A stretch of 64,000 bases of DNA, taken from Streptomyces sp. NA02950. GTDB taxonomy: Bacteria > Actinomycetota > Actinomycetes > Streptomycetales > Streptomycetaceae. The notes under the pieces are model-generated. The model made no database searches and was not told the DNA's origin. It was given only the letters and a program-made list of their open reading frames with translations. Position numbers and translations under genes: made by a program. Positions 1 to 64,000 of the stretch are shown in pieces. The first letter of the stretch is position 1. Each line of letters begins with the position of its first letter. The stretch is taken from assembly GCF_013364155.1 (NCBI RefSeq), contig NZ_CP054916.1, forward strand, positions 5,329,001 through 5,393,000. Reading direction: 5' to 3'.

Positions 1-1951
1 CCTCGGCCAGGACGCCGAGGGTCTCGGCGAGCGGCCGTTGCAAGGGACCGGGCGCGACGGCGGTCAGATCGGCCTGGAGCAGGACGTGGTCCAGGGGTTC
101 GGGCAGCAGCGGGGCGAGGAGGCGAGCGGCCTTCGCGGCCGCGGTGGCCACCTCGGCGGGGGTGGTCGGCGTCCCGGCGGTTGTCCCCGGAGCGGCCTTT
201 GGGGCGGTGGTCGGGGCCGGGCCCTTCGGCGGCTGGCCGAGGAGTACGCGGCCGTGGGTGGAGAGGGCGGCGCGGCCGGTGATGCCGAGGAGTTCGGCCT
301 CGGCGAGGGCCCAACGGGCCAGCCGCGACCGCAGATCGTCACCGGAGCCGGAACCGGAACCGGAATCGACACCGGAACCGGCACCGGCGCCGGAACCGGT
401 ACCGGACGCCGTCGAGGGGCCTGAGAGCCCCGAGGGACCCGAGGGACCCGAGGGCGCCGGGACGGCCGGCGCCGCCCCCCGGTGCGGCGGCCGCTCCCAA
501 CGCAGCCGTGCCAGCAGCCCGTCGAGGTCGGCCGAAGCCCCGGCCGGGAGGGTCGCGAGCAGCGTGAGCAGGCGGCGGCGGACCTCGGGGGCGGGGGAGC
601 GGTCCAGCTCCGGGCCGAGCGCGGCGAGCGTACGGCCCTTGGCGTCACGGCCGCCGACCAGGCCGGCCGTACGGGTCGCGGCGAGCCAGGCGGAGACGAG
701 CCGGGCCCACTGCTCCTCGGGGGGCAGCCGTAGCCAGTCGTCGTAGGCGGGGGTGGGGGCGTAGCGCTCGTCGGTCTCGCCGTCGGAGGCCAGCAGCCCG
801 GCGGCGTAGGCCAGCTCGATCCAGAACGCGGCGACCTGCTCGGTCACATCGAGCGCGGCGGCGGTCCGCTTCAGGTCGCGCACGCTCAGCCCGCCCGCGC
901 GCAGCACCTGCGGCGCGGCGCTCTCCCACTGCCCCATCAGCTCCTCGACAGTGGCCAGCGCGGTGAACGCCTGGCCCGCGGCGGTGCTGTCCACAGCCTG
1001 TGGACGGTGTTCGGCGGCGGGCGGCAGCGGCGGCGGAAGCGGTTCGGGGGTGCGGTGCGCCCGGCCGCCGCGCAGATGCAGCGCGACCTCACGGGGGAGC
1101 ACCACATTGCGCTGCCCGGACGGCAGCAGCAGCCCGCGCTCCAGCAGCCAGGCGACGGGCGGGGTCGGCGAGGCCACGGACGCCTCGCCGTACGGCGGCC
1201 CCCAGACCAGCTTGGCCAGGACGGCATGGCCCCCCTCGGGCGCCTGGGCCAGCAGCGCCGCCATCCGCGCGCGGTCGCCGAACAGCCCGGCCAGGGCGGC
1301 CGCGGCCGTCACCGGGTCGTGCGTGGGTGGCAGTCCGGCCGTGGCCAGCAACTCCTGGAGGCGGCCGGGGGACATCCCGGAGGTGGCCTCCCGGACGGTG
1401 GGGCCGAGACCGGTCGGGGACGGTGCGGTGGGGGAGGGGGACAGCAGCTCACGGGCGGTACGGACCAGCCGCAGCCGGTCGTCGCCGCCCCAGACGAGGG
1501 CCTGGCCGCGCAGCGTGGCCACGGCGCGCGGCAGCTCGGCGGCGATATGCGCGCGCCGCTCGGCGGGGAGGGGCGCCGCGGCGGACGGGCCCGCCTCGCC
1601 GGCCGCCTCGCCGCCCACTCCCTCGTCCGTCCCCGTCATCAGGGCGCGCAGCGTCTCGTACGGACACGGGTCGGGCGCCACCGCCAGCGCCTCGGCGGTC
1701 TGGAGCGCGAACCGGTCCAGGCGCTCCACCGCCCGTACGACCGAGGCCCGGGTCCCGGCCCGGGTGGCGAGCTGGGTGAGGTCGTTCGGGACCGGGGACA
1801 GCAGGTCGGGGCGGGCGTGCAGCAGGGTGGCGAGGGCGTCGTCGGGGCGGGCGCGCAGCTCCTCGGCGAGTGTGCGCGGCGCACCGCGGCCGCTGTCCGC
1901 CGGGCCGGTCTCTGCCGCCACGCGCGCCTCCCGATTCCGCGAGCTGGTCAT
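1..1951 (-). CDS. Helicase-associated domain protein (XPB/Ssl2-like), 3' end outside window
   Basis: About 650 residues are visible, read leftward from ATG at 1951; the C-terminus lies beyond position 1. The visible part is Leu/Ala-rich helical sequence typical of the actinobacterial proteins called 'helicase-associated domain' (Helicase_C_3 family); near the window edge it carries the family stretch LQADLTAVAPGPL (about 85-45). No Walker A or DEAD motif is visible, so this part has no helicase core and helicase activity is not shown. A Gly/Ser/Thr-rich linker encoded by short GGAACC-type repeats (about 335-415) separates two helical parts. The start is supported by a -10-like TACTGT seven bases upstream, which suggests a leaderless mRNA. 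It is divergent from the gene at 2066. Exact role unknown; a nucleic-acid-linked function is inference from the family name. Confidence 0.75.
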   Translation of the reverse strand, partial: MTSSRNREARVAAETGPADSGRGAPRTLAEELRARPDDALATLLHARPDLLSPVPNDLTQLATRAGTRASVVRAVERLDRFALQTAEALAVAPDPCPYETLRALMTGTDEGVGGEAAGEAGPSAAAPLPAERRAHIAAELPRAVATLRGQALVWGGDDRLRLVRTARELLSPSPTAPSPTGLGPTVREATSGMSPGRLQELLATAGLPPTHDPVTAAAALAGLFGDRARMAALLAQAPEGGHAVLAKLVWGPPYGEASVASPTPPVAWLLERGLLLPSGQRNVVLPREVALHLRGGRAHRTPEPLPPPLPPAAEHRPQAVDSTAAGQAFTALATVEELMGQWESAAPQVLRAGGLSVRDLKRTAAALDVTEQVAAFWIELAYAAGLLASDGETDERYAPTPAYDDWLRLPPEEQWARLVSAWLAATRTAGLVGGRDAKGRTLAALGPELDRSPAPEVRRRLLTLLATLPAGASADLDGLLARLRWERPPHRGAAPAVPAPSGPSGPSGLSGPSTASGTGSGAGAGSGVDSGSGSGSGDDLRSRLARWALAEAELLGITGRAALSTHGRVLLGQPPKGPAPTTAPKAAPGTTAGTPTTPAEVATAAAKAARLLAPLLPEPLDHVLLQADLTAVAPGPLQRPLAETLGVLAE

Positions 1952-1958
1952 TCGATCC

Positions 1959-1964
1959 ACAGTA
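1959..1964 (-). promoter_or_regulatory. -10 box for leaderless helicase-associated gene
   Basis: TACTGT on the minus strand, seven bases before the ATG at 1951. No -35 is convincing. This spacing places the transcription start on the start codon. Confidence 0.4.
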
Positions 1965-2065
1965 CCCGGGGGTGGCGGACGCCGGTGGTGCGGCGGGAAA
2001 CCGCCCCGCACGGTACGGTCGAAGCCGTCTTGGTACGCCGACCGTGCGCATTCTCAGGGGTCTTG

Positions 2066-3325
2066 GTGGGGATCGAGAGCGAAAAGCTCGTCTACGACTA
2101 TCTGAGCCGTGTCGGGGACCTGGCCCAGCAGCAGGGGTTGTCGTCGGGCGACCGGATGCGGCTGGTCTCCGGGCTCCGGGCCGATATCGACCACCGGCGG
2201 GCCACCGGCGGTACGGACAGCACGGCCGGGGTGAAGCGGATCCTCGCCAAGCTGGGCTCGCCCGCCGACGTGGTCGCCGCCGCGGGCGGCCGGGCCCCCG
2301 ACCCGGGTGCGGGTACGGGCACCGGCACGGGCGCGTCAACCGGAACACCGAGCGGTACGTCCTTCGGAACGTCCACGCCGGACCCGGCCGTTCCCGAGCC
2401 GCCGCGCGGTGCGGCGGGCGCGGCACGGGCGGCCCGCGACAAGCTGGCCGGGCTCGCCGAACGCACCGGGCTGACCGGGGGCAAGGTGCCCTCGCCGCGC
2501 GAGGGGAACGGCGCCGGAACGGACGACAGCACCTCCCTGATCAAGCACACCCCCGTCACCCCCGACAAGCCCGGTATCCCGGCCCCGCGCCCGGCCGCCG
2601 CGTCACCACCGCACCTCGCGGGCGAGGACGAGCTCGGCCCGCGCGAGTCCGATCCGGACTGGTGGCATGTGGAGCCGGGCCCGTTCGCCCAGCCCGAGCA
2701 GCACGACGCGCAGTACGGCGCCGTGGAGGGGTTCGTCGGCGGGATCGAGATCCCCGAACTGCTCGGCGGCACCTCGGCCGAGCAGGAGCGACGGGAACGG
2801 CGGGAGCGGTTCGAGAAGGACGCCGCCGAGCGGGCCGCGGCCGAGGAGGAAGCGGAAGCCGAAGCGGACGCGGACTCCGACGGCGTCCCGGCACGCCGCC
2901 GCGGGCTGCTGCGCCGTGCCCTGTTCGGGCGTGGCAAGGCCGCCGCGGCGGACGACGGAGGCGGTGCGGCCGCCGGGGCCGGGTGGCTGGCGGGCCTCGG
3001 CCCGCTGCTGCTGGTCTCGATCGCGCTGCTCGTCGCGGGCGCCGTGCTGGGCAACATCCTGCTGCTGGGCTTCGGCTGGGTGCTGGCGTACACCACCGGC
3101 AGGCACTCCCGGGCCGAGGCGAAGTGGGCCGTGCTGGGCATGCCCGGTCTGGTCGCGGCCGGGGGCATGGTCTGGCTGTGGGGGCGCGGCAACGGCAGGT
3201 GGGGCGACCCGATCCCGAAGGACGGGATGAAGGACGCGCTCGCGGACACGTGGCCGGTGGTCGTCCGGGCCGCGGCCGTGGCTACGGTGCTCTTCCTGGT
3301 GTGGCGGGCACGGCGCCGCGGCTGA
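2066..3325 (+). CDS. HAAS-like membrane protein with acidic linker
   Basis: 419 residues from GTG at 2066, preceded by AGGGG with a 5-base spacer. Residues 1-75 form a helical domain ending in a KRILAKLGSPADVVAAAGG segment, which resembles the HAAS/DUF1700 type of signalling-associated helical domain (a pattern judgement, not a search). A long Gly/Thr/Pro-rich and then acidic, Ala/Glu-rich low-complexity region follows (about 75-290). The C-terminus has about four hydrophobic segments (about 310-415) ending in a basic tail, so the N-terminal domain should be cytoplasmic. Divergent from the helicase-associated gene. Function unknown. Confidence 0.75.
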   Translation: MGIESEKLVYDYLSRVGDLAQQQGLSSGDRMRLVSGLRADIDHRRATGGTDSTAGVKRILAKLGSPADVVAAAGGRAPDPGAGTGTGTGASTGTPSGTSFGTSTPDPAVPEPPRGAAGAARAARDKLAGLAERTGLTGGKVPSPREGNGAGTDDSTSLIKHTPVTPDKPGIPAPRPAAASPPHLAGEDELGPRESDPDWWHVEPGPFAQPEQHDAQYGAVEGFVGGIEIPELLGGTSAEQERRERRERFEKDAAERAAAEEEAEAEADADSDGVPARRRGLLRRALFGRGKAAAADDGGGAAAGAGWLAGLGPLLLVSIALLVAGAVLGNILLLGFGWVLAYTTGRHSRAEAKWAVLGMPGLVAAGGMVWLWGRGNGRWGDPIPKDGMKDALADTWPVVVRAAAVATVLFLVWRARRRG

Positions 3326-3363
3326 CACCTTCCGGGCGCCTGCCCGTTCCGCGCCCCGGACTA

Positions 3364-3438
3364 CGGCCCGAACTCGATCCCGGACAACGACCCCGGACAA
3401 CGGCCCCGAACTCGATCCCGGACAACGACCCCGGACAA
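3364..3438 (+). repeat. 37/38-bp tandem repeat, two units
   Basis: Two nearly identical units (3364-3400 and 3401-3438) differ by one inserted C. Each holds two GGACAACGACCCCGGACAA-like half-units. It lies in the 170-bp gap between the membrane protein and the HAD gene. No hairpin is obvious; most likely replication slippage. Confidence 0.8.
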
Positions 3439-3495
3439 CGGCCCGGCCTACGGCCCCGTACAGAGGACCCGTGTGCGAACGGCACAATGAGGGGC

Positions 3496-4128
3496 ATGGC
3501 TTCGCACACGGTGACGGTCGGCTTCGACCTGGACATGACGCTCATCGACTCCCGGCCCGGTATCAAGGCGGCGTACGAAGAGCTGTCCGCCCGCACCGGC
3601 ACCTTCGTGGACGCCGAGCTGGCCATCACCCGGCTGGGGCCGCCGCTGGAGCAGGAGCTCGCACACTGGTTCCCCGACGAGCGCATCCCGGAGATCAGCG
3701 ACCTCTACCGCGAGCTGTACCCGGAGTACGCGATCGGGCCCACGCCCGCGCTGCCCGGCGCCCTCGAGGCGATCGAGGCGGTGCGGCGGGCCGGGGGCCG
3801 GAGCGTGGTGGTCACCGCCAAGCACGAGCCCAACGCCAAGCTGCACCTGAGCCATCTGGGCATCGCGCCGGACGCGGTCGTCGGCTGGCTGTGGGCCGAG
3901 GCCAAGGCGGAGGCGCTGCGCGAGTACGGGGCGACGGTCTACGTAGGCGACCACACCGGCGATGTACGGGGCGCGCGCATCGCGGACGCGCTGTCGGTGG
4001 CCGTCCCCACGGGGCCGTGCGACGCGGACGAACTGCGTCAGGCCGGGGCCGATGTGGTGCTCGGGGATCTGACGGCGTTCCCGGCGTGGCTGGAGCGCCA
4101 CCTCGACGGGCGGTCGACCGGGAGCTGA
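3496..4128 (+). CDS. HAD-superfamily hydrolase (phosphoglycolate phosphatase-like)
   Basis: 210 residues. Motif I is GFDLDMTLIDS near the N-terminus, with the nucleophile Asp and the second acid/base Asp; motif II is the VVTAKHEPN segment (Thr, about 111); the Lys near 112-117 and motif III GDHTGDVRGA (about 155) supply the remaining acidic residues. An alpha-helical cap follows motif I (about 20-85), so it is a class I, GPH/Gph-like small-phosphate phosphatase; the substrate cannot be read from sequence. ATG 3496 is chosen because CACAAT lies seven bases upstream, fitting a leaderless start; ATG 3487 is in frame but would leave no leader signal. Confidence 0.85.
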   Translation: MASHTVTVGFDLDMTLIDSRPGIKAAYEELSARTGTFVDAELAITRLGPPLEQELAHWFPDERIPEISDLYRELYPEYAIGPTPALPGALEAIEAVRRAGGRSVVVTAKHEPNAKLHLSHLGIAPDAVVGWLWAEAKAEALREYGATVYVGDHTGDVRGARIADALSVAVPTGPCDADELRQAGADVVLGDLTAFPAWLERHLDGRSTGS

Positions 4129-4171
4129 CCCCGGGGCCCCGGCTCCCGACCACCCGGGCCCGCCGACCCGG

Positions 4172-4459
4172 TCAGGCGGCTCCGCGGCCGTCCTGGGTCC
4201 GGGCGGCCTCCCGCCGCTGCGCGCTGATCGACCGCAGCACTCCGGCCGCGGCGAGCGCGAAGCCGACGCCCATCAGCATGGAGATGAGGTACGCGGCCGT
4301 CGGCAGCGGATCCGCGCCCAGGAACATGGGTGCGACGGTGGCGAGGGTGGCGATCGCGCCGACGGCGAAGACGATCACGCCGATGCGTACCAGCCGGTCG
4401 CCGGGCGCCTCCTGGCCGCTGACGGGAGCGGTTCCACGGTGCGGGGTTTCATTGCTCAC
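4172..4459 (-). CDS. Small two-helix membrane protein
   Basis: 95 residues from GTG at 4459. After a short polar N-terminus there are two hydrophobic segments (about 25-45 and 55-75) and a basic C-terminal tail RSISAQRREAARTQD. The start is supported by TACCCT six bases upstream (leaderless pattern). No recognisable domain. It is convergent with the HAD hydrolase (43-bp gap) and divergent from the cold-shock gene. Confidence 0.7.
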   Translation of the reverse strand: MSNETPHRGTAPVSGQEAPGDRLVRIGVIVFAVGAIATLATVAPMFLGADPLPTAAYLISMLMGVGFALAAAGVLRSISAQRREAARTQDGRGAA

Positions 4460-4522
4460 CGCACCAGGGTAGATCGGTGCCTGAGCGCGCGTACGAACCA
4501 CCCGGAACCACCCGGGTACGTC

Positions 4523-4550
4523 TTGTCACCGGGCTCGGGACCATTAGCCT
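4523..4550 (+). promoter_or_regulatory. Promoter of the cold-shock gene
   Basis: TTGTCA (4523-4528), 16-base spacer, TAGCCT (4545-4550). Transcription would start near 4557, giving an 80-base 5' UTR before the GTG at 4639, as expected for a cold-shock mRNA. Confidence 0.5.
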
Positions 4551-4558
4551 TGGAGGTG

Positions 4559-4576
4559 GCGGGTCTTACGACCCGC
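4559..4576 (+). promoter_or_regulatory. 5' UTR hairpin of the cold-shock mRNA
   Basis: GCGGGTC-TTAC-GACCCGC forms a perfect 7-bp stem with a 4-base loop, right at the predicted 5' end of the transcript. It could stabilise the 5' end or be part of a temperature-responsive leader; the sequence does not decide. Confidence 0.45.
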
Positions 4577-4638
4577 TGTAGTGCTATCCAGAGCTGTTTT
4601 TCCGTGTTTTCCGACGAGCGACGAGGACGAGGACAGAC

Positions 4639-5022
4639 GTGCCTACCGGCAAGGTCAAGTGGTTCAACAGTGAGAAGGGCTTCGGCTTTCTCTCCCGCGA
4701 TGACGGCGGCGACGTCTTCGTGCACTCGTCGGTGCTCCCGGAAGGCGTGGACGCGCTGAAGCCGGGGCAGCGCGTGGAATTCGGTGTAGTGGCGGGAAAC
4801 CGCGGTGACCAGGCACTTTCGGTAACGATGCTCGACCCGACCCCGTCGGTGGCGGCGGCCCAGCGGCGCAAGCCGGACGAGCTGGCGTCCATCGTCCAGG
4901 ACTTGACCACCCTGTTGGAGAACGTGACCCAGCAGCTGGAGCGCGGCCGGTATCCCGACAAGGCGCACGGTCACAAGATCGCGGGCATGCTGCGCGCGGT
5001 GGCCGACCAGCTCGACGTCTGA
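4639..5022 (+). CDS. Cold-shock domain protein with C-terminal extension
   Basis: 127 residues from GTG 4639. Residues 1-66 are a CspA-type OB fold: [15 protein letters not shown] carries RNP1 (KGFGFL) and DVFVHSS carries RNP2, which bind single-stranded RNA/DNA. About 60 extra C-terminal residues form a helix-rich tail ([17 protein letters not shown]) not found in minimal 67-residue Csp proteins; the same longer form occurs in Streptomyces orthologues (from memory, the scoF/SCO4325 type). It lies next to the menaquinone genes, convergent with mqnD across a 71-bp gap. Confidence 0.93.
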
Positions 5023-5093
5023 CCCCGACTCGTACCCGTAACGAATCAGACACTCTCGGCGACGAGATCCGGACAAACGCCGGAGAGGCGTCG

Positions 5094-5945
5094 TCAGACG
5101 AACTCCAGTGCGTCGGGGCCGAGGGGCGGTACCAGCCCCTCGGCCGCCGCGCGGGTCAGCAGCCCCCGCACCGCGGCGTAACCGTCCTCGCCCAGCCCGG
5201 CGGTGAACTCGTTCACGTACAGCCCGATGTGCTGGTCGGCGACGGCCGGGTCCATCTCCTGGGCGTGCTCCAGCACATACGGGCGGGACGCCGCCGGGTC
5301 GTCCCACGCCATCAGTACCGAGGTGCGGGCGGCGTCGGCGAGCGCGCGCAGCCGCTCCGCGCCCAGTGAGCGCTTGGCGATGATCGCGCCGAGCGGGATC
5401 GGCAGCCCGGTGGTCAACTCCCAGTGCTCGCCCATGTCGGCGAGGCGGTGCAGCCCGTACTCCTGATAGGTGAACCGGGCTTCGTGGATGACGAGTCCGG
5501 CGTCCACCTTGCCGTCCCGCACCGCGGGCATGATCTCGTGGAACGGCAGTACCTGGATCTGCCCCACGCCCTCCGGCACTTCGGCCGCCGCCCACAGCCG
5601 GAAGAGCAGATACGCCGTGGAACGCTCGCCCGGCACCGCGACCGTCTTCCCCGCCAGGTCCGATGGACGGCCGGGCTCCCGGGTCAGTACCAGCGGTCCG
5701 CAGCCACGGCCCAGCGCCCCGCCGCACGGCAGCAGCGCGTACTGGTCCAGCACCCACGGCAGCACGGCGTACGACACCTTCAGCACGTCGAACTCCCCGC
5801 GCTCGGCCATCCCGTTGGTGATGTCGATGTCGGCGAAGGTGACATCCAGCGGCGGGGCCCCGGGAACGCGGCCGTGTGCCCAGGCGTCGAAGACGAAGGT
5901 GTCGTTCGGGCACGGGGAGTACGCGATCTTCAGGTGCTCAGGCAC
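5094..5945 (-). CDS. mqnD: 1,4-dihydroxy-6-naphthoate synthase (futalosine pathway)
   Basis: 283 residues. MqnD converts cyclic dehypoxanthine futalosine to 1,4-dihydroxy-6-naphthoate in the futalosine route to menaquinone used by Streptomyces. The protein has the periplasmic-binding-protein-like fold of MqnA/MqnD, opening with IAYSPCPNDTFVFDAWAHG; the SPCPNDTF motif and DITNG segment mark MqnD rather than MqnA. GTG 5945 is chosen because AAGGAA lies just upstream. It overlaps the 3' end of mqnB by 8 bases, so the two are translationally coupled. Confidence 0.93.
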   Translation of the reverse strand: MPEHLKIAYSPCPNDTFVFDAWAHGRVPGAPPLDVTFADIDITNGMAERGEFDVLKVSYAVLPWVLDQYALLPCGGALGRGCGPLVLTREPGRPSDLAGKTVAVPGERSTAYLLFRLWAAAEVPEGVGQIQVLPFHEIMPAVRDGKVDAGLVIHEARFTYQEYGLHRLADMGEHWELTTGLPIPLGAIIAKRSLGAERLRALADAARTSVLMAWDDPAASRPYVLEHAQEMDPAVADQHIGLYVNEFTAGLGEDGYAAVRGLLTRAAAEGLVPPLGPDALEFV

Positions 5946-6753
5946 TTCCGGATTCCTTCCCGGTCGAGGTCCGGGCCGGGGCCCGGGTCCAGGTTCTGAG
6001 GACAGGTGCGATGTGCCCGAAGGCGTCCGCCAGGGCCTCGAGCGCCTCGCCGATCCGCCAGGCCGCCCGGTCGCGCGGGCCGACGGCGTTGGAGACCGCC
6101 CGTACCTCCAGGACGGGCACGGACTGTGCGGCGGCCGCCTCCGCCACCCCGAACCCCTCCATCGCCTCGGCGGCGGCCCGCGGATGACGCCGCAGCAGCT
6201 CCGCGGCCCGCTCGGCACTGCCGGTCACGGTCGAGACGGTGAGCACGGTGCCGCGGACCGCTCGCGCGGCTTCGGCCGCGGCGGTGACGAGGTCGGCGGG
6301 GGGCAGATGTTCGACGGTGCCGAAGCCGAGGTCGGTGACGGCGGCGAAGCCGTCGGGGGTCTCGGCGCCGAGGTCGGCGGCGACCACGGCATCGGCGATC
6401 ACGACGGAGCCGAGCGGGGCGCGGGGCGCGACCGGACCGGTGGCCGGGGCGGTCGCCGGTCCGGTGAAGCCGCCGCCGATACCGGCCGATACGGCGAGGT
6501 CGTAGGGGGCGCCCGCGAGCGCGGCGGCGGTCAGGGCGGTGGCGGTGCCCGCCGCCGCGGCCGCCGGGCCGACCCCGGCGGCCAGTACGTCAAGGGTGAG
6601 GTCGCCCGAGGTGCCGGACCACTCCAGCCGGTGCAGCACGCCGCCGGGCAGGGCGACTTCGGCGGCCGCGGGTGCCGTGGTCGACGGGCGTCCGAGGCCC
6701 CGCACCACGGCGTCCCGCTCCGCGGCGACGGCGGTGACGATCAGCGCGCGCAT
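5938..6753 (-). CDS. mqnB: Futalosine hydrolase
   Basis: 271 residues. MqnB removes hypoxanthine from futalosine, giving dehypoxanthine futalosine. The protein is a nucleoside-phosphorylase/MTA-SAH nucleosidase fold enzyme: DLAVSAGIGGGF (about 85), VIADAVVAADLGAET (about 120) and the EAMEGFGVAEAAA segment (about 190) correspond to the purine/ribose-binding strand and helix. It starts 17 bp after the DUF2771 lipoprotein and overlaps mqnD, so the three form one leftward operon. It catalyses the step just before MqnC and two before MqnD; MqnA and MqnC are not in this window. Confidence 0.92.
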   Translation of the reverse strand: MRALIVTAVAAERDAVVRGLGRPSTTAPAAAEVALPGGVLHRLEWSGTSGDLTLDVLAAGVGPAAAAAGTATALTAAALAGAPYDLAVSAGIGGGFTGPATAPATGPVAPRAPLGSVVIADAVVAADLGAETPDGFAAVTDLGFGTVEHLPPADLVTAAAEAARAVRGTVLTVSTVTGSAERAAELLRRHPRAAAEAMEGFGVAEAAAAQSVPVLEVRAVSNAVGPRDRAAWRIGEALEALADAFGHIAPVLRTWTRAPARTSTGKESGSA

Positions 6754-6769
6754 CGGCGCCGGTCGTCCC

Positions 6770-7285
6770 TCAGGAGTCCCGCTCGAGCTTGAAGCGCCAG
6801 ATGCCCTTGGGGCGCTTGCTGCCCTTGCCTTCCTCGTCCACCTGGACGACGGTCAGGGTGACCTTGTTGACCGGAGTCTGCTGGCCCGTCTGGGGGTTCG
6901 ACTGCGACAGCAGGGTCTCGCTGTCGAAGCTGCGGTAGGTCTCGGTGCTCGGCTCGTTCATGACCGGGTTGCCGGCGACCACGGCCCAGCCGGACTTGGC
7001 GATCTTCGGGTCGACGCCGATGCGCACCTTCTCGCCGGGGGTCACCTTGATCGTCTTCTCCGGCGCATGCTCCAGGCACTTGTCCAACGCCGACTTGCTG
7101 AGCTGCTCGCTCTCGTTGTAGCAGTCCTTGGCGGCCTCCGCCGTCACGGTGGTCGAGCCGACCGTCACCGTCGCGAGCGGAGTCGGCTTGTCGCAGGCGG
7201 AGAGGGCGATGAGCCCGAGGGCAACGGCACAGGCGGCGGTGGCGGCGCGGCGGCCCTTGCCCCTGGAAAACAACGCAGCGGTCAT
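6770..7285 (-). CDS. DUF2771 lipoprotein
   Basis: 171 residues. A basic N-terminus (SRGKGRR) leads into a hydrophobic segment ending in the lipobox LIALSAC (Cys about 31), so it should be lipid-anchored outside the membrane. The mature part carries two further Cys (CYNES, KCLEH), likely a disulphide, and ends in a beta-rich region ending IWRFKLERDS. It matches the actinobacterial DUF2771 family as I remember it. It is the first gene of the mqnB-mqnD operon, but no role in menaquinone synthesis is known to me. Confidence 0.8.
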   Translation of the reverse strand: MTAALFSRGKGRRAATAACAVALGLIALSACDKPTPLATVTVGSTTVTAEAAKDCYNESEQLSKSALDKCLEHAPEKTIKVTPGEKVRIGVDPKIAKSGWAVVAGNPVMNEPSTETYRSFDSETLLSQSNPQTGQQTPVNKVTLTVVQVDEEGKGSKRPKGIWRFKLERDS

Positions 7286-7437
7286 GCGGGCAGGCTATCG
7301 GTCCGTTCCGATCACGCCGCGCGGGGGTTGGTCCCAGAGCGTTTCGCCGCCGGGTCCGGCCGCCGTTCCGCCTTCCGTTCCGGCTCTCGTCCCGCCGTCC
7401 CCTCCGCCCCGCTTGTGCTCCGTGCGGGCCCCGCCGG

Positions 7438-8943
7438 TCAGGCCACCCGGGGGCGCGGGGCACCGTGCCGGGCGGCGCTCAGCAGCCCCCGTACGCTCGC
7501 GGCGGCGCCCAGGGCCACCAACGCCGCGGCGACCGCCATCCCCAGCACCCCGTTGAGCGGCAGCGCGATGCCCACGGCCCCGCCGACGACCCACGCCATC
7601 TGGAGTGTGGTCTCCGAGCGGGAGAAGGCGGAGGTGCGGACCTCTTCGGGGACGTCGCGCTGGATGAGCGCGTCCAACGACAGCTTGCCCAGTGCCTGGG
7701 AGATGCCCGCCGCGGCGGCGACGGCGGCGACCGTCACCGCCCCGTACAGCACGGCCGCCACGAAGATCACCCCGAGGGCCGAGGTCAGCACCACCGCGAT
7801 GATCAGCTCCGGGCCGCGGGCCCGCAGCCAGGCGCCGATCGCCGTGCCCAGGGCGTTGCCGCCGCCCGCCGCGACCGCGACCAGGCCGAGGGACAGCTCG
7901 GGGCTGAGCCCGCCCACCGGCTGGTCGCGCAGCAGGAACGCGAGGAAGAGGGTGAGGAAGCCGGACAGCGCCTTCAGCGAGGCGCAGGCCTGGAGGGCGT
8001 GCAGCACGGACGGGCCGACGGTGCGCAGTCCGGGCCGCCGCTCCCGGTCGGGGGAGCGTCCGCCGAAGATCCCGCCGAACCATCCCCCGGGTTGAGTCCC
8101 GAACCGGCTCCAGACCCCGCTCCCGGACCGCCCGCCGAACCGCGCGCCCGAGGGCGCCGTCGGCCGCGGCCGGGGACGGGGCCGGTGCACGGAGACCGGC
8201 AGATGCAGATGGTGCGCGCCCGAGGTGAGCCGCGCCCGCGCCTCGCCGAGGGAGGAGTCCACCTTGTGCGGCAGCGTGAAGGACAGGAACGTGCCCGCCA
8301 TGAAGATCACGAACGCCCCGTACAGCGGCCAGCTCGGCCCCAGCTGATGCAGTCCGGCCCCCAGCGGCGCCGCGACACCGGTCGCCAGCAGCCCGGCGAG
8401 GGTCACCCGGGAATTCGCCTTGACCAGTGAGAAACGGGGTGGCAGCAGCCGTGGCACGATCGCGGACCGCACCACGCCGTACGCCTTGGACGCCACCAGC
8501 ACGCCCAGGGCCTCCGGATACAGCTCCACCCCGCCGCCCACCACCGCGCCCGCCATCGTCAGCGCCAGCAGCGCCCGGGTGAGCATCGCGCCCGCCATCG
8601 CCGCGCGGCGGCCGTGCGGAATGCGGTCCAGCAGTGGGCCGATGACGGGGGCCAGGAGGGCGAACGGTGCCAGGGTGATGGCCAGATACAGCGCGACCCG
8701 CCCGCGCGCCTGGTCGGTCGGGACCGAGAAGAAGATCGTGGAGGCGAGCGCGACGGTGATCATCATGTCGCCGGCCGAGTTCACCGCATGCAGTTCGATC
8801 AGCTTGCCGAGCCCGGACTCCCCCGCCCCGTGCGCATGGGTGGCCCGGCGGATGCCGCGGCCGGTCGCGGTGAAGGGGAGGTGCAGTGCGCGAGCGATCC
8901 AGCGGCCCGACCGCTGGATCGGGCCGCTGCCGTGGAACCGCAT
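7438..8943 (-). CDS. MFS transporter
   Basis: 501 residues from ATG 8943, preceded by AGGTGG with a 5-base spacer. A ~60-residue cytoplasmic N-terminus containing HAHGAGESGLGKLIELHAV precedes about 12 transmembrane segments; the loop after TM2 has the MFS-like GPLLDRIPHGRR motif A. A long Arg/Pro/Gly-rich central loop (about residues 245-305) splits the two halves. Substrate unknown. An in-frame ATG at 9030, also with a good GGGGAG site, would add 29 residues; I prefer 8943 because remembered homologues start near this point. Confidence 0.8.
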   Translation of the reverse strand: MRFHGSGPIQRSGRWIARALHLPFTATGRGIRRATHAHGAGESGLGKLIELHAVNSAGDMMITVALASTIFFSVPTDQARGRVALYLAITLAPFALLAPVIGPLLDRIPHGRRAAMAGAMLTRALLALTMAGAVVGGGVELYPEALGVLVASKAYGVVRSAIVPRLLPPRFSLVKANSRVTLAGLLATGVAAPLGAGLHQLGPSWPLYGAFVIFMAGTFLSFTLPHKVDSSLGEARARLTSGAHHLHLPVSVHRPRPRPRPTAPSGARFGGRSGSGVWSRFGTQPGGWFGGIFGGRSPDRERRPGLRTVGPSVLHALQACASLKALSGFLTLFLAFLLRDQPVGGLSPELSLGLVAVAAGGGNALGTAIGAWLRARGPELIIAVVLTSALGVIFVAAVLYGAVTVAAVAAAAGISQALGKLSLDALIQRDVPEEVRTSAFSRSETTLQMAWVVGGAVGIALPLNGVLGMAVAAALVALGAAASVRGLLSAARHGAPRPRVA

Positions 8944-9189
8944 GCCTGCCACCTGACCATGGTGCAGCCAACACGGCCGGGACGTGAGACGTTCGACGGC
9001 TTTCCGGTTCGGTTCGGTTCGGTCCGACATCGTCGGCACTCCCCAGTAACCCCCCTCTGTCCAGGACAAACGCGGTTCGCATGGGGCGGATGACGGAGGA
9101 TCGGGGCGGGACGGGGGTGGGGGCGGCCCGGCCGGACAAGGTAGCGTGCGTAGCGCGCCACCGACGGTCGTTCCTGGCCATGCACCGAG

Positions 9190-9218
9190 TTGCCATCCCG
9201 CAGAATGGAACGTACAAG
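9190..9218 (+). promoter_or_regulatory. Candidate promoter in the MFS-DUF3027 divergent gap
   Basis: TTGCCA (9190-9195), 17-base spacer, TACAAG (9213-9218) reading toward the DUF3027 gene, giving a ~130-base leader. The rest of the 409-bp gap (8944-9352) shows no gene or repeat that I can support. Confidence 0.35.
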
Positions 9219-9352
9219 GTGCGCCCGAGGTCGGATCGGGCGCGGACGTCGACGCGGTCCCATGGTCCGCTCCGTCCGCAGTCCCGCCGTCCGGCCGGCG
9301 GCTGGCGCACTCGTCAGACGGCTGCGACGGCGTGGAAGAGAGAATCGATCCT

Positions 9353-10270
9353 GTGAGTGCTGCGATGCGAAGCCGTACCCCCGACCGTCTGTGCGCCGAG
9401 GCGGTCGAACTCGCCCGCGAGGCAGCCGCGGAAGCCGCCCGGCCCGCGAAGGTCGGTGAGCATGTGGGCGCCGTCGCGGAGGGAGACCGCGTCGTCACCC
9501 ATCTCTTCGAATGCGCCGAGCCCGGCTATCGCGGCTGGCGCTGGGCGGTCACCGTCACCCGCGCCTCGCGGGCGAAGGTCGTCACCCTGGACGAGACGGT
9601 GCTGGTGCCCGGCCCGGACGCGCTGCTCGCACCCGAATGGGTGCCGTGGAGCGAGCGGCTGCGCCCCGGCGACATGGGGCCGGGGGATCTGCTCCCCACC
9701 GAGGCCGAGGACCTGCGGCTGGAGGCGGGTTTCTCGGGCGAGGACGCCCCGCCGCCCAACTCCGTGGTCTCCGAGGAGATGCAGCAGCTCGCCGCGCTGG
9801 AGGAGGCCGATGTGACGCCCGGCGCGCCCGCCGCCCAGGGGGCGCCGCCCGCCACCGGCTCGATCGCGTCGGTCGCCGAGGAACTGGGCATGCGCCGCGC
9901 CCGGGTGCTGTCCCGCTACGGCCTCCATGTCGCGGCCGACCGCTGGGACGACGCGTTCGGTGCCAAGACCCCCATGGCCCAGGCGGCCCCCGGAATCTGC
10001 GCGACCTGCGGCTTCCTGGTGCCGCTCGCGGGCTCGCTGCGGCAGGCGTTCGGTGTGTGCGCCAATGAGTTCAGTCCGGCGGACGGCCGGGTGGTCTCCC
10101 TGTCCTACGGCTGCGGTGCGCACTCCGAGGCGGCCGTGATGCCGAAGCCGCCCCGTCCGGCCGAGCCGGTCCTCGACGAAACGGTCGTCGAACCCCTGCC
10201 CCTCCACCCCGACCGCACCGGCGGCTCGGTGGAGCCGGACACCCCGGCGGAGGAACTGGGCCACTCCTAG
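9353..10270 (+). CDS. DUF3027 protein
   Basis: 305 residues from GTG 9353; ATG 9365 is a possible internal start. It resembles the actinobacterial DUF3027 family: a helical N-terminus, a beta-rich domain with GYRGWRWAVTVTRA (about 58), an acidic segment, then MRRARVLSRYGLHVAADRW (about 182) and a four-Cys region (CATCGFL... CANEF ... GCGAHSE, about 215-260) that could bind a metal. The C-terminus is Pro/Glu-rich and disordered. Function unknown; no signal peptide, so cytoplasmic. Confidence 0.75.
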   Translation: MSAAMRSRTPDRLCAEAVELAREAAAEAARPAKVGEHVGAVAEGDRVVTHLFECAEPGYRGWRWAVTVTRASRAKVVTLDETVLVPGPDALLAPEWVPWSERLRPGDMGPGDLLPTEAEDLRLEAGFSGEDAPPPNSVVSEEMQQLAALEEADVTPGAPAAQGAPPATGSIASVAEELGMRRARVLSRYGLHVAADRWDDAFGAKTPMAQAAPGICATCGFLVPLAGSLRQAFGVCANEFSPADGRVVSLSYGCGAHSEAAVMPKPPRPAEPVLDETVVEPLPLHPDRTGGSVEPDTPAEELGHS

Positions 10271-10326
10271 TGCGGCGTCAGCCAAGGTTCGCCCCGCTCG
10301 CCGCCCGCCGGGCCCCGCGCCGCCCG

Positions 10327-10406
10327 CCGAGCCCCGGGCCGCCCCGCCGAGCCCCGGGCCGCCCCGCCGGGACCCGGGCCGCCCCGCCGGGACCCGGGCC
10401 GCGCCC
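10327..10406 (+). repeat. 20-bp tandem repeat, four units
   Basis: Four exact-length 20-bp units: two of CCGAGCCCCGGGCCGCCCCG followed by two variants with GGGACC. Each unit contains the palindrome CCCGGG. They lie 57 bp after the DUF3027 stop and may act as a GC-rich block to transcription; no spacer or leader, so not CRISPR. The rest of the gap (10407-10802) is plain GC-rich sequence ending with the Shine-Dalgarno site of the next gene. Confidence 0.85.
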
Positions 10407-10802
10407 GGTCCGGGTGGCCGGGCGGCCGGTACCGGCTCCCCCCGCACCGGGGCGCACCCACGCGGGTACGCCCCGCACGGCACCGACATGCCCTCAGCCA
10501 TGTGATCACCGCCCGCGTGCAGGCGCGCCCGCCCGGCACGGGCGCGGCCGGGGGACCGGGGCGGTGGGGCGGATCGCGGGAGGGGTACGTTCGCCGCTAG
10601 GGTCCGTCATCACCAGGGGCTTCTGATGCGGATGTCCTCGTACGGGCGAAACCCGTGGCGGGCGGGCCTGGGAGGGGCGGCGCGCGGGCGGTCCGGCGAG
10701 GGCGGTGGAAAAACGCGTTTCGTGGGGAACCCGGCGGCGGCACCCTTACCGCAGGGCCCGCGGAACCGCGCAGGGCACGGACAGGAACTCCGGAGGCGAG
10801 AC

Positions 10803-13800
10803 GTGAGCAGCACGGCGATGGTGCGAGGCGCGACCGAGGACGCGGACCCGTTCGGGACCGCGCGGCTGCGGCGCGGCGTGCTGGACGCCTGGGCCGCCTC
10901 GCCCGCCCGCTTCCGGGAGGACGCCAACGCGGAGGAGGACCTCGCGCTCGGCGGCCACCGCGACCGGCTGGTCGTCGAGCTGGCCCAGAACGCGGCGGAC
11001 GCCGCCGCCCGCGCCGGGGTGCCCGGACGGCTCCGGCTCACCCTGCGCCCGGCCACCGACGGCGAACCGGCCGTGCTGGCCGCCGCCAACACCGGCGCCC
11101 CGCTGGACGCCGCCGGGGCCGAGTCACTGTCCACGCTGCGCGCCTCCGCCAAGCGGGACGAGCCGGAGAGCGCCGTGGGCCGGTTCGGCGTCGGGTTCGC
11201 GGCGGTGCTCGCGGTGAGCGACGAGCCCGCGGTCGTCGGCCGGAGCGGCGGCGTCCGCTGGTCGCTGGCCGAGGCGCGGGAGCTGACCCGGCGCACCGCC
11301 GAGGCCGCCCCCGGTCTCGCGGACGAGCTGCGCCGCCGGGACGGGCACGTCCCCCTGCTGCGGCTGCCGCTGCCCGCCGAGGGCACCGCGCCGGACGGCT
11401 ACGACACCGTCGTGGTGCTGCCGCTGCGCGACGGCGCCGCCCTGGACGTGGCCGAGCGGCTGCTCGCCGGGGCCGACGACGCGCTGCTGCTGACCCTGCC
11501 CGGCCTGGAGGAGGTCGTGGTGGAGAGCCCCGAGGGCGTACGGACGCTGCGCCGCCGCACCGAGGGCCCGTACACCGTCGTCGAGGACAGCGGTGAACGC
11601 GGAACGACGCGCTGGCGCACCGAGAGCACGGGCGGGCGGCTGGACACGGCACTGCTCGCCGACCGTCCGGTGGAAGAGCGGTTGCGTCCGGTGTGGTCGG
11701 TGACCTGGGCGGTTCCGGTGGATGCCGAGGGCGCGCCGGTGCGGCCCGGCACGGCCCCGGTCGTCCACGCGCCGACGCCCACGGACGAGCCGCTGGGGCT
11801 GCCCGCGCTGCTGATCGCCTCCTTCCCGCTGGAGCCCACCCGCCGCCACACCGCGCCCGGCCCGCTCACGGACTTCCTGCTGGACCGCGCGGCCGAGGCG
11901 TACGCGGCGCTGCTGCGCGACTGGCATCCGGTGGGGGTCGGCACGATCGGTCTGGTCCCGGGGCAGCTGGGCAAGGGCGAGCTGGACGGTGAGCTGCGGC
12001 AGCGGGTGCTGGAGCGGCTGCCGAGGGTGCCCTTCCTGCCCAGCGCGGCCGCACCGGCGGCGGGCGCGGCGGGCGAGGGCGGCGGCGAGCCGGTGGCGGG
12101 CTGGCTGGGTTCGCCGGACGCGCTCGGCCCGGACGCGGCGGAGGGCGGGCCCGCGGTGGGCGCCGCCACCGGAGCGCCGCGACAGGCGCCCGACCGCGGC
12201 GGCTGGGACATCAGCGGCTGGGACGACGACGTCCTCGCACCCGGCGTCCTGGAGGGTGAGCCGTACGCGCTGCGCCCCCGTGACGCCGAGATCGTCGAGG
12301 GCGCGGGCGCCGCGACCGTCGAGGTGCTGGCCGAACTGTTCCCGACGCTGCTGCCCGCCGGTCTCGAGCGGCGGTCGGAGCTGCGGGTGCTCGGGGTGGC
12401 GCGGGTGCCGCTGGGCGAAGTGATCGACCGGCTGGCGGGTGTGGAACGCGACCCCGCCTGGTGGCGGCGGCTGTACGACGCGCTGGCCGGAACCGACCCG
12501 GACCGGCTCAGCGGGCTGCCGGTGCCGCTGGCCGACGGCCGGACGACGATCGGGCCCCGGCAGGTGCTGCTCCCGCTGCCCGGGGAGACCGAGGTCGCTG
12601 AGGGCGACGGCGGCGTCGCCGAGACCCATCGCACCCTGGCCCGGCTGGGCCTGAAGGTCGCCCATCCGGACGCCGCGCATCCGCTGCTGGAGAAGCTGGG
12701 CGCGACGCCCGCCACCCCGCGCGCCGTGCTGACCACCCCCCAGGTGCGGGCGGCCGTGGCGCATTCGCTGGAGGCCGAGGACGACTACGACCCGTATCTG
12801 GAGGACGGCGAGGGGCTGGGCGCGGCGCTGGACGCCGACATCCTGGCCGATACCGTGCTCGGTCTCGTCCAGCAGGCCCGGCTGGCGCCCGGCGACGAAC
12901 CGTGGCTGGCCGCGCTGGCGCTGCCCGACGAGGACGGGGAGCTGGCCCCCGCCGGTGAACTGGTCCTGCCCGGCAGCGCCTTCGAGCGGGTGATGCGGGA
13001 GGGCGAACTCGCCGCGTGCGACGCCGAGCTGGCCGAGCGCTGGGGCGAACAGCCGCTGGCCGCGGTCGGGGTGCTGGCGGGCTTCACTCTGGTCCGGGCC
13101 ACCGATGTGGTGCTGGACCCGGACGAGCTGGAGCCCCGCGAGGGCGACTTCACCGAGCCGGACGACGTCGGTGTGCTGGACGCGGTGGACGTGTGGTGCG
13201 AGGACGTACTCGACCGGCTCGCGGAGACCCCGGTGCCGCCGGTGGCCACCGAGATCGTGGCCGTACGGGACCTGGACCTGGTGGACGACGACGCCTGGCC
13301 GCGGGCGCTGGCCATGCTCGCCCAGCCGCCGCTGCGCGACGCGCTGACCGCGCCGGTGCGGGTGCTGCTGCCGGACGGCACCACGGAGACCGTGCGTTCG
13401 TACACCGCGTGGTGGCTGCGCGGCCATCCGGTGCTGGACGGCCGCCGCCCCGCGGGACTGCGCGCGGCGGGCGGCGATCCGCTGCTGGCCGGGCTCTACG
13501 AGGCGGTGGACGCGGCCGGGTTCGAGGACGAGCAGGTGCTGCGGGCGCTCGGGGTGCGGACCTCGGTGGCGGCGCTGCTGGACGAGCCGGGCGGCGCGGC
13601 CGAGCTGCTGGCCCGGCTGGCCGACCCCGAGCGCGAGGTGACCCCGGCCCAGCTGCGCGCCCTCTACGGACAGTTGGCCGATATGGACCCCGAGCAGGTG
13701 ACCCTGCCGGACGAGCTGCGGGCCGTGGTGGACGGCCGCCCGCGGGTGGTGGACGCGGGCGAGGCCCTGGTCGCGGACGCGCCGGACCTGATGCCGCTGG

Positions 13801-14222
13801 CCGAGGCGGACGGCCGGGCGCTGCTGCCGGTGCGCCCGGCGCGGGCGGCGGACCTGGCGGAGCTGTTCCAGGTGCGGCGGCTGACCGAGGCGTATCCGGC
13901 GCCGGTGGTCTCCCACGGCGATCCGCACGAGGTCCCGGAGGCGGTGCGCGAACTCCTCCCGGACGCCCCGCTGTCGTACGTCGAACACGAGGAACTGCTC
14001 GTCGCGGGTGGTGGGGCGGCCGGTGCCGAGGGCGGTGCCGACGGCGGGACCGAGCTCGACTGGCGGTACGTCGACGGCACGCTGCACGCCTCGACGGTCG
14101 AGGGGGTCGCGGCCGGACTGGCCTGGACGGCCGGGCAGTGGTCGCGCCGCTTCGAGGTGGCGGCCCTGCTCGAGGATCTGACCCGTACGGAGGAGCTGGC
14201 CCGAGCACGCTGGTTCGACTAG
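10803..14222 (+). CDS. Large GHKL/sacsin-type ATPase-fold protein
   Basis: 1,139 residues from GTG 10803, with GGAGG six bases upstream. Residues about 50-210 look like an HSP90/sacsin N-terminal ATPase: VVELAQNAADAA (N-box, Asn that ligates Mg, about 60-66), LAAANTGAPLDAAG (G1-like, about 95) and RFGVGFAAVLAV (G2 box, about 127-138). The Asp of the usual DxG motif is replaced by an Asn (NTGAPL), so ATP hydrolysis is uncertain. The remaining 900 residues are Leu/Glu/Asp-rich with no recognised domain and a very acidic character. Streptomyces relatives are annotated as sacsin-like or 'molecular chaperone Hsp90' proteins; the true role is unknown. It stands alone, with no adjacent partner. Confidence 0.8.
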   Translation: MSSTAMVRGATEDADPFGTARLRRGVLDAWAASPARFREDANAEEDLALGGHRDRLVVELAQNAADAAARAGVPGRLRLTLRPATDGEPAVLAAANTGAPLDAAGAESLSTLRASAKRDEPESAVGRFGVGFAAVLAVSDEPAVVGRSGGVRWSLAEARELTRRTAEAAPGLADELRRRDGHVPLLRLPLPAEGTAPDGYDTVVVLPLRDGAALDVAERLLAGADDALLLTLPGLEEVVVESPEGVRTLRRRTEGPYTVVEDSGERGTTRWRTESTGGRLDTALLADRPVEERLRPVWSVTWAVPVDAEGAPVRPGTAPVVHAPTPTDEPLGLPALLIASFPLEPTRRHTAPGPLTDFLLDRAAEAYAALLRDWHPVGVGTIGLVPGQLGKGELDGELRQRVLERLPRVPFLPSAAAPAAGAAGEGGGEPVAGWLGSPDALGPDAAEGGPAVGAATGAPRQAPDRGGWDISGWDDDVLAPGVLEGEPYALRPRDAEIVEGAGAATVEVLAELFPTLLPAGLERRSELRVLGVARVPLGEVIDRLAGVERDPAWWRRLYDALAGTDPDRLSGLPVPLADGRTTIGPRQVLLPLPGETEVAEGDGGVAETHRTLARLGLKVAHPDAAHPLLEKLGATPATPRAVLTTPQVRAAVAHSLEAEDDYDPYLEDGEGLGAALDADILADTVLGLVQQARLAPGDEPWLAALALPDEDGELAPAGELVLPGSAFERVMREGELAACDAELAERWGEQPLAAVGVLAGFTLVRATDVVLDPDELEPREGDFTEPDDVGVLDAVDVWCEDVLDRLAETPVPPVATEIVAVRDLDLVDDDAWPRALAMLAQPPLRDALTAPVRVLLPDGTTETVRSYTAWWLRGHPVLDGRRPAGLRAAGGDPLLAGLYEAVDAAGFEDEQVLRALGVRTSVAALLDEPGGAAELLARLADPEREVTPAQLRALYGQLADMDPEQVTLPDELRAVVDGRPRVVDAGEALVADAPDLMPLAEADGRALLPVRPARAADLAELFQVRRLTEAYPAPVVSHGDPHEVPEAVRELLPDAPLSYVEHEELLVAGGGAAGAEGGADGGTELDWRYVDGTLHASTVEGVAAGLAWTAGQWSRRFEVAALLEDLTRTEELARARWFD

Positions 14223-14340
14223 GCGCTCCGCGGGATCTGCCGCGTGGTGCCGTCGTTCGTCCGCGGCTGCCTCGTGGCGGGTCGCGCCCACGCGGCGGAG
14301 CCGCACATCGACACAGCGCCGCGCCCCTTCCGGGCGCACC
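14223..14340 (+). repeat. Streptomyces intergenic repeat, copy A
   Basis: Begins on the base after the stop codon (GCGCTCCGCGGGA) and includes the block GCGGCGGAGCCGCACATCGA at about 14292-14311 and the terminal CCGCGCCCCTTCCGGGC. It aligns along its length with 22371-22488, at roughly four of five bases. This sequence type is frequent between Streptomyces genes as I remember it. The remaining 408 bp to 14748 hold GC-rich DNA with no supported gene. Confidence 0.8.
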
Positions 14341-14748
14341 CGAACCGCGCGGGACTTCAGCGAGCCCGTTCGGCCCCCCACGGCTCCGGCCTGGGCCGAG
14401 CGCCCCCGGGACGGCGATCGGTCCCGGTCCGGCGGCATGGCACGTTCCGGTGCTCGGCCGCTGTCAGGGTTGCGGGGCACACGGGCCTGCCTGTCCCGGG
14501 CTGACTCGGGCCGAGCGCGTCAGGCCGGTGCCCGCACCCAACCACGGTCGACGGTCCTACTGGACCGAACGCGGCCCGCCCCGGCCGGGCGCGCCGGGAC
14601 GGCCGGTGGCCGTCCCCCGGCGCGCGGCGGGCGGACCCGGGCTAGGGAGCGTGTCACGCGCCCCCGGCGCCCACGCCGTGCTCGCCGTGCGCCACGGCGC
14701 GGGCGGCGGGCTCCCCGGTGGCCCAGGCCGCCGCGAGGACGGCGGCCG

Positions 14749-15567
14749 TCACGGCTTGCGGGCCACGCCCGCGTAGATCCACAGGTCCTTGGCCTCCGCC
14801 TCGGCCCTGGCCCGCTCACTCTCCGGCTTCCAGCGGTGCGGCATCACCACGCCCGGTTCGACCAGCTCAAGGCCGTCGAAGAACGGCAGGACCTCCTCGT
14901 AGGTGCGGCCCTGCACATGGATGCCACTGCTGCGGTAGAGGTTGGTGACCGCGTCCGAGACCCCGGGGCGGGCGTCGAGCGCGCCGTGCGACAGCACGAG
15001 ATAGCTGCCCGGCGCCAGCGGCTCGAGGAGCCTCCGCACGATGTCGTACGGCTGCTGTTCGTTGGCTATGAAGTGCATGACCGCGTTGAGCGACAGGGCG
15101 ACCGGCTGGGTCAGATCGAGCGTGGAGTGCAGTTCCTCCGCGGCGAGTACCACCTCGGGCTCGGTGATGTCGGCGTGCATGTACGCGGTGCGGCCCTCGG
15201 GTGTGGAGAGCAGCAGGGCCTGGGCGTAGGCCAGCACGATGGGGTCGTTGTCCGCGTAGACCACCCGGGCCTCCGGCGCCACGCTCTGGGCGACCTGGTG
15301 GAGGTTGGGCTCGGTCGGGATACCGGTGCCGATGTCCAGGAACTGCCGGATACCGGCCTCCGCGGCGAGCCAGCGGGTGGCGCGGTGCATGAAGGACCGG
15401 TTGGCGCGGGTCCACGGCTTGACGTCCGGCCAGACGGCCTCGACCTGCTCGGCGGCCTGGGTGTCGACGGCGTAGTGCGTCTTGCCGCCCAGGAAGTAGT
15501 CGTACATGCGCGCCGAGTGCGGCTTGCTGGTGTCGATTTCGTCTGCGCGAAAGCGGTGACCGGTCAT
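14749..15567 (-). CDS. SAM-dependent methyltransferase, DUF574 family
   Basis: 272 residues from ATG 15567, with TAATGT seven bases upstream (leaderless pattern); GTG 15576 is an alternative. It opens with EIDTSKPHSARMYDYFLGGKTHYAVD, the hallmark of the actinobacterial DUF574/Methyltransf_19 family that is expanded in Streptomyces. The SAM-binding strand is FLDIGTGIPTEPNLH (motif I, about 84-98), followed by VVYADNDPIVLAYA (motif II acidic residue, about 112). Substrate unknown. Transcribed toward the 526-bp gap; upstream is the P-type ATPase on the same strand, 157 bp away. Confidence 0.88.
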   Translation of the reverse strand: MTGHRFRADEIDTSKPHSARMYDYFLGGKTHYAVDTQAAEQVEAVWPDVKPWTRANRSFMHRATRWLAAEAGIRQFLDIGTGIPTEPNLHQVAQSVAPEARVVYADNDPIVLAYAQALLLSTPEGRTAYMHADITEPEVVLAAEELHSTLDLTQPVALSLNAVMHFIANEQQPYDIVRRLLEPLAPGSYLVLSHGALDARPGVSDAVTNLYRSSGIHVQGRTYEEVLPFFDGLELVEPGVVMPHRWKPESERARAEAEAKDLWIYAGVARKP

Positions 15568-15723
15568 ATCACTCACATTACTGGTCAGTTGGGGATCGTT
15601 GCGGGCGGTTTCCGAGCGGGATCCGCATCGTGAAACATTCGCAACATGGTGAACGCCCCGTGAAGAGCGCACAGTTGTGCCCATTCCGGCTCCGACCCTG
15701 ACACCGCGGGCGGAGCCCACCGG

Positions 15724-18141
15724 TCAGGGCGTTGCGCAGGACGCCGGATCGTCGCCGTTCGCGGCGATCCGGCGCCATGTCCACTCCAGCAGCGCCGAGG
15801 CCACGGCGGCGATGCCCACCGCCGCCCACGGCATCGTCGTCCCCACCAGCCGCAGCGCGAAGAAGTGCTGGAGCCCGGGGGTGGCCAGCACGATCAGGAA
15901 GGCCAGCGCCATCGCCAGCACCAGCCCGATCCGCCACCAGGTGTACGGCCGGGCCACGATGGCCAGCACCCACAGCGCGATGAGGAACAGTGTCAGTGTC
16001 GCCGCGCTGGTCTCGGCCTGGAGCGAGCCCCGGCCCGAGTAGGAGTGACGGGCCAGCAGATACGCGGCGAAGGTGGCGGTCCCCGCGATCACCCCGGCCG
16101 GGACGGCGTAACGCATCACCCTGCGCACGAAACGCGGCCGGGCGCGCTCCTTGTTGGGGGCCAGCGCCAGGAAGAACGCGGGAACCCCGATGGTGAGCGT
16201 GGACAGCAGCGTCAGATGGCGGGGCAGAAACGGGTACTCCACCCGGGAGCACACCACCAGCACCGCCAGCAGCACCGAGTAGACGGTCTTCACCAGGAAG
16301 AGCCGGGCCACCCGCTCGATGTTGCCGATCACTCGGCGGCCCTCGGCCACCACCGACGGCAGGGTGGCGAAGCTGTTGTCGAGCAGCACGATCTGGGCGA
16401 CCGCGCGGGTGGCCTCGCTGCCCGAGCCCATCGAGACGCCGATGTCGGCGTCCTTCAGCGCCAGCACGTCATTGACACCGTCGCCGGTCATGGCCACGTG
16501 GTGGCCGCGGGACTGGAGCGCGCCCACCATGTCCCGCTTCTGGCGCGGGGTGACCCGTCCGAAGACCGTGCCGTCCTCCAGCGCGGCAGCCATCCCGGTC
16601 CGCTCGGCGGGCAGCCGGCGCGCGTCGCGGGCACGTGCGGCTCCCGGGAGGCCGAGCTTCGCGGCGACGGCGCCGACGGAGACGGCGTTGTCACCGGAGA
16701 TGACCTTCGCGGAGACGTTCTGCTCGGCGAAGTAGCGCAGGGTGTCGGCGGCGTCGGGGCGCAGCCGCTGCTCCAGGACGACGAGGGCGACCGCGGTGAC
16801 CGCGGTGACCGCCCGTGGGTCCGTGGGCCCGTCGTCCAGCGGGCCCGTACCGTTCTCCGTACGGGCCAGCAACAGCACCCGCAGCCCGCGCGCGTTCAGC
16901 TCGTCGACCTGGTCCAGGGCCGGATCGCCCTCGGCGAGCAGCACCTCGGGCGCGCCGAGCAGCCAGGTGGCGCGTTCGCCGCCGGGGGCGTCGAGGGTGG
17001 CACCGCTGTACTTGCGGGCGGAGGAGAACGGCAGGACCTCCCGGGAGCGCCAGCCGTCGCCGTCACCCGTCCCGCCGCCGTCCGGGAGCGGATAGGCGTC
17101 GATGATCGCCTGGAGGCTGGCATTGGGGCGGGGGTCACTGGCGCCGAGGGCGCCCAGCACCTGCCCCACGTACGTCGTGTCGTGGCCGTCGAGCAGCCGC
17201 AGCTCGCGGACGTCCATCCCGCCCTCGGTGAGGGTGCCGGTCTTGTCCAGGCAGACCATGTCCACCCGGGCCAGTCCCTCGATCGCGGGCAGCTCCTGCA
17301 CCAGGCACTGTTTGCGGCCCAGCCGGATCACCCCGATCGCGAAGGCGACGGAGGTGAGCAGCACCAGCCCCTCCGGGACCATGGGCACGATTCCGGCGAC
17401 CATCCGCCGCACCGCTTCCCGCCAGTCGTTTCCCTTCACCACGAACTGGCTGATCACCAGGCCGACCGCGGCCGGGATCATCATCCAGGTCACGTACTTG
17501 AGGATCTGGCTGATACCGCTGCGCAGTTCGGAGGCGACGAGGGTGAAGCGGGACGCCTCCTCGGCGAGTTGGGCGGCGTATGCCTCGCGGCCGACCCGGG
17601 TGGCGGTGTAGGCGCCTCCGCCCGCGACCACGAAGCTGCCGGACATCACGGTGTCGCCGGGCCGTTTGAGCACCGGGTCGGCCTCGCCGGTGAGCAGCGA
17701 TTCGTCGATCTCCAGCCCCTCGGTCTCGGTCACCTCGCCGTCCACGACGCACTTGTCGCCGGGGCCCAGCTCGATGAGGTCGCCGAGCACGATCCGGCCG
17801 GTGGGGATCTCGGTGGCCGCCCCGTCCCGGCGGACGGTGGGCCGGGACTCGCCGATGACGGCGAGCGAGTCGAGGGTCTTCTTGGCCCGCAGCTCCTGGA
17901 CGATCCCGATAAGGGTGTTGGCCACGATCACAAAGCCGAACAGTCCGTCCTGGATCGGACCGACCACCAGGATGATCAGGAACAGTACGCCGATGATCGC
18001 GTTGAAGCGGGTGAAGACATTGGCGCGGACGATCTCGGTGACGGAACGGGAGGAGCGCACCGGGACGTCATTGACCTCACCGCGTGCGACGCGCTCAGCG
18101 ACCTCGGCGGCGGTCAGTCCCGGGGCGACCCGGTCCGGCAT
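15724..18141 (-). CDS. P-type cation-transporting ATPase
   Basis: 805 residues. Order: actuator domain with LTGEAD (about 147, the TGES loop), about four N-terminal membrane helices with PEGLVLL in M4 (about 255), the phosphorylation motif CLDKTGTLT (Asp about 298), nucleotide-binding domain, hinge motif [17 protein letters not shown] (about 550), and about six C-terminal helices. The PEGL motif and the absence of metal-binding CXXC put it with the P2-like Ca/Mg-type ATPases rather than heavy-metal pumps; the ion cannot be assigned. The usual TGES Ser is Ala. ATG 18141 starts the reading frame. Confidence 0.9.
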
Positions 18142-18228
18142 GCCTTCGACGGTACGTGCGCGGCGGGCCGTTCACCTGTCCGGGCGGCGTTGACCGGCCG
18201 CGACCGGCCGTCGGGCCCGGCCGGGCGG

Positions 18229-18477
18229 TCAGCCGTTCGCGGAGCGGCGGATCGCGGCCTCACGGGCCCGTACGTACCAGATGCCGATCAGCCCGAGGCC
18301 GCCTCCGGCCAGACAGGTCCACAGCCACCACAGATGGCCGTGATCGGCGTACCAGCCGTAGAAGGGGAGCTGGACGAGGAAGAGGACGAACCACACGATC
18401 GTGCCGCCGGTGATGGTCGCCACAACGTTGCCCTCCAGGGGCGGCGGCGCCTCGTGCTTGGGGGTCCACTTCGTCAT
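18229..18477 (-). CDS. DUF2530 membrane protein
   Basis: 82 residues with the DUF2530 pattern: PPPLEGNVVATITGGTIVW leads into TM1 (about 18-40), a short loop GWYADHGHLWW, TM2 (about 47-66) and a basic tail. It is transcribed toward the P-type ATPase but 87 bp upstream of its start, so co-transcription is possible. The ATG at 18477 follows TAAGCT by exactly six bases, a clear leaderless signature. Function unknown. Confidence 0.85.
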   Translation of the reverse strand: MTKWTPKHEAPPPLEGNVVATITGGTIVWFVLFLVQLPFYGWYADHGHLWWLWTCLAGGGLGLIGIWYVRAREAAIRRSANG

Positions 18478-18483
18478 GTGCAC

Positions 18484-18489
18484 AGCTTA
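18484..18489 (-). promoter_or_regulatory. -10 box of leaderless DUF2530 gene
   Basis: TAAGCT on the minus strand with six bases (GTGCAC) before the ATG at 18477. Confidence 0.45.
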
Positions 18490-18647
18490 CGGGCCGGGTA
18501 CCACGCCGATCCGGGCTGCTCGGAAGCGGACGTTTGGCGTTCGGCTCTTCATAGATTCATACTGAACCGTTCCGGGTCTGAGTCGGCACCTCTTGTTCGA
18601 TCATCCAAGGGCCCATTGTTGATGTTCACGCACCACTGAGGTCCTTC

Positions 18648-20114
18648 ATGTCCCCCTCGGCCCCCGCGCCGGCCGATGCCAAGCGGCAGACCCCGGCGCC
18701 GCCCACCAAGGGCATCGACGCGTTCTTCAGGATCAGCGAACGCGGCTCCTCGGTCTCCCGCGAGCTCCGTGGCGGACTGGCCACGTTCTTTGCGATGGCC
18801 TATATCGTCGTGCTGAATCCGATCATTCTCGGGGCCGGTGAGGACAAGTTCCATCACAGCCTCGACAACGGGCAGCTGGTCACGGCCACCGCGCTGATGG
18901 CGGGTCTGACCACCCTGCTCATGGGGATCATCGGCAACGTCCCCATCGCGCTCGCCGCGGGCCTCGGCATCAACGCGGTGGTCTCGCTCCAGCTCGCCCC
19001 CAAGATGAGCTGGCCGGACGCGATGGGCATGGTGGTCCTGGCGGGCCTGGTGCTGATGATCCTGGTGGCCTCCGGGCTGCGGCAGCGGGTGATGGACGCG
19101 ATCCCCGGCGGGCTGCGGCGGGCCATCGCGATCGGCATCGGACTGTTCATCGCCCTGATCGGGCTGGTCGACTCCGGCTTCGTCACCCGCAACCCGGACA
19201 CGGCGCACACCACCGTGCCGATGGGCCTCGGTATCGAGGGCAAGCTCCAGGGCTGGCCGGTGCTGATCTTCGTGGTGGGCCTGGCGCTCACCTTCGTCCT
19301 GGTCGTCCGCAAGACGCGCGGCGCGATCCTGATCGGCATCGTGACCATGACGGTGGCCGCGGTCGTGATCAACGCGCTGGCCGCCATCCCGGACGCCGCG
19401 TGGGGGCTGACCGTCCCCGATGTCCCGGCGAAGGTGGTGGACGCCCCGGACTTCGGACTGATCGGTGATGTCAGCCTGTTCGGCGGCTTCCACGAGGTCG
19501 GCATCCTCACCGGCTGTCTCTTCGTCTTCACCGTGCTGCTGTCCGGCTTCTTCGACGCGATGGGCACGATCATCGGCGTCGGCGAGGAGGCCGAGCTCAC
19601 CGATGAGCGCGGTCAGCTGCCGGGCATGGGCCGGATCCTGATGGTGGACGGTGTCGCGGTCGCGGGCGGCGGCTTCGGCTCGGCCTCCGCCAACACCTGC
19701 TTCGTGGAGTCCACGGCGGGTGTCGGGGAGGGCGCGCGGACCGGGCTCGCCAACATCGTGACCGGCGGTCTCTTCCTGCTCGCGCTGGTCTTCACCCCGC
19801 TGGCCAAGGTGGTTCCGTCGCAGGCCGCGACGCCCGCGCTGGTGGTCGTCGGTTTCCTGATCATGGCGGCGAACGTCAAGGAGATCGACTGGAGCGACTT
19901 CACCATCGCGGTCCCGGCCTTCCTGACCATGATCTCGATGCCGTTCACCTACAGCATCACCAACGGGATCGGCATCGGTGTGCTGTCCTTCCTGCTGCTG
20001 CGGATCGCCACCCGGCGCACCCGGGAGATCCCATGGCTGCTGGGCGTGGTGGGGCTGTGCTTCCTGGTCTACTTCCTGCTCCACCCGATCGAGCAGGCGC
20101 TCGGGGTGGCCTGA
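18648..20114 (+). CDS. Purine/hypoxanthine permease, NCS2/AzgA type
   Basis: 488 residues with about 12-14 hydrophobic segments. GGLATFFAMAYIVVLNP (about 42-58) and the family signature in FGSASANTCFVESTAGV (about 343-359) are typical of AzgA-like adenine/guanine/hypoxanthine:proton symporters; the AGLGINAVVS segment (about 104) is the first half of the substrate site. TGAGGTC lies just before ATG 18648. The 170-bp upstream gap was checked for a purine riboswitch-like fold and none was seen. Confidence 0.9.
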   Translation: MSPSAPAPADAKRQTPAPPTKGIDAFFRISERGSSVSRELRGGLATFFAMAYIVVLNPIILGAGEDKFHHSLDNGQLVTATALMAGLTTLLMGIIGNVPIALAAGLGINAVVSLQLAPKMSWPDAMGMVVLAGLVLMILVASGLRQRVMDAIPGGLRRAIAIGIGLFIALIGLVDSGFVTRNPDTAHTTVPMGLGIEGKLQGWPVLIFVVGLALTFVLVVRKTRGAILIGIVTMTVAAVVINALAAIPDAAWGLTVPDVPAKVVDAPDFGLIGDVSLFGGFHEVGILTGCLFVFTVLLSGFFDAMGTIIGVGEEAELTDERGQLPGMGRILMVDGVAVAGGGFGSASANTCFVESTAGVGEGARTGLANIVTGGLFLLALVFTPLAKVVPSQAATPALVVVGFLIMAANVKEIDWSDFTIAVPAFLTMISMPFTYSITNGIGIGVLSFLLLRIATRRTREIPWLLGVVGLCFLVYFLLHPIEQALGVA

Positions 20115-20118
20115 TCCA

Positions 20119-20158
20119 CCCCCGGCCCGGAGCGCGCGCCCCCGGCCCGGAGTGCGCG
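20119..20158 (+). repeat. 20-bp direct repeat, two units
   Basis: CCCCCGGCCCGGAGCGCGCG at 20119-20138 and the same with one C-to-T change at 20139-20158, in the gap after the permease. Likely slippage product. Confidence 0.7.
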
Positions 20159-20180
20159 CCCCGGTGCCCGCCGGGGCGCG
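20155..20180. terminator. Bidirectional hairpin between convergent genes
   Basis: CGCGCCCCGG / CCGGGGCGCG, a perfect 10-bp stem with a 6-base loop, between the permease (+) and the RHH gene (-). No U-tract, as is common in Streptomyces. Confidence 0.55.
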
Positions 20181-20186
20181 GGCAGG

Positions 20187-20372
20187 TCAGCCGACCTGGC
20201 CGTAGAAGCGCTCCGTCTCGTCGACGGACGTCTTGAAACGCTCGTCGAAGTCCTCGCGCATGAGCGTCCGGATGACATAGTCCTGGACGCTCATTCCGCG
20301 TTTCGCGGCGTGCCGCCGGATCCGCTCCAGCAGCTCACCGTCCATCCGCAGGCTGAGCACCTTCGATCCCAT
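20187..20372 (-). CDS. Ribbon-helix-helix protein
   Basis: 61 residues, MGSKVLSLRMDGELLERIRR followed by HAAKRGMSVQDYVIRTLM, a typical RHH/Arc-fold DNA-binding domain: short beta strand then two helices. The C-terminal 18 residues (DERFKTSVDETERFYG) extend beyond the fold. No toxin gene is adjacent, so an antitoxin role is not supported; a small regulator is likelier. GTG 20402 is an alternative start adding ten residues. Confidence 0.75.
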   Translation of the reverse strand: MGSKVLSLRMDGELLERIRRHAAKRGMSVQDYVIRTLMREDFDERFKTSVDETERFYGQVG

Positions 20373-20473
20373 GCGGCCAAGGGTCGCCGCCCCGCGGGCC
20401 ACCGTGCGTCACTTTTCGGAGTCGTCTCACTCTTTTGGGTGACTCTGCAGTAGAGAGCTTCCGCGGGTTTTCC

Positions 20474-20499
20474 TTAGACGAGGTAATGAGTTATGCTAA
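20474..20499 (+). promoter_or_regulatory. MarR promoter and possible operator
   Basis: TATGCT (20492-20497) lies seven bases before ATG 20505, a leaderless arrangement. TTAG (20474-20477) and CTAA (20496-20499) are inverted around it, which would let MarR cover its own -10 box. The inverted repeat is short and weak. Confidence 0.3.
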
Positions 20500-20504
20500 A
20501 GACC

Positions 20505-20966
20505 ATGCCGGATCCGTCCCGTCTCCAGCCCTCGGCGGAGGCACCGCCAGACGACGCGACCGCCGTGAACGCTCTGCGGTCCGCAGTGATGCGTCTGTCC
20601 CGGCGGCTCAAGCACCAGCGGGTGGACGAGTCGCTCAGCCCCACCGAGATGTCGGTGCTGGGCACCCTCGCCCAGTGCGGCAGCGCCACCCCCGGTGAGC
20701 TGGCCCGCAAGGAGCACGTCCAGCCGCCGTCGATGACCCGCATCGTGGCCCTGCTGGAGGCCAAGGGACTGGTCGGGCTGGAGCCGCACCCAGAAGACCG
20801 GCGGCAGAAGGTCGTCTCGCAGACCGAGCGGGCGGAGGCCATGCTCGAAGAGAGCCGGCGCAAGCGCAATGCCTGGCTGGCCGAGCTGGTCGGAAAGCTG
20901 TCCGAGGAGGAGTGGGACGCGCTGCGCGCCGCCGCGCCCGTGCTGGAGAAGCTCGCGCACTTGTAA
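20505..20966 (+). CDS. MarR-family regulator
   Basis: 153 residues with a winged-helix core: TPGELARKEHVQPPSMTRIV (helix-turn-helix, about 62-81) and a wing with DRRQKVVSQT. It should form a dimer that represses its neighbour, the MFS transporter 30 bp downstream on the same strand. ATG 20505 is preferred over ATG 20493 because of the -10 box seven bases upstream, but GAGG at 20480-20483 could serve the earlier start. Ligand unknown; MarR-MFS pairs usually respond to toxic small molecules (inference). Confidence 0.88.
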   Translation: MPDPSRLQPSAEAPPDDATAVNALRSAVMRLSRRLKHQRVDESLSPTEMSVLGTLAQCGSATPGELARKEHVQPPSMTRIVALLEAKGLVGLEPHPEDRRQKVVSQTERAEAMLEESRRKRNAWLAELVGKLSEEEWDALRAAAPVLEKLAHL

Positions 20967-20996
20967 GAACCCCGAGCCATCAGGAGGCGAAGCCAC

Positions 20997-22370
20997 TTGA
21001 GTACGGGACCCGGAGCAGACTCCGCACCCGCACCGCACCCCCACTCCGACTCCCGCACCCCCGTCGCCCCCGCGACAGGGCGCGCCAAGGGCGGTACCTT
21101 CCGTTCGCTGAAGGTCCGCAACTACCGCCTCTTCGCCACCGGCGCCGTCATATCCAACACCGGCACCTGGATGTCCCGGATCGCCCAGGACTGGCTGGTG
21201 CTGAGCCTCACCGGCTCCTCCACCGCGGTCGGAATCACCACCGCGCTCCAGTTCCTGCCGATGCTGCTCTTCGGCCTGTACGGCGGGGTCATCGCCGACC
21301 GCTACCCGCGCCGTCGGCTGCTGCTGGTCACCCAGACCGCGCTGGGGCTGTGCGGTCTGGCGCTCGCCGCGCTCACCCTCAGCGGCCATGTCCAGGTCTG
21401 GCACGTCTATCTGATCGCGTTCCTGCTCGGCGTGGTCACCGTCGTCGACAACCCGACCCGGCAGGTCTTCGTCAACGAGATGGTCGGCCCGCACGAGCTG
21501 CGCAACGCGGTCAGTCTGAACTCCGCGAACTTCCAGTCCGCGCGGCTGGTCGGCCCGGCCATCGCCGGTGTGCTGATCACCGCCGTCGGCAGCGGCTGGG
21601 CGTTCCTGATCAACGGCCTGTCCTTCGGCGCCCCGCTGATCGGCCTGCTGATGATGCGCACCAGCGAGCTGCACACGCATCAGCGGACCCCGCGCGGCAA
21701 GGGCCAGCTGCGCGAGGGGCTGCGCTATGTCGCCGGGCAGCCCGATCTGATCTGGCCGATCGTGCTGGTCGGCTTCATCGGCACCTTCGGCTTCAACTTC
21801 CCGATCTGGCTGAGCGCCTTCGCCGACGATGTCTTCCACGCGGGCCCCGGGACATACGGCCTGCTCAACACGTTGATCGCGATCGGTTCGGTGACCGGTG
21901 CGCTGCTGGCGGCCCGCCGCGTGGTGGCCCGGCGGCGGCTGCTGGTCGGGGCGGCCCTGATGTTCGGTGTGCTGGAGATGGCCGCGGCGGTGACCCCGGT
22001 CTTCTGGCTCTTCGCCGCGCTGATGGTGCCGATCGGCATCTTCAGCCTGACCTTCAACGTCACGGCGAACTCCAGCGTCCAGCTGGCGACCGATCCCGCG
22101 ATGCGGGGCCGGGTGATGAGCCTGTTCATGATGGTCTTCGTCGGCGGCACCCCGATCGGCGGCCCGCTGGTCGGCTGGCTGACCGACACCTTCGGCGCCC
22201 GGGTGGGCTTCGCCGCGGGCGGGCTGGTCTCGGCCGCCGCCGCGGTCGCGGTGGGCGTGATCCTGGTCCGGGCCGGGGGCCTGCGGATGAAGCTGGACCT
22301 GCGCCGGGGACGTCCCCATGTGGTCTTCGTCCCGCGCACCGAGGAGGAGCGGCTGGCCCCGGCGGCCTGA
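20997..22370 (+). CDS. MFS transporter, MarR-linked (enterobactin/macrolide exporter-like)
   Basis: 457 residues starting at TTG 20997, with AGGAGG nine bases upstream. It belongs to the MFS_3-like group: TFRSLKVRNYRLFATGAVIS (about 37-56), GTWMSRIAQDWLVLSLT, motif A-like GGVIADRYPRRR (about 99) and VVDNPTRQVFVNEMVG (about 154), all typical of this family. About 12 membrane helices. It is probably co-transcribed with, and repressed by, the MarR gene; efflux is the likely role. Substrate unknown. Confidence 0.88.
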   Translation: MSTGPGADSAPAPHPHSDSRTPVAPATGRAKGGTFRSLKVRNYRLFATGAVISNTGTWMSRIAQDWLVLSLTGSSTAVGITTALQFLPMLLFGLYGGVIADRYPRRRLLLVTQTALGLCGLALAALTLSGHVQVWHVYLIAFLLGVVTVVDNPTRQVFVNEMVGPHELRNAVSLNSANFQSARLVGPAIAGVLITAVGSGWAFLINGLSFGAPLIGLLMMRTSELHTHQRTPRGKGQLREGLRYVAGQPDLIWPIVLVGFIGTFGFNFPIWLSAFADDVFHAGPGTYGLLNTLIAIGSVTGALLAARRVVARRRLLVGAALMFGVLEMAAAVTPVFWLFAALMVPIGIFSLTFNVTANSSVQLATDPAMRGRVMSLFMMVFVGGTPIGGPLVGWLTDTFGARVGFAAGGLVSAAAAVAVGVILVRAGGLRMKLDLRRGRPHVVFVPRTEEERLAPAA

Positions 22371-22488
22371 GCGCTCCGCGGGAAGTGCCGCAGGGTGCGG
22401 TCGTCCGTCCGCGGCCGCCTCGCGGCTGGTCGCGCCCCCGCGGCGGAGCCGCACATCGACACAGCCCCGCGCTCCCTCGGGGCGTGAC
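22371..22488 (+). repeat. Streptomyces intergenic repeat, copy B
   Basis: Starts at the base after the MFS stop codon, as copy A does at its gene, with the same GCGCTCCGCGGGA opening and the same GCGGCGGAGCCGCACATCGA block (about 22440-22459). Confidence 0.8.
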
Positions 22489-22539
22489 CGCACCGCGCCG
22501 GACGGCAGCGAGGCCGATCAGGCCCTGTCCGGTGCGGTC
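22486..22539 (+). terminator. Hairpin after the MFS gene
   Basis: GACCGCACCG (22486-22495) pairs perfectly with CGGTGCGGTC (22530-22539); a GTCC beside the right arm can extend the stem. It abuts repeat copy B. Confidence 0.4.
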
Positions 22540-22611
22540 CCGGCGGCCTGGCCGACCAGGGCCGTGGCGCAGGGCCGCCCACCGGGGCGCCGACTGCGCG
22601 AGACTGGCCGG

Positions 22612-23175
22612 ATGAGACTCTTCGCCGCCGTGCTGCCGCCCGAGGAGGCCGTCACCGAGCTGGCCGCCCGGGTGGCCGCGCTGCACGCGCTGCCCGGCGC
22701 CGACGCGCTGCGCTGGACCGAGCGGGCGGGCTGGCACTTCACCCTCGCCTTCTTCGGCGAGGTGGACGAGGGGCTGCTGCCCGAGCTGCACACCCGGCTG
22801 GCCCGTGCCGCCCACCGCCATGAGCCCCATGAGGTGCGGCTCGCGGGCGGCGGCCGGTTCTCGGACCGGGTGGTGTGGGTCGGAGTGGACGGCGACAGCG
22901 CGGCCCTGCGCGGGCTGGCCGACTCCGCCGCGGCCGGGGCCCGCCGGGCCGGGGTGCCGATGGACCGGCACCGGCCGTACCACCCGCATCTGACGATCGC
23001 CCGCAACCGGAGCGCCACCAGCCTCGCGCCCTATGTCGCCGAGCTGGCCGACTTCGCGGGCCGGGTGTGGCCGGTGCGTGAATTGAGCCTGGTCCGCAGC
23101 CATCCGCCGACCCCGGGGGTCGCCGGGCGGCAGCCCCGCTACGAGGTGGTGGCGGCCTGGTCGCTCGGCGGCTGA
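22612..23175 (+). CDS. thpR: RNA 2',3'-cyclic phosphodiesterase (2H family)
   Basis: 187 residues with the two HxTx motifs of the 2H phosphoesterase superfamily: WHFTLAFFGEV (His about 42) and HPHLTIARN (His about 127). Bacterial ThpR/LigT proteins open 2',3'-cyclic phosphates on RNA to 2'-phosphates. Opens with MRLFAAVLPPEEAV, the typical start. GAGACT lies six bases before ATG 22612 (leaderless pattern). Stands alone between the MFS gene and the micro-ORF. Confidence 0.9.
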   Translation: MRLFAAVLPPEEAVTELAARVAALHALPGADALRWTERAGWHFTLAFFGEVDEGLLPELHTRLARAAHRHEPHEVRLAGGGRFSDRVVWVGVDGDSAALRGLADSAAAGARRAGVPMDRHRPYHPHLTIARNRSATSLAPYVAELADFAGRVWPVRELSLVRSHPPTPGVAGRQPRYEVVAAWSLGG

Positions 23176-23185
23176 GCGGCCCGGC

Positions 23186-23191
23186 TAATCT
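23186..23191 (+). promoter_or_regulatory. -10 box of the leaderless micro-ORF
   Basis: TAATCT followed by exactly six bases and then GTG 23198. Confidence 0.45.
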
Positions 23192-23197
23192 CGGGGT

Positions 23198-23287
23198 GTG
23201 GACCCGAAAACCAGAAACATGATCATGAGCGGCACGCTGGTGCTGATGCTCCTCGTCGTCGCCGTGGCGGCCGCGTTCGGGGGCTGA
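23198..23287 (+). CDS. 29-residue single-helix membrane micro-protein
   Basis: GTG 23198 to TGA 23285-23287. The peptide starts MDPKTRNMIMSG and continues with a ~17-residue hydrophobic helix ending in Phe-Gly-Gly. A polar, basic N-terminus followed by one membrane helix suggests a small inner-membrane peptide. The -10 box TAATCT six bases upstream gives independent support that it is expressed as a leaderless mRNA. Too short for standard gene callers. Convergent with the aldo/keto reductase. Function unknown. Confidence 0.55.
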   Translation: MDPKTRNMIMSGTLVLMLLVVAVAAAFGG

Positions 23288-23323
23288 CCCGCCGGACGCG
23301 GCCGCGCTCCGGTCACCCGACGG

Positions 23324-24319
23324 CTACCAGGCGAACGCCTCCGGCGACGGGCCGGGACCGGGGAAGATCTCGTCCAGCGAACCCAGCAGCTCCTCGCTCA
23401 GCGTCAGCTCGGCCGCCCGGACCGCCGACGCCAACTGCTCGGCGGTGCGCGGGCCGACGATCGGGCCGGTCACCCCGGGCCGGGTGAGCAGCCAGGCCAG
23501 GGCCGTCTCACCGGGCTCCAGACCGTGCTTGTCGAGCAGATCCTCGTACGCCTGCACCTGATCGCGCACCGCGGTATTGCTGAGCGCGTCGGCGCTGCGC
23601 CCGGAGGCGGTACGGCCGCCGCTGCCCTCCCTCTCCTTGCGGATCGCGCCGCCGAGCAGCCCGCCGTGCAGCGGCGACCAGGGGATCACCCCGAGGCCGT
23701 AGTCCCGTGCGGCCGGGATGACCTCCATCTCGGCGCGCCGCTCGGCCAGGTTGTACAGACACTGCTCGCTGACCAGACCGTAGGAACCGCGCCGCCGGGC
23801 CGTCTCGTTGGCCTGGGCGATATGCCAGCCCGCGTGGTTGGAGGAGCCGGTGTAGAGGATCTTGCCCTGCTGGACCAGGACGTCGATCGCCTGCCAGATC
23901 TCGTCCCACGGGGTGGAGCGGTCCACGTGGTGGAACTGGTAGAGGTCGATGTGGTCGGTGCGCAGCCGTTTGAGGCTGGCGTCCACGGCCCGGCGGATGT
24001 TGAGGGCCGAGAGCTTGTCGTCATTGGGCCACACATCGCCGCCGGCGCCCATGTTCGCGTACACCTTGGTGGCGAGGACGGTCTTCTCGCGCCGTCCGCC
24101 GCCCTGGGCGAACCAGCTGCCGATGATCTCCTCGGTGCGGCCCTTGTTCTCGCCCCAGCCGTAGACGTTGGCGGTGTCGAAGAAGTTGATTCCCGAGTCG
24201 TGCGCGGCATCCATGATCGCGTGGCTGTCGGCCTCGTCGGTCTGCGGGCCGAAGTTCATGGTGCCGAGGACCAGTCGGCTGACCTTGAGGCCTGTGCGTC
24301 CGAGCTGCGTGTACTTCAT
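23324..24319 (-). CDS. Aldo/keto reductase
   Basis: 331 residues with a complete AKR barrel: GTMNFGPQTDE, FFDTANVYGWGENKG (catalytic Asp about 46 and Tyr about 51), VLATKVY (Lys about 82), YQFHHVDRS (His about 126), and the NADPH-binding C-terminal part with IVGPRTAEQL. Matches the AKR family members of the YajO/Tas-like type in actinobacteria. NADPH-dependent aldehyde/ketone reduction; substrate unknown. ATG 24319 has CTGGAG five bases upstream. Confidence 0.9.
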   Translation of the reverse strand: MKYTQLGRTGLKVSRLVLGTMNFGPQTDEADSHAIMDAAHDSGINFFDTANVYGWGENKGRTEEIIGSWFAQGGGRREKTVLATKVYANMGAGGDVWPNDDKLSALNIRRAVDASLKRLRTDHIDLYQFHHVDRSTPWDEIWQAIDVLVQQGKILYTGSSNHAGWHIAQANETARRRGSYGLVSEQCLYNLAERRAEMEVIPAARDYGLGVIPWSPLHGGLLGGAIRKEREGSGGRTASGRSADALSNTAVRDQVQAYEDLLDKHGLEPGETALAWLLTRPGVTGPIVGPRTAEQLASAVRAAELTLSEELLGSLDEIFPGPGPSPEAFAW

Positions 24320-24440
24320 GGCTCCAGCCAAGCCCTTGGAGTGCGCTTCAATCAAGGGGGTGGGGCCGGAGAGCGGCGGGGCACTCCGGGTGATTACGGC
24401 GGAAACCGCACCGCGGGAATTCCGCCGCGAAAAACCCGAG

Positions 24441-24480
24441 GGCCCGCGTTTTGACCCCCCGTGCGGTCAAAATGCGGGCC
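24441..24480 (-). terminator. Strong hairpin downstream of the membrane protein gene
   Basis: GGCCCGCGTTTTGACC pairs with GGTCAAAATGCGGGCC: 16-bp stem with one wobble pair, 8-base loop. It lies 55 bp after the stop of the leftward gene at 24535. Confidence 0.65.
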
Positions 24481-24534
24481 TGCGGATTCCACCGGATCCG
24501 GCTGGTGCGGCGGAAGTGTGAAAGATACGTGAAA

Positions 24535-25077
24535 TCAGTTGCTCTTGCGGGCCTTCATGAATCCGACGAGGCCGAGCGCGAGAGCGAGCAGGCCGCCGAT
24601 CAGAACCATGTAGATCCCGGGGCCGGCGGTGAACTTGTCCGAGAGCTGGTCGGCGACTTTCTCGGCCTGCTCGGTGGAGGCGCCCTTTTCCTCCAGGTAC
24701 TGGGCGACCAGGCGCGCCGGGTCGGCCATGTTGATGGCGGCGACGACAGCGGCGCCCGCGCCCAGAAGCCCGCCGCCGATGTAGAGCGGGGCCTTCGGGC
24801 GCGCCAGCGTGACGATGAAGAGCACCGCCGCGACCAGGGAAATGATCAGTGTGATGACACCGTCACCGTCCATCCCCTTGATGCCACCGTCGGACATGTC
24901 CTCCTCGGAGACGACCCAGTTCACCAGCGAGCCGACTGCGGCGACGAGGGAACCCACGAGCCCGAGGATCGCGAACTTCTTCGGCAGTGCGGCCGGTGCC
25001 GCACCGCCGTTCTGCGGAGCGCCCGTATACGCGGGCGGCGCGCTTTGCGCATAAGAGGACTGGCTGTAATCGCTCAT
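24535..25077 (-). CDS. Four-helix membrane protein
   Basis: 180 residues: a Ser/Tyr/Gln/Ala-rich N-terminus (MSDYSQSSYAQSAPPAYTG), then hydrophobic segments at about 37-57, 73-93, 98-117 and 155-175, with a short helical region containing QAEKVADQLSDKF between the third and fourth. No domain recognised. The Tyr/Gln/Pro-rich N-terminus recalls small Streptomyces envelope proteins, but function is unknown. Confidence 0.75.
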   Translation of the reverse strand: MSDYSQSSYAQSAPPAYTGAPQNGGAAPAALPKKFAILGLVGSLVAAVGSLVNWVVSEEDMSDGGIKGMDGDGVITLIISLVAAVLFIVTLARPKAPLYIGGGLLGAGAAVVAAINMADPARLVAQYLEEKGASTEQAEKVADQLSDKFTAGPGIYMVLIGGLLALALGLVGFMKARKSN

Positions 25078-25085
25078 GGGCAGAG

Positions 25086-25115
25086 ACCGTAGGGCGGTCG
25101 CATTCTTTGGTGCAA
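25086..25115 (-). promoter_or_regulatory. Promoter of the four-helix membrane protein
   Basis: On the minus strand, TTGCAC (25110-25115), 18-base spacer, TACGGT (25086-25091), eight bases before ATG 25077. The 282-bp divergent gap to 25359 is unusually AT-rich for this genome around 25100-25200. Confidence 0.4.
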
Positions 25116-25359
25116 CGACCCCGCCCGCTATGCCGTCAATGACCGATAAATTTTCTGCCGAAATGATCCCCGGATCAGATCAAATTATCTGCGGTTCAGG
25201 AACGGAATTGGATTCCCGGGAATGAGGGACGGTTGTTGTCTTCCCGTAACGGGCGGCGATATGCGTCCGGTTCCTCCGTGCGGACCGGGGAGGCCGGTGC
25301 CCCCGGTGCGGTCCGGTTCCGGGCCCTGCGCGCCCCGGCGGGATGGCAGGCTTGGGCCC

Positions 25360-26361
25360 ATGCGTCCGCTTCCGTCTCTCATCGGTGCCGCCGTGCTGCT
25401 GGCCCTGCCCGCCGCCGCTCCCGCCACGGCCGACGACTCGTCACCGTCGTCCTTCCAGATCAAGGACCCCCGGATCGCCGAGTCCAGCGGGCTCGCCGCG
25501 AGCCGGGCCCACCCCGGCGTCTACTGGACGCACAACGACAGCTCGGACGGCCCGTACGTCTACGCCGTCGACAGCAGGACGGGGAAGACGGTCGCCCGGA
25601 TCGCGATGCGCGGGATCGGCAAACCGCGGGACGTCGAGGCCGTCTCGGTCGGGCCGGACGGCAATGTCTACGTCGGCGACATCGGCGACAACCTCGGCGG
25701 ACAGTGGCCCCATGTGTGGATCTACCGCTTCCCCGAGCCCAGGAAGCTGCGCGACATGACGGTGAAGGCCACCCAGTTCACCGTCCAGTACCAGGGCGGG
25801 CCGCGCAACGCCGAGGCGATGATGGTCCATCCGAAGACCGGCAAGGTGTACATCGCCAGCAAGAGCGACGAGAACGGCGGGCTGTACGAGGGGCCGGACA
25901 CCCTCTCGCCCTCCGGTGTGAACGTCTTCCGCCGTATCGCGCCCATCGACATGGAGGTCACCGACGGAGCCTTCGCCCCGGACGGCAGCAGGCTGGTGCT
26001 CCGCGGCTACTTCACGGCCGCCGAATACCGCTGGCGGGGCGGAAAGCCCAAGGAGCTCGAGGAGGAGCCGGGGCTGCCGCTCCAGCGGCAGGGCGAGTCC
26101 GTCACCTTCAGCCCCGACGGCGGCACCCTCATGTACGGCACGGAGGGCCGGTACTCCCGGGTGAGCGCCGAGGCCCTGGACGGGGAGCTGCTGCCCGACG
26201 CGACCGCCAAGGAGCAGAAGCGGAACGGCGGCGGCACGGCCGGCAGCCATGCCGAGCGCAGCGAGGACGACAAGGACCGGACGCTGATGAAGGTCGCGCT
26301 CACCTTCGGCGGGGCGCTGGTGCTGCTCCTCGGGGCGCGCAGGCTGTTCCGCCGTCGCTGA
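25360..26361 (+). CDS. Secreted, membrane-anchored beta-propeller protein
   Basis: 333 residues. A Sec signal peptide (RPLPSLIGAAVLLALPAAAPATA, cleaved about residue 24) is followed by repeated beta-strand blocks with VYVGDIGDN, VYIASKSDE and FSPDGGTLMYGTEG, typical of WD40/SMP-30-like propellers. The C-terminus has one hydrophobic segment (about 308-327) and ends RRLFRRR, a sorting-like membrane anchor, so the propeller is outside the cell. CAGGCT lies seven bases before ATG 25360. Ligand or enzymatic role unknown. Confidence 0.82.
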   Translation: MRPLPSLIGAAVLLALPAAAPATADDSSPSSFQIKDPRIAESSGLAASRAHPGVYWTHNDSSDGPYVYAVDSRTGKTVARIAMRGIGKPRDVEAVSVGPDGNVYVGDIGDNLGGQWPHVWIYRFPEPRKLRDMTVKATQFTVQYQGGPRNAEAMMVHPKTGKVYIASKSDENGGLYEGPDTLSPSGVNVFRRIAPIDMEVTDGAFAPDGSRLVLRGYFTAAEYRWRGGKPKELEEEPGLPLQRQGESVTFSPDGGTLMYGTEGRYSRVSAEALDGELLPDATAKEQKRNGGGTAGSHAERSEDDKDRTLMKVALTFGGALVLLLGARRLFRRR

Positions 26362-26372
26362 GACGCGCTACC

Positions 26373-26418
26373 GGAAAAGGGGTCCGCGGCCGCCGGAGCG
26401 GCCGCGGACCCCTTTTCC
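26373..26418. terminator. Perfect 20-bp hairpin between convergent genes
   Basis: Arms 26373-26392 and 26399-26418 are perfectly complementary (20 bp) with a 6-base loop CCGGAG, and the arms end in AAAA/TTTT on both sides, giving a U-rich tail in either direction. It serves both the propeller gene and serC. Confidence 0.9.
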
Positions 26419-26448
26419 CGGTTTCCCCGTCGAACGGGCGGATACGCC

Positions 26449-27579
<1,131 letters not shown>

Positions 27580-27789
27580 GTCCGTCGGCGCCCCCGCTCC
27601 GGCCTGCCGTCCAGCGAATGAGACGGTCTGTCCACATCTTGTTGACGCCGCTGTCCCTCCCCTGTTGACGCATCCGTCCACATGCCGTTGACGCCGGGGT
27701 GCCGGGCCATGGCGCCGCTCCCCGAACGGACGAGCATCCGATCGGAATTGGACATTCTCTTCGGGGCCCCCGGCGTGGACCATGGGGGC

Positions 27790-30627
27790 ATGGCTGATCA
27801 CGAGGCAGGCGAACTGGAGCGTGCTTTGCGGCGAGCCGTCAGCGGGGATGTCTCGTTCGACACGGCGAGCCGGGCACTGATGACCATGGACGCGTCGAAC
27901 TACCGGCGGGTGCCCGCCGGAGTCGTCGCGCCCCGGGACGCGGACGATGTGGCGGCGGTGCTGGCCGCCTGCCGGGAGCGCGGAGTGCCGGTGGTGGCCC
28001 GCGGCGCCGGCACCTCGATCGCCGGGCAGGCGACCGGGCTCGGCGTCGTCCTGGACTTCACCCGCCATATGCGGGGCATCCTCGCACTGGATCCGGAGGC
28101 GCGGACCGCCGTCGTCCAGCCCGGGGTGATCCTCGACGATCTGCGCACGGCCGCCTCCGCCCACGGACTGACCTTCGGCCCCGACCCGTCCACCCACAGC
28201 CGCTGCACCCTCGGCGGCATGATCGGCAACAACTCCTGCGGCTCCCACTCGGTGGCCTGGGGCACCACCGCCGACAACGTGCACGCGCTGGACGTCCTCA
28301 CCTACGGCGGCGAGCGGGTGCGCGCCGCCCAGGGCCTGGACGGACTGCCCGCCCGGCTGCGCGACGGGATGCGGTCGCTGGCCGGAGAGAACCTGGCGCG
28401 TTTGCGCACCGGCTTCCCCGAACTGCCCCGCCGGATCTCCGGCTACGCGCTCGACGAACTGCTGCCCGAGAAGAACGCCGATGTGGCCCGCGCCCTCACC
28501 GGCAGCGAGGGCACCCTCGGAGTGCTGACCGAGGCCACCGTCCGGCTCGTCGAGGCACCCCGCGCCCGCGCGCTGGCCGTGCTCGGCTACCCCGACGAGA
28601 GCGCGGCGGCCGAGGCCGCGCACACCCTGCTGCCGTACGGGCCGCTGACCGTCGAGGGCATGGCCGCCGACCTGGTGGCCGGGGCGTCCGGACTGCCCAA
28701 GGGCGGCGCCTGGCTGTTCGTGGAGGTCGGCGGCGGGTCGCGGGAGGAGGCGTACGCCCGCGCCGAGGAGATCGCCCGCGCCGCCGGGGACGCCACCACC
28801 GACCACACCGTCGTCGCCGACCCGGCCGGGCAGCGCGCGCTGTGGCGGGTGCGCGAGGACGCCTCCGGGACCGCCACCCGGATGCCCGACGGCAGCGAGG
28901 CATGGCCGGGCTGGGAGGACTGCGCCGTCCCGCCCGCCCGGCTCGGCGCCTATCTGCGCGACTTCCGGGCGCTGATGGGCGAGCACGGGCTGCGCGGTAC
29001 GCCATACGGACATTTCGGCGACGGCTGCATCCACGTCCGGATCGACTTCGACCTGATGAGCGAGGCCGGAGTGCGGGTCTTCCGCGACTTCTCCACCGAC
29101 CTCGCCGACCTCGTCGTCACCCACGGCGGTTCGCTCTCCGGCGAGCACGGCGACGGGCTGGCGCGGGCCGAGCTGCTGCCGCGGATGTACGGCGAGGAGA
29201 TGGTCGGCCTCTTCTCCCGCTTCAAGGACCTGTGGGACCCGGCGGACGGGCTGAACCCCGGCGTCCTCGCCCGCCCCCGCCGCCTCGACCAGGACCTGCG
29301 CTTCGACTCCCTGCCGCGCCGCCCGGTCGATGTCGAGTTCGGCTATCCGCACGACGGCGGCGACTTCTCGGCCGCCGTGCGGCGCTGCGTCGGCGTCGCC
29401 AAATGCCGCAACGAGTCGGTGTCCGGCGCGGGCGTGATGTGCCCGTCGTACCGGGCGACGGGGGAGGAGCGGCACTCCACCCGCGGCCGCGCACGGCTGC
29501 TGCACGAGATGCTCGCGGGCGAGGTGGTGCGCGACGGCTGGCGCTCGCGGGAGGTGCACGACGCGCTCGACCTGTGCCTGTCCTGCAAGGGCTGCCGCAG
29601 CGACTGCCCGGTCGGGGTGGACATGGCCACATACAAGGCGGAGTTCCTGCACCACCACTACGCGGGACGGGTGCGGCCCGCCGCGCACTACTCGATGGGC
29701 TGGCTGCCGGTGTGGCTTCGCGCGGCGTCCCTGCTGCGCGCCGCCCCGGTGGCCAACGCGGCCTCCGGGGTGGCCCCGCTGGCCGCCCTGGCCAAGCGGG
29801 CGGGCGGTATCGCGCCGGAACGGAACCTCCCCGTGCTGCCGAAGGAGCCCTTCACCCGCTGGTGGCGCGATCGCGTACGGGCGGCGGCGGGGTCGCGGCC
29901 GGCACCGCGCCCGAACACCGGCCGGACCGTGGTGCTGTGGCCGGACACCTTCACCAACTATCTCTCCCCGTCGGTCGGCCGGGCCTCGGTCGCCGTGCTG
30001 GAGGCGGCCGGGCTGCGGGTGGTGGTACCGCCCAAGCCCGTGTGCTGCGGGCTGACCTGGGTCTCCACCGGTCAGCTCGACCGCGCCCGCACGGTGATGC
30101 GCCGCACCCTGGACGTGCTGGCCCCAGCCCTGGACGCCGGGCTCCCGGTGGTCGGCCTCGAACCCAGCTGCACCGCCGCCCTCCGCACCGATCTGCCCGA
30201 ACTCCTCGGCTCCGATCCGCGAGCCGCCCGGCTCGCGGACTCCGTCACCACCTTCGCCCAGGCCCTGGAGGACCACGCCCCGGACTGGCGACCCCCCGTG
30301 GTCGACCGCCCGGTGGTCGGCCAGACCCACTGCCACCAGCACGCCGTCCTCGGCGACGCCGCCGAGCGCCGTTTGCGCGAACGCGCCGGGCTGACCGGGG
30401 AACTGAGCGGCGGCTGCTGCGGCCTGGCGGGCAACTTCGGCTTCGAGGCGGGTCATTACGACATCTCGGTGACCTGCGCCGAGGAGCAGCTGCTGCCGTC
30501 GGTGCGGGCCGCCGGGGACACCGCCGAGGTCCTGGCCGACGGCTTCTCCTGCCGCACCCAGCTCGACCAACTGGCCGACCGCCCGGCCCGCCACCTCGCC
30601 GAGGTCCTGGCCGAGCACCTGCCCTGA
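27790..30627 (+). CDS. FAD-linked oxidase fused to Fe-S/CCG module (Dld/YdiJ type)
   Basis: 945 residues. Residues about 35-215 are the FAD_binding_4 (VAO/PCMH) fold with VVARGAGTSIAGQATG and THSRCTLGGMIGNNSCGSHS; about 270-495 are the FAD-oxidase C-terminal domain ending GEHGDGLARAELLPRMYG; about 530-620 carry Cys clusters, the second being LCLSCKGCRSDCPVGVD; the C-terminal third has two CCG motifs (CCGLTWVS, CCGLAGNFGFE). This is the arrangement of D-2-hydroxyacid (lactate/glycolate/2-hydroxyglutarate) dehydrogenases that pass electrons to the quinone or ETF. Soluble or membrane-associated. GACCAT lies six bases before ATG 27790 (leaderless pattern). Confidence 0.9.
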   Translation: MADHEAGELERALRRAVSGDVSFDTASRALMTMDASNYRRVPAGVVAPRDADDVAAVLAACRERGVPVVARGAGTSIAGQATGLGVVLDFTRHMRGILALDPEARTAVVQPGVILDDLRTAASAHGLTFGPDPSTHSRCTLGGMIGNNSCGSHSVAWGTTADNVHALDVLTYGGERVRAAQGLDGLPARLRDGMRSLAGENLARLRTGFPELPRRISGYALDELLPEKNADVARALTGSEGTLGVLTEATVRLVEAPRARALAVLGYPDESAAAEAAHTLLPYGPLTVEGMAADLVAGASGLPKGGAWLFVEVGGGSREEAYARAEEIARAAGDATTDHTVVADPAGQRALWRVREDASGTATRMPDGSEAWPGWEDCAVPPARLGAYLRDFRALMGEHGLRGTPYGHFGDGCIHVRIDFDLMSEAGVRVFRDFSTDLADLVVTHGGSLSGEHGDGLARAELLPRMYGEEMVGLFSRFKDLWDPADGLNPGVLARPRRLDQDLRFDSLPRRPVDVEFGYPHDGGDFSAAVRRCVGVAKCRNESVSGAGVMCPSYRATGEERHSTRGRARLLHEMLAGEVVRDGWRSREVHDALDLCLSCKGCRSDCPVGVDMATYKAEFLHHHYAGRVRPAAHYSMGWLPVWLRAASLLRAAPVANAASGVAPLAALAKRAGGIAPERNLPVLPKEPFTRWWRDRVRAAAGSRPAPRPNTGRTVVLWPDTFTNYLSPSVGRASVAVLEAAGLRVVVPPKPVCCGLTWVSTGQLDRARTVMRRTLDVLAPALDAGLPVVGLEPSCTAALRTDLPELLGSDPRAARLADSVTTFAQALEDHAPDWRPPVVDRPVVGQTHCHQHAVLGDAAERRLRERAGLTGELSGGCCGLAGNFGFEAGHYDISVTCAEEQLLPSVRAAGDTAEVLADGFSCRTQLDQLADRPARHLAEVLAEHLP

Positions 30628-30641
30628 CCGCCCGCCCCGGC

Positions 30642-30678
30642 ACGGCCCCGCCGCCCCACCCGGGCCCGGCGGGGCCGT
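30642..30678 (+). terminator. Hairpin after the FAD/Fe-S gene
   Basis: ACGGCCCCGCCG / CGGCGGGGCCGT, perfect 12-bp stem with a 13-base loop, 15 bp past the stop codon. Confidence 0.55.
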
Positions 30679-30712
30679 CGCTGTCCCCGCCCTCATCCGG
30701 CTGAAAATCATG

Positions 30713-30724
30713 CAAGCATGCTTG
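30713..30724 (+). promoter_or_regulatory. Palindromic operator before the acyl-CoA operon
   Basis: CAAGCATGCTTG, a perfect 12-bp palindrome 69 bp before the first gene of the operon. AT-rich flanks (GAAAATCATG / ATTGTTTC) fit a promoter overlap. The TetR protein encoded last in the operon is the obvious candidate ligand; 12-16 bp palindromes are typical TetR sites. Confidence 0.5.
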
Positions 30725-30793
30725 ATTGTTTCTCTCGGTGCTGCCACGCTCACCCCCAACGCCCGCACGACACCCCCGAGGACGGAGCCACGC

Positions 30794-31588
30794 GTGTCCG
30801 ATACGGAAGCCCTGCTCGGCGATCTGCGCGCCGAGGGGGACGAGGTGGACGGCCTGGTGGCCGGGCTCGACGACACCGGGTGGCGGACCCCGACCCCCGC
30901 GCCCGGGTGGACCGTCGCCCACCAGATCGCCCATCTCGCCTGGACCGACGAACGCGCCGCACAGTCCGCGCTCGATCCGGAGGGGTTCGCGGCGGAGGTG
31001 CGCAAGGCACGGGCGGCACCGGGCGGATTTGTGGACGAGGGCGCCGAGCGGGGCGCCACGCTGCCGCCCGCGGAACTGCTGCGCCGCTGGCGGGACGGGC
31101 GCGAGCGGCTGTGCCGGACGCTCGCCGAGGCACCGCCGGGCGCCCGGCTGCCCTGGTACGGGCCGCCGATGAGCGTGAAGTCCATGGCCACCGGACGGCT
31201 GATGGAGACCTGGGCCCACGGCCAGGACGTCGCCGACGCACTCGGCGTACGGCGCGCCCCCACCGCCCGGCTGCGCCATGTGGCTCTGATCGGGGTACGG
31301 GCCCGCGGCTACGCGTACGCCGCGCGCGGTCTGGAGCCGCCCGCCGAGGAGTTCCGGGTCGAACTCACCGCCCCCGACGGCGGCCTGTGGACCTACGGGC
31401 CCGAGGACGCGGCCCAGCGGGTGACCGGGGACGCCCTCGGTTTCTGTCTGCTGGTCACCCAGCGCGCCCACCGCGCCGATGTGGCCGTCACCGCCCACGG
31501 GCCGGACGCCGACCACTGGCTGGACATCGCCCAGGCGTTCGCCGGACCACCCGGAAAGGGCCGACTGCCGGGCGGGGGTGCCGCATGA
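30794..31588 (+). CDS. TIGR03084-family metal-binding protein (DinB/MDMPI fold)
   Basis: 264 residues from GTG 30794 with GGAG seven bases upstream. The N-terminal part has W..PTPAPGWTVAHQIAHLAWTDERA with His residues arranged as in mycothiol-dependent maleylpyruvate isomerase/DinB helical bundles, and METWAHGQDVADALG (about 136-150) supplies another His. Matches TIGR03084 as remembered, often next to AtuA and carboxylase genes. First gene of the operon; stop codon overlaps the next ATG (ATGA). Enzymatic role in the pathway unproved. Confidence 0.82.
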   Translation: MSDTEALLGDLRAEGDEVDGLVAGLDDTGWRTPTPAPGWTVAHQIAHLAWTDERAAQSALDPEGFAAEVRKARAAPGGFVDEGAERGATLPPAELLRRWRDGRERLCRTLAEAPPGARLPWYGPPMSVKSMATGRLMETWAHGQDVADALGVRRAPTARLRHVALIGVRARGYAYAARGLEPPAEEFRVELTAPDGGLWTYGPEDAAQRVTGDALGFCLLVTQRAHRADVAVTAHGPDADHWLDIAQAFAGPPGKGRLPGGGAA

Positions 31589-33282
31589 CCGCCGCACCCG
31601 CCCCGCTGCGCATCGGCAACGCCTCCGGCTTCTACGGCGACCGCTTCGACGCCGTCCACGAGATGCTCACCGGCGGCCCGCTGGATGTCCTCACCGGCGA
31701 CTACCTCGCCGAGCTGACCATGCTCATCCTCGGCCGGGACCGGATGAAGAACCCCGGCCGCGGCTACGCCACCACCTTCCTGCGGCAGTTGGAGAACACC
31801 CTCGGCCTCGCGGTCCAGCACGGCGTACGGCTGGTCACCAACGCGGGCGGGCTCAACCCGGCCGGACTGGCCGACGACATCCGCGCCCTCGCCGACAAGC
31901 TGGGCATCGCCGTCCGCGTCGGCCACGTCGAGGGCGACGATCTGCTCACCGCCCGCGACTGGGGCCCCGGCGTGCTCACCGCCAACGCCTATCTGGGCGG
32001 CGCCGGGATCGCCGCCTGTCTCGAAGGCGGCGCGGAGGTCGTGGTCACCGGACGCGTCACCGACGCCGCCCTCGTCACCGGGCCCGCCGCCGCCCACTTC
32101 GGCTGGGCGGCGGACGACTGGGACGCCCTGGCCGGAGCCGTCGTCGCCGGGCACATCCTGGAGTGCGGTACCCAGGCGACCGGCGGCAACTACGCGTTCT
32201 TCACCGAACACGACGTCCGCCGCCCCGGCTTCCCGCTCGCGGAGATCGCCGCCGACGGCTCCTGCGTGATCACCAAACACCCGGGCACCGGCGGCGCCGT
32301 CACCACCGGCACGGTCACCGCCCAGCTCCTCTACGAGACCGCGGGCGCCCGCTACCCCGGCCCCGACGTCACCGCCCGCCTCGACTCCGTCCGGCTCACC
32401 CCCGACGGCCCCGACCGGGTACGCGTCCACGGCGTACGCGGCGAGGCACCGCCCCCGACCCTCAAAACCGGGCTGACCCGGCTCGGCGGCCACCGCAACG
32501 AGGTGGAGTTCGTCCTCACCGGCCTCGACATCGAGGCCAAGGCCGCGCTCGTACAGAGCCAGATGGACGCCGCGCTCGCCCGCTGCCGTCCCGCCGAGGT
32601 GCGCTGGACCCTGGCCCGTACCGACCACCCGGACGCGGCCGGACAGGAAGAGGCCAGCGCCCTGCTGCGGCTCGTCGTCCGCGACCGGGACCCCGAGACC
32701 GTCGGCCGCGCGGTCAGCTCCGCCGCCGTCGAACTGGCCCTCGCCGGCTACCCCGGCTTCCACGTCACCGCGCCGCCCGGAAAAGGCTCCCCCTACGGCG
32801 TGTTCGAGGCGGCCGTGATCCCCGCCGGCGCCGTACCGCACACCGCCGTCCTCCCCGACGGCACCCGGGCCGCCGTCCCCCCGGCCCCCGGCAGCCGGCC
32901 CCTCGGCCCCGTCGCGGAACCGCCCCCGCCGCCCCCGCTCCCCCCGGGCCCCACCCGGCGCGCCCCCCTCGGCCTCGTCGCCGGGGCCCGCAGCGGCGAC
33001 AAGGGCGGCAGCGCCAACATCGGCGTCTGGACCCGCACCGAGGACGCCTGGCGCTGGCTGGCCCACACCCTCACCGCCGACCGGCTGCGCACCCTGCTCC
33101 CGGAGACGGCCCACCTGCCCGTCACCCGCCACGCCCTGCCCAACCTGCACGCCCTGAACTTCACGGTGGACGGACTGCTCGGCGAAGGCGTCGCCGCCCA
33201 GGCCCGCTTCGACCCGCAGGCCAAAGCCGTCGGCGAATGGCTGCGCTCACGCCACCTGGACATACCGGAGGTACTTCTGTGA
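31585..33282 (+). CDS. AtuA/DUF1446 protein
   Basis: 565 residues. Opens IGNASGFYGDRFDAVHEMLTG and has NAGGLNPAG, AYLGGAGIAACLEGGAEVVVTGRVTDAALV and ECGTQATGGNYAFF, all typical of the AtuA family (Pfam DUF1446). AtuA is required for acyclic terpene (citronellol/geraniol) use in Pseudomonas, but its reaction is not established. The C-terminus (about 460-565) is a separate domain with LVAGARSGDKGGSANIGVW, seen in longer AtuA proteins. Overlaps its neighbours by 4 bases at both ends. Confidence 0.9.
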   Translation: MTAAPAPLRIGNASGFYGDRFDAVHEMLTGGPLDVLTGDYLAELTMLILGRDRMKNPGRGYATTFLRQLENTLGLAVQHGVRLVTNAGGLNPAGLADDIRALADKLGIAVRVGHVEGDDLLTARDWGPGVLTANAYLGGAGIAACLEGGAEVVVTGRVTDAALVTGPAAAHFGWAADDWDALAGAVVAGHILECGTQATGGNYAFFTEHDVRRPGFPLAEIAADGSCVITKHPGTGGAVTTGTVTAQLLYETAGARYPGPDVTARLDSVRLTPDGPDRVRVHGVRGEAPPPTLKTGLTRLGGHRNEVEFVLTGLDIEAKAALVQSQMDAALARCRPAEVRWTLARTDHPDAAGQEEASALLRLVVRDRDPETVGRAVSSAAVELALAGYPGFHVTAPPGKGSPYGVFEAAVIPAGAVPHTAVLPDGTRAAVPPAPGSRPLGPVAEPPPPPPLPPGPTRRAPLGLVAGARSGDKGGSANIGVWTRTEDAWRWLAHTLTADRLRTLLPETAHLPVTRHALPNLHALNFTVDGLLGEGVAAQARFDPQAKAVGEWLRSRHLDIPEVLL

Positions 33283-34874
33283 CCGTGCTCGCGTCCGCGC
33301 TCGACCCCGGCGGCGCCGACTACACGGCCCACCGTGCGGCGATGCTCGCCAAACTCGGCGACCTCGACGCCGAGCACGCCAAAGCGCTCGCCGGAGGCGG
33401 TGAGAAATACCTCGCCCGCCACCGCAAGCGCGGCAAACGCCTCGCCCGCGAGCGCATCGAGCTCCTCCTCGACCCCGACACCCCCTTCCTCGAACTCTCC
33501 CCGCTCGCCGCCTGGGGCAGCGACTACCCCGTCGGCGCCTCCCTCGTCACCGGCATCGGCGTGATCTCCGGTGTGGAGTGCGTGATCAGCGCCAACGACC
33601 CCACCGTGCGCGGCGGCGCCAGCAACCCGTGGACCCTCAAGAAGTCCCTGCGCGCCCACGAGATCGCCCACGTCAACCGGCTCCCCGTGGTCAGCCTCGT
33701 CGAGTCCGGCGGCGCCGATCTCCCCAGCCAGAAGGAGATCTTCATCCCCGGCGGCGCGCTCTTCCGCGACCTCACCCGGCTCTCCGCCGCCGGAATCCCC
33801 ACCGTCTCCGTGGTCTTCGGCAACTCCACCGCCGGAGGCGCGTACATCCCCGGCATGTCCGACCACGTGATCATGGTCAAGGAGCGCTCCAAGGTCTTCC
33901 TCGGTGGCCCGCCCCTGGTCAAGATGGCCACCGGTGAGGAGAGCGACGACGAATCCCTCGGCGGCGCCGATATGCACGCCCGCGCCTCCGGACTCGCCGA
34001 CTACTTCGCCACCGACGAACCCGACTCCCTGCGCCAGGCCCGCCGCGTCATCGCCCGTCTCAACTGGCGCAAGGCCCACCCCGACCCGGGCCCCGCCGAA
34101 CCCCCCGCATACGACCCCGACGAACTCCTCGGCATCGTCCCCGGCGACCTCAAGATCCCCTTCGACCCCCGCGAGGTCATCGCCCGGATCGTCGACGGTT
34201 CCGACTTCGACGAGTTCAAGCCCCGCTACGGCACCAGCCTCGCCACCGGCTGGGCCACCCTCCACGGCTACCCCCTCGGCATCCTCGCCAACGCCCAGGG
34301 CGTGCTGTTCAGCGAGGAGTCCCAGAAGGCCGCCCAGTTCATCCAGCTCGCCAACCAGCGCGACATCCCGCTGCTCTTCCTGCACAACACCACCGGCTAC
34401 ATGGTCGGCCGCGCATACGAACAGGGCGGGATCATCAAACACGGCGCCATGATGATCAACGCGGTCTCCAACTCCCGCGTCCCCCACCTGTCCGTCCTCA
34501 TCGGCGCCTCCTACGGCGCCGGCCACTACGGCATGTGCGGCCGCGCCTACGACCCCCGCTTCCTCTTCGCCTGGCCCAGCGCCAAATCCGCCGTCATGGG
34601 GCCGCAGCAGCTCGCGGGCGTCCTGTCCATCGTCGCCCGCCAGTCCGCCGCCGCCAAGGGGCAGCCCTACGACGAAGAGGCCGACGCCGGGCTGCGCGCC
34701 ATGGTCGAGCAGCAGATCGAGTCCGAGTCCCTGCCCATGTTCCTCTCCGGGCGGCTCTACGACGACGGCGTCATCGACCCCCGCGACACCCGCACCGTCC
34801 TCGGCCTCTGCCTGTCCGCCATCCACACCGCACCGGTCGAAGGCGCACGCGGCTTCGGCGTCTTCCGGATGTGA
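33279..34874 (+). CDS. Acyl-CoA carboxylase beta (carboxyltransferase) subunit
   Basis: 531 residues. Carboxyltransferase of the methylcrotonyl/geranyl-CoA carboxylase type: KRGKRLARERIELLLDP (about 48), GGASNPWTLKKSLR, GNSTAGGAYIPGMSD (oxyanion region, about 183-197), FSEESQKAAQFIQLANQ and GASYGAGHYGMCGRAYDPRF (about 410-430). The last motif is found in MCC/GCC beta subunits, not in acetyl/propionyl types, so a branched, alpha-beta unsaturated acyl-CoA is likely. GTG 33279 has GGAGG eight bases upstream. Partner of the alpha subunit that starts five bases later. Confidence 0.92.
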   Translation: MTVLASALDPGGADYTAHRAAMLAKLGDLDAEHAKALAGGGEKYLARHRKRGKRLARERIELLLDPDTPFLELSPLAAWGSDYPVGASLVTGIGVISGVECVISANDPTVRGGASNPWTLKKSLRAHEIAHVNRLPVVSLVESGGADLPSQKEIFIPGGALFRDLTRLSAAGIPTVSVVFGNSTAGGAYIPGMSDHVIMVKERSKVFLGGPPLVKMATGEESDDESLGGADMHARASGLADYFATDEPDSLRQARRVIARLNWRKAHPDPGPAEPPAYDPDELLGIVPGDLKIPFDPREVIARIVDGSDFDEFKPRYGTSLATGWATLHGYPLGILANAQGVLFSEESQKAAQFIQLANQRDIPLLFLHNTTGYMVGRAYEQGGIIKHGAMMINAVSNSRVPHLSVLIGASYGAGHYGMCGRAYDPRFLFAWPSAKSAVMGPQQLAGVLSIVARQSAAAKGQPYDEEADAGLRAMVEQQIESESLPMFLSGRLYDDGVIDPRDTRTVLGLCLSAIHTAPVEGARGFGVFRM

Positions 34875-34879
34875 GGAAA

Positions 34880-36988
34880 ATGATCCGCTCTCTCCTGGTC
34901 GCCAACCGCGGCGAAATCGCCCGCCGCATCGTCCGCACCTGCCGTGAACTCGGCATCGCCACCGTCGCCGTGCACTCCGACGCCGACGCCACCGCCGCGC
35001 ACGTCCACGAGGCCGACGCCGCCGTACGGCTGCCGGGCGACGCGCCCGCCGACACGTATCTGCGCGGCGACCTCATCGTCAAAGCCGCCCTCGCCGCCGG
35101 TGCCGACGCCGTCCACCCCGGCTACGGCTTCCTCTCCGAACACGCCGACTTCGCCCGCGCGGTCACGGACGCCGGACTCGTCTGGGTCGGGCCACCGCCC
35201 GCCGCGATGGCGGCCATGGCCTCCAAGACCCGCGCCAAGCAGCTGATGCGCGAGGCCGGCGTACCCCTCCTCGCCCCCGCCGACCCCGACCGGGTCACCG
35301 CCGCCGATCTCCCCTTGCTCGTCAAGGCGGCGGCGGGCGGCGGCGGCCGCGGTATGCGGGTGGTCCGCGACCTCGACGCGCTCCCCGCCGAACTCGACTC
35401 CGCCCGCGCGGAGGCGGCCTCGGCCTTCGGGGACGGCGAGGTCTTCGTCGAGCCCTACCTGGAGGGCGCCCGCCATGTGGAGGTCCAGGTCCTCGCCGAC
35501 ACCCACGGCACGGTGTGGACCCTCGGCACCCGTGACTGCTCCCTCCAGCGCCGCCACCAGAAGGTCATCGAGGAGGCTCCCGCGCCGGGGCTGAGCGACG
35601 CGCTGCGCACCGTCTTGCACGAGTCGGCGGCGAACGCGGCGCGCAGTATCGGGTACGCGGGCGCGGGCACCGTCGAGTTCCTGGTCTCGGGGGAGCGGGC
35701 GTACTTCCTGGAGATGAACACCCGGCTCCAGGTGGAGCACCCGGTGACGGAGGAGATCTACGGACTGGACTTGGTGGCGCTGCAACTGCGGGTCGCGGAG
35801 GGCGAGCGGCTCGGAGCCGCCCCGGAGGCGCGCGGGCACGCGGTCGAGGCCCGGCTGTACGCGGAGGACCCGGGGCGGGGGTGGCAGCCGCAGACGGGTG
35901 TGATGCGGCGGTTCGCGTTTGCGGGGGGTGCGCCGGGGGGTGGGGGCGGGTCCGGTTCCGGGGCCTCCGGGGCGGCGCCCTGGACCGTATATTTTTGGCG
36001 CCGGCCCTCCGAGAAGTCTGGTGAACCCCAGATTGGCGCCACAAATATACGACAGCGTCCAGGACACCACCCCTGCGACCCCGGCCCCTCCCGTCTCGTC
36101 GGCGGCTCTCCGCCGGGACTGCGTATCGACTCCGGGATCGTGGACGGCGACGAGATCGGCGTCCACTACGACCCGATGCTGGCCAAGGTCATCGCCTGGG
36201 CGCCCACCCGCGCGGAGGCGCTGCGGCGGCTGGCGCACGAGCTGGAGCGTGCCTCCATCCATGGTCCGGTGACCAACCGGGAGTTGCTCGTACGGGCCCT
36301 GCGCCACCCGGAGTTCATCGCGGAGCGGATGGACACCGGTTTTCTCGAGCGGTATCTCGACGAGCTGACCGTCCCTGATGTGGAAGGCGCCCCTCTGGCC
36401 GCCCTGGCCGCCGCACTCGGCGACGCCGCCAACCGGCCCCGGTCCGTCGCCGGGCGACTGGGCGGATGGCGGAACGTCCCCTCCCAGCCGCAGGTCAAGA
36501 CCTACCGCTGCGAGCCGGACGGCACCGAGCACGAGGTCCGCTACCGGCTCACCCGCGACGGTCTGGTGGCGGATGACTTCCCGGACACCCAGCTCCTGCA
36601 CGCCGACCCGCACCGGGTGGTCCTCGAAGTCGACGGCATCCGGCGGACGTTCGGCATATCCGCGTACGGCGCCCGGGTGTACGTCGACTCACCCCTCGGA
36701 TCCTTTGCCTTCACCGCCCTGCCGCGCTTCCCCGACCCCACCGCCCGTACCGAACCGGGCTCACTGCTGGCGCCCATGCCGGGCACGGTGATCCGGGTCG
36801 CCGAGGTGGCCGTGGGCGACCGGGTCGAGGCCGGACAGCCGCTGCTGTGGCTGGAGGCCATGAAGATGGAGCACCGCATCACCGCACCCGTCGCCGGAAG
36901 TCTCACCGCGCTGCATGTGGCCACCGGCCGTCAGGTCGAGGTCGGCACCCTGCTCGCGGTGGTGGCGGCGGAGGACGAGCGCACCTGA
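34880..36988 (+). CDS. Acyl-CoA carboxylase alpha subunit (biotin carboxylase-BCCP) with in-frame insertion
   Basis: 702 residues. Biotin carboxylase domain 1-450 (LLVANRGEIARRIVRTCREL; ATP-grasp KAAAGGGGRGMR about 149-160; EMNTRLQVEHPVTE), linker domain, and a C-terminal biotinyl domain with EAMKMEH (biotin Lys about 661). The strand pair that normally reads MRRF..GLRIDSG is split by about 65 extra Gly/Pro/Arg-rich residues (about 348-412), encoded by a repeat element (35974-36068 with flanks). Without it the protein would be about 637 residues, the usual length. The insert has no stop or frameshift and lies on a surface loop of the BC C-terminal subdomain, so activity may survive. ATG 34880; GTG 34871 is in frame. 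Confidence 0.9.
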   Translation: MIRSLLVANRGEIARRIVRTCRELGIATVAVHSDADATAAHVHEADAAVRLPGDAPADTYLRGDLIVKAALAAGADAVHPGYGFLSEHADFARAVTDAGLVWVGPPPAAMAAMASKTRAKQLMREAGVPLLAPADPDRVTAADLPLLVKAAAGGGGRGMRVVRDLDALPAELDSARAEAASAFGDGEVFVEPYLEGARHVEVQVLADTHGTVWTLGTRDCSLQRRHQKVIEEAPAPGLSDALRTVLHESAANAARSIGYAGAGTVEFLVSGERAYFLEMNTRLQVEHPVTEEIYGLDLVALQLRVAEGERLGAAPEARGHAVEARLYAEDPGRGWQPQTGVMRRFAFAGGAPGGGGGSGSGASGAAPWTVYFWRRPSEKSGEPQIGATNIRQRPGHHPCDPGPSRLVGGSPPGLRIDSGIVDGDEIGVHYDPMLAKVIAWAPTRAEALRRLAHELERASIHGPVTNRELLVRALRHPEFIAERMDTGFLERYLDELTVPDVEGAPLAALAAALGDAANRPRSVAGRLGGWRNVPSQPQVKTYRCEPDGTEHEVRYRLTRDGLVADDFPDTQLLHADPHRVVLEVDGIRRTFGISAYGARVYVDSPLGSFAFTALPRFPDPTARTEPGSLLAPMPGTVIRVAEVAVGDRVEAGQPLLWLEAMKMEHRITAPVAGSLTALHVATGRQVEVGTLLAVVAAEDERT
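35974..36068 (+). repeat. Palindromic repeat element, copy 1 (inside carboxylase gene)
   Basis: 95-bp core from GGCGCCCTGGACCG to AGCGTCCAGGACACC. The arms pair: CCTGGAC...TATATTTTTGGCGCC on the left against GGCGCCACAAATATA...GTCCAGG on the right, with a GAGAAGTCTGGTGA centre. Conserved flanks (GGGCCTCCGGG on the left; CCTCCCGTCTCGTCGGCGGC at 36087-36106 on the right) match copies 2 and 3. Confidence 0.85.
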
Positions 36989-37009
36989 GGGGACGGGGTC
37001 GCAGGGGGT

Positions 37010-37104
37010 GGTGTCCTGGACGCTTTCGGATATGCGTGGCGCCGATCTGGGGCTCACCCGACTTCTCCGGGCACGGCGGCCGTACATATCCGGTCCAGGG
37101 CGCC
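37010..37104 (-). repeat. Palindromic repeat element, copy 2 (inverted)
   Basis: 95-bp core, same length as copy 1 and about 80% identical on the opposite strand, with the same arms (GTCCTGGACGC... and ...GGTCCAGGGCGCC) and the same centre (GGAGAAGTCGGGTGAGCCCC read on the minus strand). It begins 22 bp after the carboxylase stop, so transcription of this operon must read through it to reach the dehydrogenase. Confidence 0.85.
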
Positions 37105-37182
37105 GCCCCGGCGGCCCCGGCCCCGCCCCGTGACGACGCACCGCAACCCCACGGCAGCAGCACCCACGAGGAGGAGTCGCAC

Positions 37183-38322
37183 ATGACCACCAGCACCCAC
37201 ACCCCCACCGACACCCCCGAACGCGCCGATCTCCGCGCCGCCGTCGCCGCCCTCGGCCAGGGCCACCGCGGCGACATCGGCGAGCTGTGGAAAGAGGCCG
37301 GAAAGCTGGGCTACCTCGGGGTCAACCTCCCCGGGGAGTACGGCGGCGGAGGCGGCGGCATAGCCGAGCTGTCCATCGTCCTGGAGGAGTTGGGCGCCGC
37401 CGGGTGCCCGCTCCTGCTGCTCGTCGTCTCGCCCGCCATCTGCGGCACGGTCATCGCCCGCTTCGGCACCGAGGAGCAGAAGCGCCGCTGGCTGCCCGGC
37501 CTGGCCGACGGCAGCGTACGGATGGCGTTCGGGATCACCGAGCCCGACGCGGGCTCGAACTCGCACCGCATCACCACCACCGCCCGCCGCGACGGCGACG
37601 ACTGGGTGCTCACCGGCCGCAAGGTGTTCATCACCGGGGTGGACACCGCCGACGCCACACTGATCGTGGGCAGGACCGAGGACGCGCGGACAGGGAAGCT
37701 GAAGCCGTGTCTGTTCATCGTCCCGCGGGAGACGCCCGGTTTCACGTACCACCACATCCCGATGGAACTCGCCTCGGACGAGCGACAGTTCGAACTGGTG
37801 CTGGACGACGTCCGGCTGTCGGCGGACGCGCTGGTGGGGGACGAGGACGCGGGGCTGCTCCAGCTGTTCGCGGGGCTGAACCCGGAGCGGATCATGACCG
37901 CGGCGTTCGCGCTGGGGATGGGCCGCTTCGCGCTGGCGAAGGCGGTGGACTACGCCCGTACCCGCCAGGTGTGGAAGGAGCCGATCGGCGCGCACCAGGC
38001 GATCGCCCATCCGCTGGCGCAGGCGCACATCGAGCTGGAGCTCGCCCGGCTGATGACGGCGAAGGCGGCGTTTCTGTACGACAGCGGCGATGACGCGGCC
38101 GCGGGGGAGGCGGCGAACATGGCGAAGTACGCGGCCGCCGAGGCCGCGGTGAAGGCGGTGGACCAGTCGGTGCACACGCTCGGCGGCAACGGGCTGAGCA
38201 CCGAGTACGGGCTGGCGCGGCTGATCACGGCGTCGCGGGTGGCGAGGATCGCGCCGGTGAGCCGGGAGATGATCCTCAACTTCGTCTCGCACCAGACGCT
38301 GGGGCTGCCGAAATCGTACTGA
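37183..38322 (+). CDS. Acyl-CoA dehydrogenase, isovaleryl/long-chain type active site
   Basis: 379 residues with FAD/substrate motifs MAFGITEPDAGSNSHRITT (about 109-127) and the C-terminal helical domain with QSVHTLGGNGLSTEYGLARL. The catalytic base at the usual medium-chain position is absent (IAPVSREM replaces IYEGTxE), while GLNPERIMTAAFALGMG (Glu about 237) holds a Glu where isovaleryl- and long-chain dehydrogenases have theirs. That fits an alpha-beta desaturase for branched acyl-CoAs (LiuA/AtuD-like). GAGGAGG lies nine bases before ATG 37183. Electrons would go to ETF. Confidence 0.9.
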   Translation: MTTSTHTPTDTPERADLRAAVAALGQGHRGDIGELWKEAGKLGYLGVNLPGEYGGGGGGIAELSIVLEELGAAGCPLLLLVVSPAICGTVIARFGTEEQKRRWLPGLADGSVRMAFGITEPDAGSNSHRITTTARRDGDDWVLTGRKVFITGVDTADATLIVGRTEDARTGKLKPCLFIVPRETPGFTYHHIPMELASDERQFELVLDDVRLSADALVGDEDAGLLQLFAGLNPERIMTAAFALGMGRFALAKAVDYARTRQVWKEPIGAHQAIAHPLAQAHIELELARLMTAKAAFLYDSGDDAAAGEAANMAKYAAAEAAVKAVDQSVHTLGGNGLSTEYGLARLITASRVARIAPVSREMILNFVSHQTLGLPKSY

Positions 38323-38395
38323 GTTCGAATGGGCACGCATCGGCGGCGAGTTGGGCAGAGTCGACGGGAAGGTCTTCGGATTCGAGGGGAACACC

Positions 38396-39979
38396 ATGGT
38401 GCTGCACAGCGACTGTCCCGATGTCCCGCCCGTCGATCTGCCCATTCACGAGGCCGTACTGGCCCGTGCGGCGGATGAGTTCGGTGAGCGGACCGCGCTG
38501 GTGGACGGGGTGACGGGGGCGAGCATGAGCTATGCCGCGCTCGATCACGCCTCACGGAGGATCGCCGCCGCGCTGGCCGAGACCGGGGTGGGCAAGGGCG
38601 AGATGGTGGCGCTGCACAGCCCCAACTCGATCATGTACCCGGCGGCGTTCTACGGCGTGACGCGCACCGGGGCGGCCGTCACCACGGTGCATACGCTGGC
38701 GACGGCGGAGGATTTCGCCAAGCAGCTGAGGGACGCGGAGGCACGGTGGATCATCACCGTGTCGCCGCTGCTCGAGGTGGCCCGGCAGGCGGCGGAGCGG
38801 GCCGGCGGGGTGCGCGAGATCTTCGTGTGCGACGAGGCGAGCGGGCACCGTTCGCTGCGGGAGATGCTCGCGTGCACCGCGCCGGAGCCGGCGGTGGAGA
38901 TCGACCCGATGGAGGACGTGGCGGTGCTGCCGTACTCGTCGGGGACGACCGGCACCCCGAAGGGGGTGATGCTGACCCACCGGAACGTGGCGACCAATCT
39001 GGCGCAGGTGGAGACGGTGGTGCCGACGCTGCCGGACGAACGGGTGCTGGCGGTGCTGCCGTTCTTCCACAGCTACGGGCTGACGGCGTTGATGAACGCG
39101 CCGCTGCGCAACGGCAGCACGGTGATCGTGCTGCCGCGGTTCGATCTGGAGCAGTTCCTGACGGCGATCGAGAAGTACCGGGCGCACGCGGTGTACGTGG
39201 CGCCGCCGATCGTGCTGGCGCTGGCCAAGCATCCGGCGGTGGAGGGCCGCGATCTGTCGTCGGTGCGCTTCGTGCTGAGCGCGGCGGCGCCGCTGGACGC
39301 GCGGCTGGCGCAGGCGTGCGCCGAGCGGCTGGGGCTGCCGCCGCTGCTCCAGGCGTTCGGGATGACGGAGCTGTCCCCGGGTTCGCATCTGGTGCCGCGG
39401 GACGCGGAGCACGTACCGCCGGGGACGGTGGGCAGGCTGCTGCCGAGCACCCGGATGCGCATCGTGGACCCGGAGTCGGGGCGGGATGTGGCGGTGGGTG
39501 TGGACGGGGAGATCCTCGTACAGGGCCCGCAGGTGATGAAGGGCTATCTGGGCAGGCCCGAGGAGACCCACGCGATGATCGACGCCGAGGGCTGGCTGCG
39601 CACCGGGGACGTCGGGCACGTGGACGCCGACGGCTGGCTGTACGTGGTGGACCGGGTCAAGGAGCTGATCAAGTACAAGGGTTACCAGGTCGCCCCCGCC
39701 GATCTGGAGGCCGTGCTGCTCACCCACCGGGACGTCGCGGACGCGGCGGTCATCGGGGTGGCCGACGGGGCGGGCAATGAGCTGCCCAAGGCGTATGTGG
39801 TGCGGGTGCCCGGAGCCCGTGTCTCGGGGGACGACCTGATCCGTTACGTTGCCGATCAGGTGGCCCCGTACAAGAAGGTGCGCAGCGTGGAGTTCACGGA
39901 CGCCGTGCCGCGCTCCGCCACCGGCAAGATCCTCAGGCGCGAGCTGCGCGCCAGGGAAAGGAGTTCGACCGCGACATGA
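38396..39979 (+). CDS. Acyl/aryl-CoA ligase (4-coumarate/cinnamate:CoA ligase-like)
   Basis: 527 residues of the ANL superfamily: P-loop YSSGTTGTPKGVMLTHR (about 180-196), FGMTELSPGSH (about 321), GWLRTGDVGHVDADGW (about 399) and the C-terminal hinge KYKGYQVAPADLE with the catalytic Lys in PRSATGKILRREL (about 513). From memory it is close to the S. coelicolor cinnamate:CoA ligase (SCO4383). Its acid-CoA product would feed the dehydrogenase and carboxylase. ATG 38396 with GAGGGG upstream; 73 bp after the dehydrogenase. Confidence 0.9.
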   Translation: MVLHSDCPDVPPVDLPIHEAVLARAADEFGERTALVDGVTGASMSYAALDHASRRIAAALAETGVGKGEMVALHSPNSIMYPAAFYGVTRTGAAVTTVHTLATAEDFAKQLRDAEARWIITVSPLLEVARQAAERAGGVREIFVCDEASGHRSLREMLACTAPEPAVEIDPMEDVAVLPYSSGTTGTPKGVMLTHRNVATNLAQVETVVPTLPDERVLAVLPFFHSYGLTALMNAPLRNGSTVIVLPRFDLEQFLTAIEKYRAHAVYVAPPIVLALAKHPAVEGRDLSSVRFVLSAAAPLDARLAQACAERLGLPPLLQAFGMTELSPGSHLVPRDAEHVPPGTVGRLLPSTRMRIVDPESGRDVAVGVDGEILVQGPQVMKGYLGRPEETHAMIDAEGWLRTGDVGHVDADGWLYVVDRVKELIKYKGYQVAPADLEAVLLTHRDVADAAVIGVADGAGNELPKAYVVRVPGARVSGDDLIRYVADQVAPYKKVRSVEFTDAVPRSATGKILRRELRARERSSTAT

Positions 39980-40776
39980 CCGACGCGCCTTCGCCGCTGG
40001 TACGGCGTACTGACGCCCGCGGCATCACCACGCTGACCCTCGACTCCCCGCACAACCGCAACGCGCTCTCGGCCCGGCTGGTGGCCGAGTTGCACGAGGC
40101 GCTGGCGGCGGCCGGGCGGGACGGGGACACCCGGGCCGTGCTGCTCACCCACACCGGCACCGCGTTCTGCGCGGGCGCGGACCTGAAGGAGCCGCCGGCC
40201 ACCACCGGCACGCTCGGTCTGGTGTCGCTGCTGCGGTCGATCGTGGAGCTGCCCAAGCCGGTGGTGGCCCGGGTCGCGGGGCATGTACGGGCCGGGGGGC
40301 TGGGGCTGCTGGGGGCGTGCGACATCTCGGCGGCGGGCGAGGGGTCCAGCTTCGCCTTCACGGAGGCGCGGCTGGGCCTGGCCCCGGCGGTGATCTCGCT
40401 GCCGCTGCTGCCCCGGCTGGACGCCCGGGCGGCGTCCCGCTACTACCTGACCGGGGAGAAGTTCGGCGCGGCCGAGGCGGCCCGGATCGGTCTGGTGACG
40501 CTGGCGGATCCGGACGGGGACCCGGACGCGCTGCTGGCGCCGGTGCTGGAGGGTTTGCGCCGGGGCTCCCCGCAGGGGCTCGCGGAGTCCAAGCGGCTGG
40601 TGACGGCGGAGGTGCTGCGGACGTTCGACCGGGACGCGGAGTCGCTGGCGGAGCTGTCGGCGCGGCTGTTCGGCTCGGCGGAGGCGCGGGAGGGGATGAC
40701 GGCGTTCCTGGAGCGCCGGGATCCGCCGTGGGTGCCGGACGCGGCGGACGAGGGCGTGGCGGAGGCCGGGCGGTGA
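39976..40776 (+). CDS. Enoyl-CoA hydratase/isomerase-family protein
   Basis: 266 residues of the crotonase fold: HNRNALSARLVAELH, AFCAGADLKE (about 55-64), RAGGLGLLGACDI (about 98-110). Of the two Glu used by rat enoyl-CoA hydratase, the first (in GGGCELA) is missing and replaced by Gly/Leu (GLGLLGA), while the second aligns with FTEARLGLAP. Oxyanion Gly residues are kept. This fits a lyase/hydratase for branched glutaconyl-CoAs (LiuC/AtuE-like) or a different crotonase reaction. ATGA overlap with the ligase; overlaps TetR by 4 bases. Confidence 0.88.
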   Translation: MTDAPSPLVRRTDARGITTLTLDSPHNRNALSARLVAELHEALAAAGRDGDTRAVLLTHTGTAFCAGADLKEPPATTGTLGLVSLLRSIVELPKPVVARVAGHVRAGGLGLLGACDISAAGEGSSFAFTEARLGLAPAVISLPLLPRLDARAASRYYLTGEKFGAAEAARIGLVTLADPDGDPDALLAPVLEGLRRGSPQGLAESKRLVTAEVLRTFDRDAESLAELSARLFGSAEAREGMTAFLERRDPPWVPDAADEGVAEAGR

Positions 40777-41393
40777 CGCGGACGGCGGGTCCGGGGCCCC
40801 GCACCGTACTGCGCGACCCCAAGCAGGACCGCAGCCGCGTCACCCGGCAGCGGCTGCTGGAAGCCGCGGTGGCCTGTCTCGCCGAGTACGGCTGGGCCGG
40901 GTCCACGGTGGCGGTGGTGGCCGAGCGGGCCGGGGTCTCCCGGGGTGCGGCCCAGCACCACTTCCCGACCCGGGAGGACCTGTTCACGGCCGCGGTGGAG
41001 CATGTCGCCGAGGAGCGCTCGGCGGAGTTGCGGGCCCTCCCCGCACCGCGGGGGGAGGGCCGTACCCGGACGGTGGTGCGGGCGATCGTCGGCCTCTACA
41101 CCGGCCCGCTGTTCCGGGCCGCCCTCCAGCTGTGGGTGGCGGCCTCCAACGAGGAGCAGCTCGGCACCCGGGTGACCGCGCTGGAGGCGCGGATCGGCCG
41201 GGAGACCCACCGGATGGCGGTGGAGCTGCTGGGTGCCGACGAGTCCGTGCCGGGGGTGCGGGAGACCGTGCAGGGCCTGCTGGACATGGGCCGCGGTCTG
41301 GGCCTGGCCAATCTGCTCAGGGACGACGGCCCGCGCCGGGAGCGGGTCGTCGCCCAGTGGACGCGGATCCTGGAGGAGGTGCTGGGCGGCTGA
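40773..41393 (+). CDS. TetR-family regulator of the acyl-CoA operon
   Basis: 206 residues. N-terminal HTH with TRQRLLEAAVACLAEYGWAG and VVAERAGVSRGAAQHHFPTR (about 49-68); helical ligand-binding C-terminus. GTG 40773 overlaps the hydratase stop (GTGA). Last gene of the operon, so self-regulation is expected; its operator is probably the palindrome at 30713-30724. Ligand likely an acyl-CoA intermediate (inference). Confidence 0.9.
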   Translation: MTRTAGPGPRTVLRDPKQDRSRVTRQRLLEAAVACLAEYGWAGSTVAVVAERAGVSRGAAQHHFPTREDLFTAAVEHVAEERSAELRALPAPRGEGRTRTVVRAIVGLYTGPLFRAALQLWVAASNEEQLGTRVTALEARIGRETHRMAVELLGADESVPGVRETVQGLLDMGRGLGLANLLRDDGPRRERVVAQWTRILEEVLGG

Positions 41394-41396
41394 AGG

Positions 41397-42497
41397 CTAC
41401 CGCGAGATGTCCCCGTAGCCCTCGATGTCGTGCGGGCTGCGGGTCCCCGGCCCGGTGTAGCGGGCGGAGGGCCGGACCAGCCGCCCGGTCCGCTTCTGCT
41501 CCAGGATGTGCGCGCTCCACCCGGCGGTGCGGGCGCAGGTGAACATGGACGTGAACATGTGCGCCGGGACCTCGGCGAAGTCCAGCACGATGGCCGCCCA
41601 GAACTCCACGTTGGTGGCGAGCACCCGGTCCGGGCGGCGGTTGTGCAGCTCCTCCAGCGCGGCCCGCTCCAGGGCCTCGGCGACCTCGAACCGCGGTGCG
41701 CCCAGCTCCTTGGCGGTGCGCCGCAGCACCCGCGCCCGCGGGTCCTCGGCCCGGTAGACCCGGTGGCCGAAGCCCATCAGCCGCTCGCCCCGGTCCAGGG
41801 CCTGGCGGACGTACGCCGCGGCGTCCCCGGTGCGCTCGATCTCCTCGATCATGCCCAGCACCCGGGAGGGCGCGCCGCCGTGCAGCGGGCCGGACATGGC
41901 GCCGACCGCGCCGGAGAGCGCGGCGGCGACATCGGCGCCGGTGGAGGCGATGACGCGGGCGGTGAAGGTGGAAGCGTTCATGCCGTGCTCGGCCGCGGAG
42001 GTCCAGTAGGCGTCGACGGCGGCGACGTGCTGGGGGTCGGGCTCACCGCGCCAGCGCCGCATGAACCGCTCGACGATGGTCTCCGCCTTGTCGATCTCGC
42101 GCTGCGGCACCATCGGCAGCCCTTGGCCGCGGGCCGACTGCGCCACGTAGGACAGGGCCATCACGGCGGCGCGCGCGAGGTCCTCGCGGGCCTGCTCCTC
42201 GTCGATGTCCAGCAGCGGTTTCAGCCCCCAGACCGGCGCGAGCATGGCCAGCGCGGACTGGACGTCGACCCGGATGTCCCCGGAGTGCACGGGGATGGGG
42301 AAGGGCTCGGCGGCGGGCAGGCCGGGGTTGAACGCACCGTCGACCAGCAGACCCCAGACGTTGCCGAAGGACACATGGCCCACGAGGTCCTCGATGTCGA
42401 CACCTCGGTAGCGGAGCGCGCCGCCCTCCTTGTCGGGTTCGGCGATCTCCGTCTCGAACGCGACGACTCCCTCGAGTCCGGGTACGAAGTCGGACAT
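41397..42497 (-). CDS. Citrate synthase-like protein (citrate synthase 2 family)
   Basis: 366 residues with the citrate synthase core: GPLHGGAPSRVLGM (His, about 217), MGFGHRVYRAEDPRA (His, about 252) and TNVEFWAAIVLDF (about 305), where Asp375 of classical enzymes (NVDF) is replaced by Glu. The family is shorter than housekeeping citrate synthase (~430) and is common in Streptomyces as a second paralogue; activity may be citrate or 2-methylcitrate synthesis. Convergent with TetR, only 3 bp apart, and divergent from pdxH. Confidence 0.87.
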   Translation of the reverse strand: MSDFVPGLEGVVAFETEIAEPDKEGGALRYRGVDIEDLVGHVSFGNVWGLLVDGAFNPGLPAAEPFPIPVHSGDIRVDVQSALAMLAPVWGLKPLLDIDEEQAREDLARAAVMALSYVAQSARGQGLPMVPQREIDKAETIVERFMRRWRGEPDPQHVAAVDAYWTSAAEHGMNASTFTARVIASTGADVAAALSGAVGAMSGPLHGGAPSRVLGMIEEIERTGDAAAYVRQALDRGERLMGFGHRVYRAEDPRARVLRRTAKELGAPRFEVAEALERAALEELHNRRPDRVLATNVEFWAAIVLDFAEVPAHMFTSMFTCARTAGWSAHILEQKRTGRLVRPSARYTGPGTRSPHDIEGYGDISR

Positions 42498-42937
42498 CAG
42501 GCGGCTCCTCGTGATGTGGTCGGCGGTGGGTGGATGGTGTGACCGGTGCGGCTGGTGTGCGGGTCGCGTACGGGACGGGTGGGGTGGCTCGGTACCGCTG
42601 CGTCAGCGGGATCGTCGGGTGGCGGTTCTGCCGGTACCGGGACGGTTCCACGGCCGCGTGGCGGCGGCTCGCGGTCCGTACCGGCTATCCGGTGATGTGC
42701 CCCGTGCGGCTGGTGGTCACCCAGCCGTGCCCGAAGAGGTGGGGCACCAGACCCTGACAGGCGCATGGTCAGCCACAGTCTGGTGGCTTCGCTACCCATG
42801 GGGAAGCGTGAGAAGCGGCACACCCCGCCGCCCCCCGAATGAGGGTTACCGGGCCCTGCGACGGGGGAGAGACCTCGCGGTGGTGGGGAGGGGCATCGCT
42901 CTTTCGCGGTACCCCCTGCGGCGGACCGGTGATGTTG
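42498..42937. other. Divergent gap between citrate synthase-like gene and pdxH
   Basis: About 440 bp with no supported gene. It contains a GAGGAG site for the leftward gene at its left end. No strong hairpin or repeat seen. Confidence 0.5.
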
Positions 42938-42943
42938 CAAGAT
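42938..42943 (+). promoter_or_regulatory. -10-like box of pdxH
   Basis: CAAGAT, six bases before GTG 42950. Weak match to TANNNT at its first base, but the spacing is the same as at other leaderless genes here. Confidence 0.3.
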
Positions 42944-42949
42944 ATGCGC

Positions 42950-43645
42950 GTGCCTCACGTTGACCCGGAGCCGTCGGCTTCCTCCGCGCGTTCGTACGAC
43001 CCGGCCGCCATGCGCGAGCACTATCGCGCCGAGGGCATCACCGAGGCCGATCTCGCGGGCGATCCGTACCGGCAGTTCACCCGGTGGTTCGAGCAGGCCG
43101 TGGGAAGCGGGCTGTTCGAGCCCAACGCGATGGTCGTCTCCACCGCGGACGCGGCGGGACGGCCCAGCTCCCGCACGGTGCTGATGAAGAGCTTCGACGA
43201 ACGCGGCTTCGTCTTCTATACCAACTACGGCTCGCGCAAGGGCCGTGAGCTGACCGGGAACCCGCATGTCTCGCTGCTCTTCCCCTGGCATCCGATCGCC
43301 CGGCAGGTGATCGTCCTGGGCACCGCCCGGCGCACCGGGCGGGACGAGACGGCGGCGTACTTCCGGACCCGTCCGCACGGTTCGCAGCTGGGGGCGTGGG
43401 CCAGTGCCCAGTCCTCGGTGGTCGGCTCCCGCGAGGAGCTGGACCGCTCCTACGCGGAGCTGGCGGACCGCTATCCGCCGGGCGAGCAGGTGCCGGTGCC
43501 GCCGCACTGGGGCGGCTTCCGGGTGGTGCCGGAGGCGGTGGAGTTCTGGCAGGGGCGCGAGAACCGGCTGCACGACCGGCTGCGGTATGTGTGGGTGCCG
43601 TCCGAGGAGGGCGGGCGCTGGAAGGTGGAGCGGCTGAGCCCCTGA
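42950..43645 (+). CDS. pdxH: Pyridoxamine/pyridoxine 5'-phosphate oxidase
   Basis: 231 residues. FMN-dependent oxidation of PNP/PMP to PLP. Conserved: [11 protein letters not shown], the FMN-binding [21 protein letters not shown] and [38 protein letters not shown], and the terminal HDRLRYV...[11 protein letters not shown] 42950 fits a leaderless start; in-frame ATGs at 42944 and 42932 are alternatives (a start at 42944 would overlap the putative -10). Confidence 0.93.
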
Positions 43646-43649
43646 GGTC

Positions 43650-43674
43650 GTGCCCCGGAAGGGGCGCGGGGCAC
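43650..43674 (+). terminator. Terminator with intergenic-repeat core after pdxH
   Basis: GTGCCCC (43650-43656) pairs with GGGGCAC (43668-43674); inside, CCCCGGAAGGGGCGCGGGG is the reverse complement of the end of repeat copies A/B. It looks like a reduced, inverted copy C of that intergenic repeat used as a terminator. Confidence 0.55.
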
Positions 43675-43730
43675 CGGGCGATCAGTCGCGGCGGGGCCGC
43701 ATGATCCCTCTCGCGCGGAGCGCGGACGCA

Positions 43731-43806
43731 GACGACCCGCGGGTCGTCTCCTCGTGCCGTACGGCACCAGAAGGCCGGTCGGACGTACCGGCGACCCGCG
43801 GGTCGG
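43731..43806. other. Cluster of perfect palindromes in the pdxH-PAS gap
   Basis: GACGACCCGCGGGTCGTC (43731-43748, 18 bp perfect), GTGCCGTACGGCAC (43754-43767, 14 bp perfect), and a near-copy of the first (43792-43806). Could be overlapping operators or a complex terminator. The rest of the 455-bp gap has AT-richer promoter-like DNA at 43930-44040. Confidence 0.5.
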
Positions 43807-44024
43807 GTGACTGCTTGGGATTGGCCGGCTGCGCACATCATTCGTGCGCCAGTCCGGCGGTGCGCAGAGCGCGACGACGGACCGCTAGCCCGCAGTCACC
43901 TCACGCGTCCGGATTTCATACATCTGCCGAACCACCTCCCTTCTCGTGTACCCCACACCCTAAAAACCCTCCCGGACCACACACAAGCGAATTTCCGGGA
44001 GACAACGATTTGGTGGAATGCGGT

Positions 44025-44038
44025 GTGGCGCGCGTCAC
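44025..44038 (+). promoter_or_regulatory. Crp-like site before the PAS gene
   Basis: GTG-GCGCGC-GTCAC exactly fits the Streptomyces Crp consensus GTG(N6)GNCAC. It lies 62 bp before the PAS gene start. One match to a short consensus in GC-rich DNA is weak evidence. Confidence 0.25.
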
Positions 44039-44100
44039 GTTCGAGTTCAATGTTCCGACGTGCATCACCACAGCCAGTCGCGTCCCGCAGGGGGTGTCCG

Positions 44101-45618
44101 GTGACCGCTTCACCACGATCCGAACCTGCACGTCCAGCCCGCCCCGCGCGTTCCGCGCGGTCCATCCCCGCGCAGTCCCCGGTCTCCGGGCCCGCTCCCG
44201 ACCGGGACGACTCCGATCTGCTCGCCGCGCTGCTCGACGGCATGGACACGGCGCTGTGCGCGTTCGACGCCGACGGCGTCGTGACCCACTGGAACCGCGA
44301 GGCCGAGCGCATCCTCGGCTGGACGGCGGCCGAGGCCGTCGGCCGCAAGGGGCTCGCGGGATGGGCGGCCCGGGAGGCGGACGCGGACGAGGTCCAGCGG
44401 CGGCTGATGGCGGTACGGGACGCCGCGGGCCGCCGGGTCCATGAATTCGCACTGGTGACGAAGGACGGCGGCCGGGTCCTGGTGCGCACCCAGTCCTCGC
44501 CGGTGCCCGCCGCCGACGGCCGCCCCACCGGGGTGTACTGCGCCTTCAGCGAGGTGCGCTCGCAGATCGACCTGGAGCGGTCGATCGCGCTGAGCGAGGC
44601 GCTGCTCGAGGACGCCTCGTGGCACGTGGTCCTCGTCGACGCCGATCTGCGGGTGGCCGTGGTGAACGGCAACGCGGCGCGCGCGCTGCGGACGGGGCGC
44701 AGGGCCGTGCTCGGCCGTCCGCTCGGCGACCTCCTCGACCAGGGCGTGGAGGAGGTCGAGAGCGCCCTCCAGCACGTCCTGGCCGAGGGCGCGCCGCCCG
44801 CGCCCACCGAGCTGTGGGTGACGCTGCGCGAGGCGGACGAGGACCTGGAGATGGCGGACGCCATCCACTTCGAGGAGCTCGAGGAAGGGGAGGCGGAGGC
44901 GGCGGCGGTGCGGGCGTTCGGTCCGGGCGCCGACTCGGTGCGGCGCTGCTGGCGCAGCGGCTTCCTGCGGCTGGCCTCGCCGCTCACCGAGGAGCCGGTG
45001 CCGCTCGGGGTGGCCTGGATCTTCCAGGACGTGACGGAGGCGAAGGCGCACGAGCAGGACAGCGCCCGGATGCGCTTCCGGGGCAGTCAGCTGCACCGGG
45101 CGGCGCGGGCGGCGGCCGAGTGCGAGGACCCGATGGAGGCGGTCTCGGTCCACCTGGACTTCGCGCTGGCGGGGTTCGCGGACCATGCGCTGCTCGACCT
45201 GGTGCTGCCGTCCTCGGGGGCCGGGGCGGGAGACGGTGGTGTTCGGCTGGTGCGGGTGGCGGCTACCCCGTGCGACAGCCCGGGGCCGTGTCCGCCGACC
45301 GCCCCGGGCGGGATCCCGGTGGCGTACCCGGAGGGGCATCCGGCGCTCCAGGCGGTGGAGCGGTGTGGTGCGGTGCGGGCCAGTGCGGCGCGGACGGACG
45401 AGGTGTCGCTGACGCAGTGGACGGTGGTCCGCAAATGGCCGGACGGGACCGTCCACGCGCTCTGCGCGGTCCTCCGCAGCCGCGGCCGCACGCTGGGCGT
45501 GGCCACGTTTCTGCGCGGGCCCACGCGTCGGGCGTTCGACCGTACGGACGCGGTGTACGCGGAGGACGTGGCGGCGAGGGTGGCCGCGGCGGTGGACCTC
45601 GCCGGGCGGGCGGGCTGA
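44101..45618 (+). CDS. PAS-domain signalling protein
   Basis: 505 residues from GTG 44101 (GGGGTG four bases upstream). A Pro/Ala/Arg-rich disordered N-terminus (1-35) is followed by PAS1 (about 40-155; FDADGVVTHWNREAERILGW), PAS2 (about 175-325; ends WIFQDVTEAKAHEQD) and a C-terminal GAF/PAS-like domain (about 340-500). There is no histidine kinase, phosphatase (SpoIIE) or GGDEF output, so it is either a partner sensor or binds a ligand itself. Convergent with the SIS gene. Confidence 0.8.
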   Translation: MTASPRSEPARPARPARSARSIPAQSPVSGPAPDRDDSDLLAALLDGMDTALCAFDADGVVTHWNREAERILGWTAAEAVGRKGLAGWAAREADADEVQRRLMAVRDAAGRRVHEFALVTKDGGRVLVRTQSSPVPAADGRPTGVYCAFSEVRSQIDLERSIALSEALLEDASWHVVLVDADLRVAVVNGNAARALRTGRRAVLGRPLGDLLDQGVEEVESALQHVLAEGAPPAPTELWVTLREADEDLEMADAIHFEELEEGEAEAAAVRAFGPGADSVRRCWRSGFLRLASPLTEEPVPLGVAWIFQDVTEAKAHEQDSARMRFRGSQLHRAARAAAECEDPMEAVSVHLDFALAGFADHALLDLVLPSSGAGAGDGGVRLVRVAATPCDSPGPCPPTAPGGIPVAYPEGHPALQAVERCGAVRASAARTDEVSLTQWTVVRKWPDGTVHALCAVLRSRGRTLGVATFLRGPTRRAFDRTDAVYAEDVAARVAAAVDLAGRAG

Positions 45619-45662
45619 GGGCGAGGGCGCGTGGGCGGGTGCGGGGCCGGGGCCTCCGGGAT

Positions 45663-45776
45663 GGGTCCTGGACCGTTCGCCGGCGCCGGTGCCCGGAGGA
45701 GCCGGGTGGGCCGGAGACCGGCGCCACACATACGCCCCTGGCCTTCGGCATGGGGGACCCCGAGCGTCCAGGACCC
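45663..45776 (+). repeat. Palindromic repeat element, copy 3
   Basis: Same arms as copies 1-2 (GGTCCTGGACCG... and ...GCGTCCAGGACC) and the same inner GGCGCC boxes, but with ~19 extra bases (TGGCCTTCGGCATGGGGGA) in the right arm. The right flank repeats CCTCCCGTCTCGTCGGCGGC at 45801-45820. It fills the gap between the convergent PAS and SIS genes and may act as their terminator. Confidence 0.8.
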
Positions 45777-45841
45777 CCTGCGCCCCCTGCCCCTCCCACC
45801 CCTCCCGTCTCGTCGGCGGCCGCCCCGCCATCGGTGTTTCG

Positions 45842-46597
45842 TCAGTGGCGGTAGAAGATGCGGTCCGCGTAGTCGGTCATCACGCGCTTGTTCCACTCGT
45901 GGCCGCCGTCCACGTTGCCCGATCTGAGCATCGGCGGTTCCGTGCCGCCCTTCGCCAGCTCCTCGACGGCCGTCGCGACCATCGCCTGCATCAGGGCGCT
46001 CGTCACCACCGTGGAGGCTGGGGCGAAGGGGGCGGCCACGCCCTCCGTCGTGAGCTCCGCGTCGCCGACGGCGATCTTGTTGTCCAGGACCAGATCGCAG
46101 TGGTCCTTCAGGAAGCCGCCCGAAGGATTGCGGGAGGTGGTGCCGCTCGCGTAGGCGACGGACGTCACCCCGACCACCGTGACGCCCTTCTCGCGGGCGG
46201 TTCTCGCCAGCTCCACGGGCAGCACGTTTCTGCCCGAGAGCGAGATGACGATCAGCAGGTCCCCGGAGCGCAGCGGGCTCTGCTCCAGGACGGTCGAGGC
46301 CAGGCCCTCGATCCGCTCGAGCGCGCTGCCGAGGGTGGCGGGCCTGACGTCCACGCCGACCAGACCGGGTGCCGGGAGCAGATTCATCAGCGCCAGCCCG
46401 CCCGCGCGGTAGACGACGTCCTGGGCGGGCAGCGAGGAGTGCCCGGCGCCGAAGACGAAGAGGCGGCCGCCCGCGGTCACCGTGTCGGCGATCAGCCGGG
46501 CCGCGGCCGTGATCTGCTGGGACTCCTCGTTCCGTACGCGTCGCAGCAGGCCGATGGCGGAGTCGAAGAAGCGTCCTGCCGCTTCGGAATCGCTCAT
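45842..46597 (-). CDS. SIS-domain sugar phosphate-binding protein (UPF0309 type)
   Basis: 251 residues with an SIS domain: GGRLFVFGAGHSSLPAQDVVYRAGG (about 42-66) and GDLLIVISLSGRN (about 112-124), the two sugar-phosphate contact regions. Matches the UPF0309/sugar isomerase-domain family in Streptomyces. It binds a phosphosugar; isomerase activity is not certain. Divergent from dmdR1 with a 159-bp gap. Confidence 0.85.
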   Translation of the reverse strand: MSDSEAAGRFFDSAIGLLRRVRNEESQQITAAARLIADTVTAGGRLFVFGAGHSSLPAQDVVYRAGGLALMNLLPAPGLVGVDVRPATLGSALERIEGLASTVLEQSPLRSGDLLIVISLSGRNVLPVELARTAREKGVTVVGVTSVAYASGTTSRNPSGGFLKDHCDLVLDNKIAVGDAELTTEGVAAPFAPASTVVTSALMQAMVATAVEELAKGGTEPPMLRSGNVDGGHEWNKRVMTDYADRIFYRH

Positions 46598-46756
46598 GGG
46601 CGGGTGCCCGTCGGTGTCGTTCCGGTGTGTGTTTGGATCATGACGCTGTCAATAGCAGTCCTCACCGTCGGGATGGAAGGGGCCGACTCGGCCCCGTTGT
46701 CGGTGGGATGCGTCAGAATTGGGTCAGGGCCACCGCACGACACATGAGGGGCACGC

Positions 46757-47449
46757 ATGTCCGGACTCATCGACACCACGGAGATGTATCTCCGCACCAT
46801 CCTCGAGCTCGAGGAGGAGGGCGTGGTCCCCATGCGCGCCCGGATCGCCGAGCGGCTCGATCAGAGCGGCCCCACGGTCAGCCAGACGGTGGCGCGGATG
46901 GAGCGCGACGGTCTGGTGACGGTCGCGGGCGACCGTCATCTGGAGCTCACCGACGAGGGCCGCCGGCTGGCCACCCGGGTGATGCGCAAGCACCGGCTCG
47001 CGGAGTGCCTGCTCGTGGATGTGATCGGGCTGGAGTGGGAGCAGGTGCACGCCGAAGCGTGCCGCTGGGAGCATGTGATGAGCGAGGCGGTGGAGCGGCG
47101 GGTGCTGGAGCTGCTGCGCCATCCGACCGAGTCGCCGTACGGCAATCCGATCCCGGGCCTGGAGGAGCTGGGCGAGAAGGCGGAGGCCGATCCGTTCCTG
47201 GACGACAGCATGGTGAGCCTGCGGGAGCTGGAGCCGGGCACCGAGGGCAAGACCGTGGTGGTGCGCCGGATCGGCGAGCCCATTCAGACCGACGCCCAGC
47301 TGATGTACACGCTGCGGCGGGCCGGGGTGCAGCCGGGCTCGGTGGTGAGCGTCACCGAGTCGCCGGGCGGTGTGCTGGTCGGCAGCAGCGGCGAGGCGGC
47401 GGAGCTGGAGGCGGAGATCGCCTCCCACGTCTTCGTGGCCAAGCGCTGA
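46757..47449 (+). CDS. dmdR1: DtxR-family iron regulator DmdR1
   Basis: 230 residues. Winged helix ARIAERLDQSGPTVSQTVARM (about 27-47), dimer/metal domain with CRWEHVMSEAVERRV (Cys, Glu, His ligands about 97-101) and HLELTDEGRR, and a C-terminal SH3-like domain. This is the main Fe2+-dependent repressor of Streptomyces (SCO4394 in S. coelicolor, from memory). A 248-codon open frame on the opposite strand (46724-47470) covers the whole gene; S. coelicolor has an antiparallel gene, adm, in this place. GAGGGG lies five bases before ATG 46757. Confidence 0.93.
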   Translation: MSGLIDTTEMYLRTILELEEEGVVPMRARIAERLDQSGPTVSQTVARMERDGLVTVAGDRHLELTDEGRRLATRVMRKHRLAECLLVDVIGLEWEQVHAEACRWEHVMSEAVERRVLELLRHPTESPYGNPIPGLEELGEKAEADPFLDDSMVSLRELEPGTEGKTVVVRRIGEPIQTDAQLMYTLRRAGVQPGSVVSVTESPGGVLVGSSGEAAELEAEIASHVFVAKR

Positions 47450-47640
47450 TCTGAGTTCGTCCACCGCCACCCGCGGGGACGGATATTCCCGACACCGGAG
47501 TTGGGGGAACCCCGGGCGGGCCGCGCTGCCGCGTGCGACGCTACATTCGCGTGCTCGCGCGCCGAGGCGTTTCTGGGGTCAGGGGAGGGGGCTCCTATGG
47601 GCCCGACGGGGAGTGCTGCCGGACGGGTGTTCGTGAGCGA

Positions 47641-47670
47641 GGGCCCCGGCGCCCTGAGGTGCCGGGGCCC
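47641..47670 (+). terminator. Hairpin in the dmdR1-hydrolase gap
   Basis: GGGCCCCGGCGCC / GGTGCCGGGGCCC, 13-bp stem with one wobble pair and a 4-base loop, 190 bp after dmdR1. The 490-bp gap otherwise holds a short GC-rich stretch and the LexA-like box. Confidence 0.5.
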
Positions 47671-47899
47671 CGCTTCCCCATGTCCCCCCGCTGGACCCCG
47701 GGCCGCACGGTCCGCGCGAACGCGACCGGTGCGACCCGGGGGCCAGGTGACCCGGAGCCCCGAGCTCCCAGGGTCGTCCCCCGCGGACTCCCTTCCCCGA
47801 GCAGTCCGCCTCCCGCTAGCTGTCTCCCCTCGGCGGAGACGACCAATCCTTGAGCATGGTCACTCGAACGAGGGGTGTTGCCCGGCGACACCGTCACAT

Positions 47900-47915
47900 T
47901 CGAATAAGGGTTCGA
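47900..47915 (+). promoter_or_regulatory. LexA/SOS-box-like site
   Basis: TCGAAT-AAGG-GTTCGA differs by one base from the Gram-positive/actinobacterial SOS box TCGAAC(N4)GTTCGA. It overlaps a possible -10 GATACT (47914-47919), the right place for LexA repression of the following hydrolase-like gene. Confidence 0.5.
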
Positions 47916-47940
47916 TACTGTGGACTTGCTCGAGAGAGGG

Positions 47941-48825
47941 ATGGAGGTGCCAGACCATATGGTGCGCCGCATCGACGTAAGCGGGACCGGCGGCGTCCGG
48001 CTCGCCGCCTGGGAGTTCACCGATCCGCCCAAGCCGCGTGGCCGGACGGGAGCGCGCAAGCCCGGAGTGCTGCTCCTCCATGGGCTGATGGGCCGCGCCG
48101 CCCATTGGGCCGAGACCGCCCGCTGGCTCTCCACCCGGCATCGGGCCGTCGCCCTGGACCAGCGCGGTCATGGCCGCAGTGACAAGCCCCCCGAAGGTCC
48201 GTTCGACCGTGCGGCCTATGTGGAGGACGCGGCGGCCGCCGTCGAGCAGCTCGATCTGGCGCCGGTGACCCTCATCGGCCATGCGATGGGCGCCCTGACG
48301 GCCTGGCAGCTCGCGGCCCGTCGTCCCGATCTGGTCCGGGCCCTGGTCATCTGCGATATGCGGGCCTCCGCCCTGGGCGCGGCGTCGCAGCGGGAGTGGA
48401 CCGAGTGGTTCGGATCCTGGCCGGTGCCGTTCGCGACGCTGGCCGATGTGCGGAAGTGGTTCGGTGAGGACGATCCGGTGCTGGAGCGGCCGAGTCCATC
48501 CCGGGGCGAGTTCTTCGCCGAGGTCATGGCCGAGCGGTCGGACGGCTGGCGGCCGGTCTTCTCCCGGCGCCAGATGCTGAGGGCCCGTGAGACCTGGGTC
48601 CATGACGCCCATTGGGAAGAGCTGGCGTTGGTGCGGTGCCCGACGCTGGTGGTGCGGGGGCTGGACGGCGAGCTGGGGCGCGCCGAGGCCCAGGAGATGG
48701 TGCGGGTGCTGCCCCGTGGGCAGTACGCGGAGGTCGTGGACGCGGGCCATCTGGTCCACTACGACCAGCCGGACGGCTGGCGGCGGGTGGTGGAGCCCTT
48801 CCTGGCCGAGGTGCTTCCGGTGTGA
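47941..48825 (+). CDS. Alpha/beta hydrolase-fold protein lacking the nucleophile Ser
   Basis: 294 residues. The fold is clear: LLLHGLMGRAAHW (oxyanion region, about 44-56), VALDQRGHGRSDKP, the elbow LIGHAMGALTAWQL (about 112-125) and the catalytic His in VDAGHLVHYDQPDGW (about 270). In the elbow, GxSxG is GHAMG: the nucleophile Ser is Ala (GCG codon at 48283-48285), so this is probably not a serine hydrolase. It may bind ligand, or use the fold for another reaction. Start could also be GTG 47920 or ATG 47959. Confidence 0.85.
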   Translation: MEVPDHMVRRIDVSGTGGVRLAAWEFTDPPKPRGRTGARKPGVLLLHGLMGRAAHWAETARWLSTRHRAVALDQRGHGRSDKPPEGPFDRAAYVEDAAAAVEQLDLAPVTLIGHAMGALTAWQLAARRPDLVRALVICDMRASALGAASQREWTEWFGSWPVPFATLADVRKWFGEDDPVLERPSPSRGEFFAEVMAERSDGWRPVFSRRQMLRARETWVHDAHWEELALVRCPTLVVRGLDGELGRAEAQEMVRVLPRGQYAEVVDAGHLVHYDQPDGWRRVVEPFLAEVLPV

Positions 48826-48827
48826 CG

Positions 48828-48854
48828 GGCGGGAGCGCGCGGGGCGCTCCCGCC
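48828..48854. terminator. Hairpin between convergent genes
   Basis: GGCGGGAGCGC / GCGCTCCCGCC, perfect 11-bp stem with a 5-base loop, between the hydrolase-fold gene (+) and the membrane protein (-). Confidence 0.65.
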
Positions 48855-48858
48855 GGCC

Positions 48859-49773
48859 TCAGTCCTCGATGAGGGCCTGGAGCTGCGGTGAGAGCTCCGG
48901 GATCACCGAGCCGGCCGCCTGGGCCGCCATCAGCGTCTGGACATAGGCCCGGGCCTGGTCCCGCAGCGCGTCCTTGTGTCTGCCCTGCGCGGCGCCCGTC
49001 GTCCAGACCCAGACCGCCAGCGCGGTGCAGACCCCGAGGGCCAGCACCCCGGGCAGGAGGGAATTGAGTTCGGTGGCCGCCCAGAGCAGACCGCCGCCGC
49101 CCGCGAAGAGCAGCAGCCAGCCGGTTTCGTCATGCCAGCCGCCCTGGTCCGCGATGCGTTCGTACTCGGCGACCGTGCGCGGCTTTTCGGGCACCCGTTG
49201 CCCGTCCGCCGCCCGTGTCTCCGGGCGGGCCCGGCCGGTTTCGTAGCGGGGCAGTGGGGCCCTCGCCCGGCCGCCGTCCCGGTCCCGGCCGATCAGCCAG
49301 TCCGGCACATGTGCCACCGGTACGCCGTATGCCGTGGCGGCGGCCAGCACCTGCCGGTAGCCCGTCAGCCGGGGGTGGCGCAGCTGCCGTTGGTGGGCGC
49401 GGTAGGTGGAGACCACCAGACAGGTGCCGACCACCAGCAGCAGCACCGCCGCGCCCAGCGAGATCGCGTCCTTGGCCGACCGTCCCGAGTACGGGTCCGA
49501 CGCCACCGCGTAGGTGGGGGAGGCCTGGACGAAGAACGGCCAGCCGAGCCCCACGAGGAGGGCGAGGACGCCGATCACGCCCCTGGTCCGGCCGGTGCGG
49601 GCGAGCAGCCGCCTGTGCTCGGTGAACATGGTGCGGACGGCGTTGTCGTCGAGATAGTCCATCCCGTGCCGGGTGCCGATCCGCCGTACCGTGCCCTCCA
49701 GCCGGGGGTCGGAGACGAGCCCGCTCCGGGTGACCGGCAGCAACGTCCGTGGTGGGGCGGGCTGGTCCGTCAC
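48859..49773 (-). CDS. Membrane protein with two helix pairs
   Basis: 304 residues. A soluble N-terminus (about 1-62) is followed by two hydrophobic segments (about 65-85 and 107-127), a ~90-residue Arg-rich soluble loop (PVAHVPDWLIGRDRDGGRA), two more segments (about 220-260) and a C-terminal helical tail. GTG 49773 overlaps the upstream lipoprotein stop (GTGA), so the two are translationally coupled. No family recognised. Confidence 0.7.
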   Translation of the reverse strand: MTDQPAPPRTLLPVTRSGLVSDPRLEGTVRRIGTRHGMDYLDDNAVRTMFTEHRRLLARTGRTRGVIGVLALLVGLGWPFFVQASPTYAVASDPYSGRSAKDAISLGAAVLLLVVGTCLVVSTYRAHQRQLRHPRLTGYRQVLAAATAYGVPVAHVPDWLIGRDRDGGRARAPLPRYETGRARPETRAADGQRVPEKPRTVAEYERIADQGGWHDETGWLLLFAGGGGLLWAATELNSLLPGVLALGVCTALAVWVWTTGAAQGRHKDALRDQARAYVQTLMAAQAAGSVIPELSPQLQALIED

Positions 49774-50402
49774 GAGAACTTCCAGGTGAACGGGTCGCCC
49801 CCGATTTCGGTCCAGGTCACCCTGATGGACTTCGGGTGCTCGGGAACGAGGAAGGTGTTGCAGAGGGTGTAGCTCTGTCCGTCCTTCCAGTTCTTGATGT
49901 CGTCCGCGTCCGCGCAGCCCTTCGGCTCCTTGACATTGCCGATGACCTTCGTCCCCGGCCGTCCGCTGGTGAACACATTGGCGTAGTCACCGACCCGCGG
50001 GAATTCCGGGACCTCGTCGCCGGTGATGTGGGTGTAGGTCACGTACACCACCGCGGGCACCTTGCCCTTGGCGTCCGCGGGGTCCGAGACCAGCGCCTTG
50101 GCCTCGGCGTTCGTGCCGATGGCGACCTTCTGGGCGGCGATCCGGTAGAACGGCTTCACACCGGTGTCCTCGCGGAACGCCCGTGAGGCCGACTGACCCG
50201 GCTTGAGCAGCTTGCTCGCGACCGAACGGCTCTTCTTGGCGCCGCTCCGGTGTCCGCCGCTGAAGTGGGAGGAGCTGGACTTGTGCTTCTTGGACTTGGA
50301 CGAAGTGCCCTTTTTGCCGTGAGATCCACAGCCGGTCAGCGCCAGCGCCAGGACGGCGGCGGGCGCGCCGATGCGCAGCAGGGTCACCTTGTTGAACGGC
50401 AA
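49770..50402 (-). CDS. Secreted lipoprotein, Lys/Ser-rich linker
   Basis: 210 residues from TTG 50402 (GGGGAG six bases upstream). Signal ending in lipobox ALALTGC (Cys about 25), then a Lys/Ser-rich flexible linker (SSKSKKHKSSSS) and an extracellular beta-rich domain with KVPAVVYVTYTHITG and two Cys (CADAD, LCNTF) likely bridged. Similar in general form to Streptomyces DUF4352-like lipoproteins, but I cannot confirm that family. Forms an operon with the downstream membrane protein gene (4-base overlap). Confidence 0.72.
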   Translation of the reverse strand: MPFNKVTLLRIGAPAAVLALALTGCGSHGKKGTSSKSKKHKSSSSHFSGGHRSGAKKSRSVASKLLKPGQSASRAFREDTGVKPFYRIAAQKVAIGTNAEAKALVSDPADAKGKVPAVVYVTYTHITGDEVPEFPRVGDYANVFTSGRPGTKVIGNVKEPKGCADADDIKNWKDGQSYTLCNTFLVPEHPKSIRVTWTEIGGDPFTWKFS

Positions 50403-50649
50403 GTCGATCTCCCCATATGAGTAACTGACGCCATCGCGCTCCCATTGCGGATCTCCCGTGGCGCGATCGGCGTAAGAAGATCCTAGGGGGTGCCCATGAC
50501 AAGCCGCTCTCCGGCCATTTCCCGCTACGTCAAGGCCGTTTGCCCTTTCTGTGCGGTGGTGCCGATGTGCGGGGCCGGGTGTTCAACGGGGCGGTCGGGG
50601 AAGCCATGCCGTCAGGAAAAGCAGCGAACCGGACGCGAGAGGAGCACGG

Positions 50650-51837
50650 ATGATCGGCGGCGGGAGCACGGATCCGGAACCGGGCAGGGACTGGGCGGCG
50701 TTCCAGTACGAGATCTATCTCAACGGGATGACCGGCGCCGTGCCCCGGCTGCCCACCGATCCGTCCCGGCTGGAGGAGGTGGCCACCGCGCGTCTTGGCC
50801 CCGGTCCGGTCGGCTATGTGGCGGGCAGTGCGGGCAGCGGCAGCACCGAGCGGGCCAATCGGGCCGCGCTGGACCGGTATCGGATCGTGCCGCGGATGCT
50901 CCGGGACACCAGTCGGCGCGATCTGTCGGTGGAACTGCTGGGCACCCGGCTGGCCGCGCCGCTCGCCCTCGCGCCCATCGGGGTGCTGTCGATCATGCAT
51001 CCGGACGCGGAGCCCGCCGCGGCCCGTGCGGCGGCCGCGCGAGGGGTGCCGTTTGTGCTGTCCTCGGCGTCCAGTACGCCGATGGAGCAGGTCGCCGAGG
51101 CGATGGGGGACGGGGAGCGCTGGTTCCAGCTCTACTGGGGCAAGGACCGCGAGGTCACCCTGAGCTTTCTGAACCGGGCCAGGTCATCGGGGTTCACGGC
51201 GCTGCTGGTGACCCTGGACACCCCGCTGCTGGCGTGGCGGCCGCGCGACCTGGACCAGGCGTATCTGCCGTTTCTGCGAGGTGTCGGAACCGCCAACTAC
51301 TTCACCGATCCCGCCTTCCAGGCCGGGCTGGCCAAACCGGTGCACGAGGATCTGGACGCGGCGGTGCTGCGATTTGTGCAGATGTTCGGCGATCCGGGGA
51401 AGTCCTGGGAGGATCTGGCGTTTCTGCGGGAGCACTGGGACGGACCGATCGTGCTCAAGGGGATCCTGCACCCGGATGACGCCCGCCGCGCGGCGGACGC
51501 GGGGATGGACGGGGTGGTCGTCTCCAACCACGGCGGCCGTCAGGTGGCGGGCTCGATCGGGGCCGCCGAGGCGCTTCCGGGGGTGGTGGACGCGGTGGGC
51601 GACCGGCTGGCGGTGCTCTTCGACAGCGGGATCCGCACCGGGGACGACGTCTTCAAGGCGCTGGCGCTCGGCGCCCGCGCGGTGCTGCTGGGGCGGCCCT
51701 ACGCGTACGGGCTGGGGCTCGACGGACAGGCGGGGGTGGAGCACGTCATCCGGTCCGTACTGGGGGAGTTCGAGCTGACGATGGCGCTGTCCGGCCATAC
51801 GGATGCCGCCCGGCTGACCCGTGACGCGCTTGCCTGA
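50650..51837 (+). CDS. FMN-dependent 2-hydroxyacid oxidase, lactate 2-monooxygenase-like
   Basis: 395 residues of the glycolate oxidase/lactate monooxygenase family. FQYEIYLNGMTG, LGPGPVGYVAGSAGSGSTE, FQLYWGKDREV, LVTLDTPLLAWRPRDLDQAYLPFLRG, KGILHPDDARRAADAGMDGVVVSNHGGRQ (catalytic His about 292) and FDSGIRTGDDVFKALALGA (phosphate of FMN) all align by eye with mycobacterial lactate 2-monooxygenase, the WRPRDLD segment being specific. It would oxidise L-lactate to acetate and CO2 or pyruvate. GGAG precedes ATG 50650. Confidence 0.9.
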   Translation: MIGGGSTDPEPGRDWAAFQYEIYLNGMTGAVPRLPTDPSRLEEVATARLGPGPVGYVAGSAGSGSTERANRAALDRYRIVPRMLRDTSRRDLSVELLGTRLAAPLALAPIGVLSIMHPDAEPAAARAAAARGVPFVLSSASSTPMEQVAEAMGDGERWFQLYWGKDREVTLSFLNRARSSGFTALLVTLDTPLLAWRPRDLDQAYLPFLRGVGTANYFTDPAFQAGLAKPVHEDLDAAVLRFVQMFGDPGKSWEDLAFLREHWDGPIVLKGILHPDDARRAADAGMDGVVVSNHGGRQVAGSIGAAEALPGVVDAVGDRLAVLFDSGIRTGDDVFKALALGARAVLLGRPYAYGLGLDGQAGVEHVIRSVLGEFELTMALSGHTDAARLTRDALA

Positions 51838-51975
51838 CATACCCTCATATTGCGCTGTCCTTCCGGAATTTAACCTATCCGGAATCGCCCGCTTTATCGG
51901 GTGCGGGGTCGCGGGATTGGCTGGTGCTACGCTCTTGGGTGCGCGATGAATTGACTGATCACGGGGGGAGATTGC

Positions 51976-52320
51976 GTGAAGATCAAGCGTAAAGCCTCGA
52001 TGGTCGTGCTCTCAGCGGTGCTGATGCTGGGCGGTTCGGTGGCTCTGGCACCCACGGCCTCGGCGGTCGGACCGTCCGCGTGCCGGTTCAATTCGCCGGA
52101 CGTCAATTTCAAGGTCGACACCAGCGGTGCCCGATTCCGTACCGGCCCCGGTAAGCGTTACCGTGCGATAGGGACGCTTTACCGAGGGGATTCCTTCCGG
52201 TACTTCTGCCGCACCCGTGTGTTCGAGAAGAGCTGGTCCTACGGAAAGATCACGAAGCGGACCACCTCGGGAATTCGGGCCGGGACCAGGGGCTGGGTCT
52301 ACAGCAAGTACCTCGACTAA
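51976..52320 (+). CDS. Small secreted SH3-like protein
   Basis: 114 residues from GTG 51976 (GGGGGAG upstream). Sec signal peptide ending SVALAPTASA (about 31). The mature ~83 residues have SGARFRTGPGKRYRAIGTLYRGDSFRYFC and GTRGWVYSKYLD, the bacterial SH3 (SH3b) pattern used for cell-wall or peptide binding. Two Cys are probably bridged outside the cell. Standalone secreted SH3b proteins of this size are common in Streptomyces. Confidence 0.82.
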   Translation: MKIKRKASMVVLSAVLMLGGSVALAPTASAVGPSACRFNSPDVNFKVDTSGARFRTGPGKRYRAIGTLYRGDSFRYFCRTRVFEKSWSYGKITKRTTSGIRAGTRGWVYSKYLD

Positions 52321-52565
52321 GGGCTGTCCCGTCATCCCCGGTGGATCAGCGAGCGGCGCCGGATGCGGTCAGTCGCAAGGCGGAGGGTCGTCCTCGTACC
52401 GGGCGTACTCGGGCGATCCCGACAACGCGGCAGGGGGCACCTCCCGGGCGAAGCCTGGGGGCGGGGCCGCAGCCGGCGTCGGGAGCCCGCTGGGGATGAC
52501 GCGGCACCAGCTCCGACCAGCAGCAGTAAGGGCTCGCCGGTTGAGGTGGTGCCGACGGCACCGCC

Positions 52566-54218
52566 TCAGCCCTTGCTCACCGCCGTCAGGATCTCCGGCA
52601 GCCGTGCCAGCGTCCGCGGCGCGCCCAGCCGCAGCCCGGCCTCCGCGATCAGCAGGCCGTAGACCGCGCCCACCGGCAGTACCAGCCACAGGAGTTCATG
52701 GGCACCGCTGAGGTGCATCCAGATCGTCATGCCCAGCACCGGTGCGCTCAGCACCGCACCCGCGATCATCCCGCCGAAGATGCTGATCCACGCGAGCCCC
52801 GCCTGTCCGGGCGCGACGTTCTTGTAGCCGCTGTCCTGGGGGATGGAGTACGGGAACAGCGCCGAGGTCAGGGCCCCGGTCGCCACCAGCGCGCCGGTCA
52901 GCCCCAGACCCATGCCCAGTGTCTCGAGTGCGGCGTCCCACCTGTTCATGAACGCGGCGGCGACGATCATCGTGAGGGTGGTGTACGGCAGGGCGACCAG
53001 GCCGATCGCCATCGCCCGTCCCCGCAGCTCCAGATAGGCGTCCCGCCGCGAGGAGATCGTCTGGGAGACCATCCAGAACGCCGAGGAGTCCTGGCCGAAC
53101 TGGTTGTACATCTGCATCCCCAGCAGCCCGGGGGCCCAGAGGGCGGTGTAGACGGATCCGGCGCCCTGGAGCGAGGTGATGACCGGCAGCAGCAGCCCGA
53201 TCGCCAGCGAGGTCGCCCAACTGGCCTTGGTCTTGGGGTTCCGCACGGCGTAGCGGAGGGTCTGGAGCATCACGGTGCCGGTGCGGCCCGCGGGCAGCAA
53301 CCGCCCCAGCGGGCCGTCCGCGTTCCGCTGTCCCGGCGTCCGCTCCGGGGTGTCCGTCCGGAGTGTGGAGGCGTCGGGGGCGGTCATCAGCTGGGTCAGC
53401 CCTCGCTGCCACCACCACAGCAGCAGCGCCAGCGCGCCCGCCGTCAGGGCGAACTGGGCGGCGGCGACGCCGTACGCGCCCTCGCTCACCCCCTGGACCG
53501 CGTCGACGGCCGCGGCGGGCGGCACCCAGCGCAGCACATCGGCGGCGGGCTCCAGCACCGACAGCCCGTTCTTGCCGGAGAGCTGCTGCCAGCCGACGTT
53601 CACGAACTGGAGGCCGACGGCCACGAACAGCCCGCTCAGCAGCGCCAGATCGCGTCCCTTGCGGCTGGTCAGCAGCCGGATGTTGGCGGTCGCGACGGCC
53701 CGGGCCAGCGCCACGCACACCAGCAGGCCGAGCAGCACGGCCAGGACGCCCGCCACCGCGGCGGCGGCCCCGTGGGCGAGCGCCACGGCCGAACCCGCCG
53801 CCAGGGTCAGGGTGAACAGCGGGCCGATGCCGACGAGGGAGGACACCAGCAGCGCGACGATCAGCGGGCGCGGCCGCAGCGGCAGCATCACCAGCCGGGT
53901 CGGGTCCAGGGTTTCGTCACCGCCGGGGAAGAACAGCGGCACCACCGCCCAGCCCAGGGCGAGCACCGCGGTCAGCACGGTGACGAGGGCGGCGGCGTGG
54001 TCATGGCCGCGCAGCAGGACCAGGCCGAGCAGTTGCAGCGCGGCGAAGAGCAGGGTGAGGACGATCGAGGTGATGTACGCCGCGCGGCGGCCCGCGGACT
54101 GCCGCAGCCCGTTGCGCAGCAGCGACAGTTTCAGGGTGACGAAGACCGGGGTGAGCGACCCGGTCGGGGCGGCCGGGGGTGCGGGGGCGGTGGTGCCCAG
54201 CGGATCGGTGACCGTCAT
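52566..54218 (-). CDS. ABC-2-type permease
   Basis: 550 residues with about 12 hydrophobic segments and no ATP-binding motifs; GDETLDPTRLVMLPLRPRP and NQFGQDSSAFWMVSQTISSRRDAYLELRG are characteristic cytoplasmic loops of actinobacterial export permeases of this type. ATG 54218 overlaps the ATPase stop (ATGA), so the pair is coupled. The 245-bp region downstream (52321-52565) holds no gene I can support. Confidence 0.85.
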   Translation of the reverse strand: MTVTDPLGTTAPAPPAAPTGSLTPVFVTLKLSLLRNGLRQSAGRRAAYITSIVLTLLFAALQLLGLVLLRGHDHAAALVTVLTAVLALGWAVVPLFFPGGDETLDPTRLVMLPLRPRPLIVALLVSSLVGIGPLFTLTLAAGSAVALAHGAAAAVAGVLAVLLGLLVCVALARAVATANIRLLTSRKGRDLALLSGLFVAVGLQFVNVGWQQLSGKNGLSVLEPAADVLRWVPPAAAVDAVQGVSEGAYGVAAAQFALTAGALALLLWWWQRGLTQLMTAPDASTLRTDTPERTPGQRNADGPLGRLLPAGRTGTVMLQTLRYAVRNPKTKASWATSLAIGLLLPVITSLQGAGSVYTALWAPGLLGMQMYNQFGQDSSAFWMVSQTISSRRDAYLELRGRAMAIGLVALPYTTLTMIVAAAFMNRWDAALETLGMGLGLTGALVATGALTSALFPYSIPQDSGYKNVAPGQAGLAWISIFGGMIAGAVLSAPVLGMTIWMHLSGAHELLWLVLPVGAVYGLLIAEAGLRLGAPRTLARLPEILTAVSKG

Positions 54219-55027
54219 CGGGCACCGCCGCCGAGCCAGTCGAGGTCGTGGCCCGCACCGCGCTGCTGGGCGCCGACCAGCTCCAGGAAGGCGTTCTGGA
54301 GGGACGGGGCGTCGCCGCGCACCTCGGCCAGCGGTCCGTGGGCCCGGATCCGTCCTGTCGCCATCACCGCGACCCAGTCGCACAGCGACTCCACCAGCTC
54401 CATCACATGGCTGGAGAAGACGACGGTCGCACCGGAGCGGGTGTAGCGCTCCAGCACTCCGCGGATGGTCTGCGCGGAGACCGGGTCGACCCCTTCGAAG
54501 GGCTCGTCGAGGAAGAGGACTTCCGGATTGTGGAGGAGAGCGGCGGCCAGGCCGATCTTCTTCCGCATTCCGGTCGAGTAGTCGATCACCAGCTTGTTCT
54601 GGGCGCCCGCCAGGTCCAGGACGTCCAGCAGCTGGGCGGCGCGCTTGTCGACCTCGTCACCGGGCAGTCCGCGCAGCCGCCCGGTGTAGGCCAGGAGCTC
54701 ACGGCCGGACAGCCGCTCGAAGAGCCGCAGTCCCTCGGGCAGCACCCCGATCCGGGCCTTGACCTCGGCCGGGTCGCGCCAGACGTCATGTCCGGCGACC
54801 TCGACGGTGCCGGAGTCGGGCCGCAGCAGCCCGGTGATCATCGACAGGGTGGTGGTCTTCCCGGCGCCGTTGGGGCCGACGAGGCCGATGAACTGCCCCG
54901 CCGGCAGCTCCAGATCGACGCCGTGGACCGCGATCTGCTCCCCGTAGCGCTTCCACAGCCCGCTCACCCGTACCGCGGACGCGCCTTCCCGCCGCGGACG
55001 TGTCTTTTGCTCCGGCACCGGATCCAC
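54215..55027 (-). CDS. ABC transporter ATP-binding protein
   Basis: 270 residues. Walker A GPNGAGKTT (about 50-58), Q-loop region, signature YSTGMRKKIGLAAALLHNP (ABC signature-like, about 146), Walker B EVLFLDEPFEGVDP (about 166), and switch SSHVMELVE. Forms a transporter with the adjacent permease. The signature is STGMRKK instead of LSGGQ, normal for this ABC-2 subfamily. GTG 55027. Substrate unknown. Confidence 0.92.
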   Translation of the reverse strand: MDPVPEQKTRPRREGASAVRVSGLWKRYGEQIAVHGVDLELPAGQFIGLVGPNGAGKTTTLSMITGLLRPDSGTVEVAGHDVWRDPAEVKARIGVLPEGLRLFERLSGRELLAYTGRLRGLPGDEVDKRAAQLLDVLDLAGAQNKLVIDYSTGMRKKIGLAAALLHNPEVLFLDEPFEGVDPVSAQTIRGVLERYTRSGATVVFSSHVMELVESLCDWVAVMATGRIRAHGPLAEVRGDAPSLQNAFLELVGAQQRGAGHDLDWLGGGAR

Positions 55028-55119
55028 CCCGTCTTCCCACGTCGTGTGTTGCGCGGGGGCCGGTCACGCCCCCGTCCGCGAACACCCTACGTGGGGGCGG
55101 CCCGGAGGGATCCGGTCTG

Positions 55120-55776
55120 TCAGCGGCCGTCCCGCCGTCCGTCCCGTCCGCACGCGTAGGCCAGGGCGCTGACCAACTCCTCGGCGTCGGGGAGCCAGCG
55201 GTTGGCGGCGGTGGGGCGGCGGGCCCACTGGACCGGGCCGTGGCTGCCGACCCGGGTCGGGGGCGCGGCCACGTAGTCCCCCTCGCCGCGGGCCACCAGG
55301 TCGATGGAGTCCGGCGGCCAGCCCAGGTTGCGCACCAGCTCGGGGGCCTTGGCGGCACCGCCGGGGAGGACGAAGAAGAGCATCCGGCGGGTGGCGGTCG
55401 AGGTGACCGGACCCAGCTCGACGTTCCGCCGCTCCATCCGGGCCAGCGCCAGACAGCCCGCCGACTCGGGGACGTCGAGGGCGTCGAAGGTACGGCCGGT
55501 GGGCAGCAGGATCGACGCGTGCGGGCTCTTGCCCCACATCCGGCGGACCACGACCGGGCTGCCGGTCGCCTGGTTCACCCAGTCCCCGCCGAGCGGATGG
55601 GCGCCGGGGGACGGGCAGTCGGCGCACGCACAGGAACAGCGCTCCCCACCGGCCACCGGCACCAGCCAGGCGCCGGCGAGCACGTCCCAGTGCCGTTCCT
55701 CGGCGTAGCGCACCGCGGTGTCGACCAGCCGTTCCCCCCGCTGCCGGGGGATCTGCGATGTTCCTGTCACGTCCAT
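55120..55776 (-). CDS. Prim-Pol-type DNA primase/polymerase domain protein
   Basis: 218 residues. The order and motifs (ERLVDTAVRYAEERHWDVLAG, CSCACADCPSPGAHPLGGDW with Cys/His residues, SILLPTGRTFDALDVPE, VARGEGDYVAAPPTRVG) are those of the bifunctional DNA primase/polymerase N-terminal (Prim-Pol) family common in Streptomyces chromosomes. Usual catalytic acidic residues lie in DALDVPE; enzymatic activity in this short chromosomal form is not proven. ATG 55776 has GGAAGAG upstream. Confidence 0.75.
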   Translation of the reverse strand: MDVTGTSQIPRQRGERLVDTAVRYAEERHWDVLAGAWLVPVAGGERCSCACADCPSPGAHPLGGDWVNQATGSPVVVRRMWGKSPHASILLPTGRTFDALDVPESAGCLALARMERRNVELGPVTSTATRRMLFFVLPGGAAKAPELVRNLGWPPDSIDLVARGEGDYVAAPPTRVGSHGPVQWARRPTAANRWLPDAEELVSALAYACGRDGRRDGR

Positions 55777-56051
55777 GGTCTCTTCCACGCACAGGACAAC
55801 TTCCGCCGTCAACAAGGGTTACGGCCGGGCACCCGGCCGGGCGGGGCGACCGGGGGCCGGGGGTGGCGCGACCGGTGCCGGGGGGTGCGCGGCGACGGCA
55901 TGCGGGGCGCATGGATGCATGGCCGGGGGCGCGCATGAGGTCGCGGGAGGGTGAGCGGGTAGCAACCATGCGTGACGGGCGTACGAGTTCCGGCCGCTGT
56001 GCCGCGTCGTCCGGGGCCGCTGCCCCGGTCTCGTGCCGTGCCGTACGCGAA

Positions 56052-56078
56052 CGATGCGGTCGATGCGGTCGATGCGGT
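56052..56078 (+). repeat. 9-bp tandem repeat, three units
   Basis: CGATGCGGT three times in a row in the 420-bp gap before the HTH/TPR gene; the fourth unit is degenerate (CAATACGGG). Possibly part of a leader; no hairpin seen. Confidence 0.7.
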
Positions 56079-56120
56079 CAATACGGGCAAGGTCCGCATT
56101 CACCGGCATTCGCCGTATAT

Positions 56121-56133
56121 CCGCGATATCTGC
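56121..56133 (+). promoter_or_regulatory. Operator candidate shared with 57769
   Basis: CCGCGATATCTGC, 63 bp before the HTH/TPR regulator. The exact reverse complement appears at 57769-57781 before the next gene. The GATATC core is palindromic. Confidence 0.45.
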
Positions 56134-56196
56134 GGGGCATTGATCAAAAGGGACGGCAAGAGCCGAGAACGTACAGCAGTCACAGGGGGTAAAGCC

Positions 56197-57588
56197 ATGG
56201 CCGCTAGGCCGCTTGTGGCGCGACAGCCGAACGAACGGCTGCAAGCGCTCATCCAGGAAGCCGCGTGCTCCAACGCCGGCTTGGCGCGCAGGGTCAACAT
56301 GTGCGGCGCCGAGCACGGCCTCGATCTGCGCTACGACAAGACCTCGGTCGCCCGCTGGCTGCGCGGCCAGCAGCCCAGGGGGCGCGCCCCGGGGATCATC
56401 GCCGAGGCCCTCGGCCGCAAACTGGGCCGTACGGTCACGATCGACGAGATCGGGATGGCCAACGGCAAGAACCTGGCGTCGGGCGTCGGGCTCCAGTTCT
56501 CGCCCACCGTCATCGGCGCCATAGAGCAGGTCTGTGAGCTGTGGCGGAGCGACGTCGGCCGCCGCGACTTCCTGAGCGGTTCCACGGTCGCCGCCTCCGC
56601 GCTGGTCGAGCCCAGCCGCGACTGGCTGATCACCGGTGCCGATGTCCAGGTCGCGCGCACGGCCGGGGCCCGGGTGGGCCGTTCCGACGTGGCGGCGGTG
56701 CGCGCCACGACCGACGCGCTCGTCGACCTCGACCACCGCTACGGCAGCGGGCATGTGCGACCCGTCGTCGTCCACTATCTGAACAGTGTGGTCTCCGGGC
56801 TGCTGGCCGGTTCCTACCGTGAGTCGGTCGGCCGTGAACTCTTCGGAGCGGTTTCCCGATTGACGGAACTGGCCGGATACATGGCGGTGGACACCGGTCA
56901 GTCCGGACTTGCCCAGCGCTACTACATCCAGGCGCTGCGGCTGGCCCAGGCCGCCGGGGACCGTGGTTACGGCGGCTATGTGCTCGCCGCCAGCATGAGC
57001 CATCTCGCCGCCCAACTCGGAAATCCCCGGGAGATCGCCCAGTTGGCGAAGGCCGCGCAGGAAGGTTCGCGTGGCCAGGTGCCACCGCGTGCCGAGGCGA
57101 TGTTCCTGGCCGCCGAGGCCCGTGGCCACGCCCTGCTCGGTGACGCCCGCTCCAGCCAGACCGCGGCCGGGCGGGCGCTGGACGCCATGGAGCGGGCCGG
57201 CGGCAGCGGTGCTGAGACCGGCGACGACCCGGTGTGGATCCAGCACTTCGACCGCGCCTATCTGGCCGATGAGCTGGCCCACTGCCATCGCGACCTGGGC
57301 CAGGCCGAGTCGGCCCGGCGGCGGGCCGAAGAGGCCCTGGAGGGCCATCCGGAGGGGCGGGTACGGCGGCGGGCGATCGGGCTGATGCTGCTGGCCACGG
57401 CCCATGTGCAGGAGCGCGAGGTGGAGCAGGCGTGCCAGGTCGGCACCCAGGCGGTGGATCTGCTGGGGACGCTGCGGTCCAGCCGCGGCACCGAGTATCT
57501 GGACGACTTCCAGCAGCGGTTGGAGCCGTACCGGGACGAACCGGTGGTGCGAGAGTTCGGGGCGCGGCTGGAGGTGCAGGTCGCCTGA
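56197..57588 (+). CDS. HTH/TPR-type transcriptional regulator
   Basis: 463 residues from ATG 56197 (GGGGGT upstream). N-terminal part has LQALIQEAACSNAGLARRVN and TSVARWLRGQQPRGR (helix-turn-helix, about 15-65); the rest (about 100-460) is a chain of TPR-like helix pairs with repeating LA..YRE.., SRLTELAGYMAVDTGQSGLAQRYYIQALRLAQAA. Streptomyces proteins of this exact layout are annotated as NsdA/NsdB-type or sporulation-associated regulators; I recognise the layout but not the precise orthologue. Possible binding sites are noted at 56121 and 57769. Confidence 0.82.
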   Translation: MAARPLVARQPNERLQALIQEAACSNAGLARRVNMCGAEHGLDLRYDKTSVARWLRGQQPRGRAPGIIAEALGRKLGRTVTIDEIGMANGKNLASGVGLQFSPTVIGAIEQVCELWRSDVGRRDFLSGSTVAASALVEPSRDWLITGADVQVARTAGARVGRSDVAAVRATTDALVDLDHRYGSGHVRPVVVHYLNSVVSGLLAGSYRESVGRELFGAVSRLTELAGYMAVDTGQSGLAQRYYIQALRLAQAAGDRGYGGYVLAASMSHLAAQLGNPREIAQLAKAAQEGSRGQVPPRAEAMFLAAEARGHALLGDARSSQTAAGRALDAMERAGGSGAETGDDPVWIQHFDRAYLADELAHCHRDLGQAESARRRAEEALEGHPEGRVRRRAIGLMLLATAHVQEREVEQACQVGTQAVDLLGTLRSSRGTEYLDDFQQRLEPYRDEPVVREFGARLEVQVA

Positions 57589-57768
57589 CCGTCCCCGCGG
57601 CCGGGCGGGTGGCCGCGCCGGTGTGGAGCCGTACATGCGTCTGCGTTTGATGGGGGTTTGTGACATTCGCCGTCGCGTCGCAGGTCGCACCCGGTCCGGC
57701 GCCCGCCGGTGGCCGCTGATGGCCACCGTGCCGGGTCACCGGGCATCGCCCCTGGTCACGGTGGTTCG

Positions 57769-57781
57769 GCAGATATCGCGG
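57769..57781 (+). promoter_or_regulatory. Operator candidate shared with 56121
   Basis: GCAGATATCGCGG, the exact reverse complement of 56121-56133, 105 bp before GTG 57887. Two identical 13-mers at the two ends of one gene suggest sites for the regulator between them. Confidence 0.45.
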
Positions 57782-57886
57782 TGACCAGTCTCTCCCTGTG
57801 CGCGCGGTCCGGCGGGCTCCGGACCCTCCGGCGAACCGGTAGCGTGACCCGACGATTCCGTAAGTTCCGCATACCAAGGAGTCCCG

Positions 57887-59602
57887 GTGACGCAGAGCGG
57901 ACAGGGGAACGAGCCGCACTTGCCTGCGGTCCCGCCCGCCCAGCCCACGCAACCCGTGCGCGAGGGCGTCGTGCTGCCTGCCCAGGGCGACCAGCGGCCC
58001 TCGGATCAGCAGCACCAGGCGGCCCCGGCGGGCGGCCAGGCATGGGGTCAGCCCTGGGGGCCGCAGAGCGCACAGGGCGCACCTGCCGGTGCGCCGCAGG
58101 GCGCGGACCCGCTGCCTCCGGAGGGCGGTTCCTACGGACAACAGGCCGCGCCGCTGCCGCCGGAGGGCGGTTCCTACGGCCGGGCCGCGCCGCTGCCGCC
58201 GGGACAGCCGTACGGGCAGCAGCAGGGCTGGGCGGCGGACCCCTCCCAGGGGCAGCTCCCGGCCCAGGGACAGTCGCCGTCCCAGGGACATCTGCCGCCT
58301 CAGGGACATCTGCCGCCCGAGAGACCCGAGCAGCCGTTCCCGAACGCCGCCGACGAGACGCAGACGCTTCCGCCGCAGTCCGCCGCCGACGCCGAGGCGA
58401 CCCAGTACCTGCCCCCCGTCTCCGGCTCCGGCCCGGCGCCCGGCTCCCCGGGCCCGATACCCGGCGGCCCCGGCCCGATACCGGGCGTTCCGGGACGGGC
58501 GCAGCCGCCCCAGGACACCCCGACGACCCTGCTCCCCAAGGCGGTCGGCGCACCGCTGCCGCCCGAGATGCCCAGGGCCGAGTCGCCCGCCGAGTCCACC
58601 ACCCAGCTGCGCGCGGTACGCCCCGGCCGGGGTGCGCACCGCGGCGGGCAGGTGGCGCAGCCCATGCCCCCGCAGGCGCCGGTGAACGCCGCCGAGGAGA
58701 CCCAGGTGCTCCCGGGCCCCGTTCCGGCGGCCGAGCCGCCGCGCCCCGGTGGTGCCCCCTTCGCCATCCGGCCGGGCCGTCCGGGGGACCGGCCGCCGCC
58801 CGCCGAGTTCGACGGTCTGTTCCGCTCCGACGGCGGCCCGGGCTCGGACGCGCCCGACGAGACCCAGCAGCTCCCACAGTTCGGCGCCCACGGCCCGGGC
58901 GTCCCGCCCTCCGGCGGGGAGCCGGGCGGCGGTGGCCGCCGCGGCGGCGGGGGCGGTCGGCGCCGTCTGTCGCCCGCCGTGCTCATCGGCATCGTGGTGG
59001 CGGGCTGCGGTATCGCCGGGCTCGCCGCCGGGGCCGCGCTCAGCGCGGGCGGTGACGACGACGAGAACGACAGGAACGACAAGAACTCCACGCTCAACAG
59101 CGCCTCCCCCAAGGCCGGGGACGACGAGCCGACCAAGGCCGCCGATCCCGCGCAGCCGCAGGCGAAGGCGCTGGACTCGCTGCTCGCCGACAGCAACAAC
59201 AGCCGGGCGTCGGTGATCAGGTCCGTCAACAACATCAAGTCCTGCACGGACCTGTCCACGGCGGCCTCGGACCTGCGCACGGCGGCGGGTCAGCGCAACA
59301 AACTGGTGACCCGGCTGGGCAAGCTCTCGGTGGACAAGCTGCCGAACCACGCGCAGCTGACCGCGGCCCTCACCAAGGCGTGGAAGTCCTCGGCCACGGC
59401 CGACAACCAGTACGCGGCCTGGGCCGACCAGGTCGCGGGCAAGAAGGGCTGCCACAAGGGCAAGGCCCGCAGGTCCCCGCATGTGGGGGCGGCCGAGCGG
59501 GCCAGCGGTCAGGCGACCGTGGCCAAGAAGAAGGCGTCCGGGCTGTGGAACCCGATCGCCTCGAAGTACGGACTCACCCGGCACGACGCCACCCAGCTGT
59601 GA
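57887..59602 (+). CDS. Proline-rich one-pass membrane protein with TQxLP repeats
   Basis: 571 residues from GTG 57887. Residues 1-350 are Pro/Gln/Gly-rich, with tandem PLPPEGGSYG and QGHLPP repeats and a series of acidic-Thr-Gln motifs: DETQTLPP, DAEATQYLPP, AEETQVLPG, DETQQLPQ. One membrane helix (about 364-385: LSPAVLIGIVVAGCGIAGLA) leads to a ~180-residue extracellular domain with Lys/Asn-rich linker and two Cys (SCTDL, GCHKG). The repeated TQ(x)LP sites are typical phospho-Thr sites for Ser/Thr kinases and FHA proteins. Function unknown. Confidence 0.82.
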   Translation: MTQSGQGNEPHLPAVPPAQPTQPVREGVVLPAQGDQRPSDQQHQAAPAGGQAWGQPWGPQSAQGAPAGAPQGADPLPPEGGSYGQQAAPLPPEGGSYGRAAPLPPGQPYGQQQGWAADPSQGQLPAQGQSPSQGHLPPQGHLPPERPEQPFPNAADETQTLPPQSAADAEATQYLPPVSGSGPAPGSPGPIPGGPGPIPGVPGRAQPPQDTPTTLLPKAVGAPLPPEMPRAESPAESTTQLRAVRPGRGAHRGGQVAQPMPPQAPVNAAEETQVLPGPVPAAEPPRPGGAPFAIRPGRPGDRPPPAEFDGLFRSDGGPGSDAPDETQQLPQFGAHGPGVPPSGGEPGGGGRRGGGGGRRRLSPAVLIGIVVAGCGIAGLAAGAALSAGGDDDENDRNDKNSTLNSASPKAGDDEPTKAADPAQPQAKALDSLLADSNNSRASVIRSVNNIKSCTDLSTAASDLRTAAGQRNKLVTRLGKLSVDKLPNHAQLTAALTKAWKSSATADNQYAAWADQVAGKKGCHKGKARRSPHVGAAERASGQATVAKKKASGLWNPIASKYGLTRHDATQL

Positions 59603-59609
59603 CACGGAG

Positions 59610-59638
59610 CGGGGGCGGGGCCACCGGCCCCGCCCCCG
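59610..59638 (+). terminator. Hairpin after the proline-rich protein gene
   Basis: CGGGGGCGGGGCC / GGCCCCGCCCCCG, perfect 13-bp stem with a 3-base loop, eight bases after the stop codon. Confidence 0.7.
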
Positions 59639-59683
59639 TCTCGTCCCCGCCCCCGTCTCGTCCGTGCCCCCGTCTCGTCCGTG
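59633..59683 (+). repeat. 17-bp tandem repeat, three units
   Basis: CCCCCGTCTCGTCCSNG repeated three times (59633-59649, 59650-59666, 59667-59683), right after the hairpin and before the convergent gene. Slippage-type repeat. Confidence 0.75.
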
Positions 59684-59691
59684 CGCCGGGC

Positions 59692-61005
59692 TCAGCCCGT
59701 CGGGTGGTAACGCTCCATCGTCCTGCCCATGTTGACGAAGTCCTTGCGCACGGCGACCAGCCGTCCGTCGCGCACCACCTGGTAGGTGACGTCCGCGTTC
59801 ACGATCCGCGGGTAGTTGGGCACGTTCAGCATGTCGTCGTAGCCCCAGCGCAGCGTCGGCGTCAGCCCGCCGGTGCCGGCCGCGTGGCCGTGGTCCAGCG
59901 CCTTGCGCACCGTACTTGAGGTGATCTTCTTGCCGTGCAGCGACTCCAGTACCGAGCGCAGCACCGTATAGGCGATCCAGGTGGTCTGGGAGCCGGGGTC
60001 CGCGGGGTCGATGCGGTTGTCGTCGAAGGCGTACTTGCTGATCACCTGGTTCATCGGGCCCCAGCGCGGGTCGTCCGCGGCCGGGTACCAGCCGGTGGCG
60101 TAGGTGCCCTCCAGGGCACTGTTGCCGCCGCCGGTGCTGTCCACGAGGGACTGCCGCACACTGCCCAGGATCGAGGCGATGCGGACCTTCGGATGGTCCT
60201 CCTGCACCCGGCGGAAGGAGTCGAAGAAGGTGCCGGTGCGATTGCCGAGCGCCGCGGTGACACAGGAGCCGTCCAGCTCCGCGCCATCGGCCAGGGTGCC
60301 CAGCGAACTGGCGGCACCCACGCCCTCCAGGGCGCCGCGGGCCTGCCGGGTGTAGTCGCCCGCGTCCTCGGGGGCGCGGACGTCGTGCGCGGACCCGCGC
60401 TTGCCCGCCCGGAGCCCGGTGTCGAGCAGCTCGGGCAGTTCGTCGCCCGCGATGGTGTCCGGGCGGACGAGGGAGACCCGCCGGCACACGGAGGCGAGCT
60501 GGCGTCCGTTGCCCACCAGCAGGGCGGCCTGGCCGCCGTTGACGGGATACGAGTACGGGCTCTCGAACTCCTCCTGGGTGAGTCCGTAGCCGCCTATGTA
60601 CGGGATGCCCGCGACCTCCAGCGGGGAGATGAACGAGCGGCCGTGCTGGCTGTACGAGCCGACGACCGCGACCGCCTCCTCCTCCTTCGCCCGCTGGGCG
60701 CAGCGGGCCGCCTGGATCGCGTCGTTGCGCTCGTTGCAGGTGACGATCCTCAGCTTGCGGCCGTTGATCCCGCCCGAGTCGTTGACCCAGCGGGCGTATG
60801 CCTTCGCCATGGCGGGCATACCCGGCATATTGGTCGCCTTGGTACCCTCGGGTGCCCAGGTCATCACGGTGATGGACTCGCTGTCGGCCCCCTCGGCCAG
60901 GGTGCCGCACCCGGCGAGCAGCGGTGCGACGACAGCCGTACACAGTGCCGCGACCGCGGCTTTGAAGGGGCGGGAGGAGAGGCGTCGCCGGACGGTCATG
61001 TCCAC
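59692..61005 (-). CDS. Extracellular substrate-binding lipoprotein, LivJ/type-1 fold
   Basis: 437 residues from GTG 61005 (AAGGA upstream; ATG 60999 is possible). Lipobox VVAPLLAGC (Cys about 33) after a basic signal. The ligand-binding fold has MAKAYARWVNDSGGINGRKLRIVTCNE, EEEAVAVVGSYSQHGRSF and AGIPYIGGYGLTQEEF, as in branched-chain amino acid/amide receptors. No permease or ATPase is adjacent, so it may be an orphan receptor. Convergent with the gene upstream. Confidence 0.85.
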   Translation of the reverse strand: MDMTVRRRLSSRPFKAAVAALCTAVVAPLLAGCGTLAEGADSESITVMTWAPEGTKATNMPGMPAMAKAYARWVNDSGGINGRKLRIVTCNERNDAIQAARCAQRAKEEEAVAVVGSYSQHGRSFISPLEVAGIPYIGGYGLTQEEFESPYSYPVNGGQAALLVGNGRQLASVCRRVSLVRPDTIAGDELPELLDTGLRAGKRGSAHDVRAPEDAGDYTRQARGALEGVGAASSLGTLADGAELDGSCVTAALGNRTGTFFDSFRRVQEDHPKVRIASILGSVRQSLVDSTGGGNSALEGTYATGWYPAADDPRWGPMNQVISKYAFDDNRIDPADPGSQTTWIAYTVLRSVLESLHGKKITSSTVRKALDHGHAAGTGGLTPTLRWGYDDMLNVPNYPRIVNADVTYQVVRDGRLVAVRKDFVNMGRTMERYHPTG

Positions 61006-61170
61006 TGAGACTGTCCTTGCGTGCGGAACTCCACCGCTATGACAACCCAACGCGGGGTGGACGGAGGATGAACAGCGGGGGGCGGCTCGTCCGTGGATGT
61101 GAAGAACGTACGATCGACGACTGTGCAAGGTTCGGAGAAGTCTTCCCGTCGCGGCCGTCGCTCCAGCACC

Positions 61171-61617
61171 ATGGGCGGCATGCCTGTCAACGACATGCCG
61201 TGGTGGCGCTGGCGCAGCAATGTGCGCTCGGCGCTGCACATGCTCGCCGATCCGGTCTTCCAGCGGGAGTGCTGGCTGGCCGGTCAGGATGGATACGGGG
61301 ATGTCACCGACGCCGTCTACCGGCTGGTCGAGGACACCTGGCTGGACAACTGGTCCGCCGAGAAGTACGTCGGAACGATCTTCCGTGACTCGCAGGAGGC
61401 GGCGCTCGTCGATGTCGCCGTGCTGCGGGTGCTGAGGATCATGCACCAGGTGGGTGCCGACGCCCAGGTCTCGGCCTATATCGACCACCACGGGTGGCCG
61501 GAGGCGGTCCGGGCGGCCCGGGAGGCCCATGTGCGGCTCGCCACCAATGACGGCGAGGATCCGGATGTGCCGCCGCGGACGCTCGAGGTGCTGGCGATCA
61601 TGACGCGTGCGGTCTGA
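61171..61617 (+). CDS. SCO4402-family protein
   Basis: 148 residues. The core MPWWRWRSNVRSALHMLADP and VEDTWLDNWSAEKYVGTIFRDSQEAALVD identify the actinobacterial SCO4402 family. Cytoplasmic, helical, no catalytic motif. In-frame ATG 61180 and 61195 are close; GTG 61123 with TACGAT eight bases upstream is a possible leaderless start that would add 16 residues. It ends 32 bp before purU and is probably co-transcribed with it. Confidence 0.8.
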   Translation: MGGMPVNDMPWWRWRSNVRSALHMLADPVFQRECWLAGQDGYGDVTDAVYRLVEDTWLDNWSAEKYVGTIFRDSQEAALVDVAVLRVLRIMHQVGADAQVSAYIDHHGWPEAVRAAREAHVRLATNDGEDPDVPPRTLEVLAIMTRAV

Positions 61618-61649
61618 GGATCTTCACGGGTGTGCGACGCTATGGAGTC

Positions 61650-62555
61650 ATGAGCGAGTCGCATTCCGTCCCCGACCGGTCCGACCGGGCCGGCCAGTCC
61701 GGCAGTCCCGATCAGTACATCCTGACGCTGTCCTGCCCGGACAAGCAGGGCATCGTGCACGCCGTGTCCAGCTTCCTCTTCATGACCGGGTGCAATATCG
61801 AGGACAGCCAGCAGTTCGGGGACCGCGACACCGGGCTCTTCTTCATGCGGGTGCACTTCCGCGCGGACGCGCCCGTGCGGGTGGAGGACCTGCGCGCCAG
61901 CTTCGCGGCGGTCGGCGAGTCGTTCCGGATGGACTGGCAGATCCACCGCGCGGACCAGAAGATGCGCATCCTGCTCATGGTCAGCAAGTTCGGCCACTGT
62001 CTGAACGACCTGCTGTTCCGGTCGCGGATCGGGGCGCTGCCGGTGGAGATCGTCGGAGTGGTCTCCAACCACACCGACTTCGAGGCCCTGGTGGGCTCCT
62101 ACGGGATCCCGTTCCACCACATCCCGGTGACGAAGGAGACCAAGGCGCAGGCCGAGGCCGAGCTGCTGGAGCTGGTGCGCACCGAGCGGGTGGAGCTGGT
62201 GGTGCTGGCCCGCTACATGCAGGTGATCTCCGACGATCTGTGCAAGCAGCTCTCGGGCCGGATCATCAACATCCACCACTCCTTCCTGCCGAGCTTCAAG
62301 GGCGCGAAGCCGTACCACCAGGCGCATGCGCGCGGGGTGAAGCTGATCGGTGCCACGGCGCACTATGTGACCGCCGACCTGGACGAGGGCCCGATCATCG
62401 AGCAGGAGGTCGAGCGGGTGGGCCATGAGCTGACCCCGGACCAGCTGGTGGCGGTCGGCCGGGACGTGGAGTGCCAGGCGCTGGCGCGTGCCGTGAAGTG
62501 GCACAGCGAGCGGCGGGTGCTGCTGAACGGCCACCGTACGGTCGTCTTCGACTGA
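61650..62555 (+). CDS. purU: Formyltetrahydrofolate deformylase
   Basis: 301 residues. Hydrolyses 10-formyl-THF to THF and formate, balancing one-carbon pools for purine synthesis. N-terminal ACT domain (about 22-100; ILTLSCPDKQGIVHAVSSFL), then the formyltransferase domain with RILLMVSKFGHCLNDLLFR (about 108), NIHHSFLPSFKGAKPYHQA (active-site region with Asn/His, about 209-227) and ATAHYVTADLDEGPIIEQ. Length and both domains match PurU. Confidence 0.94.
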   Translation: MSESHSVPDRSDRAGQSGSPDQYILTLSCPDKQGIVHAVSSFLFMTGCNIEDSQQFGDRDTGLFFMRVHFRADAPVRVEDLRASFAAVGESFRMDWQIHRADQKMRILLMVSKFGHCLNDLLFRSRIGALPVEIVGVVSNHTDFEALVGSYGIPFHHIPVTKETKAQAEAELLELVRTERVELVVLARYMQVISDDLCKQLSGRIINIHHSFLPSFKGAKPYHQAHARGVKLIGATAHYVTADLDEGPIIEQEVERVGHELTPDQLVAVGRDVECQALARAVKWHSERRVLLNGHRTVVFD

Positions 62556-62564
62556 GCGTCCCGC

Positions 62565-64000
62565 TCAGAGGCGGGACAGCGAGGCGGTCGCGTAGAGGAC
62601 GTCCCTGATGGCCTCGGTGTCGCCGGACTGCCCCGCCGCGGCCTCGGCGGGCGGCACATGGCCCGCGGCCAGCTGGTAGAACGCATCGCCGTCCAGGGCG
62701 ATATGCGCCACCTCCTCCTCCGGCGAGGCCAGCGCGGCCGGGGAGTCCAGCGGGATGTACCAGTCGCCGCCGCCGATGCCCTCGACCTCCAGATGGAGCG
62801 TACGGCCCGGGGAGCCCGCCGCGACCAGCCGTCGGGGCGGGGCCGCGAGCCCGGCGCGACGGCGCTCGGCCAGGGTGTCGGGGAGCAGCCGGGCGCACAG
62901 GTCGATCATGGCCTTGAGGTGGGCGGAGGCCGGGGGTTCATACGGGTAGTCGACGGCCTCGGCGATGTCCCCGGCGTGCACCCAGCACTCGAAGGCGCGG
63001 TCCAGGAAGGCGTCGCGCAGGGGCAGCGCGAAGTCGCCGTAGGGCACGTCGAGACCGGACACCCCGCGCCCGGCGAACGACACCGTGCGGACCAGGGTGT
63101 GGCCCTGCTCGCGCCACAACTCCCGTACCGCCCCGGGAGGTCCGTCGGCGTGGCCGGCTCCGGGCCCGGTCCGCCAGTACGCCTCGGTGCGCGCCGACGG
63201 TGAACCGGGCGCGGGGACGCCGAGCGGGTCGGGGAGGCCGAGGGAGGCGGCGATCAGGCCGTCCACGACCATGAGATGGCCGATCACCCCGGCGACGGTG
63301 GTGTCCCGGCCGGTGAGCCGTTGGCCGTCGAACCACTTGAGCCGTACCGGCGCCCGCCACTCGGCCTCGCCCATGTCGCGCAGCAGCGCGTCCAGCCGGG
63401 CGGCCTCGGCGTCGTACGCGGCGGCCCAGCCGGGCACCGGGATCCGGGCCGGGCGACGGCCCAGACAGCCCGCGAGGACCCGGGAGCGCAGCAGCGGGTC
63501 GAGGTCGAGGCTGTGCTCGGAGTGCAGCAGTCCGACGGCCTCGCGCAGCCGGAGCGCCTCCTCGGCGCAGGAGTTGCAGTTGTTGAGGTGGTCCTCGACG
63601 GCGGCGGTCTCCTCCTGGGAGCAGGCGGTCAGCGCCCAGGCGCCCAGCAGCGAGCGGAGCAGATCGTGCGAGGGAGGCCGCGGCACCGGCGCGGGCTCAG
63701 CGGCGGGTCCGGGCTCCGGTGCGGGCTCGGGTTCCGGCTCGGGTCCGGACGCGGGCTCGGGCTCCGGCTCGGGTCCGGACGCGGCGGCCGGAGGTCCGGG
63801 GACGGTGGCCGGGGGATCCGTGGGCCCGGAGCCGGGCCGTCGTGGCGCGGGGATCCCGGCGTCCAGGGCGCCCGGCCAGTGACCGCAGTCCTCGGCGGCC
63901 GGGCGGGGCAGGGGTATACGGGGCGGTCCGGCGGGTTCAGGAGGGATACCCGTTTCATCGCCTCTGCCGGGTCCGCCTCCTCCGTCGCCCGGTCCGTCGG
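62565..64000 (-). CDS. Zinc-finger (zf-HC2) plus DinB/MDMPI-like protein, N-terminus outside window
   Basis: From GTG 63686 the visible protein is 373 residues; the same frame stays open to the right edge, so the true start is probably upstream. Visible order: a Pro/Glu/Ala/Ser-rich linker including a 30-bp tandem repeat (63721-63780), a zf-HC2 anti-sigma-like zinc site CSQEETAAVEDHLNNCNSC (HxxxCxxC), and a mycothiol-dependent maleylpyruvate isomerase-like (DinB) domain with VAGVIGHLMVVDGLIAASL and CWVHAGDIAEAV. Fusions of this kind are common in Streptomyces; an adjacent sigma factor beyond the edge is possible. Confidence 0.78.
   Translation of the reverse strand, partial: DGPGDGGGGPGRGDETGIPPEPAGPPRIPLPRPAAEDCGHWPGALDAGIPAPRRPGSGPTDPPATVPGPPAAASGPEPEPEPASGPEPEPEPAPEPGPAAEPAPVPRPPSHDLLRSLLGAWALTACSQEETAAVEDHLNNCNSCAEEALRLREAVGLLHSEHSLDLDPLLRSRVLAGCLGRRPARIPVPGWAAAYDAEAARLDALLRDMGEAEWRAPVRLKWFDGQRLTGRDTTVAGVIGHLMVVDGLIAASLGLPDPLGVPAPGSPSARTEAYWRTGPGAGHADGPPGAVRELWREQGHTLVRTVSFAGRGVSGLDVPYGDFALPLRDAFLDRAFECWVHAGDIAEAVDYPYEPPASAHLKAMIDLCARLLPDTLAERRRAGLAAPPRRLVAAGSPGRTLHLEVEGIGGGDWYIPLDSPAALASPEEEVAHIALDGDAFYQLAAGHVPPAEAAAGQSGDTEAIRDVLYATASLSRL
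63721..63780 (-). repeat. 30-bp tandem repeat encoding Glu-Pro units
   Basis: GCGGGCTCGGGTTCCGGCTC plus 10 more bases, repeated twice with one mismatch; encodes the acidic Glu-Pro stretch (EPEPEPASGP-like) in the linker of the zinc-finger protein. Confidence 0.7.

Follow-up and report, generated by a model that had tools for sequence, protein, structure and literature searches.

A repeat element lies in frame within a carboxylase gene

The window, that is the whole 64,000-nucleotide stretch of the Streptomyces sp. NA02950 genome analysed here, carries at 34880–36988 (+ strand) the gene of a biotin-dependent acyl-CoA carboxylase alpha subunit with biotin carboxylase (BC), BT and biotinyl domains. 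The reading frame is open from 34535 to 36988 and encodes 702 aa counted from the ATG at 34880. The protein matches Biotin_carb_N, CPSase_L_D2, Biotin_carb_C (400–480 of the stretch searched), BT_MCC_alpha and Biotin_lipoyl, and the family matches are interrupted across an insert. The best PDB match, 3u9s (methylcrotonyl-CoA carboxylase alpha subunit), is aligned over 1–342 and then over 399–682 of the stretch searched; the DNA of the gap (residues 343–398) is a repeat. Relative to five close orthologues (L092, L093, L094, L241 and L242; G and L numbers are our handles for genomes and loci), the protein of the window has 64 extra alignment columns, placed at a β-hairpin turn of the BC C-terminal subdomain that is short in the closest orthologues. 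Hence, the initial annotation of this locus, a repeat lying in frame in a BC gene with neither stop nor frameshift and adding about 65 residues, is borne out by the open frame and by the alignment. The likely inserted unit is 35931–36117 (- strand), with uncertain boundaries. CGCCGGG occurs at both of its ends (35931–35937 and 36111–36117) and is a candidate target duplication, which would leave a net gain of 180 bp or 60 codons, a 7-bp match being weak evidence of duplication in such GC-rich DNA.

The loop was compared in a sample of 80 carboxylase loci of named genomes. A text pattern read it in 73 of them (L052 was misread, its true spacer being short), the loops of L018, L025, L066 and L084 were read by eye, and L046, L057 and L070 were left out. 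The spacer has 14 residues or fewer in 55 of the 73 orthologues read by the pattern; a loop shared by all orthologues with unrelated DNA, the outcome said beforehand to contradict the annotation, is therefore not observed. Close orthologues in G055, G095, G149, G164 and G179 lack the element and show a tight turn, such as HRLEIAGLRVDSG. The expectation of a short turn at this place thus holds for close orthologues, but some other Streptomyces orthologues have long loops of simple sequence, with spacers of 38–66 residues in L014, L017, L027 and L050 and long ones also in L090 and L091. A covariance model of the element found no match in any of these long loops. Those of S. ficellus and S. lushanensis (L027 and L050) are Gly/Pro-rich spacers of 66 and 63 residues without element match. 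These long element-free loops indicate that the BC turn tolerates length change anyway. They would also favour ordinary loop growth by low-complexity slippage, with no repeat involved; for copy 1 this explanation is refuted by the match to another copy in the genome described below, and its probability is negligible.

The element belongs to a modular, multi-copy family

Three copies of the element lie in the window. Copy 1 has its covarying core at 35959–36082 (- strand), with the O strand, the one we take to be folded (see below), antisense to the host gene. Copy 2, inverted with respect to copy 1, is located at 36995–37119 (+ strand), at the extreme 3' end of the carboxylase gene. Copy 3 is intergenic (45648–45787, - strand). 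A repeat search pairs 35953–36073 with 37005–37125 (inverted, 121 nt, 83% complementary) and 35921–35971 with 45610–45660. The other copies that had been annotated, an inverted one near 37010 and one near 45663, are thus confirmed. The 95-bp core described at first is indeed palindromic and repeated, but represents the inner part of a palindromic, covarying core of about 124 nt; with its flanks, the element reaches roughly 165–190 nt. The flanks of the core differ between copies.

The covariance model rests on nine rows, of which eight come from the genome of the window and the ninth from S. griseocarneus. Copies 1 to 3 are among these rows, so that their scores of 138.5, 113.5 and 79.1 bits match by construction. 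Independently of the model, a blastn search of the genome with copy 2 retrieved copy 1 with 86% identity (E 2.4e-34). It also hit four other copies (E 4e-16 to 5e-15) and, as two fragments, a minimal copy (E 1e-5 to 9e-5). One minimal copy, L007, lacks the inner stem. In total, the window's genome has nine distinct copies (12 rows from the model, three of which are opposite-strand echoes of strong copies), all between 4.55 and 5.71 Mb of the 9.6-Mb contig. The covariance search scored 150 of 7967 first-look candidates, and more divergent copies may be missed.

Relatives provide empty sites. The copy 2 site corresponds, in four of the five relatives, to a gene end reading ...GGGGAGTGA, and the copy is absent from all five (by the covariance model for L092–L094, by sequence reading for all). 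The copy 3 site is empty in G179, with 28 bp between the flanking matches versus 245 in the window. In addition, copy 3 contains a 33-nt extra module (45730–45762, - strand; CGGGGTCCCCCATGCCGAAGGCCAGGGGCGTAT on the O strand). Copies 1 and 2 lack this module; four of the genome's nine copies have it, and it occurs in the 5' arm of 6 of 109 copies (the window's, L120, L123, L125, L218 and L221). The element is therefore modular.

Rfam covariance models run over 35000–46500 of the window, with E values up to 1, gave no match to the element; the only matches, Ms_IGR-5 and a weak mir-228, lie elsewhere. Ms_IGR-5, an actinobacterial sRNA (RF02471), is found at 43727–43949 (- strand) with 96 bits against a cut-off of 45. 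Another repeat of the window, a direct one of 174 nt and 80% identity, links 14223–14396 and 22371–22544.

Among 295 sampled Streptomyces genomes, 20 contain the family, the window's own counted, with up to 20 copies per genome. Best-strand counts are highest in G060 (20 copies), G164 (16) and G055 (14), opposite-strand echoes having been taken out by hand. In the draft genome G149 (L227, L229–L233), several copies are close to contig ends (a few hundred bases at most), as expected since repeats break assemblies. The element has clearly multiplied. The view of an amplifying, mostly intergenic repeat that entered a coding region is supported by the nine genome copies and by the frame kept open in the carboxylase gene.

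One strand carries a long covarying hairpin

From a set of 110 copies (109 and L018), 18 module-bearing, minimal or low-scoring copies and 7 identical ones were removed, and the remaining 85 were aligned. The alignment supports one long hairpin of 35 pairs, formed in 96.6% of the cells; on its 5' side, some five unpaired bases, such as GCTTA, form an asymmetric bulge. Double-sided changes are seen in 18 of the 35 pairs. The covariation score is 0.255, as compared with 0.117 in shuffled alignments, none of 500 reaching the observed value, and with no more than 0.051 after sliding, bearing in mind that cells are not independent, copies within a genome being related, and that the copies were found by a model already holding part of the stem. 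Stem changes recur between subfamilies (TCCTGGAC/GTCCAGGG, TCCGGGGC/GCCCCGGA, TCCGGAAT/ATTCCGGA; GGCGCC versus GGGCCC). Conserved G.U pairs, such as columns 46–101 in 81 of 85 copies, identify the O strand as the strand that folds. The BC mRNA has the sequence complementary to the O strand, and the MoeA and CydDC mRNAs described below have that of the O strand itself.

The coding capacity of the core was compared with shuffled sequences, in which a core of about 124 nt is open per frame in 43–48% of cases; with such a GC content, an open frame is thus no rarity. The three frames of the complement strand, to which the BC reading belongs, are open in 68, 75 and 82% of the copies, and those of the O strand in 36, 67 and 46%, percentages that are inflated by related copies.

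Copies tend to adjoin gene 3' ends and to form diverging pairs

The gene facing the 3' end of the O strand converges on the element in 66 of 90 copies and runs away from it in 24. Among the 101 classified copies, five have no such neighbour called, six are inside ORFs and one lies between divergent genes; these neighbour classes come from our own gene caller, based on codon-position GC, and are approximate. Copies thus tend to adjoin gene 3' ends, on the downstream side.

This location could reflect a structured RNA or an antisense terminator that is selected at gene 3' ends and is not selfish, the in-gene copies being accidents of amplification. Such a role is consistent with the covariation and with the G.U pairs that one strand conserves, as well as with the 3'-end preference, its fixed orientation and the single copy between divergent genes. 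On the other hand, the patchy spread over 20 of 295 genomes, the identical copies at different loci (92 collapse to 85) and the empty sites in close relatives fit a multiplying element. As an account opposed to selfish amplification, we therefore find the structured-RNA reading rather unlikely. The two views are compatible and not exclusive.

Neighbouring copies have a preferred arrangement. Within 5 kb, O strands diverge in 12 of 13 pairs, as compared with 8 of 54 wider neighbours in nine genomes. The close pairs lie in the window (35953–37125), G164, G055, G095, G060 and G018, and several loci are orthologous between genomes, which brings the number of independent pairs closer to nine. In the window, copies 1 and 2 form such a diverging pair, copy 2 being located where four of the five relatives end the gene.

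The same carboxylase loop was probably hit repeatedly

In S. griseocarneus (L018), a homologous element occupies the same carboxylase loop in the same orientation; this copy was spotted by eye and then made a model row, so that its 110.4 bits are partly by construction. G060 also has the element in this loop (89.1 bits, copy outside the model rows). In S. roseoverticillatus (L066; G240), the BC copy is reduced to its edge, the remainder being lost in frame. L018 and its sister G257 form a clean filled/empty pair with an 8-bp direct repeat, TGGGTGCG, at both ends of the insert and a net gain of 171 bp, or 57 codons.

In a tree of 55 carboxylases, L018 stands beside the empty-site G257 (100/100), G060 beside S. 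roseoverticillatus with its remnant (100/100), and the gene of the window in a third, distinct clade (100/100), where the site is empty in the six other rows. The left junctions are similar in L018 and G060, reading GGGTGCGG followed by YGCCGGGG. The reading frame of the element differs between the window's gene and L018/G060. As judged from the tree and the junctions, the BC loop would have received two or three insertions, numbers that these data do not separate.

The element is found in other proteins

A strict coding-bias scan placed 4 of 109 copies within an open coding frame and a simple gene caller placed 6 of 101 inside ORFs, three copies being common to both sets. Hosts read individually as in frame are BC in the window and in G060, and a MoeA-like gene both in the window's genome and in G179. 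In a CydDC-like ABC transporter of G043, the element lies in the linker joining the two halves. In a G060 gene with PRTase_2, TRSP and StiP domains, it occupies residues ~501–542, between the end of PRTase_2 (463) and the start of TRSP (624). In these last two hosts, the copy is a candidate insertion. At two further loci, L190 565–2520 (G240) and L135 586–2523 (G060), the frame is open through the copy and joins two probable genes; the match of the second one to Neocarzinostat is below threshold. This could be a fusion or chance, and both loci, being ambiguous, were excluded from the count of in-frame hosts.

MoeA was searched in 19 element-bearing genomes. An in-frame element segment in the N-terminal linker, judged by eye and by peptide motifs, is present in all six genomes of the window's clade (the window's genome, G179, G164, G055, G095 and G149) and in none of the 13 others. 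The gene caller set the MoeA start downstream of the element in G164, G055, G095 and G179. We place it upstream, since a DEALAL-like N-terminal motif precedes the element in the same frame in 6 of 6 genomes, a pattern also found in 9 of the 13 others. The MoeA copy scores 107.5 bits in the window's genome, where it is a model row, 87.4 in G179, 69.3 in G164, 58.6 in G055 and 48.3 in G095. It seems to be an older insertion, retained in the protein even though its hairpin has deteriorated.

The insert is predicted to be a disordered loop

AlphaFold2, run with an alignment of 42 orthologues, gave a mean pLDDT of 85 and a pTM of 0.79. Residues 351–410 have pLDDT values below 50, and the flanking strands 344–346 and 413–418 are formed. 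The fold is thus predicted to be intact, with residues 351–410 disordered. Gly, Pro, Ser and Thr make up 54% of the insert versus 24% of the rest of the protein. The host frame has no stop within the insert, so the gene should be translated through it, probably yielding a Gly/Pro-rich loop of ~64 residues that we infer to be neutral for the enzyme. Downstream of the insert, dN/dS against four relatives is 0.27–0.35, element-free pairs giving 0.31, 0.32 and 0.43; if the insertion is young, these values say little on constraint since insertion.

Repeats favour misassembly, and an assembly error at the insert had been named beforehand as a possible contradiction. The 702-codon frame is nevertheless intact, the genome was assembled in 2 contigs, and the element is present in the homologous loop of two other assemblies (L018 and G060). 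A pseudogene is opposed by the same frame and by dN/dS past the insert, similar to that of element-free relatives. An assembly error or pseudogene is accordingly very improbable.

Alternatively, the insert may have been domesticated. Either the strong coding hairpin, together with the inverted copy at the 3' end, would regulate the mRNA through its stability, through attenuation or through long-range pairing, or the loop would serve at the protein level. Copies 1 and 2 do flank the 3' half of the gene as complementary inverted sequences, an arrangement shared by nearly all close pairs, and the MoeA copy is kept open in every clade genome examined. However, five close orthologues have neither copy 1 nor copy 2, the BC copy of S. 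roseoverticillatus was mostly lost, in frame, and MoeA pairing is lost in several genomes, which argues against selection of the fold within coding DNA. We regard domestication as unlikely.

Candidate vehicles and mobility

Several known routes of mobility were considered. A RAYT or IS200-type driver was rejected because the Y1 transposase family PF01797 is missing in five of the nine element-bearing genomes searched: no match was found in the window's own genome (G000), G095, G060, G240 and G058. Over the 20 genomes searched, PF01797 matches occur in six, four of the nine that bear the element and two of the eleven that do not. A composite transposon with copies 1 and 2 as cargo ends was rejected as well: dS between the copies is 0.43–0.56, versus 0.37–0.48 in the preceding part, and this similarity of dS to four relatives argues that the gene part between the copies is not foreign cargo. 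A plasmid or phage vehicle was rejected on the basis of one G164 copy, for which a search of 72,556 plasmid and 50,697 phage records gave no match.

When the flanks of 95 copies were permuted, their longest direct repeats were like the observed ones. With no excess in this test, general target duplication is not supported, and the case for duplication rests on the L018/G257 pair. The clean 8 bp at that site would suggest a DDE-type enzyme.

Discussion

We propose to see in copy 1 a palindromic element, non-autonomous and able to amplify, which came to lie in frame in the β-hairpin turn of BC and is tolerated as a disordered loop; we give this reading a probability of about 0.8. On the lineage leading to the window's genome, the element would have entered the turn in frame, selection would have kept only this in-frame event, and the gene would be read through the insert as a disordered Gly/Pro-rich loop. 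The element itself would be held by its own hairpin, the O strand folding as a long stem with a five-base bulge and conserved G.U pairs, and would be mobilised in trans by some enzyme. The initial interpretation is thus supported and widened, since it did not include the recurrence at the same loop, the other host proteins, the covarying strand or copy 2 at the gene end.

In a broader and more tentative proposal, which we see as possible and somewhat short of even odds, Streptomyces would have its own system of the kind known in Rickettsia: a strand-specific folded element that settles time and again in the loops and linkers of core enzymes, multiplies without a transposase of known type tied to it, can persist as a new disordered protein segment, and moves as the folded O strand, either RNA or single-stranded DNA. 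The covarying fold is a candidate RNA or single-stranded DNA family beyond the result of the Rfam search. In the open-licence literature, we found no description of this Streptomyces palindromic family.

REP sequences, given as 20–40 bp long (PMC3733652), resemble the Streptomyces element in being palindromic, repeated and close to gene 3' ends. Unlike REP/RAYT systems, the element has a core of ~124 nt and the window's genome lacks a Y1 transposase match. Enterobacterial RU-1 and RU-2 (ERIC-like) and other MITEs are described as non-autonomous repeats of 100–170 bp, mainly intergenic and sometimes producing in-frame fusions (PMC2759123, PMC10969869). The Streptomyces element is likewise a non-autonomous, mainly intergenic repeat with some copies in frame in genes; in contrast to MITEs, no defined terminal inverted repeats or related transposase were found for it, the transposase search covering the Y1 family, and target duplication is seen at one site only.

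The closest parallel is with Rickettsia palindromic elements (RPE). In a review, these are palindromes of ~150 bp, spread genome-wide and in frame in unrelated genes whose proteins are apparently tolerant; one genome has 44 copies, of which nearly half lie within ORFs, and the review considers similar MITE-driven protein change conceivable in other prokaryotes (PMC10969869). In-frame mobile palindromes appear there as best known in Rickettsia, with further enterobacterial cases (PMC10969869). The present case concerns the large, GC-rich genomes of Streptomyces. Several species offer filled and empty sites, a single loop of a well-studied enzyme was probably hit two or three times, and the MoeA copy is open across a clade. 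New protein segments from mobile DNA thereby become testable in culturable bacteria. Like RPE, the Streptomyces element is a multi-copy palindrome of about 100–150 bp found in frame in unrelated genes (BC, MoeA, CydDC and PRTase_2-TRSP). It differs from RPE by its Streptomyces host, its GC-rich sequence, its long covarying hairpin and its copies mostly past gene 3' ends, with 6 of 101 called inside ORFs in addition to the MoeA copies read by eye. The likeness of the Streptomyces element to RPE is one of behaviour.
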